A DNA stretch of 64,000 nucleotides. Source: an uncultured Pseudomonadota bacterium (GTDB lineage Bacteria > Myxococcota_A > Bradymonadia > Bradymonadales > Bradymonadaceae). The notes beneath the pieces are model-generated. The model did not search any database. It was not told the origin of the DNA and saw only the letters and a program-made list of their open reading frames with translations. Location of the stretch: positions 1-64,000 of the forward strand of contig CAJXPB010000009.1 of NCBI GenBank assembly GCA_913057905.1. Reading direction: 5' to 3'. The translations under genes and the position numbers were made by a program. This document shows positions 1 to 64,000 of the stretch, in pieces (position 1 is the first letter of the stretch; every line of letters starts with the position of its first letter).

Positions 1-74
1 GAACTCGGAAGTTAAGTCCTCCAGCGCCGATGGTATTGACGTGGTGACGCGTCGAGAGAGTAGGTCGCCGCCGG
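1..74 (+). rRNA. 5S ribosomal RNA, 3' part
   Basis: The window opens inside a 5S rRNA. The start carries the conserved run GAACTCGGAAGTTAAG, followed by the CCAGCGCCGATGGTA block and the terminal GAGAGTAGGTCGCCGCCGG. This is the usual 3' half of bacterial 5S rRNA. The 5' part, and presumably 23S and 16S, lie upstream of the window. The exact 3' end is estimated from where complementarity to a typical 5S 5' end would stop. A strong terminator follows within about 15 bases, so this is the end of an rRNA operon. Confidence 0.93.
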
Positions 75-86
75 CTGTTTTATCCA

Positions 87-129
87 CCCCGGCACGTCGT
101 GGACATCCCACGACGTGCCGGGGTTTTTT
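87..129 (+). terminator. Rho-independent terminator of the rRNA operon
   Basis: A perfect 16-bp stem (87-102 with 108-123, starting CCCCGGCACG) closes a 5-base loop and is followed directly by six T residues. It sits just after the 5S rRNA and before the next gene, so it should end rRNA transcription. Confidence 0.93.
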
Positions 130-212
130 ATGTTCTTGTGGGTATCTGGCGGTCGATGCTACGCCTCTGGCTCCGATTGAGGCAGCGGCCCCCGGAGCAG
201 ATGGAGACGACA

Positions 213-1307
213 ATGAGTGACAACAACGAAGTCGATACATTTCAGAACGTAGCTCACCTGGCTCCGTCCTCGATCGTCGATCGTCTGGAAGAGCTTGGAG
301 CGGAGCATCTCATCCCCTTTCCCGACGTGTTGTCCCACGGCCCGGCCCGCATAGACCCGAAGGCTCACCGCGCCGACCGGCTCGCCTACTGGCGCAGCCT
401 GTACGAAGACGCCGCCGACCATCCGGCCGACGAGGTCGTGTCGGACGCTGTGAGGTCCCTCGAGGATGGGTATCTGTCGCCCGAACAGGTCGGCTCGGTG
501 GTCAAACACCACGCGGCGGAGCGCCGGATCGTCATCTGGACATCGCCGACGTTCCAGGATCGTCTGCTCCTCTGGATGACCTTTCACGCGGCCCGCGAGG
601 CGGACGTCCCCGCGGAACGCCTCGCGACGGCGGAGCCGCAGATATCTGTTCCGGACATCGAAGACCGGTATTTTCCGCTTCGGGACCTGGAGATCGACGA
701 GCTTGTGGAGGGCTTCGACGCCCTCATCTACCCGGAACCGATCTACACGCAGGCGGGTGCCGACCTGTGGGAGACGTTCGCATCGGCCTCGCCGCGACAA
801 TTCGCGATTTCAGTGGCGCACACCGAGAAGTTCTTCCCCGAGATCGCGACCCTCGCCGAGCATTACGGGTGGATGTTTCCGAGCGTCGACGACCAGGGGG
901 GCTCGTCGATTCAGTTGTCGGACTTCGATGCGCGGCTGCTGGGTCAACTCGAGGAAGGAGGCTGGAAGACGCCCTTCGAGATTCTCGGTGGTGAATGGAT
1001 CGAGGATTTCGACTTCGTCGGAGACCTCGCTATCGCGGCCCGACTGCATCGCTGGGCGGGGCTCGAGTCAGAGGAACCCTGTCTGGAGGTGCGAGACACC
1101 GCCGACGATGCTCCGCTGTTTGAGCGACGAGAGTATCGATTGACCGGACGGGGTGAAGCGCTCATCTCCGAGGGGTTCGAGGTCGGTACGGACGTGCCGG
1201 TGTTTCAGATCGGCGACACGCGCGTCTACGCCGGCCCGACCCCCTGGGTTCGGGTTGTCGAAGACGAACACTGGTGGTTTGAACGGTTCGACCCCGAGGA
1301 CGACTGA
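213..1307 (+). CDS. DUF1835 domain-containing protein
   Basis: A 364-residue protein of unknown biochemical role. The N-terminal part has the look of the DUF1835 family: a segment FPDVLSHGPA near residue 40, in the place where the family has a conserved DVL-HGP motif, and later RRIVIWTSPTFQDRL, matching the family's pattern of a strand then an aromatic/acidic helix. The C-terminal part (FEILGGEWIEDFDFVGD, ending with a WVR...WWFERF segment) resembles the partner domain often found in these proteins. The start at 213 was chosen because GGAGA lies 5 bases upstream; an in-frame ATG at 201 and a longer frame from 99 would run into the terminator. It stands alone between the rRNA terminator and the convergent ilvA gene. 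The function is not known and I do not propose one. Confidence 0.75.
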   Translation: MSDNNEVDTFQNVAHLAPSSIVDRLEELGAEHLIPFPDVLSHGPARIDPKAHRADRLAYWRSLYEDAADHPADEVVSDAVRSLEDGYLSPEQVGSVVKHHAAERRIVIWTSPTFQDRLLLWMTFHAAREADVPAERLATAEPQISVPDIEDRYFPLRDLEIDELVEGFDALIYPEPIYTQAGADLWETFASASPRQFAISVAHTEKFFPEIATLAEHYGWMFPSVDDQGGSSIQLSDFDARLLGQLEEGGWKTPFEILGGEWIEDFDFVGDLAIAARLHRWAGLESEEPCLEVRDTADDAPLFERREYRLTGRGEALISEGFEVGTDVPVFQIGDTRVYAGPTPWVRVVEDEHWWFERFDPEDD

Positions 1308-1324
1308 GCCGTCGGGCGCGCCGC

Positions 1325-2578
1325 TCAAAGGTGGTCGAGGATCTTGTATCCTTCGTTGTTGAGCGCCTCTCGGATCTTCTCGATGTGGTCGCGGCCACGG
1401 GTCTCGAGCTTGAGTTCGACGTTCGTGACGCCGAGCTCGGTGTCATCGGCGAACGTCCTCTCGTGGTAGACCTCCATGACGTTGGCATCGAGCTCACCGA
1501 GCAGTGTCAGAACCTTCGCCAGGCTTCCCGGCACGTCTCGGATTTGCAGGTCGATGCGATAGATCCGTCCGGCGGCTGCCAGCCCGCGGTCGATGATCTT
1601 GGAGATGACGTTCACGTCGATGTTGCCGCCGCAGATGATCGGGCAGACCTTTCGGCCTTCGAGATTATCGATTTTGTCGGATAGCAGGGCGGCCACCGGA
1701 ATGGCACCGGCCCCCTCGGCGACGGTCTTCTCTTCCTCGAGGAGCACCAGGATCGCGTTGGCGATTTCGCGTTCGCTGACGGTAACCATCTCGTCGACGT
1801 ACTTCTCTGCCGACGCGTAGGTCAGGTCGCCGACCTGACGCACGGCCACGCCGTCGGCGATGGTCTGCCCGTTGGGCACTTCGGTCACTCTGTGATTCTC
1901 GAGGGCGGTCTTCATCGAAGGAAGCGTTTCGGGCTCGACCCCGATGACCCGAATCTTGGGATTGGTCTCCTTGAGCGCGGCGGCGACTCCGGAGATCAGC
2001 CCTCCACCGCCGACCGCACAGATGATCGTGTCGAGGTACGGATTCTGTTCGAGCAATTCCAACCCGAGCGTGCCCTGTCCGGCGATGACCCCCCGGTCAT
2101 TGAACGGATGGACGAAGGTCCGCCCCTCCTGTTCGGCGAGCTCGCATGCGTGTTCGTAGGATTCGTCGTAGTTTGCGCCGTGGAGGACGACCTCGGCTCC
2201 GAAGCGTCGAGTTCGGGTCACTTTGACCAGCGGGGTCGGTTCGGGCATCACGATCTTCGAGGAGATGCCGAGCTGGGTCCCGTGGTAGGCGACGGCCTGG
2301 GCGTGATTTCCCGCCGACGCCGCGATGACGCCGTTGTCGCGTTCCTCCTCGCTGAGCAACATCAGACGATTGCGGGCGCCGCGTTCCTTGAAACTCCCCG
2401 TGCGTTGCAGGTTCTCGAGCTTTAGATAGACTTGAGCCCCCGTTCGTTCACTGAGGGTCTCGCTTTTGTTGCACGGTGAAGTCAGAATGGCGTCGCGGAC
2501 GCGACTGTGGGCTTCTTCGATCTCTCGGTACGTGATCGGCTCGGCCGGCGTGTCGGTCTGTTCGGTGGTGTCTGACAT
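1325..2578 (-). CDS. ilvA: Threonine ammonia-lyase (threonine dehydratase) with C-terminal ACT domain
   Basis: A PLP enzyme that deaminates L-threonine to 2-oxobutanoate, the first committed step to isoleucine, or threonine catabolism. The 417-residue length fits the shorter class that carries one ACT-type regulatory domain. The Schiff-base lysine is in SFKERGARN (K64) and the PLP-phosphate loop is GGGGLISG. Residues after about 330 (IDLQIRDVPGSL, then LGVTNVELKLETRG) form an ACT domain, so allosteric control by an amino acid is expected. The start at 2578 has GGGA nearby; an upstream in-frame ATG at 2602 would add 8 residues. It converges with the DUF1835 gene, with 17 bp between the stops, and no other isoleucine gene is next to it. 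Whether it is biosynthetic or catabolic cannot be told from sequence alone. Confidence 0.93.
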   Translation of the reverse strand: MSDTTEQTDTPAEPITYREIEEAHSRVRDAILTSPCNKSETLSERTGAQVYLKLENLQRTGSFKERGARNRLMLLSEEERDNGVIAASAGNHAQAVAYHGTQLGISSKIVMPEPTPLVKVTRTRRFGAEVVLHGANYDESYEHACELAEQEGRTFVHPFNDRGVIAGQGTLGLELLEQNPYLDTIICAVGGGGLISGVAAALKETNPKIRVIGVEPETLPSMKTALENHRVTEVPNGQTIADGVAVRQVGDLTYASAEKYVDEMVTVSEREIANAILVLLEEEKTVAEGAGAIPVAALLSDKIDNLEGRKVCPIICGGNIDVNVISKIIDRGLAAAGRIYRIDLQIRDVPGSLAKVLTLLGELDANVMEVYHERTFADDTELGVTNVELKLETRGRDHIEKIREALNNEGYKILDHL

Positions 2579-2693
2579 CGAGTTCCCGGCGTCGTGGGGC
2601 AAAAAATTAGTCCAGCAAATCAGGTCGCCCCGAGTGTAAGTCAGTCGAGAGCTTGCTGAAAGTCCATTCCCGCATCATTCCGGAGTCTTACCG

Positions 2694-3482
2694 ATGTTTG
2701 AGTCCGATACATTTGCCGGTACGCGCGTTCTGATCACCGGGGGAGGAACCGGAATCGGACGTCATCTGGCCGAGACGTTCTCCGATTACGGGGCCACGGT
2801 TGGCATCGCCGCCCGTCGCGAGGCGCCGCTGGAGGAGACCTGCGAGGCCATCGAGGCGCACGGAGGGTCCGCGGAGTGGAAGACCCTCGATGTGCGCGAC
2901 GAGGATCGGGTCGAGACGGTGGTCGGCGAGTTCTGGGACGACTGGGGTGGCATCGATGTGCTGGTAAACAACGCCGGCGCCAATTTCATCAGTCCGGCGC
3001 TGGGCATCAGTGCGAACGGCTGGCGCACCGTCCTCGACATCAACCTGACCGGTTGTTTCCTGATGAGCAAGGCTGTGGGACGGCGCATGATCTCGGAAGG
3101 GAGGGGCGGTCGTATCATCAACATGAGCGCGACGAACGCCCGGGGTGGTTCGCCGATGATCGCCCACAGCGGGGCCAGCAAGGCCGGGATCAACAGCCTG
3201 ACGGAATCTCTGGCCGTCGAATGGGGAGGCGCGGGCGTCACGGTGAACGCGATTCTGCCGGGCCCGGTTCGAACCGAGGGCAGTGACGAACGGTTGTGGA
3301 CCGACGAGGATCTCGTCGACTCGATGGAGGCCCGAATTCCGCTGGGTCGGTTCGGCCGGCCCGATGACATCGCGCCGCTCGTGCTCTTTCTGGCGTCGGA
3401 CGCGGCCGGGTTTATCACGGGGGCGTTGATTCCGTGCGACGGCGGGGACGCTCTGAGGTCACCTCAATTCGGCGGGGGTTGA
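2694..3482 (+). CDS. SDR-family oxidoreductase, 2,4-dienoyl-CoA reductase-like
   Basis: A 262-residue short-chain dehydrogenase/reductase. The NAD(P) motif TGGGTGIG is at residues 15-22, the NNAG motif near 92, and PGPVRTEG follows the active site. The catalytic YxxxK position reads SGASK, so the usual tyrosine is a serine while the lysine is kept. That replacement, together with LAVEWG and the C-terminal GRFGRPDDIAPLVLFLASD, is typical of 2,4-dienoyl-CoA reductases and related peroxisomal/mitochondrial SDRs rather than of 3-oxoacyl-ACP reductases. A role in unsaturated fatty acid oxidation is therefore inferred. The start has GGAG 8-10 bases upstream. It is 3 bp from the next gene and probably co-transcribed with it. 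Confidence 0.85.
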   Translation: MFESDTFAGTRVLITGGGTGIGRHLAETFSDYGATVGIAARREAPLEETCEAIEAHGGSAEWKTLDVRDEDRVETVVGEFWDDWGGIDVLVNNAGANFISPALGISANGWRTVLDINLTGCFLMSKAVGRRMISEGRGGRIINMSATNARGGSPMIAHSGASKAGINSLTESLAVEWGGAGVTVNAILPGPVRTEGSDERLWTDEDLVDSMEARIPLGRFGRPDDIAPLVLFLASDAAGFITGALIPCDGGDALRSPQFGGG

Positions 3483-3485
3483 GTC

Positions 3486-4418
3486 ATGGGACTGTTCGAC
3501 AGTGAGCGGTTCGAGACGTGGGTGCCGGCGGCGGTCTCGTTGATGGGCGGGCTCGGCCTCGGAACGGCCCTGACGTACTTCATCGGCGTGGTCCTCGTCT
3601 TTCGGCCCGGCTGGGCGCAGTGGGCGGAGTTTTTCAACGCCTGGGGGCCGCCGCTGGTGCTCGTGCCGATCGTGTTGTTGGTCGGCCATCTCTACGGACG
3701 CATGAGGGTGGGGGAGTGGCTGCTGGAGCGCGGGGCGCCCTCTCGGGCCTTCGACTACGCCACTGACCGACTGCAGGCGGGAATTCTCCGCGGGCGTCGC
3801 GAGGCGCTGACCCACCGCATCGTCGCGGCGAGGGCGCAACTCTGTTTGGGCAACTACCGGGCCTGTCTTGAGCTGCTGGAGTCCGGCTACAGTGTCCCCG
3901 CCGAGGGGCGGCTGGCGGCGGCAATTCGGGCCTGGCGGATGGAAGCATACCTGAGGCTCGGGGATGCGGGGGCGGCCGTTCGGGCGTTCGAGTCGATCGA
4001 TACGGCGGAGGGCCGAAGTCGAGACCGGGCCCGGCTGTGGGCCTGTCGCGCAGAGGCGGCCGTGCTGACCGGGGATCACGAGGCGGTTCGAGACGGTCTT
4101 GAGAACGCTCGGTGGGAGGAGGCGCTCGAGTGGCGCGTCGATCTGGTCGAGGCGATGGCCCGGGTGCGCAGAACCCTCCGGACCCCGTCCAATGATGCCG
4201 ATCTGCAGCAGGCCGAACGGTGGCTGAAACGAAGTGCGGAGCCTGCGGATCGCGAAGTGCCCCGACGATCCATGGAGCTGGTTGCGCTCAGGGCCTATGT
4301 GACCCATCTTCTCGGAGAGTCATCCCGCTCGCAGACATTGTTGAGCGAAAGTCGTGACCGCGAAGGGGACGAGCGCGCGCAGCGGGTCCTTCGCGACATC
4401 GAAGAAGCGATCGATTGA
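3486..4418 (+). CDS. Membrane-anchored TPR-like protein of unknown function
   Basis: A 310-residue protein I do not recognise by name. Two hydrophobic segments at about residues 12-36 and 56-71 should anchor it in the inner membrane, leaving a large helical cytoplasmic domain. That domain has repeated helix pairs with small/aromatic spacing (for example AQLCLGNYRACLELLESG and WRMEAYLRLGDAGAAVRAFESI) that look like degenerate TPR motifs. The ATG is 3 bp after the SDR stop, so the two genes form one unit. The FKBP gene starts 26 bp downstream, on the same strand. Nothing catalytic is visible; a scaffold or protein-interaction role is the most that can be said. Confidence 0.7.
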   Translation: MGLFDSERFETWVPAAVSLMGGLGLGTALTYFIGVVLVFRPGWAQWAEFFNAWGPPLVLVPIVLLVGHLYGRMRVGEWLLERGAPSRAFDYATDRLQAGILRGRREALTHRIVAARAQLCLGNYRACLELLESGYSVPAEGRLAAAIRAWRMEAYLRLGDAGAAVRAFESIDTAEGRSRDRARLWACRAEAAVLTGDHEAVRDGLENARWEEALEWRVDLVEAMARVRRTLRTPSNDADLQQAERWLKRSAEPADREVPRRSMELVALRAYVTHLLGESSRSQTLLSESRDREGDERAQRVLRDIEEAID

Positions 4419-4444
4419 ACCCCCATGCATCTACGAGGAACACC

Positions 4445-4936
4445 ATGAAGGTAGCGGACGGTAACGTCATCGAGATCACCTATGAGCTACGCAATTCCGA
4501 CGGGGAGGTCCTCGAGACCATCGGCGACACCAACTCGTTTTCCTACCTGCACGGCTTCGGCAACATCATTCCGGGGTTGGAGGCAGCGCTCGACGGTCTG
4601 GACGAAGGCGAATCCTTCGACGTGGAGGTGCCACCCGGCCAGGCCTACGGTGAATTCTCCGAAGAACTCGTCGGAGAGATGCAGGTCGATGTCTTCCCCG
4701 ACGAACAGCCCCCCGAAGAGGGGATGGTCTTCGAGGCGAAACCGGCGGAGGGCCAGGGCGACGATACGATGTTTCTTCGCGTGGTATCGATCGACGAGGA
4801 CAACGGTGAAGTGAAGGTCGACGGGAACCATCCGTTGGCCGGGGAGACACTTCAGTATACCGGAGCCATCGAGTCGGTTCGCGAAGCGACCGAACAAGAA
4901 CAGCGCGAAGGCCGACCGGCGGATCGTCAGGAATAA
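4445..4936 (+). CDS. FKBP-type peptidyl-prolyl cis-trans isomerase, SlyD-like
   Basis: A 163-residue isomerase that catalyses cis-trans interconversion of Xaa-Pro bonds and probably acts as a cytoplasmic folding helper. It has the SlyD-type arrangement: FKBP half-domain (VIEITYELRNSDGEVLE, then GNIIPGLEAAL), an inserted IF domain (QAYGEFSEELVGEM) and return to the FKBP fold (VDGNHPLAGETL). The His/Cys-rich metal-binding tail of Escherichia coli SlyD is missing, and the C-terminus is instead short and charged. The start at 4445 is preceded by GAGGA at good spacing; the frame is open further upstream but lacks such a site. It has no signal peptide. Confidence 0.9.
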   Translation: MKVADGNVIEITYELRNSDGEVLETIGDTNSFSYLHGFGNIIPGLEAALDGLDEGESFDVEVPPGQAYGEFSEELVGEMQVDVFPDEQPPEEGMVFEAKPAEGQGDDTMFLRVVSIDEDNGEVKVDGNHPLAGETLQYTGAIESVREATEQEQREGRPADRQE

Positions 4937-4948
4937 TCGCCGCTTATG

Positions 4949-6961
4949 TCAGTCGCGGAGGGCCCATTCGACCGGGTGCGGCGACGAGAAGTCTTGGCCC
5001 TCCGCGGCGCTGATGCGATGGGTCCGATGTTCCGCGAGATCCCACCAGACGCGGGTTCCAGTGCCCGTTCGGTGCAGTCGGCCCTCCGGCGCGTCGCCGT
5101 CGACGGACAGCGACAGCTCCGGTGACCCCGGGAACATCAGTGTGAAGTCCGCGACGGCCTCGACGTCCGCACCGGTGACGTGGAGGGCGCCGTCGGCGCT
5201 CCAGCGGATCGTCGTGTTCCGGGCCCTGGTCCAGTACTCGATCCATGTGGCCGGGGCCGTCACCGAGAGACGATGAACGTCGGTCCAGTGGCTGAGGTCC
5301 GCGAGCGCGGACGAGACGTCGGGATCGATGGTCCACTCTCCCCAACGCTCCGGCTGGAGTAGCGCCTCCTTGGCCGTAGGTGTCAGGGGGTTCCGGCTCC
5401 CGAGTAGCGGGGTCGTGAATGCCGCAACGCCCCCCTGTTCGACGAGTTGTTCGACCCGTCCTCGAAGAATCGTCTGATCGACAAACGAGGTTCGACGTCC
5501 GTCGAGTCGATTCGGGACCAAAAACCCGGGCTTTAAGTGAGCCGGGGAGCCGAGTCGGGCTGCACCGTCGGACAGCAGGTCCGTGGCTCCGTGGCTGTTG
5601 GAACTCTGCTCGGAGATCCGGGTCGTCGGAGCCGTCTCGGCGGGGGGCTTGCAGTCGGTCGTCGAGGCGAATCGCGTCGAGTACCCCTCGAGTTCGGCAG
5701 ACGCGTTCCCCTCCGAGGAGTCGGGTTGTCGGACCGCAAAGTCGACGGCCCGGTTTTCGACCGAGTCGATCAGCGTTCGCACGGCCGGAGACTCCGCGAA
5801 CCGGGTCGGTACGACGAGCGACCCACCCAGGTCGTGACCCAGAAGCCCGCCGTTCCCAAAACGCGGATCGTCGGTCGAGGAATGGCCATACAACAGGGTT
5901 CGAGCGCGACGCACCCAGTCTTCGGGACGTTCGGCGTCACCGGCGTGCAACGTGGCGTCGGGGTGTGCCGTCGGTACATCAAAGATCGGTGAAAGCGTCG
6001 CCCGTGTGCCCCTCGAGAGCGGAGCGGCCACCACGGGCGTCGATCGACCGAAGATCAGATCGGCCGACGCGACGATGGCGTCGCCCTGATCCGGGCCGGC
6101 GACGGTCCGGCAGCTCTCGGCGCCAAGGTGCTGTCGAGGGTCCCACAACCTCAGGTTGACCGTCTCGAGACCCGCACCAGATGAGGCCACCGTGTAGCCG
6201 TCTCCCGTCCAACCCCGGAGTGTCGTGGTGGTTCCCCGGTTCTTCCGGCGAATCCATGTCGGCCGCCACGGCGAGACGGAGTCCGGCGCGGCATCGGCAA
6301 CCCGTCCGATGTCGAGCTCATGGTTCAAAAATGTCGTGGTCTCCTGCGGTCCGTGCCACTGCACATAGACCGGGTCCGTGCGTTCGTTCAGCGGGGGAGC
6401 ATCCCACCGGACCGACAGACGCGCCTGTGGATTTCCGTCCGACATCACCACACGGATCGTCAGGTCGCGGCCTGCTACGGTCGTCTCGCCGACGAGCCAT
6501 ATCGCAGTGCCCTGGCGCATGCCGCTCCAGGCGAGCGGCCGTTCCGACGGCTCGACGGTCAAATCCAGCGGCACCGATGTCGACTCCGACGACGGGCGAC
6601 CGACGTGGCGGACCGGGGGACCCTCTTCGGGGATCTCCCAGGTGATCTGACGGGTGGCATCGGTGTCTCGGCCGCTCCATGGGGGCGGCGCCTGGGCGTC
6701 GGGGCTCGGTGGCCTCGGGGCCTGCCCCGATGGATCCGAGCCGAGCCACATCCAGAGAATCGCGATCGTCGCCAGGGTGACGAGTCCCGCGATCAGTCGT
6801 CTCGTGGTTCGGTGCAATCGGAACTCCAGGGGCAACAGCAGCAAATGATCTTTCGATGGAATGAAGCGAACACCCTGCTTGATACATCTTAGGCGTCGAG
6901 GCCCATCTCTCAACGGCAGACCGTCGGGGTCGAGGGCCCAGACTCCGGTGCCGGCGCCCAT
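4949..6961 (-). CDS. Large membrane-anchored extracytoplasmic protein, unknown function
   Basis: A protein of about 670 residues with one transmembrane segment (LIAGLVTLATIAILWMWLG, about residues 54-72 with the start used here), followed by a Pro-rich linker and a long Ser/Thr-rich, beta-looking region. This suggests a signal-anchor protein whose bulk lies outside the cytoplasm. I recognise no catalytic motif. A single region near the C-terminus (GGVAAFTTPLLGSRNPLTPTAKEAL, then WIEYWTRARNTTIRWS) reads like a piece of a polysaccharide deacetylase or glycosidase-type fold, but this is too weak to call. The start is uncertain: the frame is open to 7081 and no candidate has a good ribosome binding site. 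It is divergent from the XPB gene. Confidence 0.55.
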   Translation of the reverse strand: MGAGTGVWALDPDGLPLRDGPRRLRCIKQGVRFIPSKDHLLLLPLEFRLHRTTRRLIAGLVTLATIAILWMWLGSDPSGQAPRPPSPDAQAPPPWSGRDTDATRQITWEIPEEGPPVRHVGRPSSESTSVPLDLTVEPSERPLAWSGMRQGTAIWLVGETTVAGRDLTIRVVMSDGNPQARLSVRWDAPPLNERTDPVYVQWHGPQETTTFLNHELDIGRVADAAPDSVSPWRPTWIRRKNRGTTTTLRGWTGDGYTVASSGAGLETVNLRLWDPRQHLGAESCRTVAGPDQGDAIVASADLIFGRSTPVVAAPLSRGTRATLSPIFDVPTAHPDATLHAGDAERPEDWVRRARTLLYGHSSTDDPRFGNGGLLGHDLGGSLVVPTRFAESPAVRTLIDSVENRAVDFAVRQPDSSEGNASAELEGYSTRFASTTDCKPPAETAPTTRISEQSSNSHGATDLLSDGAARLGSPAHLKPGFLVPNRLDGRRTSFVDQTILRGRVEQLVEQGGVAAFTTPLLGSRNPLTPTAKEALLQPERWGEWTIDPDVSSALADLSHWTDVHRLSVTAPATWIEYWTRARNTTIRWSADGALHVTGADVEAVADFTLMFPGSPELSLSVDGDAPEGRLHRTGTGTRVWWDLAEHRTHRISAAEGQDFSSPHPVEWALRD

Positions 6962-7131
6962 CGTTTCGTGTGCATGTGAGTGCGTGTTGACCTGTCGGCC
7001 CGGTCGTTCTAGGATGTCGCCCTCGAAATTCGGGGCGCCCCTCGCTTCCAAAATGCTGCCCGCGCCTGCCGACGATTCCACCCACTGTTTGACGTCACGG
7101 ACGTTCAGTCACGCCACTCGAGGTAGATTAG

Positions 7132-8811
7132 ATGTCGTATAACCCGGCGAATCCTCTCATCGTCCAGTCGGATCGAACCGTTCTCCTGGAGACCGACAAC
7201 GATCAGTTCGAGGAGGCTCGCGATGAACTCTCCAAGTTTGCCGAACTGGTCAAGTCGCCCCAGCACATTCACACCTATCGCATTACTCCACTATCGCTGT
7301 GGAACGCGGCTGCGCTGAACTACGAGCCGGAAGAGGTCAAGGAACAGCTCAAGAAATACAGCAAGTACGCCGTGCCGGATAATCTCAAGGAGGACATCGA
7401 TGATTTTATGTCCCGGTACGGACGTATTCAGTTGGTGTCGGAGGATGGCGAGCACTATCTCGTCAGCGACGATCACAGCCTTCTCAACGAGATCGCCACC
7501 CACGACGAGGTCGAAGAGTTCATCGTCGAAAAGGTGCGAAGCGGCGTCCTGAAGGTCGACAAAAGCGAGCGCGGGTTTATCAAACACGCGCTCATTCAGG
7601 TCGGCTATCCGGTCGAAGACCTCGCCGGGTACGTCGAGGGTGAACCGCTCGACATCGAGCTTCGCGACGTCACCAAAGACGGCCAGGAGTTCAGCCTGCG
7701 TGACTACCAGCACGAGGCAGTCGATGCCTTCTGGGCAGGCGGCACGGAGCGCGGCGGAAGCGGTGCGATCGTGCTGCCCTGCGGGGCCGGAAAGACCATC
7801 GTCGCGCTCGGGGCGATGGCGAAGGCCGGCGCGAAGACGCTGATTCTGTGCACGAATGTCACCGCCCTTCGGCAGTGGCGCTCCGAGATTCTGGACAAGA
7901 CGAATCTGACGAATGACCAGATCGGCGAGTATTCCGGCGAGACCAAAGAGATCAAAGACGTCACGCTGACGACCTATCAGATTCTGACCTATCGAAAGGA
8001 TAAAGAGGCCGAATTCGAGCACTTCGGGCTCTTTAACGAACAGGACTGGGGCCTGATCATCTACGATGAGGTCCACCTTCTGCCGGCGCCGGTCTTTCGG
8101 GCGGTTGCGAACCTGCAGAGTCGGCGTCGACTCGGATTGACGGCGACGCTGGTTCGCGAGGACGAGAAGGAAGATGAGGTCTTCAGCCTGATCGGCCCCA
8201 AGAAGTACGACGTGCCGTGGCGGGTGCTCGAGAAACGCGGGTTTATCGCCACCGCCGAGTGCGTCGAAAAACGGGTCCCCTTCCGCGACGACGAGCTGCG
8301 GCTGAAATATGCGCTGGCAGACCCGCGCGAGAAGTACAAGTTGGCGGCGACCAATCCGGCCAAACTCGACATCGTGGAGAACCTGTTGAGAGATCACCGG
8401 GGCGACCAGATTCTGGTGATCGGCCAGTACCTGGATCAGCTCGATGACATCTCCGAACGATTCGATGCCCCGATTATCACCGGGCGCACCAAACAAGAGG
8501 ACCGTGACGTCCTCTACAAGAAGTTCAGGACCGGTGAAGTCCCGGTGCTGGTCGTCAGCAAGGTGGCCAATTTCGCCGTGGATCTTCCCGACGCGAACGT
8601 CGCCATTCAGGTCTCGGGGACCTTCGGAAGTCGTCAGGAGGAAGCGCAGCGACTCGGGCGGATTCTTCGCCCCAAGGACGGCGAAGGAAACAAGGCGTAC
8701 TTCTACAGCGTCGTGACGCGCGACTCGACCGAACAGGAGTACTCCAACAAACGTCAGCTCTTTTTGACCGAACAGGGATACCGCTACACGATCGAGACCA
8801 TCGAAGCCTGA
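7132..8811 (+). CDS. XPB-type DNA repair helicase (superfamily 2)
   Basis: A 559-residue ATP-dependent DNA helicase of the XPB/Ssl2 family, which unwinds DNA 3' to 5' in archaeal and eukaryal nucleotide excision repair and also occurs in some bacteria. The N-terminal 190 residues match the bacterial XPB damage-recognition-like region (NPLIVQSDRTVLLE). Walker A is LPCGAGKT at about 214-221, Walker B is DEVH at about 312, and motif III is GLTATLVRED. The second RecA domain includes SKVANFAVDLPDANVAIQ and the arginine-finger motif QRLGRILRP. The ATG has GAGGT 8 bases upstream. Its usual archaeal partner Bax1 is not adjacent. The next gene converges from the other strand, so it is probably monocistronic. 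Confidence 0.92.
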   Translation: MSYNPANPLIVQSDRTVLLETDNDQFEEARDELSKFAELVKSPQHIHTYRITPLSLWNAAALNYEPEEVKEQLKKYSKYAVPDNLKEDIDDFMSRYGRIQLVSEDGEHYLVSDDHSLLNEIATHDEVEEFIVEKVRSGVLKVDKSERGFIKHALIQVGYPVEDLAGYVEGEPLDIELRDVTKDGQEFSLRDYQHEAVDAFWAGGTERGGSGAIVLPCGAGKTIVALGAMAKAGAKTLILCTNVTALRQWRSEILDKTNLTNDQIGEYSGETKEIKDVTLTTYQILTYRKDKEAEFEHFGLFNEQDWGLIIYDEVHLLPAPVFRAVANLQSRRRLGLTATLVREDEKEDEVFSLIGPKKYDVPWRVLEKRGFIATAECVEKRVPFRDDELRLKYALADPREKYKLAATNPAKLDIVENLLRDHRGDQILVIGQYLDQLDDISERFDAPIITGRTKQEDRDVLYKKFRTGEVPVLVVSKVANFAVDLPDANVAIQVSGTFGSRQEEAQRLGRILRPKDGEGNKAYFYSVVTRDSTEQEYSNKRQLFLTEQGYRYTIETIEA

Positions 8812-8833
8812 CGAGTCGGCCCCCGAAGGTCGA

Positions 8834-9433
8834 CTATTGAGCAGACCAGTCCGGGTCGAGGCCGACGACGATGTGGGCGGGGCCGTCGAGCCCGGAGTCC
8901 CAGTCGGCGAACATCCGATGGTCTTCGGTGATGAATTCGATGAGACGAGGCTCCAGTCGGTGATCGACCGGCTCGCCCATCATCGATTTGAACTGGTCGT
9001 AGACCGTCGCCGGTTTCGTATCTTTGCGCTGGATCTCGATTGTGGCGATCCGATTGCCGATCCTCGGCCAGATGCCGATGCGCAGATACGTCAGATCGGG
9101 GTGGTCCTCGAGCTTGCACCCCAGAAAGTACGCGTCATCGCCGTACTGGCTTTCTCGGCGGACTGGATTTTTACAGTAGGTTGTCTTGAGGTGTTCGACG
9201 GCCTCGTCGGCCGGTTGGGTCAGATAGAAGCCCTCGAGGTCGACGGGCGTGGGATGAGAATGGCGCATCTCGAACAGGTCGGTCCGGGAGTTCGGGTCGG
9301 CCTTCTCCCAGGAGGAGGGCGGCCCGTCGGACTCACAGCCGACCAGGGGTGCACCCAGCAGGCCTGCCAGGAGTACGACGGCCAGGCGGCCTGTGAGTCG
9401 GCGAGACGATTCAAAAATAGATGAAGAGTTCAT
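8834..9433 (-). CDS. Predicted lipoprotein, unknown function
   Basis: A 199-residue protein with a basic N-terminus, a hydrophobic stretch (LAVVLLAGLLGAPLVGC) and a lipobox LVGC, so it should be lipid-anchored in the envelope. The mature part has three further cysteines and no motif I recognise. The start at 9433 was preferred over 9454 because it gives a compact signal sequence. The start codon lies only 23 bp from the start of the divergent GFA gene. It converges with the XPB helicase gene. Function unknown. Confidence 0.7.
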   Translation of the reverse strand: MNSSSIFESSRRLTGRLAVVLLAGLLGAPLVGCESDGPPSSWEKADPNSRTDLFEMRHSHPTPVDLEGFYLTQPADEAVEHLKTTYCKNPVRRESQYGDDAYFLGCKLEDHPDLTYLRIGIWPRIGNRIATIEIQRKDTKPATVYDQFKSMMGEPVDHRLEPRLIEFITEDHRMFADWDSGLDGPAHIVVGLDPDWSAQ

Positions 9434-9456
9434 CGGATTGGCGAGTTGGAGCAATG

Positions 9457-9834
9457 ATGAGGACTTACACGGGCAGTTGCCACTGCGGCGCGGTGGCCTT
9501 CGAAGTGACCGCCGACATCGATCACACGACGATTCTCGACTGCAACTGTTCGATCTGTCGGCGCAAAGGGTTTTTACACCTCATCGTCGAGTCCTCCCAG
9601 TTCGAGATGCTCGACGGCGAAGACCAGTTGCGGGAGTATCGGTTCAACACAGGCCAGGCCCGGCACTTGTTCTGTTCGGAGTGCGGCATTCACCCATTTT
9701 ATATTCCGCGAAGTCACCCCGACAAGGTGGACGTCAATCTTCGATGCCTGCCCGCCATCGACCTCGATGGGCTCGAGATCGAGCGCTTCGACGGACAGAA
9801 CTGGGAAGATTCGGTCGACTCCATTCGCGATTAA
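9457..9834 (+). CDS. GFA (CENP-V/GFA domain) family protein
   Basis: A 125-residue zinc protein of the GFA family. The zinc ligands are visible as SCHCGAV near the N-terminus, CNCSIC around residue 33, and CSECG in the second half (FCSECGIHPFYIPRS), the normal set for two zinc sites. The name comes from glutathione-dependent formaldehyde-activating enzyme, but most members, including this one, have no proven substrate. The start at 9457 was chosen because GGAG is 5 bases upstream; the ATG at 9454 is too close to that site. The stop overlaps the stop of the convergent phosphopantetheinyl transferase gene by 4 bases. Confidence 0.88.
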   Translation: MRTYTGSCHCGAVAFEVTADIDHTTILDCNCSICRRKGFLHLIVESSQFEMLDGEDQLREYRFNTGQARHLFCSECGIHPFYIPRSHPDKVDVNLRCLPAIDLDGLEIERFDGQNWEDSVDSIRD

Positions 9835-10286
9835 CGGCCGGCGGCGGCGACGGCGAATGCAACGCCGTCGCTGATGTCGCTTCCGGCCAGGAGCCTCCAG
9901 GAGCCGCCGTCCCCACGGTAGTGCACCGGCTGGATGGAGCCCTTCTTCAGCGATCGCACGGCCAGGTCGGTCCATTTGAGCTCCGGTCCGAAGCCCAGCC
10001 CCGTGGCCTTTGCGCAGGCCTCCTTCACGCAGATGAGCTGTGCCACCTGCGCGGCCCGTGGATCATCCGAAAAAAGGAGGCGCCGTTGCCTCGGGGTCGT
10101 GATCTTTTTGAGTAGCTGATCGACGTCGACACGCCGGCCGACCCGAGCCAACGGAATGTGATCGATGCCGATCCCCTGTGGCGTGGCCCTTGCGAAGGTC
10201 TGCACGTCTTCTGTCGCATCTTCGAGGCGATCCGTCAGTCGTCGGACGGCGTCGTCGATGCCGGGGATGTCGGGGGAGTCAGACAT
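9831..10286 (-). CDS. 4'-phosphopantetheinyl transferase superfamily protein (AcpS-like)
   Basis: A 151-residue protein with the two signatures of the holo-ACP synthase type: GIGIDHIPL with the metal-binding aspartate at residue 42, and KEACAKATGLGFG, the KE-x-x-x-K motif that binds magnesium and coenzyme A. The family moves phosphopantetheine from CoA to a serine of acyl or peptidyl carrier proteins. About 35 residues precede the first motif, longer than in typical AcpS (about 125 residues in total), so this may serve a specialised carrier protein rather than, or as well as, fatty acid synthesis. No carrier protein or synthase gene is nearby. Confidence 0.8.
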   Translation of the reverse strand: MSDSPDIPGIDDAVRRLTDRLEDATEDVQTFARATPQGIGIDHIPLARVGRRVDVDQLLKKITTPRQRRLLFSDDPRAAQVAQLICVKEACAKATGLGFGPELKWTDLAVRSLKKGSIQPVHYRGDGGSWRLLAGSDISDGVAFAVAAAGR

Positions 10287-10481
10287 GGTGTGCCCGATTC
10301 AGTGGGAGCGTGAGCCGCCATGAGAGGATAACGTCGAGTCTGCTCGGGTCCACCGATTTCTTGACCGTCCAGATCCCCCCGTGTTATTTCTGCCGATGTA
10401 TCTTGCGGCGATACAGGAAGTAACCGTACAACGCCCTCCCGTCGGCATTACCAGTCTCGGAGAGAGTCTCAGGGAGCATAA

Positions 10482-11510
10482 ATGAGTCAGACGGTTTTAG
10501 TCGTCGATGACAGCAAAACGATTCGAAACGTCGTGTCGATGGCGTTGAAGGTGGCTCCCTTCGAGACCGTCGGAGCAGGGTCCGTCAAGGAGGCGCTGAA
10601 AGCCATCGGCGACGACACGGCGATGGTGCTGCTGGATTATCACCTGCCCGAGGTGTCGGGTTACGAGATTTGTCGACGTCTGAAGGACCACGAGCAGACG
10701 GCCGGCATACCCATCGTGATGATGGCGGGCTCGGCCCACGGCTTCGACGAAGAGAAGGCCCATCAGGCCGGGGCGGACCGGATCATCCCAAAGCCGTTCA
10801 ATACCGACACGCTCCTGGATGCGGTGGTGGCCGCGACCGGAACGTCCAAGAAGTCTCTGGTCAAACGATCCGTCTCCAGGGAGCCGGCCGCCGAGGCGTC
10901 GACACAGGATGCATCGTCGAAGGAGTTGGCGTCGGAACCGCCGCAGGCACCGCCGGCCCCCGAGCCCGACTCCGGCCAGCAGGCTCCGTCTCCCGATTCG
11001 GACAGTGGGCCGCCGACGGCGCCCGGGGCATCGCCTGACCCCGACCGTGGGCAATCCGGCAGCAGCAGCGGGGCGAGTACGCCGCGTTTTTCGCCGGATA
11101 CCGGCTCGACGTCAGCCGCGAATCCCCTTTCGTCCGGCGAGGCGGGCTCCGAAGTCACGACCAACCCGTCGAATGCCGGCGGCTCGAGTGTCTCCGGGTC
11201 GAGCGTCTCGCACGCCGAGGCGCCCGAGCCCGATACAGTGCCCGGCGAGGGGGCAGGCGACGAGACGACCTTTGCGGGAGCCTCGGAGGACCAGCTCAAC
11301 GAGCGGATCCGGCAGGAGGTCAAGGATGTGGTCCGGGAGCAACTGCCCAAGGTCTTGCGCAAAGTGATGGGAGAGGTCTTCCAGAAGCGGGTGCTTCCGA
11401 AGTTGATGGAGCACGCCGAAAAGGAGGTCGACAAGGCAGTCGACGACGCGCTCGATGAGAAGATCGAACAGCAGGTTCGCGCACAGATCGAGCAGTTGCT
11501 TGAGGAATGA
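10482..11510 (+). CDS. Response regulator with long disordered linker and helical C-terminal tail
   Basis: A 342-residue protein. Residues 1-122 are a CheY-like receiver with the acidic pair VVDDS, the phosphorylation site LLDYHLP (D52) and the KPF lysine. Residues about 125-260 are a Ser/Pro/Gly/Asp-rich low-complexity linker. The last 80 residues (starting EDQLNERIRQEVKDVV) are charged amphipathic helix containing LPKVLRKVMGEVFQKRVLPKLM, which resembles the short C-terminal helices that drive self-assembly in PopZ/DUF2497-like proteins. There is no DNA-binding or enzymatic output domain. GGGAG lies 5 bases before the ATG. A localisation or scaffold output is inferred. No kinase gene is adjacent. 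Confidence 0.85.
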   Translation: MSQTVLVVDDSKTIRNVVSMALKVAPFETVGAGSVKEALKAIGDDTAMVLLDYHLPEVSGYEICRRLKDHEQTAGIPIVMMAGSAHGFDEEKAHQAGADRIIPKPFNTDTLLDAVVAATGTSKKSLVKRSVSREPAAEASTQDASSKELASEPPQAPPAPEPDSGQQAPSPDSDSGPPTAPGASPDPDRGQSGSSSGASTPRFSPDTGSTSAANPLSSGEAGSEVTTNPSNAGGSSVSGSSVSHAEAPEPDTVPGEGAGDETTFAGASEDQLNERIRQEVKDVVREQLPKVLRKVMGEVFQKRVLPKLMEHAEKEVDKAVDDALDEKIEQQVRAQIEQLLEE

Positions 11511-11519
11511 GCTGCCGGG

Positions 11520-12695
11520 TCAACTGAACTGGGAGGCCTCGGCCTCGACATCTCGCAACTCGGCGTAGCGGTCCGCCTCCATCTCCAGAAAGGTATCGAC
11601 GATCTCGGGCTGAAAATGGGAGCCGCAGTGTTGTTTCAGGTGTTTGCGTACGCGCTCCCGTGACCAGGCATCGCGGTAGGGACGGTCCGAAAGCAGCGCG
11701 TCCCAGACGTCCACGACTGCAAACAGGCGGGCTGCCAGCGGAATCTCCTCGCCGGAGAGTCCCTCGGGATACCCCGTTCCGTCCCACTTTTCGTGGTGAT
11801 GATAGGGGATGTCGATCGCCGGGCAGAGATGGCCGATCGGTTCGAGTAGTTGTCGGGCGTAGACCGGGTGCTTCTTGATGCGTTCCCATTCCTCATCGGT
11901 CGGTTCCCCCTCTTTGTGAAGAATCGAATCGGGGATGCCGACTTTTCCGATATCGTGAAGAAGAGCTCCCCGTCGGATATGGGCCAGTTCGTCCTCCGGT
12001 ACGCCGAACGCCCGGGCCAGCTCCACGGTGGCCTTGGTGACCCGGAGGGTGTGCTCGTAGGTTTCATCGTCGCGCAATTCCAGGGCTCGCGCCCAACCGC
12101 GGATCGTGTCCTCGTAGGCCTCAAGGACGTCGGTGATGTCTCGGCCGATCGTGAAGATGAACTTTTTGGCTCTGCGCTCGACTACCCTGCTGGAGATGGC
12201 CAGCTCGATGTTCGAACCGTCTTCTCGAGGGAGGGCCTGGCGGTATTGGACCGTGTCGCCGGATTCTCGAAGTTGCTCGCGCAGGGAGGGTTCGCACACT
12301 TCCCGGAGGGTCTGGTCGGAATTCGTTGGGAAAGTACCGCGAAGTTCACCGGGCGTGTGTCCGACTGCCTCACAGAATCGGTCGTTGACGACCACGATCT
12401 TGCCATCATCGAGACGACGGACGAGGGCCGGGTCGGGGGTGAGGTTGACAAACTGGTGCAGCAGTTGGCGTGCGCGGTCGCGGCGCCGGGTCTCGCGCAG
12501 CACCAGCCAGCCGATGAGGGCTCCGCTCAGCAACACGAACACAACGCCTTTGACCGTCTGAAACCAGGCCTCCTCTACGTGCGAGGCCGCAAAGGTCTGC
12601 GCAAGCCAGTCCGTCCCGAAGATCCATGCCGTGCCGGCCGCCATGTAGATCAGAGCGACACGCATGGCGGGGTGAAGTGTCTTCTCGGACTCCAT
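11520..12695 (-). CDS. Membrane PAS / HD-GYP domain protein (cyclic-di-GMP phosphodiesterase type)
   Basis: A 391-residue protein. Two transmembrane segments at about 14-31 and 45-62 are followed by a PAS domain (about 75-190, with PDPALVRRLDDGKIVVVND) and an HD-GYP domain. The HD-GYP hallmarks are all present: HTLRV, LLHDIGKVGIPDSIL, HHHEKWDGTGYP and VVDVWDALLSDRPYR. HD-GYP proteins hydrolyse cyclic-di-GMP using a bi- or trinuclear metal centre, so this is probably a sensor that lowers cyclic-di-GMP. The start at 12695 was chosen over 12716 on the basis of a nearby GGGG; either is possible. It converges with the response regulator gene, 9 bp apart. Confidence 0.9.
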   Translation of the reverse strand: MESEKTLHPAMRVALIYMAAGTAWIFGTDWLAQTFAASHVEEAWFQTVKGVVFVLLSGALIGWLVLRETRRRDRARQLLHQFVNLTPDPALVRRLDDGKIVVVNDRFCEAVGHTPGELRGTFPTNSDQTLREVCEPSLREQLRESGDTVQYRQALPREDGSNIELAISSRVVERRAKKFIFTIGRDITDVLEAYEDTIRGWARALELRDDETYEHTLRVTKATVELARAFGVPEDELAHIRRGALLHDIGKVGIPDSILHKEGEPTDEEWERIKKHPVYARQLLEPIGHLCPAIDIPYHHHEKWDGTGYPEGLSGEEIPLAARLFAVVDVWDALLSDRPYRDAWSRERVRKHLKQHCGSHFQPEIVDTFLEMEADRYAELRDVEAEASQFS

Positions 12696-12905
12696 CGGAA
12701 ACCCCGTTTCAAACATGGGGGGGAGAACTCTCAGTCGTCAGCGGCAAGGCCCGCCGTACGATTTTGCGCGTGGTTGGTTAGAATAGAATACCTGTAGGAG
12801 GCTGTCGAGACCCGCCGGAGCGCTTGACCGTAAGCCGGGGTCGTCGCTACAAGGTGGAGCCGTATCGCTGGAGTTGAATTTCCCACAGACGACGGGCGAA
12901 GGCAC

Positions 12906-15701
12906 ATGGACTTGAACCAGAGTTACGAGCCTCTGGATGTGGAGTCGGGTTGGTACGATTACTGGACCGACCGCGGGTACTTCCACGCCGACGAAACGAG
13001 CGATCGCGAGCCCTTTACCATCGTGATCCCTCCGCCGAACGTGACCGGCAGCCTCCACATGGGCCACGCCCTCTTTGTGACCCTTCAGGATGTGATGGTG
13101 CGCTGGAAGCGCATGGAGGGCTACGAGGCACTCTGGCTGCCGGGCACCGACCATGCCGGCATCGCCACCCAGGTGATGGTCGAGCGGCAGCTCGCCGAAG
13201 AGGGAAAGACCCGCCACGACCTGGGGAGAGAACGCTTCCTGGAACGTGTCTGGGAGTGGAAAGAAGAGCAGGGGGGCGCCATCATCGGACAGCTCAAACG
13301 AATGGGGGCGTCGTGTGACTGGGAGCGCGAGCGCTTCACCCTCGACGAGGGGCTGAATCAGGCGGTCCGCGAAGCCTTCGTCCAACTGTACGAAGATGGG
13401 CTGATATACCGCGGCCTGCGCATGGTCGACTGGGACCCCGAGGGCCAGACGGTCCTGTCGGACCTGGAGGTCGAAAACGAAGAGGAAGAGGGGACCTTCT
13501 GGTACTTTCGCTACCCGCTCGCCGATGGTTCCGGCGAGATCACCGTCGGAACGACCCGGCCGGAGACGATGCTCGGAGACACCGCCGTCGCCGTGCATCC
13601 CGACGACGAGCGATACGCCGACATGATCGGAAAAGAGGTCGAGCTCCCGCTGGTCGGCCGCCGGATTCCCGTGGTCGCCGACACCGAACTTCCGGATCCC
13701 GAAGAGGGAACCGGCGCGGTCAAGGTCACGCCGGCCCACGACCCCGACGACTGGGACTGCGGGCAGCGCCACGACCTGGAGGTCATCCAGGTCATCGACT
13801 TCGACGCCAAGATCAACGACAACGCCCCCGAGAGATATCGCGGCCTCGACCGATACGAGGCGCGCGACAGGGTCATCGAAGATCTGCGCAGCGAGGGCCT
13901 CCTGGAAGAGGTCGAGGAGCGGATGTTCTCGCCGGGGCGCAGCCAGCGAACGGGCGCGGTCGTCGAGCCGCTGCCGATGGAACAGTGGTTCGTCGACACC
14001 GAACCGCTGGCAAAGGACGCCATCGAAGCGGTCGAATCCGGCGAGACACAGATCATTCCGCCGGTCTGGAAAAAGACCTTCGACCACTTCATGTACAACA
14101 TCCAGCCTTGGTGCATCAGCCGGCAACTCTGGTGGGGCCACCGGATCCCGGCCTGGTACTGCGACGACTGCGACGAGGTGACGGTCGCCCGCCAGGACCC
14201 GGACGTCTGCGAGCACTGCGGATCCGAAGCGATCGAGCAGGATGAGGACGTGCTCGATACCTGGTTCTCCAGCGGGCTGTGGCCCTTCTCGACGCTCGGC
14301 TGGCCCGAGCAGACGGCGTCGCTCGAGAAGTTCTATCCGACTCAGGTGATGGAGACGGGGTTCGACATCCTGTTTTTCTGGGTCGCCAGGATGCTGATGA
14401 TGGGGCAGTACTTCATGGACGACGTCCCCTTCGAGGACGTCTATCTGCACGCGATGGTCCGGGACATCGAAGGCCGCAAGATGTCCAAGACCTACGGCAA
14501 CGTCATCGACCCTCTCGACATGATCAACGGGGCCGAGGCCGAGGAACTCGACGAGGATCTCCACGCCGAGTTGATCCGTCAGTACCCCGACGGCGTCGAA
14601 CCGCAGGGGGCTGACGCGCTTCGATTTACCCTGGCGATCTACGCCGCTCAGGGACGGGACATCAAACTCGATATCAGCCGCATCGAGGGATACCGGGCCT
14701 TCCTGAACAAACTGTGGAATGCCTCCCGATTCGTGATGATGAATCTGGAGGGAGACGAGATCCCCGACTACGAGGCCTGGAGCGGAGACTGGGAGGGGGC
14801 CGAGGACTGGCCGGTCGATCCGACGGCTCTGTCGCTGGCGGACCGATGGGTCCTCAGCCGGCTCGACGCCATCACCGAAGAGGTGACCGAGGCGCTCGAG
14901 GACTTTCGCTTCAACGACGCCGCACAGGGGCTGTACGACTTCGTCTGGCACGAGTTCTGTGACTGGTACATCGAACTCGCCAAGACGACGCTCTACGACG
15001 AACAGGCCTCCGACGCGCAAAAGAAAGCGACCCGGGGCGTCCTGGCCTTCGGGCTCGAGACGATCCTCCGGTTGATGCACCCGATTACGCCGTACGTCAC
15101 CGAGGAGCTGTGGCAGGAGCTGCCCAAGGGTGAGGGCGCCCCCGACAGCATCATGATCGCACCGTGGCCGGAGACGCGCGATGCCATCGACTTTCGAGAA
15201 GACGTCGAGCGGGCGGATCTGCTGATCGGCCTGATCGGCGCGATTCGAGGCATCCGCGGCGAGACGAACGTCAAACCGGGGGTCGACATCGATGAGGCGT
15301 TCTTTGTCACCGACGACACGGCCGTCCACGAGGCGCTCGAGGCGGGGTCGGACTACGTCAAGAGCCTGGCCAAGGTCGATGTCATCACGCCACAGACGAC
15401 CGACGAGGCCGAGCCGATCGAAGGGGCGGCGACGGCGGTCCACGAGGGGATTGAGATCCGAATCCCGATGGCCGGGCTGATCGACATCGACGCCGAGTTG
15501 AAACGCCTCGACAAGGAGCTCGATCGGGTCGACGAGGACCTCGACTACGTCCGCGGCAAACTCGACAACGATGCCTTTGTCAACAACGCTCCCGACGAGA
15601 TCGTTCAGGAACAGCGCGACAAGCTCGAATCGTACCTGGATGAAAAGGAGAAACTCCAGGCGTCGGTGGCCGAACTCGAGTCACTCCGCTCCGAGGACTG
15701 A
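12906..15701 (+). CDS. valS: Valyl-tRNA synthetase
   Basis: A 931-residue class I aminoacyl-tRNA synthetase that charges tRNA-Val. The HIGH-like motif is HMGH at about residue 50 (within PPPNVTGSLHMGHAL) and the KMSKS-like motif is KMSKT at about 525. The editing domain (TTRPETMLGDTAV) and the C-terminal coiled coil (LKRLDKELDRVDEDL) that binds tRNA-Val are both present, and length is normal. A 901-residue reading frame on the opposite strand is a codon-bias shadow. The next gene starts 25 bp downstream and is probably co-transcribed. Confidence 0.97.
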   Translation: MDLNQSYEPLDVESGWYDYWTDRGYFHADETSDREPFTIVIPPPNVTGSLHMGHALFVTLQDVMVRWKRMEGYEALWLPGTDHAGIATQVMVERQLAEEGKTRHDLGRERFLERVWEWKEEQGGAIIGQLKRMGASCDWERERFTLDEGLNQAVREAFVQLYEDGLIYRGLRMVDWDPEGQTVLSDLEVENEEEEGTFWYFRYPLADGSGEITVGTTRPETMLGDTAVAVHPDDERYADMIGKEVELPLVGRRIPVVADTELPDPEEGTGAVKVTPAHDPDDWDCGQRHDLEVIQVIDFDAKINDNAPERYRGLDRYEARDRVIEDLRSEGLLEEVEERMFSPGRSQRTGAVVEPLPMEQWFVDTEPLAKDAIEAVESGETQIIPPVWKKTFDHFMYNIQPWCISRQLWWGHRIPAWYCDDCDEVTVARQDPDVCEHCGSEAIEQDEDVLDTWFSSGLWPFSTLGWPEQTASLEKFYPTQVMETGFDILFFWVARMLMMGQYFMDDVPFEDVYLHAMVRDIEGRKMSKTYGNVIDPLDMINGAEAEELDEDLHAELIRQYPDGVEPQGADALRFTLAIYAAQGRDIKLDISRIEGYRAFLNKLWNASRFVMMNLEGDEIPDYEAWSGDWEGAEDWPVDPTALSLADRWVLSRLDAITEEVTEALEDFRFNDAAQGLYDFVWHEFCDWYIELAKTTLYDEQASDAQKKATRGVLAFGLETILRLMHPITPYVTEELWQELPKGEGAPDSIMIAPWPETRDAIDFREDVERADLLIGLIGAIRGIRGETNVKPGVDIDEAFFVTDDTAVHEALEAGSDYVKSLAKVDVITPQTTDEAEPIEGAATAVHEGIEIRIPMAGLIDIDAELKRLDKELDRVDEDLDYVRGKLDNDAFVNNAPDEIVQEQRDKLESYLDEKEKLQASVAELESLRSED

Positions 15702-15726
15702 CCCACGGAGCCGGGAGGGCCCGTCG

Positions 15727-16497
15727 ATGAACGAGCGACGAAGTAAAGGCGAAGACGGTCAGACCGAAGAAGGGACCCGCGGGTCGCTCGATCTGAGCGA
15801 TCTGGCGGATGCGCGACGCGGCGAATCTCGCCAGCCGGCCCGGCGCCTGCATCGGACCCTGGAAGACCATCTGGGGACCGTCGACCTGGTGATCACCGAC
15901 AATCGGCGACGGATGGTCACCACACGGTTTCGGCAGGAACGTCGAGAGATCCGGCTCCATCACATGTTCCTTGAGCCGCCGACATCGGTCGTCGAAGCCG
16001 TCGTCAAACTCTCCCGGGGCGAGGCCGGCGACGGGGACCCTCGCGAGACCCTTCGATCCTACATTCGGACCAATCGAGAACGCATCCAGTTCCGACCCGC
16101 CGACGACGAATTAAAGCCGAAGGGGGAACACTTCGACCTGAATCGGTTGTTAAAGCGAGCGCGGGGTCTTCTCGACGAGCCGGAGCTCGACGATATCGCG
16201 ATCACCTGGGGGCGAGACGGCCGAGGCTCCAAGACGATTCGGTTCGGGAGTTTTGATTTTGACCAGCGTCTAATCCGCGTCCACCCCGCCCTCGACGAGG
16301 ACTGGGTGCCGCGGTACTTCGTCGAATTCATCATCTATCATGAGCTTTTGCACGCCGTCTGCCCCCCGGAAGAGGACCAGCAGAATCGCCGGATTCACAC
16401 CGACGAGTTCCAGCGTCTCGAAAAAGAGTTTCCCCGCTACGAAGAGGCGATGGAATGGGAATCCGAACATCTGCAGCGTTTTTTGAATCGTACATGA
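15727..16497 (+). CDS. SprT-like zinc metallopeptidase domain protein
   Basis: A 256-residue protein whose C-terminal third carries a zinc protease motif, YHELLH (HExxH), followed 20-odd residues later by RIHTDEFQRLEKEFP, the place of the third zinc ligand in SprT/YgjP-like peptidases. The N-terminal 150 residues are charged and not recognised. The true start is the ATG at 15727, 25 bp after valS; the frame is open upstream inside valS but that part has no coding look. It lacks a signal peptide, so action in the cytoplasm is likely. Substrate unknown. Confidence 0.75.
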   Translation: MNERRSKGEDGQTEEGTRGSLDLSDLADARRGESRQPARRLHRTLEDHLGTVDLVITDNRRRMVTTRFRQERREIRLHHMFLEPPTSVVEAVVKLSRGEAGDGDPRETLRSYIRTNRERIQFRPADDELKPKGEHFDLNRLLKRARGLLDEPELDDIAITWGRDGRGSKTIRFGSFDFDQRLIRVHPALDEDWVPRYFVEFIIYHELLHAVCPPEEDQQNRRIHTDEFQRLEKEFPRYEEAMEWESEHLQRFLNRT

Positions 16498-16500
16498 CGG

Positions 16501-18321
16501 ATGCGTTCGATGAATCGACAGGCTGACACGGACCAATGGGGACGAGCCGTCAGGGCGCTGGCGATGGGTATGGCCCTGTGGCTGGCGCTCAGCGCCGGGG
16601 CCTGCGAGCGCGATCGGGATTCGCAGCAAGACGGTGAGTCGCCTGCGACGCCGTCTGAGACGAGGTCCACGGGGACGACGGGGCCCGGGTCAGACTCCAA
16701 AGAAGCCGGTTCGGCAGACACCAAGGGCGTGCTGCCGGGCGATGAAGACGCGGGAGAGCGTCAGCCGAAACGGGTCGGCCCCCGGGCGCCGGCGCTCTTC
16801 GTGATGACCGGGTTGAAGGGATATCTGGAACCGTGCGGCTGCACGGCCGACATCTTGCTCGGTGGAGCCGAACGAGTGACCGGATACGTGCAGGCGGCCC
16901 GAAAGCTTTATTCCGACGTGGCCATGGTCGACGGAGGAGATCTCTTTTTCGAGACGAAGACGTTGAGCGAGTCGGAGGTGCCGCAGGCCGAGGCGAAGGT
17001 CGATGTGATGGTGGAGTTCCAGAAGGCACTCGGAACCCGCTGGACCGTTCCGGGGGAGCGCGATTTCGCCCTGGGGGTCGACCGGTATCGATCGGCGCTC
17101 GAACGCGCTGAAATCGAGCCGCTCGGGGCCAATATGGCCCTGCGCGGCGAGGCCCTCGAGCCGTCGGCCGTGGCAAAACTCGGGGACTGGGACGTCCGGA
17201 TCATCGGGCTCGGGGATCCCACGCTGTACGAGGGAATCGACGGTGTGAAGGTCACCGACCCCGACGAGGCTCTGACCGATGTGCTCGAGTCGAAGGCCGA
17301 TGCGTCGGGGGCGACCGTGATCCTGTGGCACGGGGAGCTGAAGGGGGCCAAGGAGCTGTTGCGCAAGCATTCTGGCGTCGACTTTGCCGTCGTGGGCCAT
17401 GGCCCGCGCGAGACCGATCAGGTCGCCCACGTCGACCAGGGCTTTACGCTGGAACCATTCGACCAGGGTCGATACGTCGGGATCCTCAGTCTCTACGGCG
17501 CCGATCGATCCGGCGGATTTGTGAATGCTTCCACGGGCAGTGAGACCGAGCTCGAACAGGTCAACAATCAGATCGAACATGTCCGCTCGAGCCTCGAGAA
17601 ACTGCGGGCCAAAACGTCGGAAGATGCCGGGCCGACTCCGCTGACGAAACGGCTGCGCGAGCGGCTCGATGGGCTAAAACAACGGCAGAAGGAACTGACG
17701 AGCGAAGAGTTGGAGATCCCCGAAGATGCCCGCAGCTTCGTCTGGAATCCGGTGGCGATGAAACCGGGATTTCCCGTCGAACCATCGATCCGCAAGGAGC
17801 GGGTGGCGTACAACGAGCAGCTCGAAGCGCTGAGTCGGCAGGTCGAACGTACGATCCCGCCGGTTCCCGACGGCGAGCCCACCTACATCGGTTCAAACCA
17901 GTGTGCGAGCTGTCACGGCGCGGCCCACGAGTTTTGGAAGGAGACCGAGCACGCCGGGGCGGTCCAGACGCTCAAGAAACGAGATAAGCTCTTCGACACA
18001 AAGTGCGTCGGCTGTCATGTCGTCGGCTACGAAGAACCCGGCGGCAGCGTGCTGGGGAAGTGGCGCTACGACGAAGAGGTCGACGGCGAAACGATCACCA
18101 AGGACCTTCGAAACGTCGGATGCGAGTCATGCCACGGGCCCGGGTCTCACCACTGGCGCAACCCGGTGGGATCGGATGGGCAAGCCCAGCACATCGTCGC
18201 CGACCCCGGTGAATCGACCTGCAAGACGTGTCACGTGCCCGAGCACTCCCCCTCCTTCGAGTTTCCGGGGTATGTCCGGCAGGTGACCGGGTCGGGCCAC
18301 GCCCTCGACGACCTCAAGTAA
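16501..18321 (+). CDS. Lipoprotein with UshA-like metallophosphoesterase-type domain and tetraheme cytochrome c (c554-like)
   Basis: A 606-residue exported protein. The N-terminus has a signal sequence ending in SAGAC, probably a lipoprotein signal, then a low-complexity linker. Residues about 98-345 (VMTGLKGYLEPCGCTA, DGGDLFF, VILWHGELKGA, VVGHGPRE) resemble the UshA/5'-nucleotidase fold. They contain the GYLEPCGC segment seen in homologues that are fused to cytochromes. A coiled region follows. The C-terminal 150 residues have four CxxCH heme motifs: CASCH, CVGCH, CESCH and CKTCH, as in cytochrome c554-type proteins. The metal ligands of the phosphoesterase part look incomplete, so it may be non-catalytic. 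An electron-transfer role in the periplasm is inferred. The start could also be 16510. Confidence 0.85.
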   Translation: MRSMNRQADTDQWGRAVRALAMGMALWLALSAGACERDRDSQQDGESPATPSETRSTGTTGPGSDSKEAGSADTKGVLPGDEDAGERQPKRVGPRAPALFVMTGLKGYLEPCGCTADILLGGAERVTGYVQAARKLYSDVAMVDGGDLFFETKTLSESEVPQAEAKVDVMVEFQKALGTRWTVPGERDFALGVDRYRSALERAEIEPLGANMALRGEALEPSAVAKLGDWDVRIIGLGDPTLYEGIDGVKVTDPDEALTDVLESKADASGATVILWHGELKGAKELLRKHSGVDFAVVGHGPRETDQVAHVDQGFTLEPFDQGRYVGILSLYGADRSGGFVNASTGSETELEQVNNQIEHVRSSLEKLRAKTSEDAGPTPLTKRLRERLDGLKQRQKELTSEELEIPEDARSFVWNPVAMKPGFPVEPSIRKERVAYNEQLEALSRQVERTIPPVPDGEPTYIGSNQCASCHGAAHEFWKETEHAGAVQTLKKRDKLFDTKCVGCHVVGYEEPGGSVLGKWRYDEEVDGETITKDLRNVGCESCHGPGSHHWRNPVGSDGQAQHIVADPGESTCKTCHVPEHSPSFEFPGYVRQVTGSGHALDDLK

Positions 18322-18396
18322 TGTTTGCGGGCTCAGGGGGAATGTGGAATCCTCCGGGCATGGAGACGACTGTCAATTTCACCCGGCCGGTGCGTG

Positions 18397-19893
18397 ATGT
18401 TTAAAGAATTTCTGAGTTTTCTGGGCGGCAGCAGCGACCCTGACACGATTCCCGAGGGCGGCTATCTCGATCATCTGCTCGAAGAAGTCGAGCCGAGGGT
18501 CGAGCGCGAGCTCGATCGATGTCCCGACCACGATCCACTGCTGCTGGTCGCCGCAGAGGTGATGCGGACGTTGACCGACGACCGATGGGAAGACCAGGAG
18601 TTGCGTTGTCCGGTCGCCGACACCGACAGCCCGCCCAAGCAAGATCCGCCGCCGCCGCCGGACGCCGAGGCGGAATCCGCAGACGTCGAAAGTGGGGGCG
18701 CCTTTCAAGAGGACCCCGCGAACGACGGGAGCGATGATTTCGAGATCGAATCGACCGCCGAGATCCCGCCGGAGACGACAAACCGCGTACGCAGCGTCGA
18801 TCTGTCGGAGGAGACGACGCAACAGCAGCCCGACTATCGCCTCGACGCCGACCCGATCCTGCAGGCTTCGCGGATATTCTACGGCGTGCTCGTCGAGAAC
18901 GATCGCCTTCCCGTCGACCTTCAGATGCGTCCGGCTGCCATCGCGGCCGCCCGAGACCTACTTCTGGCGTATTTTTCGAACGACGGCGAGGTCAAACAGA
19001 AGGCCCGAAATCTGATGGTGGTCGTCGAGGACAAGTTCAACGACGGCTTCTTCAGCCAGGCCAAGATCCTGGTCCAGCTCTTCGAGGCCGACGAGGGGAC
19101 GATCAACGAAAACGATCGCAACCTCTTTTACGACGATATGTTGATGCGGTTCGGCCAAAAGGACACCGCCGAGGGATTGCGGGTCGACCGCACGGAACTC
19201 GATGCTCAGTTCGATGCCCTCGTCGAAGAGGAGATCGGGCTTCCCGAATTCTTCGATACGATGGCCACCGAGTATGCCATCTCCATGAATGTGCTGGCCG
19301 AGCCGGACCAGACGGCGTCCCATTGGAACGAGCTGGCCCGCAAGTCGAACCGTGTCACCGATGAGACCGATGCCCTGGAGTTGCTGCCGAGTCGGCGGTG
19401 GAGGCCGATGAGCGCCTTTGACAGGGAACCCGGGGAGCTGCTCGACGACTATGTGGCTCCGCGGTCGATGGAAGCCTACGTCCAGCGGCATCTGAAGGTC
19501 GCTTTCTTTATTCTACGTGCCGTCGGAGACACGGGGATGGAACCGTACCTGGATACGGTCTTCGATTGGTCCGAAGATGCCTTCGGCGTCGACGGTCCCG
19601 CGTTGATGCCGGCGTTATACCAGGAGGCGACCGATAGCAAGCGGTCGATCGACGAGATCTTCGGACAGGTCTACCGGGACTCGTACCGGGAGGCGGCCCG
19701 AGAGGTGGTTCAACAGTGGGATCGCGATGCCGTCGAATCAGCCGCCGGTGAGGTGGCTTCGCGGATTCCGCAGCTGGAGCTGGCGCGCTTGAGCGGCGGA
19801 CACTTCGATTTCGGAGGGCTCGTGCTCGACGAACTCTTCGGACTGGACTTCCACGACCCGACCTTCGCCGTCAAAATTCACCAGCTTACCTGA
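18397..19893 (+). CDS. Acidic protein of unknown function
   Basis: A 498-residue protein that I do not recognise. There is no signal peptide. Residues about 65-150 are a Pro/Glu/Asp/Ser-rich low-complexity stretch. The rest is helical and acidic with repeated Phe/Leu-Asp segments (for example FYDDMLMRFGQKDT and YLDTVFDWSEDAFGVDG). The ATG at 18397 is favoured over the longer open frame from 18325 because MFKEFLSFLGG gives a natural N-terminus. It lies 75 bp after the tetraheme lipoprotein gene and converges with the sigma-54 activator gene, 9 bp apart. No function can be assigned. Confidence 0.65.
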   Translation: MFKEFLSFLGGSSDPDTIPEGGYLDHLLEEVEPRVERELDRCPDHDPLLLVAAEVMRTLTDDRWEDQELRCPVADTDSPPKQDPPPPPDAEAESADVESGGAFQEDPANDGSDDFEIESTAEIPPETTNRVRSVDLSEETTQQQPDYRLDADPILQASRIFYGVLVENDRLPVDLQMRPAAIAAARDLLLAYFSNDGEVKQKARNLMVVVEDKFNDGFFSQAKILVQLFEADEGTINENDRNLFYDDMLMRFGQKDTAEGLRVDRTELDAQFDALVEEEIGLPEFFDTMATEYAISMNVLAEPDQTASHWNELARKSNRVTDETDALELLPSRRWRPMSAFDREPGELLDDYVAPRSMEAYVQRHLKVAFFILRAVGDTGMEPYLDTVFDWSEDAFGVDGPALMPALYQEATDSKRSIDEIFGQVYRDSYREAAREVVQQWDRDAVESAAGEVASRIPQLELARLSGGHFDFGGLVLDELFGLDFHDPTFAVKIHQLT

Positions 19894-19902
19894 GACGGCC
19901 CG

Positions 19903-21282
19903 TCAGTCGCCCTTGCCGACGTCTTCGAGGCCGTAGTCCTCCATCTTGTACAGCAGGGTCCGGTGGCTGATCTCGAGCAGATCCGAGGCGTGGGTACGGT
20001 TTCCGTCGGTCTTCTCCAGGGCGCGGCGAATCAACACCCGCTCCAGGGCCTTTGACATCTTTTTGATGGAGAGGTCGTCGCCGTGAAAGATGGCGTCGAG
20101 GGGATCGTCGTTGTCCCGAATTCGCTCCGGAAGCGCCTCGAGGTCGATCGTATCCCCGTCGGCCAGTACGACGCCCCTCTCCACACAGTTTTGCAGCTCT
20201 CGGACGTTTCCAGGCCACCGATACTGCGTCATACGGTCGATGGCCTCCGAGGAGATCCCGTCGACTCCGGCGTCGAGGTCCTCGGAACGACTCTCGATGA
20301 AGTGGTCGACCAGCAGCGGAAGGTCGTCGATCCGCTCGCGCAGGGGCGGAAGGTGCAACTGAATGACATTGAGTCGGTAGTACAGGTCTTCGCGAAACTC
20401 GCCTGCGTCGACCATCTCGTCGAGATCCTGGTTGCTGGCTGCCAGGACGCGTACATCGACCTCGCGGGGTGTGTTTTCGCCGATCCGGCGGATCTCACCC
20501 TCTTGCAGGGCCCGCAGCAATTTCACCTGAAGGTTCATCGGCATCTCGCCGATCTCGTCGAGAAAAAGAGTTCCGCCATCGGCCTCCTCGAAGAGCCCCG
20601 CCTTGTCGGCACCGGCATCGGTGAACGCGCCCTTGACGTGACCGAAGAGTTCGCTCTCGAGCAGGCTCTCGGGAATCGCGCCGCAGTTGACTGCAACCCA
20701 GGGGGCGTCGCCGCGCGGGGAACGCCGATGGAGGGCACGGGCGACGAGTTCCTTGCCGGTCCCGGACTCGCCGGTGATCAGGACCGTCGATTTGTATTCG
20801 GCGACCTTCCGGATGGTCTCGAGCAGGTCCTCGATGGCGTCGGATTGGCCGATGATCTCGGGGAAGTCGTCGGCCTCGGACTTCTGTTTTAGCTCTTCGT
20901 TTTCGCGCTTCAGCTCCAGACGCTCCTGTGCCTTCAGCAGCGTCAGCAGGATCTCGTCCTTGTTGAACGGTTTGTCGATATAGTCGTAGGCGCCGCGGCG
21001 CAGCGCGTCGATGGCCAACTCCCGGTCGCCGAATGCGCTCATGGCGATGACCGTGGTGTCGTCGCCGCGTTGCTCCAGCCGACCCAGCACCTGCATGCCG
21101 TCGAGGCCGGGCATGCGAACGTCGCAGAGGGCGAGGTCGAAGTCGCGATCCGACAGAATCTCCAGGGCCGTCTCGCCGTCTTCGGCCGAGTCGACCTCGT
21201 AGCCCTCCTTTCGCAGGAGCATCGTCAACATGTGTCGGATATCTTCCTCGTCGTCGATGACGAGGACGCGGAGGGCGCTCAT
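19903..21282 (-). CDS. Sigma-54-dependent response regulator, NtrC family
   Basis: A 459-residue transcription activator. A receiver domain (D54 in LCDVRMPG, KPF lysine near 104) is followed by the AAA+ domain with Walker A GESGTGKE, Walker B GTLFLDEIGE and the sensor segment YRWPGNVREL. A Fis-type helix-turn-helix (NRTHASDLLEISHRTLLYKM) ends the protein. The sigma-54 contact loop at residues 218-223 reads GAFTDA rather than the canonical GAFTGA. The protein should activate sigma-54 promoters when phosphorylated. The likely partner kinase lies two genes upstream in the same run, with panD between them and pilD just before, which suggests a PilS/PilR-like pair; that pairing is an inference. 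Confidence 0.93.
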   Translation of the reverse strand: MSALRVLVIDDEEDIRHMLTMLLRKEGYEVDSAEDGETALEILSDRDFDLALCDVRMPGLDGMQVLGRLEQRGDDTTVIAMSAFGDRELAIDALRRGAYDYIDKPFNKDEILLTLLKAQERLELKRENEELKQKSEADDFPEIIGQSDAIEDLLETIRKVAEYKSTVLITGESGTGKELVARALHRRSPRGDAPWVAVNCGAIPESLLESELFGHVKGAFTDAGADKAGLFEEADGGTLFLDEIGEMPMNLQVKLLRALQEGEIRRIGENTPREVDVRVLAASNQDLDEMVDAGEFREDLYYRLNVIQLHLPPLRERIDDLPLLVDHFIESRSEDLDAGVDGISSEAIDRMTQYRWPGNVRELQNCVERGVVLADGDTIDLEALPERIRDNDDPLDAIFHGDDLSIKKMSKALERVLIRRALEKTDGNRTHASDLLEISHRTLLYKMEDYGLEDVGKGD

Positions 21283-21289
21283 CGTCCGG

Positions 21290-21703
21290 TTACCCCGCGG
21301 TTCCCACCCGGTCCATCTTCGGAGGCATCTTCGGGCCGGGGGTCTCGGACTTGATCTCGGTGATATTGTTGTCGGCGTCGACTCGGACGCAGGTTCCCTC
21401 GTGTTCGCGGGCCTCTTCGCTCTCCATATCTACGAAGGAGGCGATGATGACGATGTCGTCGACGCCATGGTGGTGAGCGGCGGCTCCATTGACGCAGATG
21501 ACGCCGGAGCCGGAGGGGCCGGGCAGCGCGTAGGTCACCAGGCGGGTGCCCTGGGTGACGTTCCAGATGGCCACCTCTTCGTACGGGAGGATATCGGCGG
21601 CTTCGAGCAGGTCGGTGTCGACCGTGACGCTACCCTCGTAGTGGAGGTCGGCGTCGGTCACCGTGGCCCGGTGTATTTTTCCGTTCATCATTCGACGTCG
21701 CAT
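21290..21703 (-). CDS. panD: Aspartate 1-decarboxylase
   Basis: A 137-residue pyruvoyl enzyme that decarboxylates L-aspartate to beta-alanine for pantothenate and coenzyme A. The self-cleavage site is the Gly-Ser bond in [10 protein letters not shown]; the [17 protein letters not shown] segment, with the asparagine and alanine residues that line the active site, is intact. The start at 21703 was chosen because an excellent AAGGAG lies 6 bases upstream; the frame is open for 32 more codons with no such site. The protein runs about 10 residues past the usual C-terminus. The gene sits between a histidine kinase gene and its probable response regulator gene, 7 bp before the latter. Confidence 0.93.
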
Positions 21704-21823
21704 CGTGACTCCTTGAGCCGGAGGTCTCCAAAACCACCGCGCACGTATAGCAAAAGCCGTTTGCAGCGCAAGCACACATCGGGGGCGTGGACCAGCCAAT
21801 AGGTTATCAAATCTGCAGCGCCG

Positions 21824-23317
21824 TCAATTCCCGCCGGCGGCGTCGCGGTCGGGATCGGCCGCGGCGAACTCGAGCCAAAAGGTCGTGCCGCCGCCGGGTT
21901 CACTGTCGACGGTCACGTCGCCGTCGATTCTGCGCATGATCCGCTCGACGATCGCGAGCCCAAGGCCCGTGCCTTCACCCGGCTGCTTCGTGGTAAAGAA
22001 CGGCTCGAATACCCTGTCGAGTTCGTCTGCCGGAATCCCGGGGCCATCATCGGTGATGGTCAGGGAGGCCCCGCCATCATCGAGCGGCTCGACGGCCACC
22101 TCGATGGTGCCGAGGTCGGCCCCGGCCGGGGGTTCGTCGTATTGTGCCCGGATCGCATCGGCGGCATTCAGGATCAGATTGACGATTACCTGGACGATCT
22201 GGTCGGCGTTGCCCCGCACCTTTGGTGTCGCAGGGCCGAGGTCGCAGTCGATGTCGATGTCTCGAACCCGCGGCTGGGGCGTGACCAGGTCCAGCGCCTC
22301 TTCGACACAATGGGAGAGATCTACGGCCGTCAGCGGCTCCTGGCCGTCCTGGCGACTGTAGTCGAGCAGGTCGCGGATGATCCGCTGGATGCGCGAGGTC
22401 TGAGAGGCGATGCGCTCCCCCAGATCCCGCCGCTCGGCCTCGGTGAGATCGCTGTCAGCCAGAAGCTGGGCATACCCCGAGATCGCCGACAACGGGTTTC
22501 CGACTTCATGGGCAATTCCCGCGGCCAACTGACCGACGCTGGCCATCTTTTCGGACCGGATCAACGACTGTTGCGTGGTCTCGAGCTCCTCGTAGGCCCG
22601 GTCGAGTTCATCGAGCCGCGTCTTGAGGGTGCGCCGGTTCTGGCGCAGCTCGTCGAGCATGCGGTTGAAGCTGCGCGCGACCTGTCCGAGTTCGTTGGGC
22701 GGCGTGATCTCGATGTGGCTGGCGAGATCGCCGCGGGCCGCGCGCTGGGTGGCGACCTCGATGGCTCGGACGGGACGGACGACCACATACGTCAGGAGTC
22801 CGTAGCCGACGATGAGAATAAAGAGGGCATCGAGCCCCAGATACACGAGCAACAGATCGCGGGTCTTGCGTACCTGCGCGTAGACGGGGGTCAACGATGT
22901 GGCGACCTGAAGCGTGCCCGCCTCCAGCGGCACCGAGGCGAGCATGAATGGCTCGCCGTGAGCGCCTCGCTCGATCCGGGTGTTCGGGGGGCGGCCGCTC
23001 GAGTCGTCGAAATCTCCGAAGGGCCCTTCGCCCCTGGATTCGAGCGCCCCGCCGCGCTGAATGGCGACGCCCCGAACCCCGCTCGGTATCGTCAGAGCAT
23101 CGAGTGTCGTCGCACCATTTTCGGCGGCCTGCTCCTGGAGCTGCCGTGCCGCCGCGGCGGCGACGTCCCGCTGCGACGAGACGGCCTGACGTTCGGTCAG
23201 CGGTACGACGATCAAAACGACCAGGGCGATGGTGCCGGCCAGCAAGACCGCAAGCCCCACCAACAGTTGCATCCGAAGCCCACCCGGGATCGAAAATCTG
23301 TCGGACGAACGCGTCAC
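21824..23317 (-). CDS. Membrane sensor histidine kinase (HAMP)
   Basis: A 497-residue kinase. Two transmembrane helices (about 16-40 and 158-180) flank a periplasmic domain of about 115 residues. A HAMP linker (VVRPVRAIEVATQRAARGDL), a coiled coil and the H-box GIAHEVGNPLSAI follow, with the phosphorylated histidine at 270. The N-box (NLILNAADAI), G1 (DDGPGIP) and G2 (GTGLGLAI) are intact. The H-box and downstream order resemble NtrB-type kinases that pair with sigma-54 activators. The start overlaps the pilD stop by 4 bp, so the two are translationally coupled. PilS proteins usually have six membrane helices, so this is not a typical PilS. Confidence 0.92.
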   Translation of the reverse strand: MTRSSDRFSIPGGLRMQLLVGLAVLLAGTIALVVLIVVPLTERQAVSSQRDVAAAAARQLQEQAAENGATTLDALTIPSGVRGVAIQRGGALESRGEGPFGDFDDSSGRPPNTRIERGAHGEPFMLASVPLEAGTLQVATSLTPVYAQVRKTRDLLLVYLGLDALFILIVGYGLLTYVVVRPVRAIEVATQRAARGDLASHIEITPPNELGQVARSFNRMLDELRQNRRTLKTRLDELDRAYEELETTQQSLIRSEKMASVGQLAAGIAHEVGNPLSAISGYAQLLADSDLTEAERRDLGERIASQTSRIQRIIRDLLDYSRQDGQEPLTAVDLSHCVEEALDLVTPQPRVRDIDIDCDLGPATPKVRGNADQIVQVIVNLILNAADAIRAQYDEPPAGADLGTIEVAVEPLDDGGASLTITDDGPGIPADELDRVFEPFFTTKQPGEGTGLGLAIVERIMRRIDGDVTVDSEPGGGTTFWLEFAAADPDRDAAGGN

Positions 23318-24255
23318 AGATAGGTGCCGAACTGATAGAGATACGCCATCGAAAAGAAGTCCGGCAGCCAGGCCCCGACAAAGAAGTGTTCGACGGCCGC
23401 CAGGGCGATAAATGGGCCGAAGGGCACCGCAAGCCCCCCGTTGTCGCCGGTGTCCGCGGCGTCGGTCTCCTCGTCATCCAAGAGTTCGCTGGAGTGTCGG
23501 AGCCACGAGCCGCCCGAGAGGTGAGAGATTCCCGCCGCCAGGGTACCCTGCAGGCTCGAGGCAAAGAGGACGAAGATCAGGGCTGGCCATCCGAGCCAGG
23601 CGCCGACAAAGCCCATCAAGGTGACGTCTCCGCCGCCGATACCCGCGTAGCCGCGCACGGCGTAGTAGGAGTAGTAGATCACCAGAACGATCCCGGCTCC
23701 AGCGAGAAGCCCGAAGAGGGATTCCCAGGGCATCACCGGCGGCCACAGGGTCGCCATGAACCCGGGGCCGAAGGCGGCCTGGAGGGCCCAGGGCAGCGCC
23801 GCGGCGACCGCGATCCCCGGAAGGGTGAAGACGTGTGGAATGATGTAGTAATCGATGTCGACGAAGGTGATCGCCACGAGCAGGGCGAGGACGGTGATGT
23901 GACCGAAGTACGGAAGGGCGACCGCCAGGTACGAGTTCGGCAGCGGATCGAATTGACCGGCTGCCACCTTGAACCAGAGGGCGGCCGAGAAGATCGCCAT
24001 CAGTCCTTCGACCAACGGGTAACGCGCCGAGATCCGGGCCCGACAGTGGCGACAGCGCCCGCCGAGGACCAGCCAGGAGGCGACGGGGATATTGTCGTAC
24101 CAGGCGATCGATTCGCCGCATTCCGGGCAGCGACTCGCCGGAAAAATGATCGACTCACCGCGGGGAATGCGATGGATGACGACGTTCAGGAAGCTGCCGA
24201 CGACCGCGCCGAAGAGGCACGAGCTTACGGTGAGTGTCCAGAATGCTCCGTTCAT
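23314..24255 (-). CDS. pilD: Prepilin peptidase (type IV prepilin leader peptidase, A24 family)
   Basis: A 313-residue polytopic membrane protease that cleaves leader peptides of type IV pilins and pseudopilins and methylates the new N-terminus. The cytoplasmic zinc-type four-cysteine domain is present (C43, C46, C68, C71, in CPECG and CRHCR). The two catalytic aspartates are in FVDIDYY (about 133) and GGGDVT (D210). Eight hydrophobic segments are expected. A 20-odd residue insert near the C-terminus (LLDDEETDAADTGDNGG) is unusual for the family. It overlaps the histidine kinase gene by 4 bp. Pilin genes themselves are not in the window. Confidence 0.95.
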   Translation of the reverse strand: MNGAFWTLTVSSCLFGAVVGSFLNVVIHRIPRGESIIFPASRCPECGESIAWYDNIPVASWLVLGGRCRHCRARISARYPLVEGLMAIFSAALWFKVAAGQFDPLPNSYLAVALPYFGHITVLALLVAITFVDIDYYIIPHVFTLPGIAVAAALPWALQAAFGPGFMATLWPPVMPWESLFGLLAGAGIVLVIYYSYYAVRGYAGIGGGDVTLMGFVGAWLGWPALIFVLFASSLQGTLAAGISHLSGGSWLRHSSELLDDEETDAADTGDNGGLAVPFGPFIALAAVEHFFVGAWLPDFFSMAYLYQFGTYL

Positions 24256-24332
24256 TCGGGGCGCCGACGCGACAGGGGCTCAGTGAGGCGAAGGGTTCGT
24301 GCAGGGCAGATTACAGCAACACAGCCCGGGTG

Positions 24333-24785
24333 TCAGGCGTGTCGCCCTCGACCGATCAGGGCCGCGTGGAGGACGATAGCTGCCAGGCCTGCGATGGTGA
24401 CAAACCCGGCCCAGAACAATTCCCCGACTGCGCCGCGTTCGACGGCACCTTCGGCCGTCGCCGCCAGTTGAGCGGGGGCCCGGTCGAAGGCGAAGGCCGC
24501 CAGCAGACCGCCATAGGCCGTCCCGCTGGCCAACGCGAAGTACTTCAGCAGCGGGCGCTCGTACTGAAAGCTGACGCTGTAGAGCCAGTACCACAGGACC
24601 AGCAGGCCCCAGGCGAGGACCACCGGTCCGATCGACCATTCGGAGGTGCGCAGGGCGAAGTCGGCGGCAAACCCACCGCCGGCCAGAGCCATCAGGTACG
24701 CAAGATAGATCGGCCAGCGGGTCTTTGGACGTGCACCTCCCTCGGCGGTTTGTTCCGATGTCGCGGATTGCTGCTGGCCGGCCAC
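24333..24785 (-). CDS. Small integral membrane protein, unknown function
   Basis: A 150-residue protein with a polar N-terminus and four predicted transmembrane helices (around IYLAYLMALAGGGFAADFAL, PVVLAWGLLVLWYWLYSV, YFALASGTAYGGLLAAFAF and LFWAGFVTIAGLAAIVLHAAL). I chose the GTG at 24785, which has GGAGAG about 4 bases upstream and clears the asnS stop. The next ATG upstream (24854) would overlap asnS by 38 bp. It lies between asnS and pilD and is probably in the same transcript. No family recognised. Confidence 0.65.
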   Translation of the reverse strand: MAGQQQSATSEQTAEGGARPKTRWPIYLAYLMALAGGGFAADFALRTSEWSIGPVVLAWGLLVLWYWLYSVSFQYERPLLKYFALASGTAYGGLLAAFAFDRAPAQLAATAEGAVERGAVGELFWAGFVTIAGLAAIVLHAALIGRGRHA

Positions 24786-24816
24786 GGGTCTCTCCGCCGA
24801 GGGTCGCTGAGTCTGC

Positions 24817-26121
24817 CTACGGAATGATTTTGTCGAGCATGCGGGGAAACGCAATCATTTCGCGCACGTGATGGCGTCCACAGATCCAGGCGACGGTGCG
24901 TTCCAGGCCGAGGCCGAATCCCGAGTGGGGAACCGACCCGTAGCGTCGCAGGTCGGTGTACCATTCGTAGGCCTCCTCGGGGAGTTCGTGTTCCTGGATG
25001 CGTTCCTGCAGCGTATCGAAATCGGCTTCGCGTTCACCGCCGCCGACGATCTCGCCGTATCCCTCCGGTGCCAGCACGTCCAGGCACAGTGCCCGGCTGG
25101 AGTCGTCGGGATCATCTTTCATGTAAAACGGCTTGATGTCGGAGGGAAATCGCTCCACGAGGACGGGTTTGTCGAACTGCTCGGTCAGGATCGTCTCGTC
25201 ACGCCCGCCGAAGTCGTCGCCGCGTTCGATGTCGCTTCCGTGGTCGTGCAGGATGTCGACGGCCTCGTCGTAGGTGATGCGCGGAAACGAGGACTCGGCG
25301 GCCGCCTCCAGAGTGGTCGTATCGCGCTCCAAGGTCTCGAGTTCGGTCTGGCAGGTCTCGAGGACGTGGTCGACGATATGGGCGAGGAAATCCTCGGCCA
25401 GGTCCATGTTTTCGTCGTGCTCCATGAACGCGACCTCGGGCTCGACCATCCAGAACTCCGTCAGGTGGCGCCGGGTCTTCGACTTTTCGGCCCGGAACGT
25501 CGGGCCGAAGCAGTAGACCTTTCCCAGCGCCATCGCGGCGGCCTCCATGTAGAGCTGGCCCGACTGCGACAGATATGCCTGCTCCCCGAAGTAGTCGACC
25601 TCGAAGAGCGTGGTGGTCCCCTCGACGGAAGACGAGGTGAAGATCGGCGCATCGACGTTGGTAAAACCGCGTTCGTTGAAGAAATCGCGGATCGCCTCGA
25701 CCGTCCGGTGACGAACACGAGCGATCGCCTGCTGCTTGGGATGGCGCAACCACAGGTGCCGATTGTCCATCAGGAACGCGACACCGTGGTCCTTGTGGGT
25801 GATCGGATACTCATCCTCCGGCTCGGCGACGACCTCGAGGTCGCTGATCTTGAGCTCGTACGGAATGAACGGTGCGCGTTCGTCCTCTTTGACGTGACCG
25901 GTCACGATGACCGACGTCTCCTGCGGCAGATGCGAGACGCGTTCGAACAGCTCGTCGCCCACGTCGTTTTGCAGCATCACGCCCTGGATGAAGCCGGTGC
26001 CGTCTCTGAGCTCAAGAAACGAGATTTTTCCGGAGGAACGGTAGTTGAAGAGCCAGCCCTTCAGGGTGACATCTTCACCGGTGTGCTCGGAGATATCTTC
26101 AATGTAGACGTGGTCAGCCAT
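24817..26121 (-). CDS. asnS: Asparaginyl-tRNA synthetase
   Basis: A 434-residue class IIb synthetase that charges tRNA-Asn. The N-terminal OB-fold anticodon-binding domain ([23 protein letters not shown]) is followed by the catalytic core: motif 2 around [21 protein letters not shown] and motif 3 [13 protein letters not shown]. The FWMVEPE residues and the absence of a GAD insert favour AsnRS over AspRS. It is the first gene of a six-gene minus-strand run that ends with the sigma-54 activator. Confidence 0.95.
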
Positions 26122-26204
26122 GACGTAGATCGCGCCTCGAGATCAGGGGGTCGAATGTACGCTGATTCGGTAGCATGGTGGCCGATCCCCCTTCAAGTGA
26201 CGGA

Positions 26205-27113
26205 TTACCGGTTTCCCTGCGGGCGTGGTGGTAGCGACATCAGAAAGCGCCAGAGTGCCTGAAGCTCCATATCGGTCATGGCTGCGGTCGTCTGCCAGGG
26301 CATGTGCCGGTTGTTCATCTGCCGGCCACTCGGAAGGGTCCCCGTACGCAGGGTCTCCATGAATTGCTGGCGGCTCCAGTCGCCGAGACCGGTCTCCTGG
26401 TGAGGCGTCAGATTCGAGGCTGGCGGCCAGCTCGGCGGAACCCCGGGGATGGGACCGCCGGAGAAGTTCGGACCGTGGCATCCGACGCATCCGGTGGCCA
26501 GGTACTGACCGTATCTCGCGGTCGGGCCGGGTTCGGGAGCCGCCTCGAGGGGCTTGGAGTGGTCGATGACATCGGCGGCGACCAGGGGATAGACGCCGGT
26601 GAGGTAGTTGAGGCGCAGAATGGGTCCGACGCGCATCACCGGTACGTCGCTTTCGACCGGTTTCAGTTGTTCCAAATACGCGATCAAAGCCTTCAGATCC
26701 CTCGGCCCCAGATCGATGTATTCGTACGAGGGCATGAACACCAACCGACGGCCCTCCGGGCTCACTCCATGCCGGATGGCGCGCAGCCAGTCCTCCGGTT
26801 TGTAGCTCTCGACCGGCGTGCCTTCGGCAGGCGTGAGGTTCGGGGCGGAGATCCGACCGGCCATCGGATCTTCGAGTACCACATCCCCGGTCAGATTTGG
26901 GCCATGGCAATCGCGGCAGCCGCGAATCGCCGCCACGTGCTCTCCTCTCTCGAGCTGTTTGTCCGTGGCCTCGATCGAAAGTTCGGCGACCTCGACGTCC
27001 AGCGAACGGTTCATGCGCACCTCGGACCAGATGTACAACACTGCGAGCCCGACGGCGACCACTCCCACGAGGCCGGCCAGAATATAGAGAACTCCGCGCA
27101 CCCAACGGATCAT
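26205..27113 (-). CDS. Membrane-anchored diheme cytochrome c
   Basis: A 302-residue protein with one N-terminal transmembrane helix (VLYILAGLVGVVAVGLAVLYIW) and two class I cytochrome c domains facing the periplasm. The heme motifs are CRDCH and CVGCH, each followed by the GPN(L/F)(T/S)G segment. Methionines that could be the sixth ligands are in LVFMPSYEY and RHMPWQ. This resembles c-type subunits that feed electrons from dehydrogenases to oxidases. The start at 27113 was chosen because GGAGGAG lies 4-5 bases before the second of two ATGs; the open frame runs on to 27239. It is divergent from the kamA-like gene. Confidence 0.88.
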   Translation of the reverse strand: MIRWVRGVLYILAGLVGVVAVGLAVLYIWSEVRMNRSLDVEVAELSIEATDKQLERGEHVAAIRGCRDCHGPNLTGDVVLEDPMAGRISAPNLTPAEGTPVESYKPEDWLRAIRHGVSPEGRRLVFMPSYEYIDLGPRDLKALIAYLEQLKPVESDVPVMRVGPILRLNYLTGVYPLVAADVIDHSKPLEAAPEPGPTARYGQYLATGCVGCHGPNFSGGPIPGVPPSWPPASNLTPHQETGLGDWSRQQFMETLRTGTLPSGRQMNNRHMPWQTTAAMTDMELQALWRFLMSLPPRPQGNR

Positions 27114-27231
27114 CATCTCCTCCGCACGTTTCGATGGCAGCTCCCCTCGTCTTTCAAGACTGTGTCGAAGGGTATACAGCATTGAATGACGGACAACCGG
27201 TTCGCTTTTGTCACTACCACCGCCCCCGGGC

Positions 27232-28371
27232 ATGAACACCTACGACACACGGCCCGATGCCTACCAATCTGTCTCATTGGACGATTGGACCGATTGGCGT
27301 TGGCAGCAGCGCCATCAACTTCGCGCTCCCGAGGATTTCGAAGGGGTGCTGGAGCTCTCCGACCGGGAGTATCGCGGGTTCTCGCAGACCGAGGGCGATT
27401 TTCGCGTCGGGGTGACCCCGTACTACGCGTCGCTGATGGATCCCTCCGATCCCGACTGTCCCGTGCGTCGCCAGGGTCTGCCGGACCCCGAAGAGGCCCG
27501 GAGGGCGGACTTCGAGCGTCGGGATCCTCTGGCCGAAGAGGAGCACATGCCGGTGCAGGGTCTGACGCACCGGTATCCCGACCGTGTTCTCTTCTATGTG
27601 ACTCACCATTGTCCGGTGTTTTGCCGCCACTGCACCCGCAAGCGCAAGGTCTCGGATCCGAAGACAGCGGCATCGACCGGCCAGATCGAACAGGGACTCG
27701 AATACATTCGACAAAACAGAGACGTCCGCGACGTCCTCGTCTCGGGCGGCGATCCGCTGACCCTCAGCGACGACCGCCTGATGGCGATTCTGGGGGCGTT
27801 GCGCGACATCGACCACGTCGAGGTCGTGCGCCTGGGAACCCGCAACCCGGTGACCCTTCCGTATCGTGTCACGGAGTCACTCTGCGACCGACTCGCCGAG
27901 GTCGCACCGATCTATCTCAATACCCACTTCAATCACCCTCGGGAGGTGACTTCGGAGGCCCAACGAGCCCTTCGTCGGCTGCTGTCGGCCGGCTGCGTAC
28001 TCGGCAATCAAATGGTGCTTTTGCGCGGAATCAACGACGATCCAGAGACCGTGATGGACCTGAATCGTCGGCTGCTGTCGGCCGGCTGTCGGCCTTACTA
28101 CATGCTGCAGTGCGACATGGCCCAGGGCATCACCCATTTTCGGACGTCCCTGCGCAGGGGGCTCGAGATCATGGATCACCTGCGCGGTCGCATCGCAGGC
28201 ATGGGGGTCCCCGATTTCGTCGTCGATTTGCCCGGCGGTGGGGGAAAGGTCGAGTTGGTACCGCAGTATCTGGAAGAGAGAAGCCGGGGAGACGCGTTCG
28301 ACGAGGTCGTGTTTCGGAATTGGCGCGGCGAAACCTATCGGTTTGCCGACATCGTCGAAGAGTATTCCTGA
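27232..28371 (+). CDS. kamA: Lysine 2,3-aminomutase (KamA-family radical SAM enzyme)
   Basis: A 379-residue PLP-dependent radical SAM enzyme. The iron-sulfur cluster motif is CPVFCRHC (CxxxCxxC), preceded by YPDRVLFYVTHH as in KamA. The SGGDPLTL and YLNTHFNHPREVT segments are typical, and the PLP lysine is expected near GGGGKVELVP. KamA isomerises L-lysine to beta-lysine, used in lysine fermentation or as a precursor of the osmolyte N-acetyl-beta-lysine. The close relative EpmB modifies elongation factor P but is usually about 340 residues long. No acetyltransferase or EF-P gene is next to it, so the pathway is open. The 3' end overlaps the convergent GMC oxidoreductase gene by 37 bp. Confidence 0.88.
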   Translation: MNTYDTRPDAYQSVSLDDWTDWRWQQRHQLRAPEDFEGVLELSDREYRGFSQTEGDFRVGVTPYYASLMDPSDPDCPVRRQGLPDPEEARRADFERRDPLAEEEHMPVQGLTHRYPDRVLFYVTHHCPVFCRHCTRKRKVSDPKTAASTGQIEQGLEYIRQNRDVRDVLVSGGDPLTLSDDRLMAILGALRDIDHVEVVRLGTRNPVTLPYRVTESLCDRLAEVAPIYLNTHFNHPREVTSEAQRALRRLLSAGCVLGNQMVLLRGINDDPETVMDLNRRLLSAGCRPYYMLQCDMAQGITHFRTSLRRGLEIMDHLRGRIAGMGVPDFVVDLPGGGGKVELVPQYLEERSRGDAFDEVVFRNWRGETYRFADIVEEYS

Positions 28372-29903
28372 AGAATGGCTCGGCCGACGCGCAGCCCCAT
28401 CGTGTAGATCGGGATCTGCGGAGGGCCGCCAAAACTGGTCGGGAACAACGAACCGTCGGCAACCCAGAGGCCATCGACCTGGTGATGTTGACCGCGCGGA
28501 TCGACCACCGACTCTTCGGGGTCACTGCCCATCCAGAGCGTCGACATCGGGTGTACAGCGGCCAGGGCGGGACTCAGCGGCGCCAGATCCGAGGCGTCGA
28601 TCCCGTCGAGGTCTCCCGGGGAACTGGCGCGCAGGGCGGGCGTCGTCGGGACGATGACTTCACGGGCACCTCCGGCGAAGAGGATGCGCCCGGCACCGCG
28701 CAATCCGCGGGCGAGTTCCCGATAGTCCGGCTCGTGAAGGCTGTAGTCGATGTGGAGTCCGCCATCGTCGGCGGGGTGGACCCGGCCGGCACTCTGGTCG
28801 TGCAACATGGCAATGATCGAGGCGATCTTCGGGTACGACTGCATCATGCGCCCGTGCGACCGACCGAAACCGGGAAGAAATGTCGATGCCCCGGCGGGAT
28901 GAGCAGCGCCGGCCACCAGCCAGACTCCACCGCTCGTCGGGTCGCTGTGGTCGAGGAATTCCGTGCATTCGACGGACTGCGGATTCCCGCTCCAGCTTTC
29001 GACGTCTCGATCGTACAGACCGACGACCGTGGCCCCCGGGTGCATATGGAGGTTCGTCCCCGCAAGCCGGTGAGGATCCGGGACATCGCTGCGGCGAATC
29101 AAAGCCGCCGATCCGGTGGCACTTGCGGCCGCGCAGACGACGTCGGCCCGAATCGTAAAGTCTCGGTCCTTCGAGCCGGGGCTCCCGTCGATCGGGTCGA
29201 CCGACGTGCCACAAACCCCCGTGGCACGGCCATCTCGAGTCGTGATCTGGTCGGCCCGGGCCTCGGTCCAGATCGTGGCCCCTGCTTCGAGCGCCTGCGG
29301 GATCAGCACCTTTGCGGCATTCTGTTTGCCGTCATTCGGGCAACCGAGTTCGCAGAACCCCGACTGCTTGCAGGCCTCGGGATGTCGGTTGTGTTTGAGT
29401 CGTCCACCGTCCCAACCGAGTTCGTCGAGGCCAGATTCGATGATGGAGTTGTTCCTGTTGACCCGATGGTCGGGAACACGATGGACGTTCAACAGATCTT
29501 CGACCGTCTCGAAGTCGCGCTGCAGGGATTCGCCGGTCGCCCAGTCGAGTCCGAATCGATCGGCCCAGTGATCGAGAACTGCGTTTGGAAGCCGCTTGCA
29601 GAGGTTTGTGTTGTGCAGCGTCGACCCGCCGACTCCCTTGCCCTGCAAGATCGAGACGCTGAAGTCCTCGGTGGCGCGCGCGCCGGATTCCTGGAACAGC
29701 CGCGGGAGCATCTCGGCCTCGTTAGGCGACGCCTCCTCGGGTCGGTACCAACTGCCCATCTCGAGTCCCAGGACGTCGAGGCCGGCACGCGCCAGTTCTC
29801 GCAGCACCATGCTGCCTCCGGCCCCCAGGCCGACGACGACGGCATCGACGTCGATCGATTCGGGCCGATCCGGATCCCGGGCCGACAGGACTCCGTTACT
29901 CAT
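28335..29903 (-). CDS. GMC-family FAD-dependent oxidoreductase
   Basis: A 522-residue flavoprotein. The FAD-binding Rossmann motif VVVGLGAGGSMVLREL lies near the N-terminus, followed by GKGVGGSTLHNTNL. The middle has the Cys-containing segment CKQSGFCELGCPNDGKQN found in a branch of GMC enzymes that includes alcohol and sterol oxidases. The C-terminus DGSLFPTSFGGPPQIPIY, with HPMSTLWMG upstream, gives the catalytic His region. It probably oxidises an alcohol or sugar. Three ATG codons in a row (29901-29909) follow GGAG; 29903 has the best spacing. The start overlaps the end of the upstream subunit-3-like gene, so the two are translationally coupled and likely form a complex. Confidence 0.9.
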   Translation of the reverse strand: MSNGVLSARDPDRPESIDVDAVVVGLGAGGSMVLRELARAGLDVLGLEMGSWYRPEEASPNEAEMLPRLFQESGARATEDFSVSILQGKGVGGSTLHNTNLCKRLPNAVLDHWADRFGLDWATGESLQRDFETVEDLLNVHRVPDHRVNRNNSIIESGLDELGWDGGRLKHNRHPEACKQSGFCELGCPNDGKQNAAKVLIPQALEAGATIWTEARADQITTRDGRATGVCGTSVDPIDGSPGSKDRDFTIRADVVCAAASATGSAALIRRSDVPDPHRLAGTNLHMHPGATVVGLYDRDVESWSGNPQSVECTEFLDHSDPTSGGVWLVAGAAHPAGASTFLPGFGRSHGRMMQSYPKIASIIAMLHDQSAGRVHPADDGGLHIDYSLHEPDYRELARGLRGAGRILFAGGAREVIVPTTPALRASSPGDLDGIDASDLAPLSPALAAVHPMSTLWMGSDPEESVVDPRGQHHQVDGLWVADGSLFPTSFGGPPQIPIYTMGLRVGRAILQEYSSTMSANR

Positions 29904-30462
29904 CATCATCTCCGATGTTCCGCGGATCGTCGAGGTGGTGGTCACCCGGATCGAATCCGATGGGTGACCATGTCTGCTCCTGGCTCCAGTACCCCATCAT
30001 GCAGACCGATTTCAGAGCGTGGAAGACGGCGCGCCTCTGGGGGATCGAGGATTCCGACCAACCTCGGATGTAGGTGTGGGCGGCGGAGTCGGGCAGCGAT
30101 GTAAAGGCGAGGCGTTGTCCGTCGGGCGCCAAAACCAGCGGGCCGGCTTCGATGACAGCGAGTAGGTCGTGCAACTGGGATCGGCGTCTCGGCGGAAGGG
30201 TGTCCACGAAGTTGCGTGTCGCCTCGACGGCGTGGACTGCCTCCGGGTCCGGGAGCGCGTCGTCGTAGTCGCACAGAACCTCGAGCAGGCGGTGGGTGAC
30301 CCCGTGTTCCCAGTCGGCCCATCCCGAATCGGGGCGTGGTTGTCCGAGGAGTCGGCGGGCCATCGAGCCGGCGGTGGCGAGGCCCACAGACTGGGCCTTC
30401 TGTGCCATGGCATCGGCTCCGCTGCGGGCGATTCGGATCCACTTGTCGAACGGAGTGGCCAT
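29896..30462 (-). CDS. Gluconate 2-dehydrogenase subunit 3-like protein
   Basis: A 188-residue helical protein. The segments RLLEVLCDYDDALPDPEAV and RAVFHALKSVCMMGYWSQEQTWSPIGF match the pattern of the small (gamma) subunit family of FAD-dependent sugar and alcohol dehydrogenases. It is coupled to the GMC gene by an 8-bp overlap, as expected for a partner subunit. It has no clear Tat signal, unlike many subunit 3 proteins. The start at 30462 has GGAGA 6 bases upstream; ATG 30474 is also possible. It begins 17 bp after rlpA. The family call rests on pattern only. Confidence 0.7.
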   Translation of the reverse strand: MATPFDKWIRIARSGADAMAQKAQSVGLATAGSMARRLLGQPRPDSGWADWEHGVTHRLLEVLCDYDDALPDPEAVHAVEATRNFVDTLPPRRRSQLHDLLAVIEAGPLVLAPDGQRLAFTSLPDSAAHTYIRGWSESSIPQRRAVFHALKSVCMMGYWSQEQTWSPIGFDPGDHHLDDPRNIGDDDE

Positions 30463-30479
30463 CGACGTCTCCATCTTCG

Positions 30480-30935
30480 TTAACGTGATACCCGCGAGCC
30501 GTCGCCCCAGCGAAGTATCTGAAGTTGAACCTCTATGACCCCTCGTTTTAGCAGACCGAGGTCGGCGGCGGCAGCCCACGAGAGATCGATGATTCGACCG
30601 TCGATGTAGGGGCCGCGGTCATTGATCCGTACGACGACGGACTTCTGGGTCTTCGGGTGCGTGACCCGGACGATGGTGTGGAACGGCAACGTCTTGTGCG
30701 CCGCCGTGAACCCGTACATGTCGAAGGCCTCGCCGGAGGCGGTCACCCGGCCGTGAAACTTCCGGGCGTAATAGCTCGCCTCGCCGCGAAGACGGTGATC
30801 GTGGTCTGGCGGCGCCTCGCCGGCACGCTCGTTTTGAAGGTCGCGGTCGGGTTCACCGATCTGCGAACTAGAGGGGCCTGCAGCACCGCACCCGATCAGC
30901 AATGCGGCAATGCAGCCCACGGCGATCTTGTTCAT
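30480..30935 (-). CDS. rlpA: RlpA-family septal ring lipoprotein (double-psi beta-barrel)
   Basis: A 151-residue lipoprotein (signal MNKIAVGCIAALLIGC with lipobox LIGC). The RlpA-type double-psi beta-barrel follows: GEASYYARKFHGRVTASGE, the substrate-binding aspartate and histidine regions FTAAHKTLPF and VVVRINDRGPY, and IDLSWAAAADLGL. RlpA proteins are lytic transglycosylases that cut naked glycan strands or bind septal peptidoglycan. There is no SPOR domain, so septal targeting is not shown. The start is 1 bp from the upstream stop codon, so it is in an operon with the FG-GAP lipoprotein. Confidence 0.92.
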   Translation of the reverse strand: MNKIAVGCIAALLIGCGAAGPSSSQIGEPDRDLQNERAGEAPPDHDHRLRGEASYYARKFHGRVTASGEAFDMYGFTAAHKTLPFHTIVRVTHPKTQKSVVVRINDRGPYIDGRIIDLSWAAAADLGLLKRGVIEVQLQILRWGDGSRVSR

Positions 30936-30936
30936 C

Positions 30937-32538
30937 CTAGAACTGGTCGTCGCAGAGGGGCTGAAGGACCGAGACGGTGAAGCCATCGTGTACCGCAATC
31001 AATTCCGGGGCGATATCCTCGGTGATCGGTGCCCGAGTAAAGTGGTTGATCGCGTTCGCACGATCCCAGACAAGGCTGACGCGCCGATCGTCGATGTATT
31101 TCTCGCCGTCTTCGTAGCTGTGACCGTAGTAGAGCTGGCCGACAAAGATATCGGCGTATCCGTCAAAGGAAATGTCCGAGAACAAGAGCCCGCGGATGCC
31201 CGACTGGCCGATGATTCGGCGCTGATACAGCGAGAAGTTCCCCGAGCCGTCGTTCTCCCAGACTTGGAATTCACCGGGGATGGTGTTGCCCTGGGGCGAC
31301 GACTGCTGAGCCGCCACGGCGATGTCCATCGTCCCGTCCTGGTCGATCGAGCCGATGGAGACGAAGTCGTAGGTCTGCAGATTGTTCTCGGTCTCCAGCT
31401 CGATGACATTCGTCTCGAACTCTTCCCCGCTGAGGTTTGACGTGATCACGAGGTGGTTCGAGTCGAAGACCTCGACGACCTCCGAGGTGCCGTCTTCATC
31501 GAGATCGGCGACATCGATGTCGGAGAGTTCTGCGTCCTCGGGGACCTCCGAGGGGCGTGAATCGTAGAGGGTCATCGTGCTGCTGACCCCGTTCTCGTCG
31601 AATGCGATTGCGTAGGTCTTGCCGGTGCTGGAGACGCGAGCGAAGGCCGCGATGTTCTCCGTGCCGTCGATAACAATCTTCCCGGGAAGTATCTGGTCGG
31701 GTTGGTCCGGCAATTGGACGAATCCCGGCTCACCTTCGACGACCTGCAGGGTCCGCTCGCCGTCCTGTTCGACATTTTGGATCAACTGGTTGCCGGCGAG
31801 GACATCGGGAAAGCCATCTTTGTTGTAGTCGACGAAGGCGAAGTGGCGCACGCCGGTTCTGCCCGGGCTGATGGTCTGGGCGTTGACCGCGAGTTTCGAG
31901 CTGCCGTCGGGTTGTGACAGAAAGATCGACAAGCGGTCTTCGATGAACCAGTAGACGCCGATGTCGGCGAGTCCGTCGTTGTTGAAGTCGGCCGACTTCA
32001 GATCCGTGATTTCATTCGGCGTACTCAGGCCGCTGTTGGCCGAGAAGTAGGTCTGCGGCGTGGGGCCGGTGCTGACCTCGTAGCCGTAGTTGATCTGCTC
32101 TTTGCCCGGCCCGCCCGGGATGCAGGAGTCACAGACGTCGCCGGTCCCGTCGCCGTCGATGTCGCTTTGATCGGGATTGTTGAGCAGGGGACAATTGTCG
32201 CAGGAGTCGGCGATGCCGTCGGGTTCGGAGTCGAAATCGTTCTCTGCTTCCCCGGATTCGCCGGCTTCTTCCTCGTCGGCGTTCGCCACGCCCGGACAAC
32301 TGTCGACGTCGTCTTTGAAGCCGTCGCCGTCGGAGTCGGAGCATGCATCTCCCTTGCCGTCCTCATTGAAGTCGTTTTGCTCCGGATTCGCGACATTCGG
32401 GCAATTGTCCTGGGAGTTGGGGATGCCGTCTCCGTCGGGGTCTGTGCCGCCGTCTCCAGCACAGGCCACGAGGCCCCCGCTGATCAGAAGCGTCGCGAAG
32501 AGGGCTGAAAAGAGGTGGCGAAACTTGGGGCCGGTCAT
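30937..32538 (-). CDS. Secreted lipoprotein with thrombospondin type 3 repeats and FG-GAP/VCBS repeats
   Basis: A 533-residue protein with a lipoprotein signal (ISGGLVAC). Residues about 32-155 are calcium-binding thrombospondin type 3 repeats, visible as DPDGDGIPNSQDNCP, DSDGDGFKDDVDSCP and DIDGDGTGDVCDSC. The rest has FG-GAP/VCBS-type beta-propeller repeats (DFNNDGLADIGVYW, DYNKDGFPDVLAG, DLDEDGTSEVVEV, SFDGYADIFVG), each with an Asp-rich calcium loop. It is likely to be displayed on the outer surface and to bind ligands or matrix. It is the first gene of the run FG-GAP / rlpA / subunit-3-like / GMC. Confidence 0.9.
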   Translation of the reverse strand: MTGPKFRHLFSALFATLLISGGLVACAGDGGTDPDGDGIPNSQDNCPNVANPEQNDFNEDGKGDACSDSDGDGFKDDVDSCPGVANADEEEAGESGEAENDFDSEPDGIADSCDNCPLLNNPDQSDIDGDGTGDVCDSCIPGGPGKEQINYGYEVSTGPTPQTYFSANSGLSTPNEITDLKSADFNNDGLADIGVYWFIEDRLSIFLSQPDGSSKLAVNAQTISPGRTGVRHFAFVDYNKDGFPDVLAGNQLIQNVEQDGERTLQVVEGEPGFVQLPDQPDQILPGKIVIDGTENIAAFARVSSTGKTYAIAFDENGVSSTMTLYDSRPSEVPEDAELSDIDVADLDEDGTSEVVEVFDSNHLVITSNLSGEEFETNVIELETENNLQTYDFVSIGSIDQDGTMDIAVAAQQSSPQGNTIPGEFQVWENDGSGNFSLYQRRIIGQSGIRGLLFSDISFDGYADIFVGQLYYGHSYEDGEKYIDDRRVSLVWDRANAINHFTRAPITEDIAPELIAVHDGFTVSVLQPLCDDQF

Positions 32539-32611
32539 GGTGTTGTACTCCTGAGCGATCGTTGGAAGCCGAATTCATCCACAGTTTGGTCTATGTAACG
32601 GATCGATAGAG

Positions 32612-32652
32612 AAAACGCAAAATCGCCCCGCGGCGTACGGCCGCGAGGCGAT
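32612..32652 (-). terminator. Rho-independent terminator after fadA
   Basis: Read on the minus strand, ATCGCC-T-CGCGGC pairs with GCCGCG-G-GGCGAT across a short loop with one central mismatch, and TTTTGCGTTTT follows. It lies about 35 bp after the fadA stop and ends the fadN-fadA transcript before the next minus-strand gene. Confidence 0.75.
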
Positions 32653-32685
32653 GGGTTGAGCCGGTGAACAATGTTGAAGCAGGCG

Positions 32686-33855
32686 TCAGGCTCGTTCGAA
32701 CAGGGCCGCCGCACCCATGCCGCCACCCACACACATGGTGACGACGCCGAACTGGCCGCCGCGCTCCTCGAGTTCCCGGAGGATGGTGCCGGCCATGCGT
32801 GTGCCAGAGACTCCGAGCGGGTGTCCCAGTGAAATGGCGCCCCCGTTGACGTTGAGTTTGTCGGGGTCGATGCCGAGTTCGTCGGCGCAGTAGACCGACT
32901 GGCTGGCAAAGGCTTCGTTGAGCTCGAAGAGATCGATGTCACCGACGGACATGCCGGTGTGGTCCATCAGTTTGCGGACGGCGGGGACCGGGCCGATGCC
33001 CATGATCTCCGGGGGAACACCGGCGACCTGGATGGTTCGGAAGTAGCCGAGCGGCTCCAGATCCAGCGCCTCCGCCTTCTCGCGGGTCATCAGGACCGTC
33101 GCGGCGGCTCCGTCGGTCAACGGAGAGGAGTTGCCTGGAGTGACGTCTCCACCCTCGCGAAAGGCGGCGGGAAGTCCTCCCAGGATGTCCATCGAGGTGC
33201 CCGGACGGATATTCTCGTCGACATCGACGAAGACGTCGACGACCCCGTCTTCGGTGGCGACCTGCGTCTCCATCGGTGCGATCTCTCCGGCGAAGAAACC
33301 CCGTTCGCGTGCCTCGGTGGCCCGCTGGTGGCTGCGGAGGGCGAATTCATCCATCTGCTGACGGGTGATGCCGAACTTTTCGACGACATTCTCGGCCGTC
33401 GAGCCCATGCCGATGTAGATCTCCGGGAAGTTCTCCATCAGTTCCGGGTTGGCCGAGGGGTTGTTGCCCCCCATCGGGATCATCGACATCGATTCGGTGC
33501 CTCCGGCGATCGCTGCATCGTATACGCCGGTCATGATGTGCTGGGCGGCGATGGCGATGGTCTGGACCCCGGAAGAACAAAACCGGTTGACGGTCATGCC
33601 GGGGACCGTCTCGGGCAGGCCAGCGAGCTGGCCGGCGATGCGTCCCACGTTCATACCCTGTTCGGCCTCCGGAAAGGCGCATCCGATGACCACGTCTCCG
33701 ATCTCTTCGGGATCGAGTCCCGGTGCCCCTTCCAGGGCATGTTCGATGGCGTGGGCGCACATGTCATCGGGGCGGGTATCCTTGAGCTTCCCCTTGTTCG
33801 CCTTTCCAAATGGGGTGCGTGCGTAACTGACGACTGCGACGTCTCGTGTCTCCAT
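32686..33855 (-). CDS. fadA: Acetyl-CoA C-acyltransferase (3-ketoacyl-CoA thiolase)
   Basis: A 389-residue degradative thiolase that splits 3-ketoacyl-CoA with CoA in the last step of beta-oxidation. The nucleophilic cysteine is C93 in NRFCSSGVQT; the catalytic histidine is in GHPLGVSGTRMAG and the second cysteine in CVGGGMGAA. ELNEAFASQ is intact. The ATG has AGGAG 9 bases upstream and lies 29 bp after fadN, so the two form an operon in the order of Bacillus fadN-fadA. Confidence 0.95.
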   Translation of the reverse strand: METRDVAVVSYARTPFGKANKGKLKDTRPDDMCAHAIEHALEGAPGLDPEEIGDVVIGCAFPEAEQGMNVGRIAGQLAGLPETVPGMTVNRFCSSGVQTIAIAAQHIMTGVYDAAIAGGTESMSMIPMGGNNPSANPELMENFPEIYIGMGSTAENVVEKFGITRQQMDEFALRSHQRATEARERGFFAGEIAPMETQVATEDGVVDVFVDVDENIRPGTSMDILGGLPAAFREGGDVTPGNSSPLTDGAAATVLMTREKAEALDLEPLGYFRTIQVAGVPPEIMGIGPVPAVRKLMDHTGMSVGDIDLFELNEAFASQSVYCADELGIDPDKLNVNGGAISLGHPLGVSGTRMAGTILRELEERGGQFGVVTMCVGGGMGAAALFERA

Positions 33856-33884
33856 AATGATCTGCTCCTCTCTTCAATGATGAA

Positions 33885-36266
33885 TCAGTTTCGAAGCGGC
33901 TTTCCTTCCTGCAACATGTGCTGCATTCGTTCCATTGTCTTCTCTTCGCCGCACAACGACAGGAATGCCTCCCGCTCCAGTTCCAGGAGTTTCTCCTCGC
34001 TGACGAGTGCATTCGGCGTGGTATCGCCGCCGGTCAGCACGCGGGCGAGTCTCTGACCGATGTGTCGTTCATATTCGGTGATGTACCCGGCCTCGGCCAT
34101 GTCGTAGAGCTGCATGTCGACGGTGGCAGCACCCTCCCGGCCGGGCAGACGAAATTTGCTGGGGCGCGGCGGCTCGAAGCCGGAGCGTGCCAGTCCGAGA
34201 ACCCGCTGTTTGGCCAGCTCCAGGATGTGGTCGCCGTTGAGTGCGACGGTGTCGCCTTCGGTGAGAAATCCGGCTTCCCGGGCCTTCTCGCCGCTTTTAG
34301 CGACCTGTGCCTGGCCGATCTGCATGAACGCCTTCCGAATAAACGGCAGGGCGTCGACATCGGAGTCGTCGGTGTAGCGGCCGTACAGGTTGCGCAGAAG
34401 CTGAAGGTTGCCCGAGCCTCCGGGAATCAGCCCGACCCCGAATTCGACGAGCCCCATATAGGTCTCGCCGGCGGCGACAACGGAGTTGCCTGCCATGGCG
34501 ACCTCGGCACCGCCGCCGAGTGTCTGGCCGTGGGGAGCCGTGACGACCGGCTTGTCGGAGTAGCGCATCCGCTGGTTGGCATCCTGGAAGCGCTCGACCA
34601 TCTGCTCGATCGGCTCCCACTGGCCCTGTCGGGCGTTCATGAGGATCAGCATCACGTTTGCACCGACCGAGAAGTTGTCGGCGTTGTTGCCGACCACCAG
34701 GCCGTTCCAATCCTGCGTCTCGACGTGATCGATCCCCGCGTGCAGGATGTCGATGATGTCGGGGTCGATCGAGTTTCGTTTGGAGTGAAACTCGACCAGG
34801 GCGACGCCATCGCCCATGTCCAGAAGGCTGGCGCCGTCGTTCGATTCGATCACCCGGTCGGACTCGCGCAGGATGTCGATATCGACTCGTTTGGGATCCG
34901 ACGGCACCTCTCGGTACTTCCCGGCGGTCGGATCGTAGAAGAGGCGGTCTGTGCCCTCGGTCTTGTAGAAGGACTCGTGGCCCTCTTCGAGCATCGTCTC
35001 GACCCAGTCGGGTACGTCGATGCCGGCTTCATTCATCTGATCGACGCCCCACTGCAGGCCGATGGCATCCCAGATTTGGAAGGGCCCGAGCTCCCAGTTG
35101 AAGCCCCAGCGCATGCCCCGGTCGATATTGACGATGTCGTCGGCGATCTCGCCGAGGCGCCGCGCCGTGTACGCGAGGGATTCGAGGGTGACTTCCCGGG
35201 CGAATTCCGCGGCCCTGTCGTCGCCGTCGACGACGACCTGTTCGACCTTGTCGGCCGGTGAACCGCTCACATCGAGGCTGTCGAAGTCCGATTTGTCCCG
35301 GGAGTTGTACTCCATCGATTCCGGGCGCAGTACCAGGAGATCGTCATCGGTCTTGTGGTAAAATCCCTTGCCAGCCTTGCGACCGGTCCAGCCCTCCTCG
35401 ACCATCTCGCGCATGAAGTCCGGGACCTGGAAGTAGTCGCGGTCCTCGTCGTCGGTCAGCGAGTCGTGGCAGTTGTCGGCGACGTGGACGAAGGTGTCGA
35501 GCCCGACCATATCGGCCGTCTGGAAGACCGCCGATTTCGGCCTGGCCATCGGGCGGCCAAAGACCTGGTCGACGTCTTCGACGGTCATGTCGTAGTCGTC
35601 CATCTTATGGATGATCGTCATCATCCCGTGGACACCGATCCGGTTGGCGATGAAGTTCGTGGTGTCCTTGGCGTGGACGATCCCCTTGCCAAGGGTATCG
35701 CGGCCGAACGACTCGATCGTCTCGACGACCTCGGGGTCGGTCTCCGGGCCGGGTACGATCTCGAGCAATTTCATCACCCGGACGGGGTTGAAGAAGTGGG
35801 TGACAAGAAATCGCCGCCGGAAACTGTCGCTGCGGCCTTCGAGCATACCGTCGATCGATAGCCCGGAGGTGTTTGACGCGACGATGGCGTCGTCGCCGAC
35901 ATGTCGTTCGATCTTGTCGAAGGTGTCCTGCTTGATCGACATGTTTTCGGGGACCGCCTCGATTACCAGGTCGACCGATTCGAGCCGGTCGAGGTGATCC
36001 TCGACGTTCCCCGGGCGAATCAGGTCGAGATTGCGATCGGAGTAGACCGCCGACAATGGCTTGTCGTCGGGCATCTGCTCGATCGCCTCACGGGCGAGCC
36101 GATTTCGGAACTCGGGATCGCTGGGGTCGTCGTCCTCACCGGGCTCCGGGGGGACGATGTCGAGGAGATCGACGTGAAGCCGGGCGTTGGCCAGATGGGC
36201 GGCGATGCCCCGGCCCATGACCCCTGCTCCTATGACGGCGGCACGTTGGATGCGATTGGTTGCCAT
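33885..36266 (-). CDS. fadN: FadN-type 3-hydroxyacyl-CoA dehydrogenase / enoyl-CoA hydratase
   Basis: A 793-residue bifunctional beta-oxidation enzyme. The NAD-binding dehydrogenase comes first (VIGAGVMGRGIAAHLANA at about residues 10-27, VTHFFNPVRVMKLLEIV near 160). The enoyl-CoA hydratase domain is in the second half (about 480-680, GGGAEVAMAGNSVVAAGE and FGVGLIPGGSGN). That order is the reverse of Escherichia coli FadB and matches FadN. The start at 36266 has GAGG 9 bases upstream and is preferred over 36287. It probably works with the adjacent thiolase on fatty acyl-CoA. The 262-bp divergent region toward bolA should hold its promoter; I could not pick out a convincing operator. Confidence 0.94.
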   Translation of the reverse strand: MATNRIQRAAVIGAGVMGRGIAAHLANARLHVDLLDIVPPEPGEDDDPSDPEFRNRLAREAIEQMPDDKPLSAVYSDRNLDLIRPGNVEDHLDRLESVDLVIEAVPENMSIKQDTFDKIERHVGDDAIVASNTSGLSIDGMLEGRSDSFRRRFLVTHFFNPVRVMKLLEIVPGPETDPEVVETIESFGRDTLGKGIVHAKDTTNFIANRIGVHGMMTIIHKMDDYDMTVEDVDQVFGRPMARPKSAVFQTADMVGLDTFVHVADNCHDSLTDDEDRDYFQVPDFMREMVEEGWTGRKAGKGFYHKTDDDLLVLRPESMEYNSRDKSDFDSLDVSGSPADKVEQVVVDGDDRAAEFAREVTLESLAYTARRLGEIADDIVNIDRGMRWGFNWELGPFQIWDAIGLQWGVDQMNEAGIDVPDWVETMLEEGHESFYKTEGTDRLFYDPTAGKYREVPSDPKRVDIDILRESDRVIESNDGASLLDMGDGVALVEFHSKRNSIDPDIIDILHAGIDHVETQDWNGLVVGNNADNFSVGANVMLILMNARQGQWEPIEQMVERFQDANQRMRYSDKPVVTAPHGQTLGGGAEVAMAGNSVVAAGETYMGLVEFGVGLIPGGSGNLQLLRNLYGRYTDDSDVDALPFIRKAFMQIGQAQVAKSGEKAREAGFLTEGDTVALNGDHILELAKQRVLGLARSGFEPPRPSKFRLPGREGAATVDMQLYDMAEAGYITEYERHIGQRLARVLTGGDTTPNALVSEEKLLELEREAFLSLCGEEKTMERMQHMLQEGKPLRN

Positions 36267-36528
36267 AACGGATTCCTCGACTATCAAAATGGAAACGAGA
36301 GAACTGAGGCGTCATTCATTTGTCTGATCCAAGGTATAGTCACGGCGCGGGGAGCCGACAAGCAACGGGTCACAGACGCCCGGGGATAAGCGACCTCGAA
36401 TGCTCGACCTGCAGTGTCTGCTTGAAAGCAGCGGGAATCACGACTACAGGCTGTGCATTCCCCAGTTGGGGAGAGACCTCCGTCGACTGCTCCCCTCTTA
36501 GACTCACGCGAACGAGTGACACCGACCC

Positions 36529-36780
36529 ATGATCGAACCGAACAAGATCGTCGACAAGATCGAAGCGGCCTTGGCTGACGCCGAGGTCGAAGTGACAGAC
36601 CTGACGGGTACTCGTGATCATTACGAGGTCGAGGTCGTGTCGACAGCCTTTGAGGGGAAGACGCTGATTCAGCAGCATCGACTCATCTACGATGCGCTCG
36701 ACGAGGAACTCGACGGCCCCATCCACGCGCTGACACTGGAGACCAAGACTCCGGACGCCACAGGAGAGAACAATGAGTGA
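36529..36780 (+). CDS. bolA: BolA-family protein
   Basis: An 83-residue BolA protein, a class II KH-like fold that binds a [2Fe-2S] cluster together with a monothiol glutaredoxin. The typical segments are VEVTDLTGTRDHYEVEVVS and FEGKTLIQQHRLIYDAL, with the histidines in DHYEV and QQHRL that can serve as cluster ligands. The stop overlaps the glutaredoxin gene by 8 bp, which supports formation of the usual BolA-Grx4 heterodimer for iron-sulfur trafficking. Confidence 0.93.
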   Translation: MIEPNKIVDKIEAALADAEVEVTDLTGTRDHYEVEVVSTAFEGKTLIQQHRLIYDALDEELDGPIHALTLETKTPDATGENNE

Positions 36781-37210
36781 GGACGACAGCAACTCGATTT
36801 CGCTGCCGATCGTCGGTGACGAAGAGACCGGCGACCAAGAGCAACAAGAAGAGCAGGAACGGACCGAAGGTGACGAGGCCGGCGACGTGCTCGAGGTGAT
36901 CGACCGGGAAGTCACCGACAACGGTGTCGTGCTGTACATGAAAGGGACGCCCGAGCAGCCGATGTGCGGATTTTCGGCCAGGGCGGCTCAGATTCTGCAG
37001 GCCTATGGAGTCGATTTCCATGCCGTCAACGTCCTGGACGAAGAAGACAAACGGGACGGCATCAAGGAGTACGGCGACTGGAAGACGATTCCACAGTTGT
37101 ACGTGGGCGGTGAGCTCGTGGGCGGCTCGGACATCATGATGAAGATGCACGAATCGGGTCAGCTCGAAGACGTCTTCGCCGACGCCGGCATCGATTACGC
37201 GGCTGGCTGA
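36773..37210 (+). CDS. grxD: Monothiol glutaredoxin, Grx4 type
   Basis: A 145-residue glutaredoxin with the CGFS active site (C65) in KGTPEQPMCGFSARA, the glutathione-binding TIPQLYVGG and the GGSDIMMKM segment. CGFS glutaredoxins carry and transfer [2Fe-2S] clusters. About 40 acidic residues precede the domain, which is longer than usual. It overlaps bolA by 8 bp. Confidence 0.94.
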   Translation: MSEDDSNSISLPIVGDEETGDQEQQEEQERTEGDEAGDVLEVIDREVTDNGVVLYMKGTPEQPMCGFSARAAQILQAYGVDFHAVNVLDEEDKRDGIKEYGDWKTIPQLYVGGELVGGSDIMMKMHESGQLEDVFADAGIDYAAG

Positions 37211-37273
37211 GCCATCTGTGGACGCCGGGCCGGGTACGTCGAAACCGGTCGCATCGGACTCCGCGCCGGGGCC

Positions 37274-37302
37274 TTGACAGGGACCCTCCTGATCTCTACT
37301 AC
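37274..37302 (+). promoter_or_regulatory. Possible sigma-70-type promoter for the rpsP operon
   Basis: TTGACA (37274-37279), a perfect -35 element, is followed 17 bp later by TACTAC (37297-37302), a weak -10. It lies 66 bp before the rpsP start, in the only long gap ahead of the ribosomal gene block. Assigned from sequence only. Confidence 0.35.
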
Positions 37303-37368
37303 TCCCGTCTCTCGTGGGCGGTTTTCTATTCCTGACTGACAGCTTTTCGTTAAGGACACTGACGAGCC

Positions 37369-38019
37369 ATGGTACGACTCAGACTTCAACGCTTCGGAGC
37401 CAAGCGGCAGCCTTCCTACCGGATCGTCGCTGCGGATCAGCGAAACGCGCGGAACGGCGCATTCATCGAGCAGCTCGGAACCTACGATCCCAAGCCCGAG
37501 CCTCCCCAGATCCGCATCAACGTCGACCGGGTCGAATACTGGCTCGACAACGGTGCGCGTCCCAGCGACACCGTTCGCTCGTTCGTCAAGCGGATGCGCC
37601 AGGAAGAGTCGCCGGTCGTCGACCTCAGCGAGGAGGGAGCCGACCAGGCCCACCGCGAAGAGCTTCGCCGGCAGCGCGAAGAAGAGATCGAAGAGCGCCG
37701 TGCCGAGCTGGCGGCCGCCTCTGACAAGGCTGACGAAGCCTCCGAGGACGAAGACACCTCCGAAGACGCCCAAGAAGCGTCGGCCGACGAAGAGGTCGAG
37801 GCCGAAGGCGCCGACGAGCAGGACGAGGCTGCCGAACAAGAGGCCGACGAGTCTGCCGAAGAGGAGCCCGACCAAGCCGAAGAGGCCTCCGAGGACGAAG
37901 AAGAGGCCGAAGCGAGCGACGACGCCGAAGAGGACGATGCGTCGGATGAAGAAGCGTCCGACGACGAAGCCTCCGAGGACGAAGACGCCGACGAAGACGA
38001 CGAGAAGGACGAATCGTAA
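37369..38019 (+). CDS. rpsP: 30S ribosomal protein S16 with long acidic C-terminal extension
   Basis: A 216-residue form of S16. Residues 1-80 are ordinary S16 (MVRLRLQRFGAKRQPSYRIV, IEQLGTYDPKPEP, RVEYWLDNGARPSDTV). A charged helix (about 85-115) follows, and then about 100 residues made almost wholly of Glu, Asp, Ala and Ser, ending in DEDDEKDES. Most S16 proteins are 75-100 residues long, so the tail is longer than the ribosomal domain. S16 helps assemble the 30S subunit. It heads the conserved order rpsP-khpA-rimM-trmD-rplS. The extension uses the same reading frame and codon style, so it is not a frameshift artefact. Confidence 0.95.
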   Translation: MVRLRLQRFGAKRQPSYRIVAADQRNARNGAFIEQLGTYDPKPEPPQIRINVDRVEYWLDNGARPSDTVRSFVKRMRQEESPVVDLSEEGADQAHREELRRQREEEIEERRAELAAASDKADEASEDEDTSEDAQEASADEEVEAEGADEQDEAAEQEADESAEEEPDQAEEASEDEEEAEASDDAEEDDASDEEASDDEASEDEDADEDDEKDES

Positions 38020-38031
38020 TCGGAGTGACCG

Positions 38032-38295
38032 ATGTCCGAGAATCGTGAGCAAATCGAGGAAGACGCCCTCGAACTGGTCCGCTACATGATCGGCTCGATC
38101 ATCGACGATGACGTCGACTTCGAACTCGAGTCGGAATGGAAGCCGGGTGAGTTTCGAATCGGCGTACATGTGCCGGCGGACTACCGGGGCCGGATTATCG
38201 GTCGCCACGGGCGGATTGCCCGCTCGATGCGCAACATCCTGTCGGCCTCCAAGGTCGGCGTCCATCGCCCGATCAACCTGGATATCGTCGATTGA
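38032..38295 (+). CDS. khpA: KH-domain RNA-binding protein KhpA
   Basis: An 87-residue KH protein with the GxxG loop as GRHG in RIIGRHGRIARSM, and the ending ILSASKVGVHRPINLDI. KhpA binds RNA, often as a dimer with KhpB, and is commonly found between rpsP and rimM, as here. Its start is 12 bp after the rpsP stop, with GGAG nearby. Confidence 0.92.
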   Translation: MSENREQIEEDALELVRYMIGSIIDDDVDFELESEWKPGEFRIGVHVPADYRGRIIGRHGRIARSMRNILSASKVGVHRPINLDIVD

Positions 38296-38318
38296 CGCCC
38301 CACGAAGGCTGTCGTTAG

Positions 38319-38354
38319 AACCGTCGGTCCACTTCTGTGGATCGGCGGTTTTTT
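38319..38354 (+). terminator. Rho-independent terminator between khpA and rimM
   Basis: AACCGTCGGTCCAC (38319-38332) pairs with GTGGATCGGCGGTT (38337-38350) using two G-U pairs, a 4-base loop and a run of six T residues. It sits 24 bp after khpA and splits the ribosomal operon, so rimM-trmD-rplS may be transcribed at a lower level or from their own promoter. Confidence 0.8.
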
Positions 38355-38392
38355 GTTGATCTGTCGCACCTTCACGGACGGCATACGACCGA

Positions 38393-38953
38393 ATGGACAA
38401 GACACCGGAGCTCATTGAGATTGGCCACCTGGGACGAGCCCACGGGATGAACGGTGAGATCCGCCTGTTTGCCGACGACCTCGATCCCGAGCTCCTTCGG
38501 GAGGGGGCACGTCTCTGGATACATCGGCACGATGGTCCGATGGCGGTGACGGTCCAAGGCTGCCGGCCCACTCCGAAGTTTGGCATCCTCAAGGTCGACG
38601 AGGTCGATGACCGCGACGGGGCCGAGGCGCTTCAAAACTGCGACGTGTCGGTGGCCGTCGAGGATCTCCCGGAGACCGACGAGGGGACCTTCTATCAGGC
38701 TCACCTGAAGGGAGCCCCCGTCGAACTCATCGACTCCGCCGACCAGGCTGACTCACCCCGCCAGGTCGGTACCGTCGGCGGATTCTTTGGCACGGGGGCC
38801 AACGACGTGTTGGTCCTCTGGATCGACGGAGACCCCGAACGCGAGCTGTACGTGCCCATGATCGAAGGCGCCATCGCCGAGATCGACGAGTCAGCCCCCC
38901 GGGTCATCCTCTCTCCACTCGAGGACTGGGCCCCCGAGGGGACCGAGCTTTGA
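38393..38953 (+). CDS. rimM: Ribosome maturation factor RimM
   Basis: A 186-residue 16S rRNA processing factor. The N-terminal RimM domain shows [16 protein letters not shown] and the C-terminal PRC barrel shows [19 protein letters not shown] and [14 protein letters not shown]. RimM binds S19 in the 30S head during assembly. It follows a terminator and is 28 bp before trmD. Confidence 0.95.
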
Positions 38954-38981
38954 GGCGACCGGCTCGCAAGGAGACCAGACA

Positions 38982-39686
38982 ATGAGCGATCCCTTCGGCA
39001 TCGATATCCTGACGTTGTTTCCCGGCTTCTTTCGGGGCCCGCTACGCGAGAGCATCCTCGGGCGGGGCCGCGAGAGTGGGGCGGCCGACATCCGGGTGAC
39101 GGACATCCGCGACTTTGCCCGGGATCGCCACCGGAAGACCGACGATTCGCCCTACGGAGGCGGCGCGGGAATGGTGATGAAACCGGGACCGCTGGTTCGC
39201 GCCCTTGAATACGCCTCCGAGGCGACGCCGACGGCTCCGAGAATTCTGTTGACGCCCCAGGGCGATCCCCTGGACCAATCGCGTGTGGAGTCGCTGGCCG
39301 GCGGGGATGGCGTGATCCTCGCCTGCGGACGATACGAAGGGGTCGACCAGCGCGTGCGGGACGGCTGGATCGACCAGGAGATATCGATCGGCGATTTCGT
39401 GTTGTCGGGCGGTGAACCCGCCGCACTGGTGTTGGTCGACGCGATCGTCCGGCTTCTACCGGGGGTGCTCGGGAATCGATCTTCTCTGGATGAAGAGAGT
39501 TTCTCCGACGGCCGACTCGAATATCCCCACTACACTCGCCCCCGGAATTTCCGTGGACGCGAGGTGCCCGACGTCCTTCTGAGCGGCGATCACGGGCGCA
39601 TCGCCGAGTGGCGTAGAGAGCAGGCTCTGGAGCGTACCAAGGAGCGTCGCCCCGACCTGCTCGAGGACGAAGAGCAGGACGAATAG
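38982..39686 (+). CDS. trmD: tRNA (guanine-N1)-methyltransferase TrmD
   Basis: A 234-residue SPOUT methyltransferase that makes m1G37 in tRNAs and so prevents +1 frameshifting. Diagnostic segments are [10 protein letters not shown], the trefoil-knot SAM site [32 protein letters not shown] and [17 protein letters not shown] lies 7 bases before the ATG. Confidence 0.96.
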
Positions 39687-39860
39687 ACCGACTTGCATTC
39701 TTCTAAAACCGGTGTTACCCCTCCCCGGCCCGGCAAAGCGGGAGCACCCTGCGGCGTCCATCTGACGGCGCGCATTTGAGTGCATCCGCCCATGAATGAG
39801 CCGGATGAGAGCCACGAGCGATATCACGTTCCAGATTGTACGTTCACCAGGAGTCGCATC

Positions 39861-40223
39861 ATGGATAATCTGCTTCGCAAGGTAGAAGAGGGCGAGACGC
39901 GAGAAGAGCTCCCTCACTTTCGGAGCGGTGACACCATTCGTGTCCACCAGCTGATCCGAGAGGGAGAAAAAGAGCGCGTCCAGATCTTCGAAGGGATCGT
40001 CGTGGCTCGCAAGGGCTCGGGCGTCAGCGAAACCGTGACCGTCCGCAAGATTTCGGTCGGCGGGATCGGCGTCGAGAAGATCTTCCCGATTCACAGCCCG
40101 CGTATCGAGAAATTCGAGGTCGTCAACATCGGCCGGGTCCGTCGAGCCAAGCTGTACTACCTGCGCGACCGCGCCGGAAAGTCCGCCAGGGTCCAGACCA
40201 AACGCGACCGCAAGGGCGTCTGA
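39861..40223 (+). CDS. rplS: 50S ribosomal protein L19
   Basis: A 120-residue L19 ([53 protein letters not shown]) that sits at the 30S-50S interface. The start at 39861 has AGGAG 7 bases upstream; the frame is open to 39780 but that part is not L19. The 174 bp between trmD and rplS show no other gene and no structure that I can defend. A strong terminator follows. Confidence 0.96.
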
Positions 40224-40286
40224 CTCGGTCGGCAGGGTCGATACGACCGGATTGGGTGTACACCATAGAGTTTGCCGTATAGACTA

Positions 40287-40323
40287 AGCGCCGGACGTCA
40301 TCACGACGTCCGGCGCTTTTTTT
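40287..40323 (+). terminator. Rho-independent terminator after rplS
   Basis: A perfect 13-bp stem (AGCGCCGGACGTC at 40287-40299 with 40305-40317) around a 5-base loop is followed by a run of T residues. It ends the ribosomal protein transcript 64 bp after the rplS stop. Confidence 0.92.
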
Positions 40324-40389
40324 GGCGGGTGTGGCGGACCCGGCCGGGCGCACCGCTCGCGAATTGACTTCAGTGGATGTGACGGCGAG

Positions 40390-42150
40390 ATGCGCATCGA
40401 GCAACTGATCTTTCAGGGCGTCCATGGCCGAACCAGTCCGGTTCGGCTCGCCCCGTCCGAGGACCTCTCGGAGGTGCGACTGCCCGAGGGCGTCTCCGCC
40501 GTGGATACCCACGGGCTGCTGTACAATCTGATCTATCCGCGTCGCCGAACCGAGGCCCACCAGCAGCAACTCCAGTCCGGCGATGGGGTCAAACTTGCTG
40601 CGATCCTGTCAAAGAGTGGATCGACCTTTCGGGTGGTACGGCAGGTCGCGCAGTCGTCGCTGACTCTCCAGATCAAAACGGGCGGAGGCTTCGAGACCCT
40701 CGCCACCGGGGCCGAGGATGTCGATCGGCTGCTCCAGCAGCGACTCGGACGTCCCCCGCCACAGGCGTTTCACGCCCTGAACCTCTGGCAGACCGAGCCG
40801 CTCGGGGCCGCGGCGGGGCCGGAGCCGATCGATCTCGAGGCCCTCGATTCCGAGACCCGCGAACTCGCCGAAGACTACTTCGAAGCCATCGAGATCCAGG
40901 ACGTCGAAGAGGAGATAGAGACCCTGGAATCCGAGATCGAGTCGCTGCGCCAGGACTGGGGCGACAGCCTCGATGTGGCCCGCAAGCTCGAAGAGGCGCA
41001 ACTGAAACTCGAAGAGCTCGAGGTCGCCGATGTCTCGGACGAGGAGCTCGAGTTGGTCCGGAACCGAGAGTCGCGGATCACGGAGCTCGAGGACAAGATC
41101 GACCGGCTGGCAAACGAGAAGGATCGTCAGCGAGGGATCGTCGAACGCATCGAACCGAAGCGGCCCTACCGGAACATCTGGTTTTGGGCTGGCCTCACCA
41201 TCGCGGTCGCCGCCGTCTCATCGGGCATCGCTCTGCGCCATTCGATGCGATGGATCGTGATGTTCGACGCCATCGGGTTCGGGATGGTGACCTGGGTCCT
41301 GCTGAAGTACCTGACGGATCTGGAGCGAGCGAATATCCACAAGGTTCGGCTCGACTCCGTCCGCCGGCGTCTGCAGAGAGTCCGGCAGCAGGCCGTCGAC
41401 TTTCGCGAGAAGGTCGACCATCTGATCGTCCACGCCAATGTGGAGGACGAACAGGAGTTGCTGACCCGCTCGAAGAAGGCGCGTCAGCTACGCGAGATCG
41501 TCGAGAAGCTCGAGGACCGGGCCTCGGACGTCAAAGAGGATGCCGAATTTTCCGAGGATCGGCGTCGCTTCGAGGAGCTCAACGACGTACTCGAACGCAA
41601 GAAGGCACAGCGGGAGTCGCTCCCGTCGTATGCGGGAGACCCCGATTATATCGCCGAAAACCTCCGTGAAGCCGGCGTGAACCCGCAGCGACTCCTGGTC
41701 GACGAAGAGCCGACCGACCAATCCGCCGACAGCGAAGTCCAGAAGGACCCATTCGTCTGGTTGCGCGAGGTCGCCGATGAGGTCGGTCTGGTGGACGGAG
41801 GTGCCCTGGCCGGCGAGACGTTAAAGCTGTGGCGCAAGCTCAGTGTTCACGTTCTGGGGGATGCGTACGGAGATGTGTCGTTGACCGGAGACGGGCGCAT
41901 TCGATTCGGCGGGATGTCGGCCGACCAGATCGACATGTGGCGGCGCACCCGCACCCGAGAGGCGAGGGCAGCGGCCTACGCTCTGTCACTGTCGATGCAG
42001 ATGAGTCTGGAGGGTCGGAAGGGCCGCGTCGAGACCGTCTGGATCGAGACGCCGGAGTCGCTTCTGGGCAGCGACATCGGCTCCAAATTCCGGACCGTGC
42101 TGAAACGGGCGGCCGACCGCTGTCACATCGCACTACTGTCGGAGGAGTGA
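40390..42150 (+). CDS. Membrane protein resembling a degenerate SMC/YhaN-type ATPase
   Basis: A 586-residue protein. The N-terminus (MRIEQLIFQG) has the layout of SbcC/RecN/YhaN-type ATPases, but where the P-loop should be (about residues 34-45) it reads GVSAVDTHGLL, without the GxxGxGKS pattern. A Q-loop-like FHALNLWQ follows near residue 130. Coiled coils (about 150-255 and 310-420) flank two transmembrane helices (about 262-308). The C-terminus (GGMSADQIDMWRRTRTREARAAAYALSLSM, then VETVWIETPES) sits where the family has its signature and Walker B, again altered. I infer a non-hydrolysing structural relative. It lies between rplS and rnhB, 1 bp before rnhB, so the two are coupled. Function unknown. 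Confidence 0.7.
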   Translation: MRIEQLIFQGVHGRTSPVRLAPSEDLSEVRLPEGVSAVDTHGLLYNLIYPRRRTEAHQQQLQSGDGVKLAAILSKSGSTFRVVRQVAQSSLTLQIKTGGGFETLATGAEDVDRLLQQRLGRPPPQAFHALNLWQTEPLGAAAGPEPIDLEALDSETRELAEDYFEAIEIQDVEEEIETLESEIESLRQDWGDSLDVARKLEEAQLKLEELEVADVSDEELELVRNRESRITELEDKIDRLANEKDRQRGIVERIEPKRPYRNIWFWAGLTIAVAAVSSGIALRHSMRWIVMFDAIGFGMVTWVLLKYLTDLERANIHKVRLDSVRRRLQRVRQQAVDFREKVDHLIVHANVEDEQELLTRSKKARQLREIVEKLEDRASDVKEDAEFSEDRRRFEELNDVLERKKAQRESLPSYAGDPDYIAENLREAGVNPQRLLVDEEPTDQSADSEVQKDPFVWLREVADEVGLVDGGALAGETLKLWRKLSVHVLGDAYGDVSLTGDGRIRFGGMSADQIDMWRRTRTREARAAAYALSLSMQMSLEGRKGRVETVWIETPESLLGSDIGSKFRTVLKRAADRCHIALLSEE

Positions 42151-42151
42151 C

Positions 42152-42844
42152 GTGCAACAGGGCACGCTTGAGGGCGCCGGCTTCGAGGGGATTGGCGATA
42201 ATCCGGGCGACCTCGAGCGCTGGTGTCGGCGGCGAGGCGTTCGTTGGTTGATCGGCGTCGACGAGGCGGGCCGTGGGCCCCTCGCCGGGCCGGTTCATGC
42301 CGCCGCGGTCGCGTTGGATTGTCAGACACTCTTTTCGGATGATGTCCCGGAGTGGTTCCAGAGCCTGGACGACTCCAAAAAGCTCGAGGCCGAGGATCGC
42401 CTGGCCGCCTTCGAGCGGATCCAGGAGGAGACCCCGGCCTGGTCGATCGAGACGGCTTCGCATCGGGAGATCGATGCCGTGAACATTCTCCAGGCAACCC
42501 GCAGGGCCATGGCCGACGCGGTCCAGCGAGTCGTCGCCGAGATCGACGGCCCGGTCGGCTGGGTCTTCGTCGACGGCAATGTGGGCATCGAGGTCAGTCA
42601 TCCCCAGCGGGCGCTGGTCGGCGGTGATGGGCGAAGTTGGGCCATCGGGGCGGCGAGCATCCTGGCAAAGGTCTCGCGAGATCGGGTGATGGTCGATGCA
42701 CACGAGAGCTGGCCGGCCTACGACTTTTCGTCGAACAAGGGGTACCCGACGGCGGCTCACCGCGAAGCATTAAAATGCCGGGGCCCCTGTCCGATTCACC
42801 GCCGGAGTTTCAACGGGGTTCCGGATTCCGGGGACCCTGATTGA
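42152..42844 (+). CDS. rnhB: Ribonuclease HII
   Basis: A 230-residue endonuclease that cuts the RNA strand of RNA-DNA hybrids and removes single ribonucleotides from DNA. The catalytic acidic pair is in GVDEAGRGPLAGPV, the DSKKL motif follows, and the third aspartate is in VFVDGN; the C-terminal ASILAKVSRDRVM is intact. The start is GTG, with a perfect GGAGGAG 4 bases upstream. The first 30 residues precede the domain. The 3' end overlaps the convergent metallopeptidase gene by 35 bp. Confidence 0.95.
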   Translation: MQQGTLEGAGFEGIGDNPGDLERWCRRRGVRWLIGVDEAGRGPLAGPVHAAAVALDCQTLFSDDVPEWFQSLDDSKKLEAEDRLAAFERIQEETPAWSIETASHREIDAVNILQATRRAMADAVQRVVAEIDGPVGWVFVDGNVGIEVSHPQRALVGGDGRSWAIGAASILAKVSRDRVMVDAHESWPAYDFSSNKGYPTAAHREALKCRGPCPIHRRSFNGVPDSGDPD

Positions 42845-44417
42845 GCAGCTCGCGCAGGGGTTTGCGCGCCACGGTGTCCCAGATCTGACGGGTCAGCATG
42901 TGGGTCGTCGGGTCCACCTCACGGCCCTCGGGGCCAAGCCGCGTCGGCAGCCCCTCGACGTGGAGTACCAGATCGTTCCATCGCTGAACGCAGGCTCGCT
43001 GGGCGGGGGTGTCACCACGGGCCGGCAGTCGCATGCAGTGGGATTCTCCGTGAGCGCCGGTCGTTCGGTGGATCGACACCCCTTCGAAGCGTTGCCGAAA
43101 ACTATCGAGCAGGGCTTCGACGTACTCCCAGGCCTCGTCGGTGGAGTCCCACGCCGAAAGGTGGGTGATGGCGACCCGTCCATCCTCCGACTCGAAGGCC
43201 CGCAGCCGGTCGCCGTCCCAGCCGGTCGTCGCCTCCTCGACCCTGCGGCGCGCGATCTTCTTTTGGTCGACCGAACCGTCGACATCCCTCACCAGATGCT
43301 TCTTCAGAAAGAGCCGCATCTGAAACTCCCCCATGACTGTATCGTAGATCCGAGTCCACTCCGGGAGGACCGGCCGGGCGCGATAGTCCAACACCACGGG
43401 CTCGTCGCCGGAAGCGTATCGTTCCGGGTGGAGGATCTGCTCGGTCGAGACGGGCGGGTATCGGTAGACGGCATTGAACGCGTCCCACGAACGCCCCCGG
43501 CGTAGGGCGATCACAAAGCGCAACCCGTGCAGGTACGGAAAGGTCAAGGAGCGCTGGATCACGAAGGGAGCGTCGGCGAGCACGGTACCCGAGAGTCCCG
43601 CGGTGTGGCCCGAGGACGTCCCCGACTCTTCGGACGGAAAGGGGGTCGATGGGCTGGTCTCTTCCATCGACTCGACGGCCCCGAGCTCGTCGAAGCTCAG
43701 GTGAGAAAACGCCGTGCGCATCATGGGGCTGTCGACGAAGCTCCGGACGTCGTCTTTGGGCAGCGTGCCCTCGCGATAGAGGCTGAAATCGAGCATGACG
43801 GCCATGGCATCCCCCTCGACGAGGGCCATCCGTGCTGCGACCAGGTCGGCCGCACTCGTGTCGTCGTTCAGAGGATGAATCAGCTCCGTCAGGCCGAAGC
43901 GCTGGTCCTGAATGGCATGGAAGAGTTCGTGGGCCATCGTCGGGCGCTGCAACGCCAGCGGCAGCCCCTCCATGATATTCAGTTGGCCGGCACGCTCGTC
44001 GTAAAATCCCGCGATCTGCTCGGTATAGAGGTCCAGGATGAGTTGTCGGTAGTCCAGATCGGCCGGCAGCAATCCCAGCTTTTGAAAGACCTTGGCCTCC
44101 CGTGCCATCGCCCGCGCCGAGCGGTCGTCGGAGAAGTGCTCGGTCAGCGACTCGCGGAGCTGTTTGCGGTCCTTGATGTCCTTGTCGATGGGGCGAAGGG
44201 GGCCCAGGCCGCGAAAGGTCTCGATTTCGTCGGCGATTCGGTCGGCCTCCTCGAGGAGCGTCTCCGGGTTGGGCCCTTCACGCGGCTCAGCCTCTTTGGC
44301 CGGATCTGCCTTCGTCGTGCCGGTGTCGGCGTGGCCGGCATCGGGAGACTCGGCCGCAGCCGGAGGCGCGACGAGCAGAAGCAGGAATGCAATCAGAACC
44401 GTGGATCGATCGGGCAT
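42810..44417 (-). CDS. Secreted protein with HExxH zinc metallopeptidase motif
   Basis: A 535-residue protein with a cleavable signal (LIAFLLLLVAPPAAAESPDA) and a short acidic linker. At about residue 163 it has MAHELFHAIQDQRF, an HExxH zinc motif of the gluzincin kind; VEGDAMAVMLDF further on may supply the third ligand. The C-terminal half is not recognised. It should act in the periplasm or outside. The ATG has GGAG about 5 bases upstream. It overlaps rnhB by 35 bp at the 3' end. Confidence 0.8.
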   Translation of the reverse strand: MPDRSTVLIAFLLLLVAPPAAAESPDAGHADTGTTKADPAKEAEPREGPNPETLLEEADRIADEIETFRGLGPLRPIDKDIKDRKQLRESLTEHFSDDRSARAMAREAKVFQKLGLLPADLDYRQLILDLYTEQIAGFYDERAGQLNIMEGLPLALQRPTMAHELFHAIQDQRFGLTELIHPLNDDTSAADLVAARMALVEGDAMAVMLDFSLYREGTLPKDDVRSFVDSPMMRTAFSHLSFDELGAVESMEETSPSTPFPSEESGTSSGHTAGLSGTVLADAPFVIQRSLTFPYLHGLRFVIALRRGRSWDAFNAVYRYPPVSTEQILHPERYASGDEPVVLDYRARPVLPEWTRIYDTVMGEFQMRLFLKKHLVRDVDGSVDQKKIARRRVEEATTGWDGDRLRAFESEDGRVAITHLSAWDSTDEAWEYVEALLDSFRQRFEGVSIHRTTGAHGESHCMRLPARGDTPAQRACVQRWNDLVLHVEGLPTRLGPEGREVDPTTHMLTRQIWDTVARKPLRELLNQGPRNPEPR

Positions 44418-44607
44418 GAGGGCTCCGGTGAGTCGGAAACTCGGCGGCTGAGGTTATAACGAAGCCGAAAATCGGCATAAAGACATCCCATCGAATACAT
44501 GCCGGCGATTGCGCCGCTGAGACGGTGTCGGTTCCTTGACGAAGCCAGCACTTCGGGGGACCCTCTAAGTGGTGAACACCGTCCTATAAACACATTCTCT
44601 GCCAGGC

Positions 44608-44931
44608 ATGCGGATGGTTGCAATGCAGTCCAGAGGTTCACGTCTACTCCTGGCGTTCGGGGTCGCGATCGTGATGACCTCGGCGGCCGGATGCTCGATG
44701 GATCTGTATCAGGAGTGTCGGCCGGATCCGAGAATCGAATGTGGCGACAACGACCGATGTGTGTCGGATCCCGATTTTCAGTGTGAGAGTCGAGTCTGCG
44801 GGCGGCTGGAGGCCGGCGAAGGCTTTTGTACGAAAAGCTGCGACGCGGACGAAGACTGCCCGAACGGTGAGTGTGAACCGATCGTCCCGGGCGGAGACCC
44901 GTACTGCATCCCGCAGGATCAACTGAACTGA
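44608..44931 (+). CDS. Small cysteine-rich lipoprotein
   Basis: A 107-residue protein with a lipoprotein signal (MTSAAGC) and ten further cysteines in the mature part, enough for five disulfides (for example ECGDNDRCVSDPDFQCESRVC and CTKSCDADEDCPNGEC). The pattern resembles the small EGF/knottin-like lipoproteins common in Myxococcota. It lies 62 bp before the first TPR gene of the Glt-like block and may be transcribed with it. The start could be 44608, 44614 or 44623. No function is known. Confidence 0.7.
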   Translation: MRMVAMQSRGSRLLLAFGVAIVMTSAAGCSMDLYQECRPDPRIECGDNDRCVSDPDFQCESRVCGRLEAGEGFCTKSCDADEDCPNGECEPIVPGGDPYCIPQDQLN

Positions 44932-44993
44932 AGCTGTGACGCATGCCGGCGCTCGGCCGGACTGTGATTCGATGTTTGCTCTGGAGTGTTGCT

Positions 44994-46592
44994 ATGATTC
45001 GACGCTTTGTTGCCGTCGCTCTCCTCGGCATCTGCCTTCCCGCTTCGGCCGTCGGGCAGACGATGGAGTTTAGCGAAGAGGAAGTCGAAGAGGGACAGGC
45101 GAAGTCGTCGGAGACATCCGACGGAAAACTCGCCGAAAAGATGGCGAAGGCGGTGTCGCTGTCCGACAACGAGAAATATCGGCAAGCGAGCCGGCTCTTC
45201 TACGAGATCATCCAGAAGGCAGGAGATACCCCGCGCGGCCAGGAGGCGCGCTTCGAACTCGGGAAGACCCTCTATCGGATGGAACTCTATCAGGGGGCGC
45301 TGGCACAATTCGGTCGGATCGTCGAGGCGGGCGAAGGTCATCCGTACTTCATTCCGACCCTGCGCGGCTTGCTTTCGCTGATGGATGTCCTGTCGGCGGA
45401 TCCGGCGTTGCGCGAGTATCTCGCCGCGTATGCCGAACGGTTTCCGAGAGAAGTCCCGGAGGAGAGCCGAGATCGATACGCCTATTATGTCGGCCGGTAT
45501 TTCCACAGTGAACTCTCGGTCGACAGGGCCGCCGAGATGTTCGATGCGGTCGATCGTGACAGCCCGTATTTTGGAAAAGCCCGGTACATCAAGGGGATCA
45601 CGTACGTCGCCAACTATCAGGCCGAACCGGCCGTCTCGGCCTTTAAGACCGTCCTGCGTCACCTCGTCGACGAGCGCGAGCAGCGGGGAGGGCTGACCCA
45701 AGAGCAGCAGAAGTTGCGCGAGTTGACCCATCTGGCGATGGCGCGCGTCTTCTATTCGACGGGCGACTACAAGACGAGCCTCAAGTACTACGACAAGGTA
45801 AAACGTGAATCGCCTCGATGGGCCAAGGCGCTGTTCGAGAAGGCCTGGGCGTATTTTCAGACCGATGCCTACAACGAAGCGCTGGGCAACCTCCATTCGC
45901 TGAATTCACCGTTTTTTGCCAACGCCTACTTTCCCGAAGGCCCGATCCTCTCGGGTCTGCTGTACTTCTACAACTGTCGATACGACCAGGTGCGCCGAGA
46001 GCTCGAGACCTTCGAGCGGATGTATCAGGGCCTGAAAGGGGACATGCAGGCCGTGCTCGACACCCACTCCGATGCGACTGCCATGTTCGAGTGGTACCAG
46101 CGTCTGCGTGCCGGTGAGGTCGATCTCGACCGGCGGGTCTACAGGATCCTGCAGTCGGCCGTCGATGACCGGCAGGTTCAGTCGGCCGTCGAACTGGTGG
46201 GTCTGGCAGACGAGGAGCTCGCCAAGATGGAATCGATGCCCAAGTCGTGGCGGGACGCCCCGCTGGGTCAAACCCTGCTACAGGAGGCCTCCGTGGCACA
46301 GAGTTTCGCCATCGACGAGGCCGGCTCGCTGATCCGCCAGCGCCTCGAGCGACAGGTGCGCGAGCTCGACCGGCTGATCAATGAAAAGAAGCGCATCCTC
46401 ATCGAAGTGGCCAAGGCCGAGAAGGGCGCCATCGAAGCGGATATCCGCGCCGGGCAACGGGTCGAACGCGATGATCAGGAGGCGCCTCTGAAGGTCACCG
46501 ACGAAGATCTCTACTGGAAGTTTCGCGGGGAATACTGGCGAGACGAACTGGGACACTACGTCTTCAACGTCGAATCTCGGTGTAAGCGCTGA
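44994..46592 (+). CDS. Periplasmic TPR protein, GltC-like
   Basis: A 532-residue protein with a cleavable signal (FVAVALLGICLPASAVGQ). It contains TPR-like helix pairs (YRQASRLFYEIIQKAG, YQGALAQFGRIVEAG, YKTSLKYYDKVKRESPRWAKALFEKAWAYF) and ends in a coiled coil and the motif DLYWKFRGEYWRDELGHY, which I associate with the GltC-type proteins of gliding myxobacteria. GltC is a periplasmic part of the outer gliding complex in Myxococcus. The start at 44994 has GGAG 8 bases upstream. It is 20 bp before the GltD-like gene. The name is tentative; the exported TPR nature is firm. Confidence 0.65.
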   Translation: MIRRFVAVALLGICLPASAVGQTMEFSEEEVEEGQAKSSETSDGKLAEKMAKAVSLSDNEKYRQASRLFYEIIQKAGDTPRGQEARFELGKTLYRMELYQGALAQFGRIVEAGEGHPYFIPTLRGLLSLMDVLSADPALREYLAAYAERFPREVPEESRDRYAYYVGRYFHSELSVDRAAEMFDAVDRDSPYFGKARYIKGITYVANYQAEPAVSAFKTVLRHLVDEREQRGGLTQEQQKLRELTHLAMARVFYSTGDYKTSLKYYDKVKRESPRWAKALFEKAWAYFQTDAYNEALGNLHSLNSPFFANAYFPEGPILSGLLYFYNCRYDQVRRELETFERMYQGLKGDMQAVLDTHSDATAMFEWYQRLRAGEVDLDRRVYRILQSAVDDRQVQSAVELVGLADEELAKMESMPKSWRDAPLGQTLLQEASVAQSFAIDEAGSLIRQRLERQVRELDRLINEKKRILIEVAKAEKGAIEADIRAGQRVERDDQEAPLKVTDEDLYWKFRGEYWRDELGHYVFNVESRCKR

Positions 46593-46612
46593 ATCGACGC
46601 AGGATAAAACCA

Positions 46613-49600
46613 ATGAGCATGAGACGACCACAATTCGATGAACCGACTCCGCAGTCCAACCTGGCCGTGTGGCTGGTGGGCGGCCTGATTGCGGCGATCG
46701 GAGCCTTCGGGTCGGCCACCTCGGCGGTTGCGGCCGAGCAGAAGAAAGAGCGCAAGGTCGATGTCTACGAGGCCGAGCAGAAGCGCGAGCGGCCGAGCCT
46801 CAAAACGGAGGGCGAGGGGGCCAAGGACTTCAAGACCGAGGAGTTCATCGAGGAGAAGAACTTCGAGAGTGTCAAAAAGCAGGACGAGGCGATCGTTCGG
46901 CTACAGGATCTACTCGAGTCGACCCCGGAGGACGACCCCAAACGCGCCGAGATCCTGTTCAATCTCTCGGAGATGTACTGGGACAAATCGAAGTACTACG
47001 AGATGTCGGCCTTCCGGAAGCAGGACGAATGCTACGAGCTGAAGGATGCCGGTGAGACGGGTCGGGCCCAGGCGTGCCAGCGTCAGATGGACCAGATGCT
47101 CGAAGAATCGAAGCGCCAGCGGGCCGAGGCGGTCGAGCTGTACAAACAGATCCTTCGGAACCATCCGAACTTCAAGAATCTCGACCGGGTTCTGTTCTAT
47201 CTGGGGACCAACTTGCAGGAGGTCGGCCGCCACGAAGAGGCCATCGAGATCTTCAAGAAGCTTCTGTCGGACTTCCCCGACACCAAATACACGCCCAATG
47301 TGCTGCTCGCGATCGGCGAATACTTCTTCAACCAGAAAAAGAACCCCGAACGCGCGCTGAAGTTCTACCAGAAGGTCGGTGAATTCGAGGACTCGAACGT
47401 CTACAGCTACGCCCGGTACAAGGCAGGCTGGTGCTACTTCAACATGGAGCAGAAGGACCGGTCACTGGATGTCTTCATCGACGTCATCGACTACGCCAAA
47501 GCCCACCCGCAGCAACCGAATGCGAAGGCGCTGGTCAGCCAGGCCCGAAAGGACATCGTCCTGACCTACTCGTTCATCGGGTCACCGCAGAAGGCGATCC
47601 CGTTCTTCGAAGATCTGACCGGCGGCGACACCGAGATCGTCCGGCAGATGACCGAGCGGCTGGCGGTCCAATACGCCGACAAGTCGAAGTTCGCCGCATC
47701 GAATACGATGTACCGCAAGCTGATCCAGCGCAATCGCAGCAGCACGCGGACGCTGGAGTACCAGTATGAGATCGTGCGCAATCACTCCAGCCAGAGCGCC
47801 TACAGCAAGGACACCCTCGAAGAGATCATCAAGTTGATGAAGCTCGTGCAGTACGCCGAGGAGGGGAAGTTCGAGGACTACGACAAGGAGACCTTCAAGG
47901 AGACCTGGACGCAGGCCGAGCAACTCGTGCGTCAGTGGGCGACCCGCTACCATCGCGAAGCTCAGGTCACCAAAAGCGATGGTCTCTACAAGATGGCGTA
48001 CTACCTGTACTCGAACTATCTTGAGACGTTCGAGGACAGTGAACACATCTACAAGATGACCTTCTTCAACGGGGAGATTCTGTATTACCTGGAGAGCTGG
48101 AAGCGGGCCGCCAAGGCCTACGACCGGGTGCTCGAGATCGACGATGAGGGAGAATGGACCAAGGAGGCGGCCCACGGCCAGGTCCTGGCCTACTTCAATC
48201 TCATCAATACGTCCGAGGAGCGCGCGAACCTGGAGGACCCGCTCCGATTTGAAAACCGGGACAAGGTTCAGGAAGTCCAGGAGGGCGGCTCGGAGGAAGA
48301 CGACCCGATCCCCGAGAAAAAGGAGATCGCGGACCTCAAAAAGCAGCTCATCGAAGCGTGCAAGGATTACGTCGAATACGTGCCCGACGGCGAGCGGATC
48401 GTCGACGTCAAATACACGATGGCCCGCGTCTACTACGAGCACAATCACTTGAAGAAGGCCGTCGAATACTTCGAAAACATCGCCTTCAATCACCCGGATC
48501 ACCGTCTGGGAGTCATTGCGGCGAACCTTCATTTGGATTCGCTGAACCTGCTCAATGATTTCAAGACCCTGGGCAAGGCCGTCCGCCGCTACCAGAACGA
48601 ACAGCCGATCGACGACGAGGAGTTTTCATCGACCGTCGCGAAACTCGACGAGGCGATCTCCTTCAAACTTTGTCGTCAACACGAAGACAATGACCGGTGG
48701 CGCGAGGCCGCAAACTGCTACGTCGAATTCTATCGGCGATTCGACAACTCCGACTATGTCGACGAAGCGCTCTACAACGCCGCGCTCGCCTTCGAGCGAA
48801 TCAAGGAGCTGGGCAAGGCGATTCAAGTCCGGATCTTTTTGTTGAAGGCACGACCGGGATCTCCGTACGCTCCCGAGACACTCTTTAACATCGGCGCGAA
48901 CTACCACGCGCTGGCCGTCTACAGTAAGGCGGCGAATTTTTACGAGCAGTTCGTCAAAAACTTCCCCGACCACGAGAAGGCACAGGAAGCGCTGGCCAAC
49001 GCGGCGACCTTCCGACAGGGGCTGGGTCAATACGACCGGGCCATTTCGGATTTCGAGAAGTTCCTGGAGCTGTTCGGCGACGACCCCGAGTACGACAAAA
49101 AAGTCGCCGATGTGGCCTTCCAGATCGCCAAGATCCTGGAGAAGCAGGACAAGGGATGGGAGGCCCTGGAGCAGTATCGAGAGTATGTCGACACCTACGC
49201 CGACAAGGGCACCCTGGACCGGCTCCTTCAGGCGCACTCCAACATCGGGATGTTCTTCTGGAACCACGATGACCGCGACCAGGCGCTGCTGGAATTCGAG
49301 CGGACCCTGGAGGTCTACAACGACCTGTCCGACGAACAGCGGACTTCCCTGAGCGACGGTCGAGATGCGGCGGCCCGTGCCAAATTCATGCGCGGCGAAG
49401 ATGTCTATCAGGAGATGGCCGAAATCACCGTCGAGTCCTCCAACGAAGAGGAGCTTCAGCGACGGTTCAAAGACAAGCTCGAGGTCGCCCAGAAAGCCCA
49501 GAAGATCTACGAGGAAGTCATTAAATTCAGGCGGCCGGACTGGGCGATCGCGGCTCTATTCAAGATCGGCGCACAGTATCAGAATTTCGCCGAAACCGTC

Positions 49601-50041
49601 CGGAACAGCCCGGTGCCCGAGCGGCTGAACTACAATCAAAAAGAGATCTACCGCGGGCTGTTGGAGGATCGTGCGTCGATGGTCGAGGCGAAGGCCGTCG
49701 ATGCCTACAAACGGGCGCTCTCCGTGGCCAAAAAAGAGAGCTGGTTCAACGAGTACAGCCGCAAGGCCGAGGTCCGGCTGGCGGACCTCCGTCCTGGTGA
49801 GTTCCGGAAACCCTCGGAGCTACGGGCCCGCCCGACGTATCTCGTGGCTGGATTTACGGAGGCGGGATTCATGGATGAACTGCAGGAAGAGGAGCGACGC
49901 CTCGACGACCTCGGTTCGGGTGAGCCCGAGGCCGAGAGCGTCGAGCGGCAGACGGCCCCGACAGACGCGAAGCAAGACCCAAAAAAGTCCGAAGCCGAGT
50001 CGACAGACACCGATAAATCATCCGCTGGGGGGACGTCGTGA
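46613..50041 (+). CDS. Large periplasmic TPR protein, GltD/AgmU-like
   Basis: A 1142-residue protein with a signal peptide (LVGGLIAAIGAFGSATSAVAA) followed by more than a dozen TPR units (for example HPNFKNLDRVLFYLGTNLQEVGR, KSRYEEAIEIF-type helices at 47161 onward, and FPDHEKAQEALANAATFRQGLGQYDRAISDF near 48963). The C-terminus is an acidic Lys/Glu/Thr tail. Size, export and position directly before a TPR lipoprotein match GltD (AgmU), a roughly 1200-residue TPR protein of the M. xanthus gliding machinery, found in the periplasm. AGGA precedes the ATG by 8 bases. The long antisense frame of 316 residues within it is a shadow. Confidence 0.75.
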   Translation: MSMRRPQFDEPTPQSNLAVWLVGGLIAAIGAFGSATSAVAAEQKKERKVDVYEAEQKRERPSLKTEGEGAKDFKTEEFIEEKNFESVKKQDEAIVRLQDLLESTPEDDPKRAEILFNLSEMYWDKSKYYEMSAFRKQDECYELKDAGETGRAQACQRQMDQMLEESKRQRAEAVELYKQILRNHPNFKNLDRVLFYLGTNLQEVGRHEEAIEIFKKLLSDFPDTKYTPNVLLAIGEYFFNQKKNPERALKFYQKVGEFEDSNVYSYARYKAGWCYFNMEQKDRSLDVFIDVIDYAKAHPQQPNAKALVSQARKDIVLTYSFIGSPQKAIPFFEDLTGGDTEIVRQMTERLAVQYADKSKFAASNTMYRKLIQRNRSSTRTLEYQYEIVRNHSSQSAYSKDTLEEIIKLMKLVQYAEEGKFEDYDKETFKETWTQAEQLVRQWATRYHREAQVTKSDGLYKMAYYLYSNYLETFEDSEHIYKMTFFNGEILYYLESWKRAAKAYDRVLEIDDEGEWTKEAAHGQVLAYFNLINTSEERANLEDPLRFENRDKVQEVQEGGSEEDDPIPEKKEIADLKKQLIEACKDYVEYVPDGERIVDVKYTMARVYYEHNHLKKAVEYFENIAFNHPDHRLGVIAANLHLDSLNLLNDFKTLGKAVRRYQNEQPIDDEEFSSTVAKLDEAISFKLCRQHEDNDRWREAANCYVEFYRRFDNSDYVDEALYNAALAFERIKELGKAIQVRIFLLKARPGSPYAPETLFNIGANYHALAVYSKAANFYEQFVKNFPDHEKAQEALANAATFRQGLGQYDRAISDFEKFLELFGDDPEYDKKVADVAFQIAKILEKQDKGWEALEQYREYVDTYADKGTLDRLLQAHSNIGMFFWNHDDRDQALLEFERTLEVYNDLSDEQRTSLSDGRDAAARAKFMRGEDVYQEMAEITVESSNEEELQRRFKDKLEVAQKAQKIYEEVIKFRRPDWAIAALFKIGAQYQNFAETVRNSPVPERLNYNQKEIYRGLLEDRASMVEAKAVDAYKRALSVAKKESWFNEYSRKAEVRLADLRPGEFRKPSELRARPTYLVAGFTEAGFMDELQEEERRLDDLGSGEPEAESVERQTAPTDAKQDPKKSEAESTDTDKSSAGGTS

Positions 50042-50097
50042 GCATACGAGACGCTTTGAGATCGGCTCGCGGAGTCAGATGCCTGACAGGAGGAACT

Positions 50098-51450
50098 ATG
50101 ACACCTCGCACATGGATCGTTTCGGTCGTCTTGGTCGGGGTTGGGATGTTCGCCGGATGTGCGACGGCACCCGGCGACGTCGATGCCGAAACCAGCAAAG
50201 AAGCGAGGGGTGTGTCGACGAACACCGATGCCGTCGAGGAGTTCAATGCCGCCGTGGAGGCCTACAAATCCGACGAGGCCGAACTCGGCGAGGTGGAGTC
50301 CAGACTTCGAAAGGCGGTCAATATCGACCCGAATTTCGGCAAGGCATGGTTTAATCTGGGGGTCGTCCTGGAGAAACAGGGGCGTCTGGGGAAGGCGGAA
50401 TCGGCCTATCAGAAGTCGCGGAAGGCCGCGCCGAAGCTCGGCGATCCACTGGTCAACCTCGGGATGCTCGCGATGCGGCGGGGCAAGACCGACGAGGCGT
50501 ACGAGTACTTTGAAAAGGCCATCGGAGCCGAATCCTTCGATACCACGGCCCACAACAATCTGAGCGTTCGTTACAGACAGCAGCAGCAGTGGGAAAAAGC
50601 GGTCAGCCACGCTCGCCAGGCGCTGGCTGGTGACTCGCAAAACGTCGGGGCGTACGCCAACCTCGCACGCACCTACTATCAGATGGAGGCTTACGATCCG
50701 GCGCGTCTGGTCCTTTTGAACGCCCTGGAACTGACGAAAGAGAAGGGCAGCCAGGCTCACCGCGATGATCTCCACAACATCTTCGGGCTGGTCGAACTCG
50801 CCCAAAACGACGTCTCGAGTGCCATCTCGGAGTTTTCGAAGTCCCTGGAAAACAATGGTAATTTCGTTCCCGCTCGCATGAATCTGGGTGCGGTCATGCT
50901 CAACGTCCGCGACTTTGAAGCGGCATCGAAGCACTTCACAAAGGTGCTCGATCTTCAGCCGGAACACACCGAGGCGCGGATCTCGCTGGCCGTCGCCGAA
51001 CGGTCGATGGGCAACTTGAATGAGGCGCGCGCGATCTATCGGGAGATCCTCGACGACCATCCCGAACACCCGATGGTGCACTACAACCTTGCGGTGCTCG
51101 AGCACGAACATCTGGCCCGGAAGGCCTCTCAGGGAGCCGGCGAGACGGCGCCGGAGGGGGCTGTGGCCCAGATGGACTGGACCATCGGAAACCTCCAGGA
51201 AGCCGTGGACCATTACGACAAGGCCATCGACTTCTATCGAAACTTCCTCAACTACGCCGGCGATGAGATGGCCGAACAACGGCAGGAGGCCAAGAATCGA
51301 ATCGACGAGGTGACGAAACTCCGTCAGGCGACCCGCGAACAGATCCCGGAGTTGAAGAAACAGAAGGCGCAACTGCAGCAGTCGGACGGCTCTACCGGCT
51401 CGGAGGCCGGCGGTTCCGCCTCCAGCGAGGAATCCACCTCGCAGCAGTGA
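50098..51450 (+). CDS. gltE: TPR lipoprotein, GltE/AglT-like
   Basis: A 450-residue lipoprotein (signal with lipobox FAGC) containing at least six TPR repeats: FGKAWFNLGVVLEKQGRLGKAESAYQKS, KLGDPLVNLGMLAMRRGKTDEAYEYFEKA, VGAYANLARTYYQMEAYDPARLV and others, then an acidic tail. GltE (AglT) of M. xanthus is an outer-membrane TPR lipoprotein of similar size needed for gliding and follows gltD, as here. The start at 50098 has AGGAGG 5 bases upstream; the open frame back to 50038 overlaps the gltD-like stop and is not used. The lipid anchor, TPR content and neighbours support the call; direct similarity was not computed. Confidence 0.75.
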   Translation: MTPRTWIVSVVLVGVGMFAGCATAPGDVDAETSKEARGVSTNTDAVEEFNAAVEAYKSDEAELGEVESRLRKAVNIDPNFGKAWFNLGVVLEKQGRLGKAESAYQKSRKAAPKLGDPLVNLGMLAMRRGKTDEAYEYFEKAIGAESFDTTAHNNLSVRYRQQQQWEKAVSHARQALAGDSQNVGAYANLARTYYQMEAYDPARLVLLNALELTKEKGSQAHRDDLHNIFGLVELAQNDVSSAISEFSKSLENNGNFVPARMNLGAVMLNVRDFEAASKHFTKVLDLQPEHTEARISLAVAERSMGNLNEARAIYREILDDHPEHPMVHYNLAVLEHEHLARKASQGAGETAPEGAVAQMDWTIGNLQEAVDHYDKAIDFYRNFLNYAGDEMAEQRQEAKNRIDEVTKLRQATREQIPELKKQKAQLQQSDGSTGSEAGGSASSEESTSQQ

Positions 51451-51685
51451 CGCCGTAGCGATCACCGCCCTCGGCGCGACAGGGAGTCCGTGGGCCGACC
51501 GGCTGCACACAATCGGGTGAATAACTTGAATCCCTGTCTGGTTCGTGTAGCCTGAAAGCTACGGTTTTGACCATAGTCGACGCCCGTGCGTCCAGGATGG
51601 CTATATCCTTTTTCGCCCTCCTGTCGTGTGATAGATTTCAAGTGGTAGTTGAACCGGATTGAACTCGTCGAGAGAGGGTAGGCCG

Positions 51686-51952
51686 ATGCGTGATTTGTGC
51701 GCCGTCTTCGTGGTGATCGCCCTGTTGGGATTGCCGGCTGTGGCCGCGGCTCAGGGTGGATCTGAGTCGGGCGGCTCAACCAAGGTCAAAGAGAAGACGA
51801 CCTACGACTTCGATGGGGACGATGTGACGGGAAATCTCGTCAAACCGAATGAGTCGAATATTCAGGCGCAGCAACATGGAAAGACCAGCAGCCTGATCAC
51901 CATTCGGTCGGACTTTATCCCGGAGATGCTCAAGACCGTGGAAGACCTCTAA
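51686..51952 (+). CDS. Small exported protein in the gltF position
   Basis: An 88-residue protein with a clear signal peptide (AVFVVIALLGLPAVAAAQ) and a mature part of about 68 residues: TTYDFDGDDVTGNLVKPNES, then SSLITIRSDFIPEMLKTVEDL. Small proteins with this DD-VTG-L-KP then I-R-DF-PE-L pattern commonly sit next to GltG-type genes in myxobacteria, and gltF lies between gltE and gltG in M. xanthus. It should be periplasmic. The ATG at 51686 follows a GAGGG. The 235 bp upstream show no other gene; a weak hairpin GTAGC-CTGAAA-GCTAC with four T residues at about 51547-51568 might be a partial terminator. Confidence 0.6.
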   Translation: MRDLCAVFVVIALLGLPAVAAAQGGSESGGSTKVKEKTTYDFDGDDVTGNLVKPNESNIQAQQHGKTSSLITIRSDFIPEMLKTVEDL

Positions 51953-52009
51953 TCGAATGCGGGATCTTCCGGGAGGTATGCGGGGGACTCTTCTTGCAGT
52001 GGAGTGGTC

Positions 52010-53998
52010 ATGACGATGCTGTTTGACATCATTGAGGATGGGGAAGTTGTTTCCACCCGGTCCGTGGATCGCGACATCGTCAAGGTCGGCACACTGGGAA
52101 GCTGCCACCTGAAATTCGATGATCCGAGCGTCTCGCGGTTTCATGCCCGGATCGAGCGGGATGGCGACGAATGGACCATCATGGACCTGGGCAGCGCCCG
52201 GGGCACATCGGTCAACGGCGAGGACGTCGACGAGACCACCATCCAAGAGGGCGACGAGCTCCAATTTGGAGACGTCCTCGTCCGACTCCGGTTCGGCGAT
52301 GCCTCCGAGGCGACCGTCGCCGGGGATGGAACGGTCGCCACGCCGGAGGGCCGACGCGTTCAACCGTATACGATGGAGGGGTACTACGACGATGCCGACA
52401 ACTACATTCCCGGCTACTACGACGAGCACGGCGAATACCACGTCGGGTACGGATACGAAGATGACGACGGCGAATGGGTCGTCGCCCATGGCTACTACGA
52501 TCCGAGCGGCGAGTGGGTCCCCACCGATGGGCCCGTCGAGTCGGGCGGCGGCTCCGGCGGGGCCGGACGCGCGGATCGCCCACGAGATCGCGACGAATAC
52601 ACCGAGACATTCTTCCGGGAACAGGGCGGAGATACGCTCGAGATCGCCCATCTCTGGGGCGACCATGTGCTGATGGTCGAGAGTTTCGCGTCGCCGCGCA
52701 CCGTGACCATCGGTCCCTCCAAGGACCAGGATTTCATCGTCGGCAAGGACCTGACCGACCAAGAGCGGCCCCTGGTGCTGTTCGACGAGTCCGGCAACGA
52801 GTACGGCCTCGTCATCACATCGGAGATGACCGGGCACCTCGAGGTCGACGGCGAGGCTCTGAGCCTCGAAGAGGCGATCGAAAGGGGCCTGACGCGCAGC
52901 GCTCCCGGGGTCCATGGGCAGGTTCTCGCGCTGACTCCCCACACGAGTGCCCGGATCGAATGGCGCGACAACGTCTTTCTGTTCCACTTTACGTCGATGC
53001 CCAAAGGGGTGGGCACCAGTTTCGGGGTCGATACGCAGGCGATCCCCTACTTTGCCATCAGCGCCGCCCTCCACATCGCGCTGCTGATCATGGCGATGAG
53101 TATGCCCGGCGACGCCGGGGACCTCTCGCTGGAGCGGCTCGACGAGGATGACCGGTTCGTCGAGATGATGCTCAAACCGAAAGAGCAGGAAAAGAAGGAT
53201 TCGTTCTTTGACCAGGGCGACGAAGAAAAGGCCGCCAAGGCAAAGGGCGAGGAGACCAAGGCCGGCAAGGAATCGGCCGACCAGACCGACAAGGAGATGG
53301 CCATCAAGGGTCCCCCCGACAACGCGACTGCAGAGGTGCGCAAGGAACACAACAAGAAAGTCGCGATGAACGCCGGGATTAACAAGGTGTTTCAGTCCGA
53401 GGGTGTCTCGTCGATGTTCGGGAGTGCTTCCGAATCGGTCGGCAGTGACGCCATCCACGCGCTCGGAAACATGCAGGGCGCCTCCAAAGGCGACGCGAAG
53501 GGCTTCGGCGGGCTCGGCCTGTCGGGCGCCGGCCGCGGCGGCGGCGGAGGTATGAGCGAAGAGGGACTCGGCATCGGGCGCGTCGGCACGGCCGGCCGTG
53601 GCGGCGGAGGACGCGGGGGCAAAGGCTACGGGGAAGGCGCCGCCGATATGGGTGACAAGGGCAAGGCCCGACCTCAGGTCGTCCCCCAGCGCCCCGACGT
53701 CACCGGTTCACTCGACAAGGAAATTATCCGGCGGGTCGTGCGTCAGCACCGCCGAGAGATCAAATTTTGCTACGAGCAGGAGCTGCAGCGAAATCCCGAA
53801 CTCTCCGGCCAGGTCAAGGTCAAGTTCACCATCTCGCCGAGCGGCGACGTCGTCAGTGCCATCGTCACCGAGTCGACCCTGGCCAACCGAAAGGTCGAAC
53901 AGTGCATGCAGGGTAAAATCCGCCGCTGGACCTTCCCCTCGCCGAAGGGCGGCGGCATCGTCGAGGTCAACTACCCCTTCAACTTCTCCCCGGGCTGA
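52010..53998 (+). CDS. gltG: GltG-like protein: FHA domain, transmembrane helix, AgmX/PglI (TonB-like) C-terminal domain
   Basis: A 662-residue inner-membrane protein. Residues about 20-95 are an FHA domain (VGTLGSCHLKF, SRFHARIE, LGSARGTSVNG), which binds phosphothreonine. Residues 124-174 are acidic aromatic repeats (GYYDDADNYIP, GYYDEHGEY, HGYYDPSGEW). A second folded part follows (about 205-335, LEIAHLWGDHVLMVESF). A transmembrane helix lies at about 344-366, then a Lys/Glu stretch and a Gly-rich linker (505-555). The last 95 residues are the AgmX/PglI domain: VVRQHRREIKFCYE, GQVKVKFTISPSGDV, C, RRWTFP. In M. xanthus GltG has an FHA domain and a TonB-like periplasmic end. GGAG lies 5 bases before the ATG. 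Confidence 0.85.
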   Translation: MTMLFDIIEDGEVVSTRSVDRDIVKVGTLGSCHLKFDDPSVSRFHARIERDGDEWTIMDLGSARGTSVNGEDVDETTIQEGDELQFGDVLVRLRFGDASEATVAGDGTVATPEGRRVQPYTMEGYYDDADNYIPGYYDEHGEYHVGYGYEDDDGEWVVAHGYYDPSGEWVPTDGPVESGGGSGGAGRADRPRDRDEYTETFFREQGGDTLEIAHLWGDHVLMVESFASPRTVTIGPSKDQDFIVGKDLTDQERPLVLFDESGNEYGLVITSEMTGHLEVDGEALSLEEAIERGLTRSAPGVHGQVLALTPHTSARIEWRDNVFLFHFTSMPKGVGTSFGVDTQAIPYFAISAALHIALLIMAMSMPGDAGDLSLERLDEDDRFVEMMLKPKEQEKKDSFFDQGDEEKAAKAKGEETKAGKESADQTDKEMAIKGPPDNATAEVRKEHNKKVAMNAGINKVFQSEGVSSMFGSASESVGSDAIHALGNMQGASKGDAKGFGGLGLSGAGRGGGGGMSEEGLGIGRVGTAGRGGGGRGGKGYGEGAADMGDKGKARPQVVPQRPDVTGSLDKEIIRRVVRQHRREIKFCYEQELQRNPELSGQVKVKFTISPSGDVVSAIVTESTLANRKVEQCMQGKIRRWTFPSPKGGGIVEVNYPFNFSPG

Positions 53999-54504
53999 TG
54001 AAGATGGAGGGGCTGTTTGGAGTACTTGTTGACGTTTTGAACGTGTCTTGCGTGCTCGGTGTTGCGGTCGGCTTGTCGACGGCCGGATGTGCGACGAAAC
54101 CACAGGTTCCAGACGACGTGATTCCGGAGGGCCGGACGTGTGAAGAGCTGCTGACGGAGAAGAACGAAAAGAGCGCAGAGGACGGCGATCAGAGCTGCCC
54201 GGAGATACCGAAGGCTGCCATTCAATCGGCCATTGAGAAGCACCGTGAACAGTTTATTTCATGTTACGAGAACGCACTGAAGTCCAATTCGGAGCTCGAA
54301 GGAAAGGTGACCTACTATATCGAGTTGGAGGACACCGGTGAATTCAAAAGAGTTCACCCCTGTCAGACGAATATCCCCCACAGAGGTATCCACGATTGTC
54401 TGAAGAACGAGATTCTCGACATCGATATACCGGTAGGGGAACGAGCCATGCCGCTCATAATTTTCTACCCGTTCGTGTTCACACCGAATGACGATTCAGA
54501 ATGA
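53998..54504 (+). CDS. Lipoprotein with free-standing AgmX/PglI C-terminal-like domain (array member 1)
   Basis: A 168-residue lipoprotein (lipobox STAGC) whose mature part matches the pattern of the GltG C-terminal domain: IQSAIEKHREQFISCYENAL, LEGKVTYYIELEDTGEF, then HDCLKNEILDIDIP. An extra cysteine (VHPC) lies between the two usual ones. The ATG overlaps the GltG stop codon by one base (TGATG), so it is translationally coupled to gltG. It probably sits in the outer or inner membrane facing the periplasm. Base composition is lower in GC than neighbours. Alternative start 54004. The role is inferred from domain and context only. Confidence 0.7.
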   Translation: MKMEGLFGVLVDVLNVSCVLGVAVGLSTAGCATKPQVPDDVIPEGRTCEELLTEKNEKSAEDGDQSCPEIPKAAIQSAIEKHREQFISCYENALKSNSELEGKVTYYIELEDTGEFKRVHPCQTNIPHRGIHDCLKNEILDIDIPVGERAMPLIIFYPFVFTPNDDSE

Positions 54505-54528
54505 ATCGCTAGGCACGTCGTCGAATGC

Positions 54529-54655
54529 GAGTTCCGCGCCCCAGGAGATCCAAGATGAACGACACAATCAAAGAGACGCGCTGGGTCGTGGGAGGTCTCC
54601 TTTGCCTGGGGATTTTATTGTTAGTTTCAAGCTGCGCCACGACGGGCGGTTCCGG
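54529..54655 (+). repeat. Direct repeat, copy 1 (127 bp, RBS and signal peptide of array member 2)
   Basis: This segment, starting GAGTTCCGCG and ending GGTTCCGG, recurs at 55104-55230, exactly 575 bp downstream, with seven mismatches by eye (about 94% identity). It covers the leader, ribosome binding site and the first 33 codons of the lipoprotein gene. Confidence 0.93.
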
Positions 54656-55082
54656 CGGAGCGGGAAACGCGAAGGACACTACTGAGGTTACTGCCGAAGA
54701 TAAGAAAGAGGGGCGTCCCGGCAGCATGAGCTGTGAGAGGACTATTGAAAAGTACGGAGGCTCCGCTCGAGGGAACGTGCCAGACTCTTTCAAAAAGGAA
54801 CTTGATGCTGAGGTTCGTCAACTGAGGTCTGCGCTGAGTAGATGCCACGAAAAAGGGATGAAAGCGGCAGGGGGGGCGCTCAACGGGAAGGTCTATTTTC
54901 ACCTTGTGGTTGGCACGAGTGGAGATGTCTTATCGGCAAAGCCGTGTAACTCAGGTCTCGGTTCTGAGCCGATGCTGGATTGCATGGAGGAACACCTCTC
55001 GTCTGTCGAGGGAGTTGAAACCGAGCAACGATCCCAGGTTCTATACCCGTTCAATTGCACGCCGAAAGATAGTTCGGAATGA
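54555..55082 (+). CDS. Lipoprotein with AgmX/PglI C-terminal-like domain (array member 2)
   Basis: A 175-residue lipoprotein (lipobox VSSC, then CATTGGS). The mature domain keeps the layout of the GltG C-terminus: a helix ending LSRCHEKG, LNGKVYFHLVVGTSGDV, and MLDCMEEHL, with an extra cysteine (AKPC) as in members 1 and 3. The aromatic residue after the first cysteine is His here, where GltG and members 1 and 3 have Tyr. AGGAGATCCAAG precedes the ATG. The signal peptide DNA is almost identical to that of member 3, while the mature parts differ widely. Confidence 0.72.
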   Translation: MNDTIKETRWVVGGLLCLGILLLVSSCATTGGSGGAGNAKDTTEVTAEDKKEGRPGSMSCERTIEKYGGSARGNVPDSFKKELDAEVRQLRSALSRCHEKGMKAAGGALNGKVYFHLVVGTSGDVLSAKPCNSGLGSEPMLDCMEEHLSSVEGVETEQRSQVLYPFNCTPKDSSE

Positions 55083-55103
55083 GTCATCGACCACGTCGTC
55101 TTC

Positions 55104-55230
55104 GAGTTCCGCGTCCCAGGAGATCCAAGATGAACGACACAATCAAAGAGACGCGCTGGGTCGTAGGAGGTCTCCTTTGCGTGGGGATTTTGTTGTTTGT
55201 CCCAAGCTGCGCCACGACGGGCGGTTCCGG
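55104..55230 (+). repeat. Direct repeat, copy 2 (127 bp, RBS and signal peptide of array member 3)
   Basis: Second copy of the repeat at 54529-54655. It starts GAGTTCCGCG and ends GGTTCCGG, with the ATG at the same offset in both copies. Confidence 0.93.
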
Positions 55231-55660
55231 AAGCTCGGAGAATGCGAAGGCATTCGAGATCGCTCCGGAGGACCGGTGTTCCTCTCCGTTGCCCCCTCGA
55301 TCGAGTCCTGAGGGTCAGGGGGGTGAAGCAGAGACAAAAAAGAAATTCCCTACTCTTTCGAAGCGGCTATCTGCGAACCTGAATGAACGGAGAAGCAAGC
55401 TCATAAGTTGCTACGAGGAAGCCCTCGAGACCGATTCGAATATTGAAGGCGCCGTGCGCTTCCACTTTCGCGTGAAAGAATCAGGGGGCGTGCACGATGT
55501 AAGGGCATGCTACACAGAAATTCACTACGAGCCCTTCATTCGCTGCATTGAGAATGAGTTGAGTCGTGTTGATCTGGGAGAGCTTGGGGTTTCCCGCGAG
55601 ATGCCAGTCTTGAAGACATTCAACTTCGCGGTCGGCTCAAAACCAGAAAGCCAGGATTGA
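55130..55660 (+). CDS. Lipoprotein with AgmX/PglI C-terminal-like domain (array member 3)
   Basis: A 176-residue lipoprotein (FVPSC lipobox-like site, then CATTGGS). After a variable linker it has LNERRSKLISCYEEALETDS, IEGAVRFHFRVKESGGV, an extra cysteine (VRACYTE) and FIRCIENEL, the same pattern as the C-terminus of GltG and array members 1 and 2. The N-terminal 30 residues are almost identical to those of member 2, at DNA level too, which points to a recent duplication or recombination. Proline at -2 of the lipobox is unusual and may affect lipidation. Confidence 0.72.
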   Translation: MNDTIKETRWVVGGLLCVGILLFVPSCATTGGSGSSENAKAFEIAPEDRCSSPLPPRSSPEGQGGEAETKKKFPTLSKRLSANLNERRSKLISCYEEALETDSNIEGAVRFHFRVKESGGVHDVRACYTEIHYEPFIRCIENELSRVDLGELGVSREMPVLKTFNFAVGSKPESQD

Positions 55661-55687
55661 TTCCTCTTAGACCCGCAGGGCGACATA

Positions 55688-56242
55688 GTGAGTGCAGCTT
55701 CGAAATTGAGCAGCTTGAGACAGATGGGCAGCGTGGGCCTGCGTAGTTCTCTGTTTGTAGTTGTCTGGTCAATGTTGTTGGTCTCTGGCTGCGCGACGAC
55801 CGGCGGATCGGAGACGGAGCGCGAGATACCGCCGGAGGTGACCGACCATACGGTCGACCAGCGATCCGAGGATGCGCGGAGTCAACGGCCGCGGGTCGAG
55901 GTCGTCATCGACGGGAACGTCTTCGAGCCGCAGGCGACGGCGAGCTACGAGGACGACATCCGTCGCGGTGCGGTGCAATGCTACCAGTCGGGATTGCGCG
56001 GGGCCGGCGGCGACCAGGAGGGTTCGGTCGTCTACGAGGTGATCGTGACCCGCAACGGGTACGTGGCCGGAGCCGACCTGATGTCGACGGCGCTCAATCA
56101 CGACGACATCCAGAGCTGTGTGGAGCATGTCATCTCGCAGATTCGCTACGATGTCCCCGACGCTGGGCGACCACTGTACAGAATCTTTTTTCGGCTCGAT
56201 TTCTTCATCGAAACCCTCGTGCCCACCGAGCCTCCCGTTTGA
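55688..56242 (+). CDS. Lipoprotein with AgmX/PglI C-terminal-like domain (array member 4)
   Basis: A 184-residue lipoprotein (VSGC lipobox, CATTGGS). The mature domain has YEDDIRRGAVQCYQSGL, QEGSVVYEVIVTRNGYV and IQSCVEHVISQIRYDVP, the two-cysteine form like GltG, without the third cysteine of members 1-3. GC content is back to the level of the neighbours. The GTG at 55688 was used; an ATG at 55724 is possible and would still leave a full signal sequence. It lies 27 bp after member 3 and 36 bp before the TPR lipoprotein gene. Confidence 0.72.
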   Translation: MSAASKLSSLRQMGSVGLRSSLFVVVWSMLLVSGCATTGGSETEREIPPEVTDHTVDQRSEDARSQRPRVEVVIDGNVFEPQATASYEDDIRRGAVQCYQSGLRGAGGDQEGSVVYEVIVTRNGYVAGADLMSTALNHDDIQSCVEHVISQIRYDVPDAGRPLYRIFFRLDFFIETLVPTEPPV

Positions 56243-56278
56243 CGGGATCGGTTATCTGTACTTCCGGAGGTAGAAACG

Positions 56279-57202
56279 ATGACGCGTGAAGCACCGAACA
56301 GATCACTGAGTGGTGCGATCGTCGTGGGCTTGCTGGCAGGGCTCTGGCTTATGACCAGCGGTGTCACCTGCGACCAGGATCGGGCCCTTGCGGTTCAGCG
56401 ACTCAATGAGGGGCTGGCGGCGTATAAGCGCGGTCAGACCCAGGATGCGGTCGCCAAACTCAAGGAAGCTGCTCAGGCCGACGCCGATTTTGCCAAGCCG
56501 CGCTATCAGCTCGGTCAGATCTACGAGATGAAGTACGAAGACGCCCGGGAGGCCGAGCGGTTCTACCGGGCGGCTCTGGATATCCACCCCGAGCGGGCGG
56601 AGTACGGGTATGCGCTGGGTCGGCTCCTCGTCTCGCAAGGTGACTACGAAGAGGCGATCAGAGTGCTGAAAGACACCGTCGACACCCATTCGGGACACGC
56701 GAAATCCTGGTTCCGTCTCGGCCAGGCTCAGGAGGCGATGGGCCACCATCCCAAGGCCGTCGAAGCCTACATGAAATCGATCGAGGCCGACCCGAGGATG
56801 ACCATCGGAGAGGATGACACGGGAGGCGTGGCCTATCACGCCCTGGGGGATATCTACGTGACATTCGGATTTCCTGACAAAGCGTTGGAAGTCTACGAGA
56901 ATGGGCTCAGCAACAATGCAGAGGCAGCTCGGCTGCATCGCGGCCTCGGGGTCGCGCAGTTGGAGCTCGAAAGGTACGAGGCGGCCGCGGAGAGTTTCCG
57001 CAAGGCGCTCGAGCTCGGGGGCGATGGCGGCGCCGCCTACTTCAATCTCGCAGCGGCGCTCGAAGGCGCCGGCCGACCCGACCAGGCGATCGAAGCCCTG
57101 CAGAAATACCTCGATGTAGCCGATCCGACGGACCGAGCCCGCACCTCGGTCGCCCAGGGAATGATCCAGAAGCTCAAAGCCCAGGGCGACGCGTCGAACT
57201 GA
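56279..57202 (+). CDS. TPR lipoprotein
   Basis: A 307-residue protein with a signal sequence ending TSGVTC (probable lipidation) and about seven TPR repeats in tandem: LNEGLAAYKRGQTQDAVAKLKEA, RYQLGQIYEMKYEDAREAERFY, GYALGRLLVSQGDYEEAIRVL, WFRLGQAQEAMGHHPKAVEAYMKS and so on to the C-terminus. GGAGG lies 9 bases before the ATG. It follows the AgmX-domain lipoprotein array and precedes the giant TPR gene, so it probably serves the same envelope complex. No M. xanthus counterpart is named with confidence. Confidence 0.8.
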   Translation: MTREAPNRSLSGAIVVGLLAGLWLMTSGVTCDQDRALAVQRLNEGLAAYKRGQTQDAVAKLKEAAQADADFAKPRYQLGQIYEMKYEDAREAERFYRAALDIHPERAEYGYALGRLLVSQGDYEEAIRVLKDTVDTHSGHAKSWFRLGQAQEAMGHHPKAVEAYMKSIEADPRMTIGEDDTGGVAYHALGDIYVTFGFPDKALEVYENGLSNNAEAARLHRGLGVAQLELERYEAAAESFRKALELGGDGGAAYFNLAAALEGAGRPDQAIEALQKYLDVADPTDRARTSVAQGMIQKLKAQGDASN

Positions 57203-57281
57203 TCGCCTGATTGCCGATGCAGGATACTGAAATCTCTGATCTGACTGATCGTTCCGATACCAAAGCGAGCCAGTAAAGCCG

Positions 57282-60200
57282 ATGTCTCAGGATATGACGT
57301 ACGAAGAGTCTCTCGAGAAGCTCGCGGACCATCCCCAGGACCTGAGTCGGTACAAGCGACTGGAGGAGGACCACGTTCAGGACTGGGAGGATCACGTCTG
57401 GAACCTCGCCTCCCATGCGTCGGAGGCGTCCGACGGGGCTGCCTCGGCACGACTGTATCTGGAGGCCGGGCGTGCGGCACTGGAGCGTGTTGGTGATCCC
57501 GAGTGGGCGCGACAGCTTCTCGAAGAGGCCTCGGGTCTGGTCGACGATCCCTCGATCAATCGCGAGGCTCGTCTCGTTCAACTCGCCGCGCATGGCGATC
57601 AGCAGGCGCTCTTCGGGTTCTTTCGGCAGGCACTTCAGGCGTCGGACAATGGCACCCAGCAGGCGCGGCTGTACCTGAGGATGGGTGGCATTCTGGAACG
57701 GGTGCTGGATGATCCGGCCGAGGCCGAGAGCGCCTACGGGTATGCCAGAGATCTCCTGGAACAGGCGATCTCGGAGGTGCCCGGGGCGGAACGGAAATAC
57801 GCTCTGTTGTGCGACCTCGCCGATATCTACCGCGATGATCTGCGCAACGGCGAAGCGGCTGTCGAGTGCTATCGGGCGGCCAGCGATCTGTGGGATGGAG
57901 ACGAGCTGCGTCGAGCCGAACGTGCCCTGGAGGCCCTGACCGACGAATCCGGGGACCCGGATCTCGAAGATGGAGAGTCCGCCGAACCACGGGACTCCGA
58001 CGTCGAGGCTGGAGAGGAGCCGGCCGCTGAGGCGGCCGCCGAAGAGGAATCCGACGTTTCGGAGCAGGTGGCCGAGGAACCCGTCTCGTCGGTCGAAGAA
58101 CTGGAGGCTCCGCCGGAGGTCGACCAGATCGACGAGCCCGAGGCCCCGGAGCTTCCCGAGGAGGCCGCAGCTCCCGAGATCCCAGAAGAGCCCGAAGAGT
58201 CGACAGCAGAGGAGACCTCGGCACCATCCGAAGCAATCGAGGAGGAAGAGACGGGTGCAGCTACGGACGAACCCGCCGGTGCCGCGGAGGCACCTGAAGG
58301 GGCGGACCCGGCGCTCGCCCAACGCGCCGTTGAGTCGGAGGACGCCGACGAATTTCTGCTCTGGTCGACCGAAGCGGCGCTGTTGAGCTGGCTTCGGGGT
58401 CGAGAGCCCGCTCAAGACTTGGTCCCGCTCTGGGAAGAGGCCGCGCAGAGAGAACTGGGCCGCCAGCTCTGGGAGCGTACCCATTTTCTGGTCGCCGATC
58501 CGGACTTCTGGCAGACGGTTCTGCAGCTTCTGGATGAGTCGGCGGATGGCCACCCGGGCCTTCGGGGACGGATCGCCCTGTACGATCTCGGCGACGCGGA
58601 ACTCGGACGCCAGTTGGCGGAGTCTATCGAAGACGAGGGACTCCAACAGGGTGCCGAACACCTCGAGCGAGCCCGCGAAAACTGGCGCCGGCTGCAACGC
58701 GACCTCGAAAAGGAGTACCGAGAGGCGTCTAAAGAAGAAAAAGCGCGTCAGGTGTACGGCCACCTGGCCGACGTCGCCCGGGGGATCGGCGACCCCGACC
58801 GTGAGGTCGACGTCCTGCGGCGTATGGATCGTGAAGTCGACGATCCCGCGGTCTCTCATCGGCTGATGGTCGGATACCGGACGACCGAGAAGTGGCCCCG
58901 CTACGTCGACCTTGTCAAAGAGCATGCGGAGACGTTCGACGAGGACTACGGCGACGAGAAGGCCGTCTGGCTGAGGGAGGCGGTTCGGATCTATCGCGAC
59001 GAGATGAACCACGACATGATGGTCGTGAATACCTACCGGGACATCCGTGAGGCCAAGCCCGGTGATCTCGGCGCGCTGGATGCATTGATCGACAAGTTCG
59101 AGGAGATGAACCGGTCCTCGGAGCTGATCAACGCCCTCCAGGAGAAGGCCGAGCTCGTCGACGATGTCGACCAGAAGATCGAGTTGCTCAGCCGCGTGGC
59201 TCGGCTCTTTCTGGACAAATTTCGCAATCAGGCCGAGGCCATCGACGCCTATGAATCGGTTCTGGAGCTGGATGCGACCCATCCCGAGGCACTCGATGCC
59301 CTCCAGGAGATGTACGAGAAGCGGCGAGACTGGAAAAAACTCGTCGATGTAAAGCGGCGGGAGGTCGAGACCCTGGAGGATCCGCAGGCCCGACTCGAGG
59401 GGCTCAAGGATGTAGCACAGCTCGCCGCCGATCGCCTGCGCAAGCCGGATGTGGCGACCGAGCTGTGGCGAGAGGTGCTCGAGGAATCTCCGGGAGATCG
59501 ACAGGCCCTCGATGCCCTCGAGAAGCTCTACGACAAAGCGCGAGACTGGTCGGCCCTCGCCGATGTGCTCGAGCAGAAGTGCGAGCGCGTCGACGAGCCC
59601 GAGATCGCGATGAAACTACATCGAAAACTCGGAAAGTTGTGCTCGGACCGACTCGAGGATCCCGAGCGAGCCATGAAAGCGTGGAAGGGAGCCCTGGAGC
59701 TGGATCCCGATGACCGTGCAGCCCAAAAGTCGCTGGAACGGCTGTATGTCGACCATCGCCAGTGGGACGATCTCGAGGCATTCTATCGACAACGGGACGA
59801 ACTTCGGGAACTGGTTCGCATGTTGGAGACCCTCTCCGGGACCCTGGAGGAAGAGAGCGCTCGTCTGCAGGTGCTGGTGCGTGCGGGCCGACTCTGGCGC
59901 GGCGAACTCGAGGAGCCCGACCGGGCGAAGCGCAATCTGGAGAAGGCGCTCGAGATCGACGAGGACGACCCCGAGATCGCGGCCGAGCTCGAGCCGATCT
60001 ACCGGGCCGACGAGGATTGGAAGGGCCTGCGCCGCGTGCTGACGGTCCTGCTGGAGAGTTCGTCTGACCCCGAAGAGCGCCGGAGTTACGAACTCGAGCT
60101 GGCGAGACTACACCGGGAGCGGCTCTCGGACCCCGAGGGCGCCTATCGGTGGTATGCCGAGGCCTTTCAGTCCGAACCGGCGGGCGGCGAGTTGCTCGAT

Positions 60201-63200
60201 GCGCTGGCAGCGTCGGCCGAGGCGGCCGGCACCTACGACGATCTCGCCGATGTGTGGGAGTCGGCACTGGAGCGGGATCTGGCCGCCGAGCTGGAAACCG
60301 AAATCCGGGTGCGCCTGGGCGGGCTTCTCTTCGAAGAATTGTCCGACACCGAAGGTGCGCTGCGTCAGTACGACGTTCTGTTGGACGAAGACCCGCACAA
60401 TCAACGGGCTCTGGCCGGACTCGAGTCTGTCTACGAAGCCGAGGGCCGGTGGGACGAACTCATCGAGGTGTATCGCACCCGCCTCGAGCTGACCGATTCG
60501 GATTCCGACCGCGTGGAGATCCTCCACGGGATGGCGCGGTTGGCCGAGCGGCAAAAGGGAGACCGCGACGAGGCTGTGCAGCGACTTCGAGAGGCGCTCG
60601 ACCTGGAGCCTCGAAATCGCGACATCCTGGCCGAGATGCATCGGCTGTACCGCGAGATGGAGCGGTTTACCGACCTGATCGAGACCATCGACCGCGAGAT
60701 CGACGTGCTGATGTCGACGGCGCGTGAACGTGCCGAGACGGCCGAGCCGATCGAGGCGACGGCCGAAGAGGCCGTCTTCGGTCAGGGGGAGGCTCCGGAA
60801 TTTGAACCCGACGTTCAGCAGAGTGAACGACGTTTTCAAGAGTCAGACGTCGAGGCGATCCTGGAGATGCGCCGCGAGAAAGGGATGGTCCTGAAAGACC
60901 AGCTCGATCGCCACGCAGAAGCCCTCGACGAGTTTGCCGAGATCTTGAACTGGCGACCCGGCGCCGACGAGGCCAGAGTCGCCGTCGAAGGGTACCTGGA
61001 CGATCGGGACTACGGGCCCCGGGCAGCCGAGATTCTGGAGCCGATCTATCACCTGATGGGTCGTTGGGAGGACCTCGTCGACGTACTCGACGTACGGCTC
61101 ACCGCCGCCGAGGGCGACGAGGCCGAAGCATTGCTGGAGTCGAAGGCTTCGGTACAGCTCGACGCGCTCGACCGACGGGACGATGCGTTTCGAACCTACG
61201 GGCGGTTGCTCCGGCGCGAACCCGGTCATCAGGGAGCGCGAGAACAGCTCGAATCTCTGGCCGACGAGGGCTCTCGCTGGCGAGATCTCGCTGAGCTCTA
61301 CGAAGAGGTTCTCGATACCGCCGACTCGGAATTGCTGCAGGTCGACTACGGAATGGCGCTCGGCGATATCTGGGCCGACCGACTCGAGGCGCCCGAAGAG
61401 GCCGATCGGTATTATCTGGACGTGCTCGAGGCCGAACCCGGGCACGATGAGGCCCTCGACCGGCTCGAGTCGGTCTACCGACGGACCGAAGCCTGGCAGC
61501 GGTTGCTGGACATCTATGACCGCAAGCTCGACGGCGCGGACCCCGCCGCGCTCGAATCCCTGCGATTCGAGCGCGGCGGTCTGCTCGACGAAAAGTTGGA
61601 CCGGCCCCACGAAGCCATCGCGACCCTCGAGGACATTCTGGAGGCCGAGCCCGGTCATCCGGAGGCGCTCGAGGCCCGCAATGAACTGCTGGAACGGCGC
61701 GGCATGTGGGCCGAACTCGCCGATGCGCTCGAAGATACTCTCGAGGTCGTCGACGGGGAAGACGCGCTGGAGACGACCCGACGCCTGGCGGAGGTCTACG
61801 ACCGAGAGTTGGATCGCCCCGGGGAGGCCGTCGACCTCTACGAGTCGATCCTCGATCAGCGCCCCGAAGACGAACATGCCATCTCGGCGCTGGAATCGCT
61901 GATGTGGGAATCTCGCGGCGACCGGGCCCGCGTCAGCCGAATTCTCGAGCCGATCTATCGGGAGCGCTCGGACTGGAAAGACCTGGTTGATGCGCTCGAC
62001 GTTCAGATTCAGTCGAGCGAAGACGGCTCAGATCGACTCGAGCTTCTGCATCGGATCGCCTCGATCGAGGAGCAGCGACGAGACCGGCCGGACGCCGCAT
62101 TCTCTCGGTATCTCGAAGCCCTGGAGGTCGAGCCGGGCAGCGACGAGACCCTCTCGGAGCTGGAGCGGTTGGCCGAAGAACTCGGGCGCTGGCACCAACT
62201 GCAGGCGGCCCTGGTCGAACGGGCCGAGGCGACGTCGGGACCGACGACCGCGCGCCGATTGTTCAAGCGGGCTGCCGACATCCGCATCGAAGAGCTCGAA
62301 CAGCCGTCGGAGGCGATCCCGGTGCTCCAGAGAGTCATCGGCCGGGTCCCGGAGGACCTGGAGACGGCTCGGCAGCTCGAGGAGCTGTGCCGGGAGCTCG
62401 AGCAGTGGGAAGATCTCGTCGACATACTGCGCCACCGCGCGGAGATCGAGGAGGAGACGGAGGATACAAAGGAGCTGCTCTACCAGGCCGGCATTATCTA
62501 CGACGACCTGCTGGAGCGTCCCGAGCGGGCCGTCGACGTCTACCGGGAGGTATTGGAGTACGATGGTGCGGATACCCGAGCCATCGACCAACTCGAAGAA
62601 CTCTACACCCGGCTGGAGCGCTGGACCGATCTGCTAGATATTTACAACCGCAAGCTGGGGCTCATCGACGATCCAGAGGCCCGCAAGGATCTTCTGTACG
62701 CGATCGGCCCGATCCACGAAGACCAACTCGATGAACCCTACGAGGCGATCGGAATCTACCGCGACATCCTTGCGCTGGATGACGATGAGTTGTCGGCGCT
62801 GGAACGCCTGGCGGACCTGTATGAGCAGACCGAGCAGTGGAACGAACTGCTCGAGACGCTGCAGGCTCAGCGCGAGCTGGTGTCGTTGCCCGAAGAACGG
62901 CAGCATCTGGAGTACCGGATCGGTCGACTGTGGGAACGTGAACTGGGAGATATTCCACGGGCCGTGGAGGTCTACCGGGGCATTCTGGAGGAGGACTCCA
63001 AGCATGAAGGAGCCCGCGAGGCGCTCTCCTCGATGATCGAACGCGGCGTGGCCGAAGCCGAGGCGTCGGAGGTCCTGCACCCGGTTCTCGAACAGTCGGG
63101 CGAGTGGGAACAGCTCGTCGAAGTGAAGCGGCATTTGATCGAAGCGGCCGCCGACCCGGCGAGGAAACTGGAGCTGTATCGCGAGATCGCGACACTCTAC

Positions 63201-64000
63201 GAGGAACGGATCGACGAGCCCGTCGACGCGCTGGAGGCCTATCTCGATGCCATCGAGATCGAGCCGACCAGCCAGCATGACCTCGACGAGGCCGAACGGC
63301 TTGCCGGCGAACTCACCGGCTGGGACGTCTACATCGATTGGTTGGAGGGACTGCTCGACGATGCGGTCGACGGGCGTGTGGTCGTCGAGCTGAACCGGCG
63401 AATTGGGCGGGTGCTCGACCAGGAACTCGGCGAGCCGGCCGAGGCGGTTCGGTACTTCGAGCGAGCACTCGAGGCCGACCCCGAGCATCCCGAGGTCTTG
63501 AAGGCGCTCGACGAGCTGTACCGGGAGCTGGAGACCTGGGAGGAACTTCCGGAGCTGCTGCGAACGCGCATCCTGATTACCGACGATTCTCAGCAGGCAT
63601 TGGAGCTGCGTACGCGGCTCGGTCAGGTCTACCAGGATGCCCTGAAGCGTCCGGGTCAGGCGATCGACGTCTTCCAACAACTGCTCGAAGACCACCCCGA
63701 GCACGAGGTGGCCGTCGAGTCCCTGGAAGAGCTCTTTACGGAGGGCCATCAGATCGAGCGGATCGTCTCGATCCTGGAGCCCTGGTATCGGCAGCGGGAC
63801 CGGCACGAGAAGCTGGTCGATCTCTACGACCGGCGACTGCAGCGTCTCGAAGATCCCCATGAGCGGTTTGACCTGCTCGAGCAAGCAGCGGAACTGTCGG
63901 TGCAGCAGCTCGATGCGCCGCAGAAGGCCCTGGAGTACTACGGCGCGGCTCTTCGGGAACGGCCCGACGTGGAGAGCGTGGCCGAACGACTGCGCGACCT
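57282..64000 (+). CDS. Giant TPR-repeat protein, GltI/AgmK-like (3' end outside the window)
   Basis: An uninterrupted frame of at least 2239 codons that runs off the window. There is no signal peptide (MSQDMTYEESLEKLADHPQ), so it should be cytoplasmic. After about 220 residues of TPR-like helices comes a Glu/Ala/Pro-rich stretch (about 228-350). From there to the end it is built of helical repeats marked by W-x-x-L and LE-x-(D/S)P motifs; three successive units start at 59313, 59529 and 59745, that is, every 72 residues. M. xanthus GltI (AgmK) is a very large TPR protein of the gliding complex located in the gltD-J cluster, which fits. The long antisense frames inside are shadows. Start codon spacing is poor; 57294 is an alternative. 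Confidence 0.8.
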   Translation, partial: MSQDMTYEESLEKLADHPQDLSRYKRLEEDHVQDWEDHVWNLASHASEASDGAASARLYLEAGRAALERVGDPEWARQLLEEASGLVDDPSINREARLVQLAAHGDQQALFGFFRQALQASDNGTQQARLYLRMGGILERVLDDPAEAESAYGYARDLLEQAISEVPGAERKYALLCDLADIYRDDLRNGEAAVECYRAASDLWDGDELRRAERALEALTDESGDPDLEDGESAEPRDSDVEAGEEPAAEAAAEEESDVSEQVAEEPVSSVEELEAPPEVDQIDEPEAPELPEEAAAPEIPEEPEESTAEETSAPSEAIEEEETGAATDEPAGAAEAPEGADPALAQRAVESEDADEFLLWSTEAALLSWLRGREPAQDLVPLWEEAAQRELGRQLWERTHFLVADPDFWQTVLQLLDESADGHPGLRGRIALYDLGDAELGRQLAESIEDEGLQQGAEHLERARENWRRLQRDLEKEYREASKEEKARQVYGHLADVARGIGDPDREVDVLRRMDREVDDPAVSHRLMVGYRTTEKWPRYVDLVKEHAETFDEDYGDEKAVWLREAVRIYRDEMNHDMMVVNTYRDIREAKPGDLGALDALIDKFEEMNRSSELINALQEKAELVDDVDQKIELLSRVARLFLDKFRNQAEAIDAYESVLELDATHPEALDALQEMYEKRRDWKKLVDVKRREVETLEDPQARLEGLKDVAQLAADRLRKPDVATELWREVLEESPGDRQALDALEKLYDKARDWSALADVLEQKCERVDEPEIAMKLHRKLGKLCSDRLEDPERAMKAWKGALELDPDDRAAQKSLERLYVDHRQWDDLEAFYRQRDELRELVRMLETLSGTLEEESARLQVLVRAGRLWRGELEEPDRAKRNLEKALEIDEDDPEIAAELEPIYRADEDWKGLRRVLTVLLESSSDPEERRSYELELARLHRERLSDPEGAYRWYAEAFQSEPAGGELLDALAASAEAAGTYDDLADVWESALERDLAAELETEIRVRLGGLLFEELSDTEGALRQYDVLLDEDPHNQRALAGLESVYEAEGRWDELIEVYRTRLELTDSDSDRVEILHGMARLAERQKGDRDEAVQRLREALDLEPRNRDILAEMHRLYREMERFTDLIETIDREIDVLMSTARERAETAEPIEATAEEAVFGQGEAPEFEPDVQQSERRFQESDVEAILEMRREKGMVLKDQLDRHAEALDEFAEILNWRPGADEARVAVEGYLDDRDYGPRAAEILEPIYHLMGRWEDLVDVLDVRLTAAEGDEAEALLESKASVQLDALDRRDDAFRTYGRLLRREPGHQGAREQLESLADEGSRWRDLAELYEEVLDTADSELLQVDYGMALGDIWADRLEAPEEADRYYLDVLEAEPGHDEALDRLESVYRRTEAWQRLLDIYDRKLDGADPAALESLRFERGGLLDEKLDRPHEAIATLEDILEAEPGHPEALEARNELLERRGMWAELADALEDTLEVVDGEDALETTRRLAEVYDRELDRPGEAVDLYESILDQRPEDEHAISALESLMWESRGDRARVSRILEPIYRERSDWKDLVDALDVQIQSSEDGSDRLELLHRIASIEEQRRDRPDAAFSRYLEALEVEPGSDETLSELERLAEELGRWHQLQAALVERAEATSGPTTARRLFKRAADIRIEELEQPSEAIPVLQRVIGRVPEDLETARQLEELCRELEQWEDLVDILRHRAEIEEETEDTKELLYQAGIIYDDLLERPERAVDVYREVLEYDGADTRAIDQLEELYTRLERWTDLLDIYNRKLGLIDDPEARKDLLYAIGPIHEDQLDEPYEAIGIYRDILALDDDELSALERLADLYEQTEQWNELLETLQAQRELVSLPEERQHLEYRIGRLWERELGDIPRAVEVYRGILEEDSKHEGAREALSSMIERGVAEAEASEVLHPVLEQSGEWEQLVEVKRHLIEAAADPARKLELYREIATLYEERIDEPVDALEAYLDAIEIEPTSQHDLDEAERLAGELTGWDVYIDWLEGLLDDAVDGRVVVELNRRIGRVLDQELGEPAEAVRYFERALEADPEHPEVLKALDELYRELETWEELPELLRTRILITDDSQQALELRTRLGQVYQDALKRPGQAIDVFQQLLEDHPEHEVAVESLEELFTEGHQIERIVSILEPWYRQRDRHEKLVDLYDRRLQRLEDPHERFDLLEQAAELSVQQLDAPQKALEYYGAALRERPDVESVAERLRD

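Follow-up and report, generated by a model that had tools for sequence, protein, structure and literature searches.

The window analysed, the initial 64 kb of contig C9 in a 4.25 Mb genome, carries a string of genes in the order small lipoprotein, gltC, gltD-type TPR, gltE-type TPR lipoprotein, gltF/cglF, gltG, four small lipoprotein genes (LP1-LP4) and a further TPR lipoprotein gene; the genes of this string that are given coordinates below lie on the + strand. The gltC (44943-46592; NF033756, E 5.4e-91), gltD-type (46613-50041; TPR families) and gltE-type genes (50038-51450; NF033758, E 1.5e-41) are found in the same order in relatives, which also keep the gltF/cglF homologue (51686-51952; NF033764, E 4.4e-15) directly before gltG. 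The gltG gene (52010-53998; NF033760, E 1.2e-120; NF033768, E 4.9e-35, 119.5 bits) encodes an FHA domain, one membrane span and a C-terminal GltG-tail (TonB-like) domain. The TPR lipoprotein gene closing the string (56279-57202), as evident from its TPR families and from synteny, is the usual direct successor of gltG throughout the class as well as in a large part of the phylum.

Between these two genes lie LP1 (53998-54504, 168 aa), LP2 (54555-55082, 175 aa), LP3 (55130-55660, 176 aa) and LP4 (55688-56242, 184 aa, or 172 aa with the ATG at 55724 taken as start codon), four intact genes spanning 53998-56242 on the same strand as gltG. Their position directly after gltG, as given in the preliminary description, is borne out, as LP1 begins on the last base of gltG, its ATG sharing one base with the gltG stop codon, and LP2-LP4 are adjacent. 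The gaps between LP1 and LP2, LP2 and LP3, LP3 and LP4, and LP4 and the TPR lipoprotein gene are 50, 47, 27 and 36 bp, respectively. This tight spacing suggests that LP1-LP4 are likely co-transcribed with gltG; scans for promoters and terminators gave signals no better than those of shuffled sequences.

All four proteins match NF033768 (AgmX/PglI C-terminal domain, myxo_SS_tail) with E-values of 1e-14 to 8e-8, and the proposal that they carry this domain is thus upheld by profile search and by hhalign alike. The curated cut-off of NF033768 is 40 bits, which only LP1 clearly exceeds (E 1.1e-14, 54.3 bits); LP3 is borderline (E 8.5e-10, 38.6 bits, or 40.2 bits with its frame), and LP2 (E 8e-8, 32.3 bits) and LP4 (E 7e-8, 32.5 bits) fall below it. 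The orthologues of LP4 in the relatives G001 and G011 pass the cut-off with 42.7 and 48.2 bits. Alignment by hhalign to a GltG-tail profile built from 41 tails (37 from GltG) gave E-values of 1.1e-14, 2.5e-8, 1.3e-6 and 5.8e-7 for LP1, LP2, LP3 and LP4, respectively. Since all four match both NF033768 and the GltG-tail profile, a chance resemblance to the GltG tail is rejected. The identity to that tail is only ~20%. No Pfam family, TonB_C included, scored above cut-off for LP1-LP4.

Each of the four consists of a linker and a single GltG-tail domain in a predicted lipoprotein, and both conserved cysteines are present in every one. The layout described earlier, in which a helix ending in a cysteine motif is followed by a strand, a turn and a helix with the second cysteine, holds overall and departs in detail from the motifs then given, the turn of LP3 being S-G-G and the helix of LP4 reading C-V-E-H-V. 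The GltG model NF033760 matches LP1-LP4 at the tail end only, with at most 33 bits against a GltG threshold of more than 650 bits, and the Pfam search found no FHA domain in them. Thus, LP1-LP4 share the tail domain with the product of the neighbouring gltG gene, but are devoid of its FHA domain, membrane span and glycine-rich periplasmic arm and have a predicted lipid anchor instead. With the NF033768 family at large they have the homologous domain and the paired cysteines in common; they differ in that the domain is the sole one of a predicted lipoprotein, the genes form an array of four, LP2 and LP4 do not reach the cut-off, and a GltG motif is lost.

The signal peptides and lipoboxes were assigned by eye, and the earlier claim of lipidation is supported to the extent that all four are predicted lipoproteins on this basis. 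The lipoboxes of LP2 (VSSC) and LP4 (VSGC) are good and those of LP1 (TAGC) and LP3 (VPSC) less canonical; the residue following the lipobox cysteine is alanine. The signal peptide with its lipobox is the sole hydrophobic stretch seen by eye in each protein, and no inner-membrane motor-binding helix was seen. LP1-LP3 have a further cysteine past the turn (VHPC, AKPC and VRAC, respectively) and one linker cysteine, and these extra cysteines may form a second disulfide.

Structure prediction for LP4 and the GltG tail agrees with the TonB-like fold that had been proposed. The AlphaFold2 model of mature LP4 (pLDDT 88.6) displays a TonB-type fold like that of the GltG tail, and its best PDB match is the TonB tail 6fip; TonB and TolA tails are among its best matches, though at E-values above 0.003 and with DNA-polymerase chains interspersed. 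The model is not a fully independent test, because its alignment of 22 rows includes GltG tails. The model of the GltG tail (pLDDT 90.3) matched TonB tails more strongly than that of LP4 (best E 1.6e-4), and the GltG-tail profile retrieves TonB by sequence (E 9e-5). With the C-terminal domains of TonB and TolA, the models of LP4 and the GltG tail have a helix-strand-strand-helix-strand fold in common, and most of their top PDB matches are TonB tails; LP1-LP4 differ from TonB and TolA in having paired cysteines, no motor-bound inner-membrane helix and no match to Pfam TonB_C. A loose likeness of the LP4 C-terminus to a TonB box was also considered and dropped, as the stretch is short, could easily arise by chance and is interrupted in the orthologue of G011.

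The motif W-x-F/Y-P-x-P is present in all 30 GltG tails compared and absent from LP1-LP4. Its loss suggests that LP1-LP4 probably do not bind exactly the targets of GltG. At the DNA level, a direct repeat of 157 nt with 89% identity connects the leaders of LP2 and LP3, one copy (54519-54675, +) covering the RBS, signal peptide and lipobox region of LP2 and the other (55094-55250, +) the leader of LP3. In the mature parts of the two genes the identity is no more than about 40-50%, as for aligned DNA of unrelated sequences, a pattern that fits recombination in which the leader was retained and the mature part either diverged or was swapped. The G+C content is 0.52-0.54 in LP1-LP3 and 0.62 in LP4 as compared to 0.64 in gltG.

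The preliminary description gave the tail domain in M. xanthus as known only from the C-termini of membrane-spanning GltG and GltJ; a general restriction to such proteins is not supported. The same genome has four other free-standing tails, two in predicted lipoproteins (C5:194216 and C6:244217) and two in secreted proteins (C8:66028 and C10:82523). Each relative searched has 7-24 NF033768 domains, a good number of them on small ORFs; a clear signal peptide and lipobox were found in 8 of the 18 small copies fetched (L247-L264), namely L247-L251, L254, L256 and L257, and others look membrane-spanning or secreted. One relative, G005, encodes neighbouring secreted proteins that carry four and two domains in tandem and do not lie beside gltG. 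Free-standing secreted or lipidated AgmX/PglI domains are thus common in the order to which the window belongs, and copies elsewhere in the genome and in relatives rule out that those at gltG are unique. Like LP1-LP4, the Bradymonadales family of lipoproteins with a linker and a tail domain (C5:194216 and the eight lipidated small copies; ~200 aa) consists of free-standing lipidated tails, but its members are single genes not beside gltG, and C5:194216 keeps W-x-F-P-x-P. No description of lipidated AgmX/PglI domains was found in the open-licence literature. The unusual feature of the locus is the presence of detached tails in the slot that separates gltG from the TPR lipoprotein gene, not free-standing tails as such.

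The array had also been placed where gltH would be expected. In the Myxococcus locus L217, gltG scores 1069 bits against the GltG model, and the gene next to it belongs to the CglE family (E 5e-52); its product is named GltH in M. xanthus and reported in outer-membrane vesicles (PMC3169522). The best GltH/CglE (NF033755) hit in the window's genome has an E-value of 1.95, with no match at E 0.01, and none of LP1-LP4 matches CglE. The argument from gltH fails, because no gltH/cglE homologue occurs here and the usual TPR successor gene is retained at 56279-57202; LP1-LP4 as homologues or replacements of GltH/CglE are likewise rejected. GltH/CglE resembles them in lying directly after gltG in Myxococcus and in its size of about 200 aa, but is an outer-membrane barrel according to its published description and has no tail-domain signal.

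Conservation of the array beside gltG was surveyed in 18 assessable genomes of the window's family, with the genes of the relatives called from ORFs, homology and G+C by codon position. Intact detached tails occupy the slot in 6 genomes, decayed remnants in 2, and the slot is empty in 10. The intact slots hold 1-4 proteins per genome with 1-3 domains each: the four lipoproteins described here; one LP4 orthologue in G001 (45% identity, E 6e-46); one LP4-like orthologue in G011 (33% identity, E 1e-24); one protein with a detached tail in G010; two proteins, the first with two domains, in G008; and one secreted protein with three domains and no lipobox seen in G007. The remnants, in G013 and G014, have in-frame stops, and in the ten empty slots gltG and the TPR gene are about 23-304 bp apart. 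The slot has thus gained and lost detached-tail genes within the family. The loci retrieved from beyond the family showed no slot tails, and 77 named GltG loci yielded none beyond the family members already counted.

The cysteine pair is kept in every intact slot domain, and W-x-F/Y-P-x-P in the three domains of G007, in G010 and in the first domain of G008. LP4 is intact in three genera despite identities of 33-45%, which suggests that it is under selection, and with its orthologues intact LP4 is the best supported of the four as functional. In the tail-domain tree, which is weak (102 columns and very long branches), the copies of LP4, G001 and G011 group together (94/84), the G007 domains form a single clade (100/94), the slot copy of G010 clusters with the GltG tail from that genome (97/79), and two of the three G008 domains cluster with theirs (91/85). 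The grouping of G010 and G008 copies with their own GltG tails points to repeated recruitment beside gltG, and several independent origins of the slot tails are likely; LP1-LP3 lie on long branches whose placement the tree does not resolve.

In gliding myxobacteria, GltG is believed to transmit force from an inner-membrane motor towards the outer membrane. The M. xanthus protein is TonB/TolA-like and interacts with AglR, a protein of the motor (PMC3169522); it has been proposed to contact outer-membrane partners (PMC5349195). GltA, GltB and GltC form an outer-membrane subcomplex, and how this connects with the other components is an open question (PMC4488436). Gliding occurs in Bradymonadales (PMC7188933), and no paper in the open-licence literature searched links this glt cluster to it. 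As the most economical view, and the one favoured here, we tentatively propose that LP1-LP4 are accessory parts of the trans-envelope Glt machine on its outer-membrane side. The predicted lipoproteins would be located at the periplasmic side of the outer membrane, where GltG, thought to span the periplasm toward its outer-membrane partners, would arrive, so that a lipidated tail copy would be held permanently at the site of arrival. There, they would most likely bind other envelope parts, such as TPR proteins, outer-membrane barrels or the GltG/GltJ tail, and this binding may stabilise or tune that contact. Homology of domain and fold, packing against gltG, recurrence in the slot in 6 of 18 genomes, the intact LP4 and the apparent repeated recruitment beside gltG speak for this role, as do the M. 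xanthus data on GltG cited above and motor-type genes on contig C2 of the same genome, where a TolQ-family gene is followed by two TolR-like genes (by eye) and a second GltG-like gene.

The ten empty and two decayed slots indicate that slot genes are dispensable for the cluster, and since the domain is common away from gltG, the slot position may reflect birthplace rather than function. It is conceivable, if rather unlikely, that the slot genes are by-products with little or no role in Glt, the gltG tail being occasionally copied into the slot, gaining a signal peptide, drifting and decaying. The patchy slot, the long branches of LP1-LP3, their G+C content below that of gltG and the lost GltG motif favour such an origin, for which LP1-LP3 are the likeliest candidates; the intactness of all four genes, their signal peptides, the cysteine pair in every intact slot domain and LP4 orthologues intact in three genera speak against it. 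A role as decoys or competitors, in which lipidated tails fill the outer-membrane site of the GltG tail and limit or release the grip of the motor, draws on the homology detected by hhalign and could hold for the G007, G010 and first G008 domains, as these keep W-x-F/Y-P-x-P; for LP1-LP4 it appears improbable, as the absence of a motif found in all GltG tails compared argues against simple competition, and so does the low identity to the GltG tail. That LP1-LP4 are rapidly diverging lipoproteins serving a separate purpose, for example cell-cell or prey recognition, merely located in the glt operon and having one leader with exchangeable mature parts, is very unlikely, for although the LP2/LP3 leader repeat and the tandem array would suit it, no partner- or immunity-like genes adjoin, the mature part is still a GltG-tail domain and the genes are tightly packed in the glt string. 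Toxin-like transferred lipoproteins are similarly not supported, as partner genes are missing and the fold is that of a binding domain.

One unanswered question of gliding motility is how the Agl-Glt motor, acting through the peptidoglycan, makes contact with the outer membrane. Beyond the accessory role favoured above, the slot proteins might represent a set of lipid-anchored outer-membrane receptors pairing with the GltG (or GltJ) tail, with the copy number tuned by repeated local duplication; this is a doubtful idea, which, if true, would give the family a mode of docking for the Agl-Glt motor without a described counterpart in M. xanthus. Lipid-anchored or soluble tail copies in the glt string, probably gained several times in one family, would point to a part of the contact between motor and outer membrane that is accessible to gene removal, and LP1-LP4 show a TonB-type domain separated from its motor and reused.

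A free-standing predicted lipoprotein carrying the AgmX/PglI C-terminal domain, the last part of GltG, is encoded in the window's own genome on contig C5 at 194216-194488 (locus L025, 9204-9836), and it forms with its relatives at loci L247-L251, L254, L256 and L257 one conserved family of ∼200 aa, spread over at least eight Bradymonadales genomes. The layout of this family is a lipoprotein signal followed by a linker and a single GltG-tail domain. The relative G005 encodes two neighbouring secreted proteins, one with four GltG-tail domains in tandem and the other with two, at a place away from gltG (L245 6474-8413; C1 about 3,410,470-3,412,410).

Tandem duplication of gltG at the glt locus was recorded in G003 (L142 8067-11743) and G012 (L078 5488-10131), the duplicated unit of the latter being the entire gltF-gltG pair. 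A small cysteine-rich predicted lipoprotein precedes gltC in the window (44608-44931), and relatives have a similar gene at the same position.

The C-terminal IETLVPTEPPV (window 56207-56239) of LP4, the fourth predicted lipoprotein after gltG, is retained as LETLIPEEPPV in the G001 orthologue and partly in that of G011 (REIFDPQAPPI); as a sequence it loosely resembles a TonB box, though such a likeness is prone to chance.

On contig C2 of the same genome as the window (about 80,700-90,200; L024), large TPR genes adjoin a TolQ-family gene, two TolR-like genes, assigned by eye only, and a second GltG-like gene, a group which looks like an Agl/Nfs-type motor cluster.
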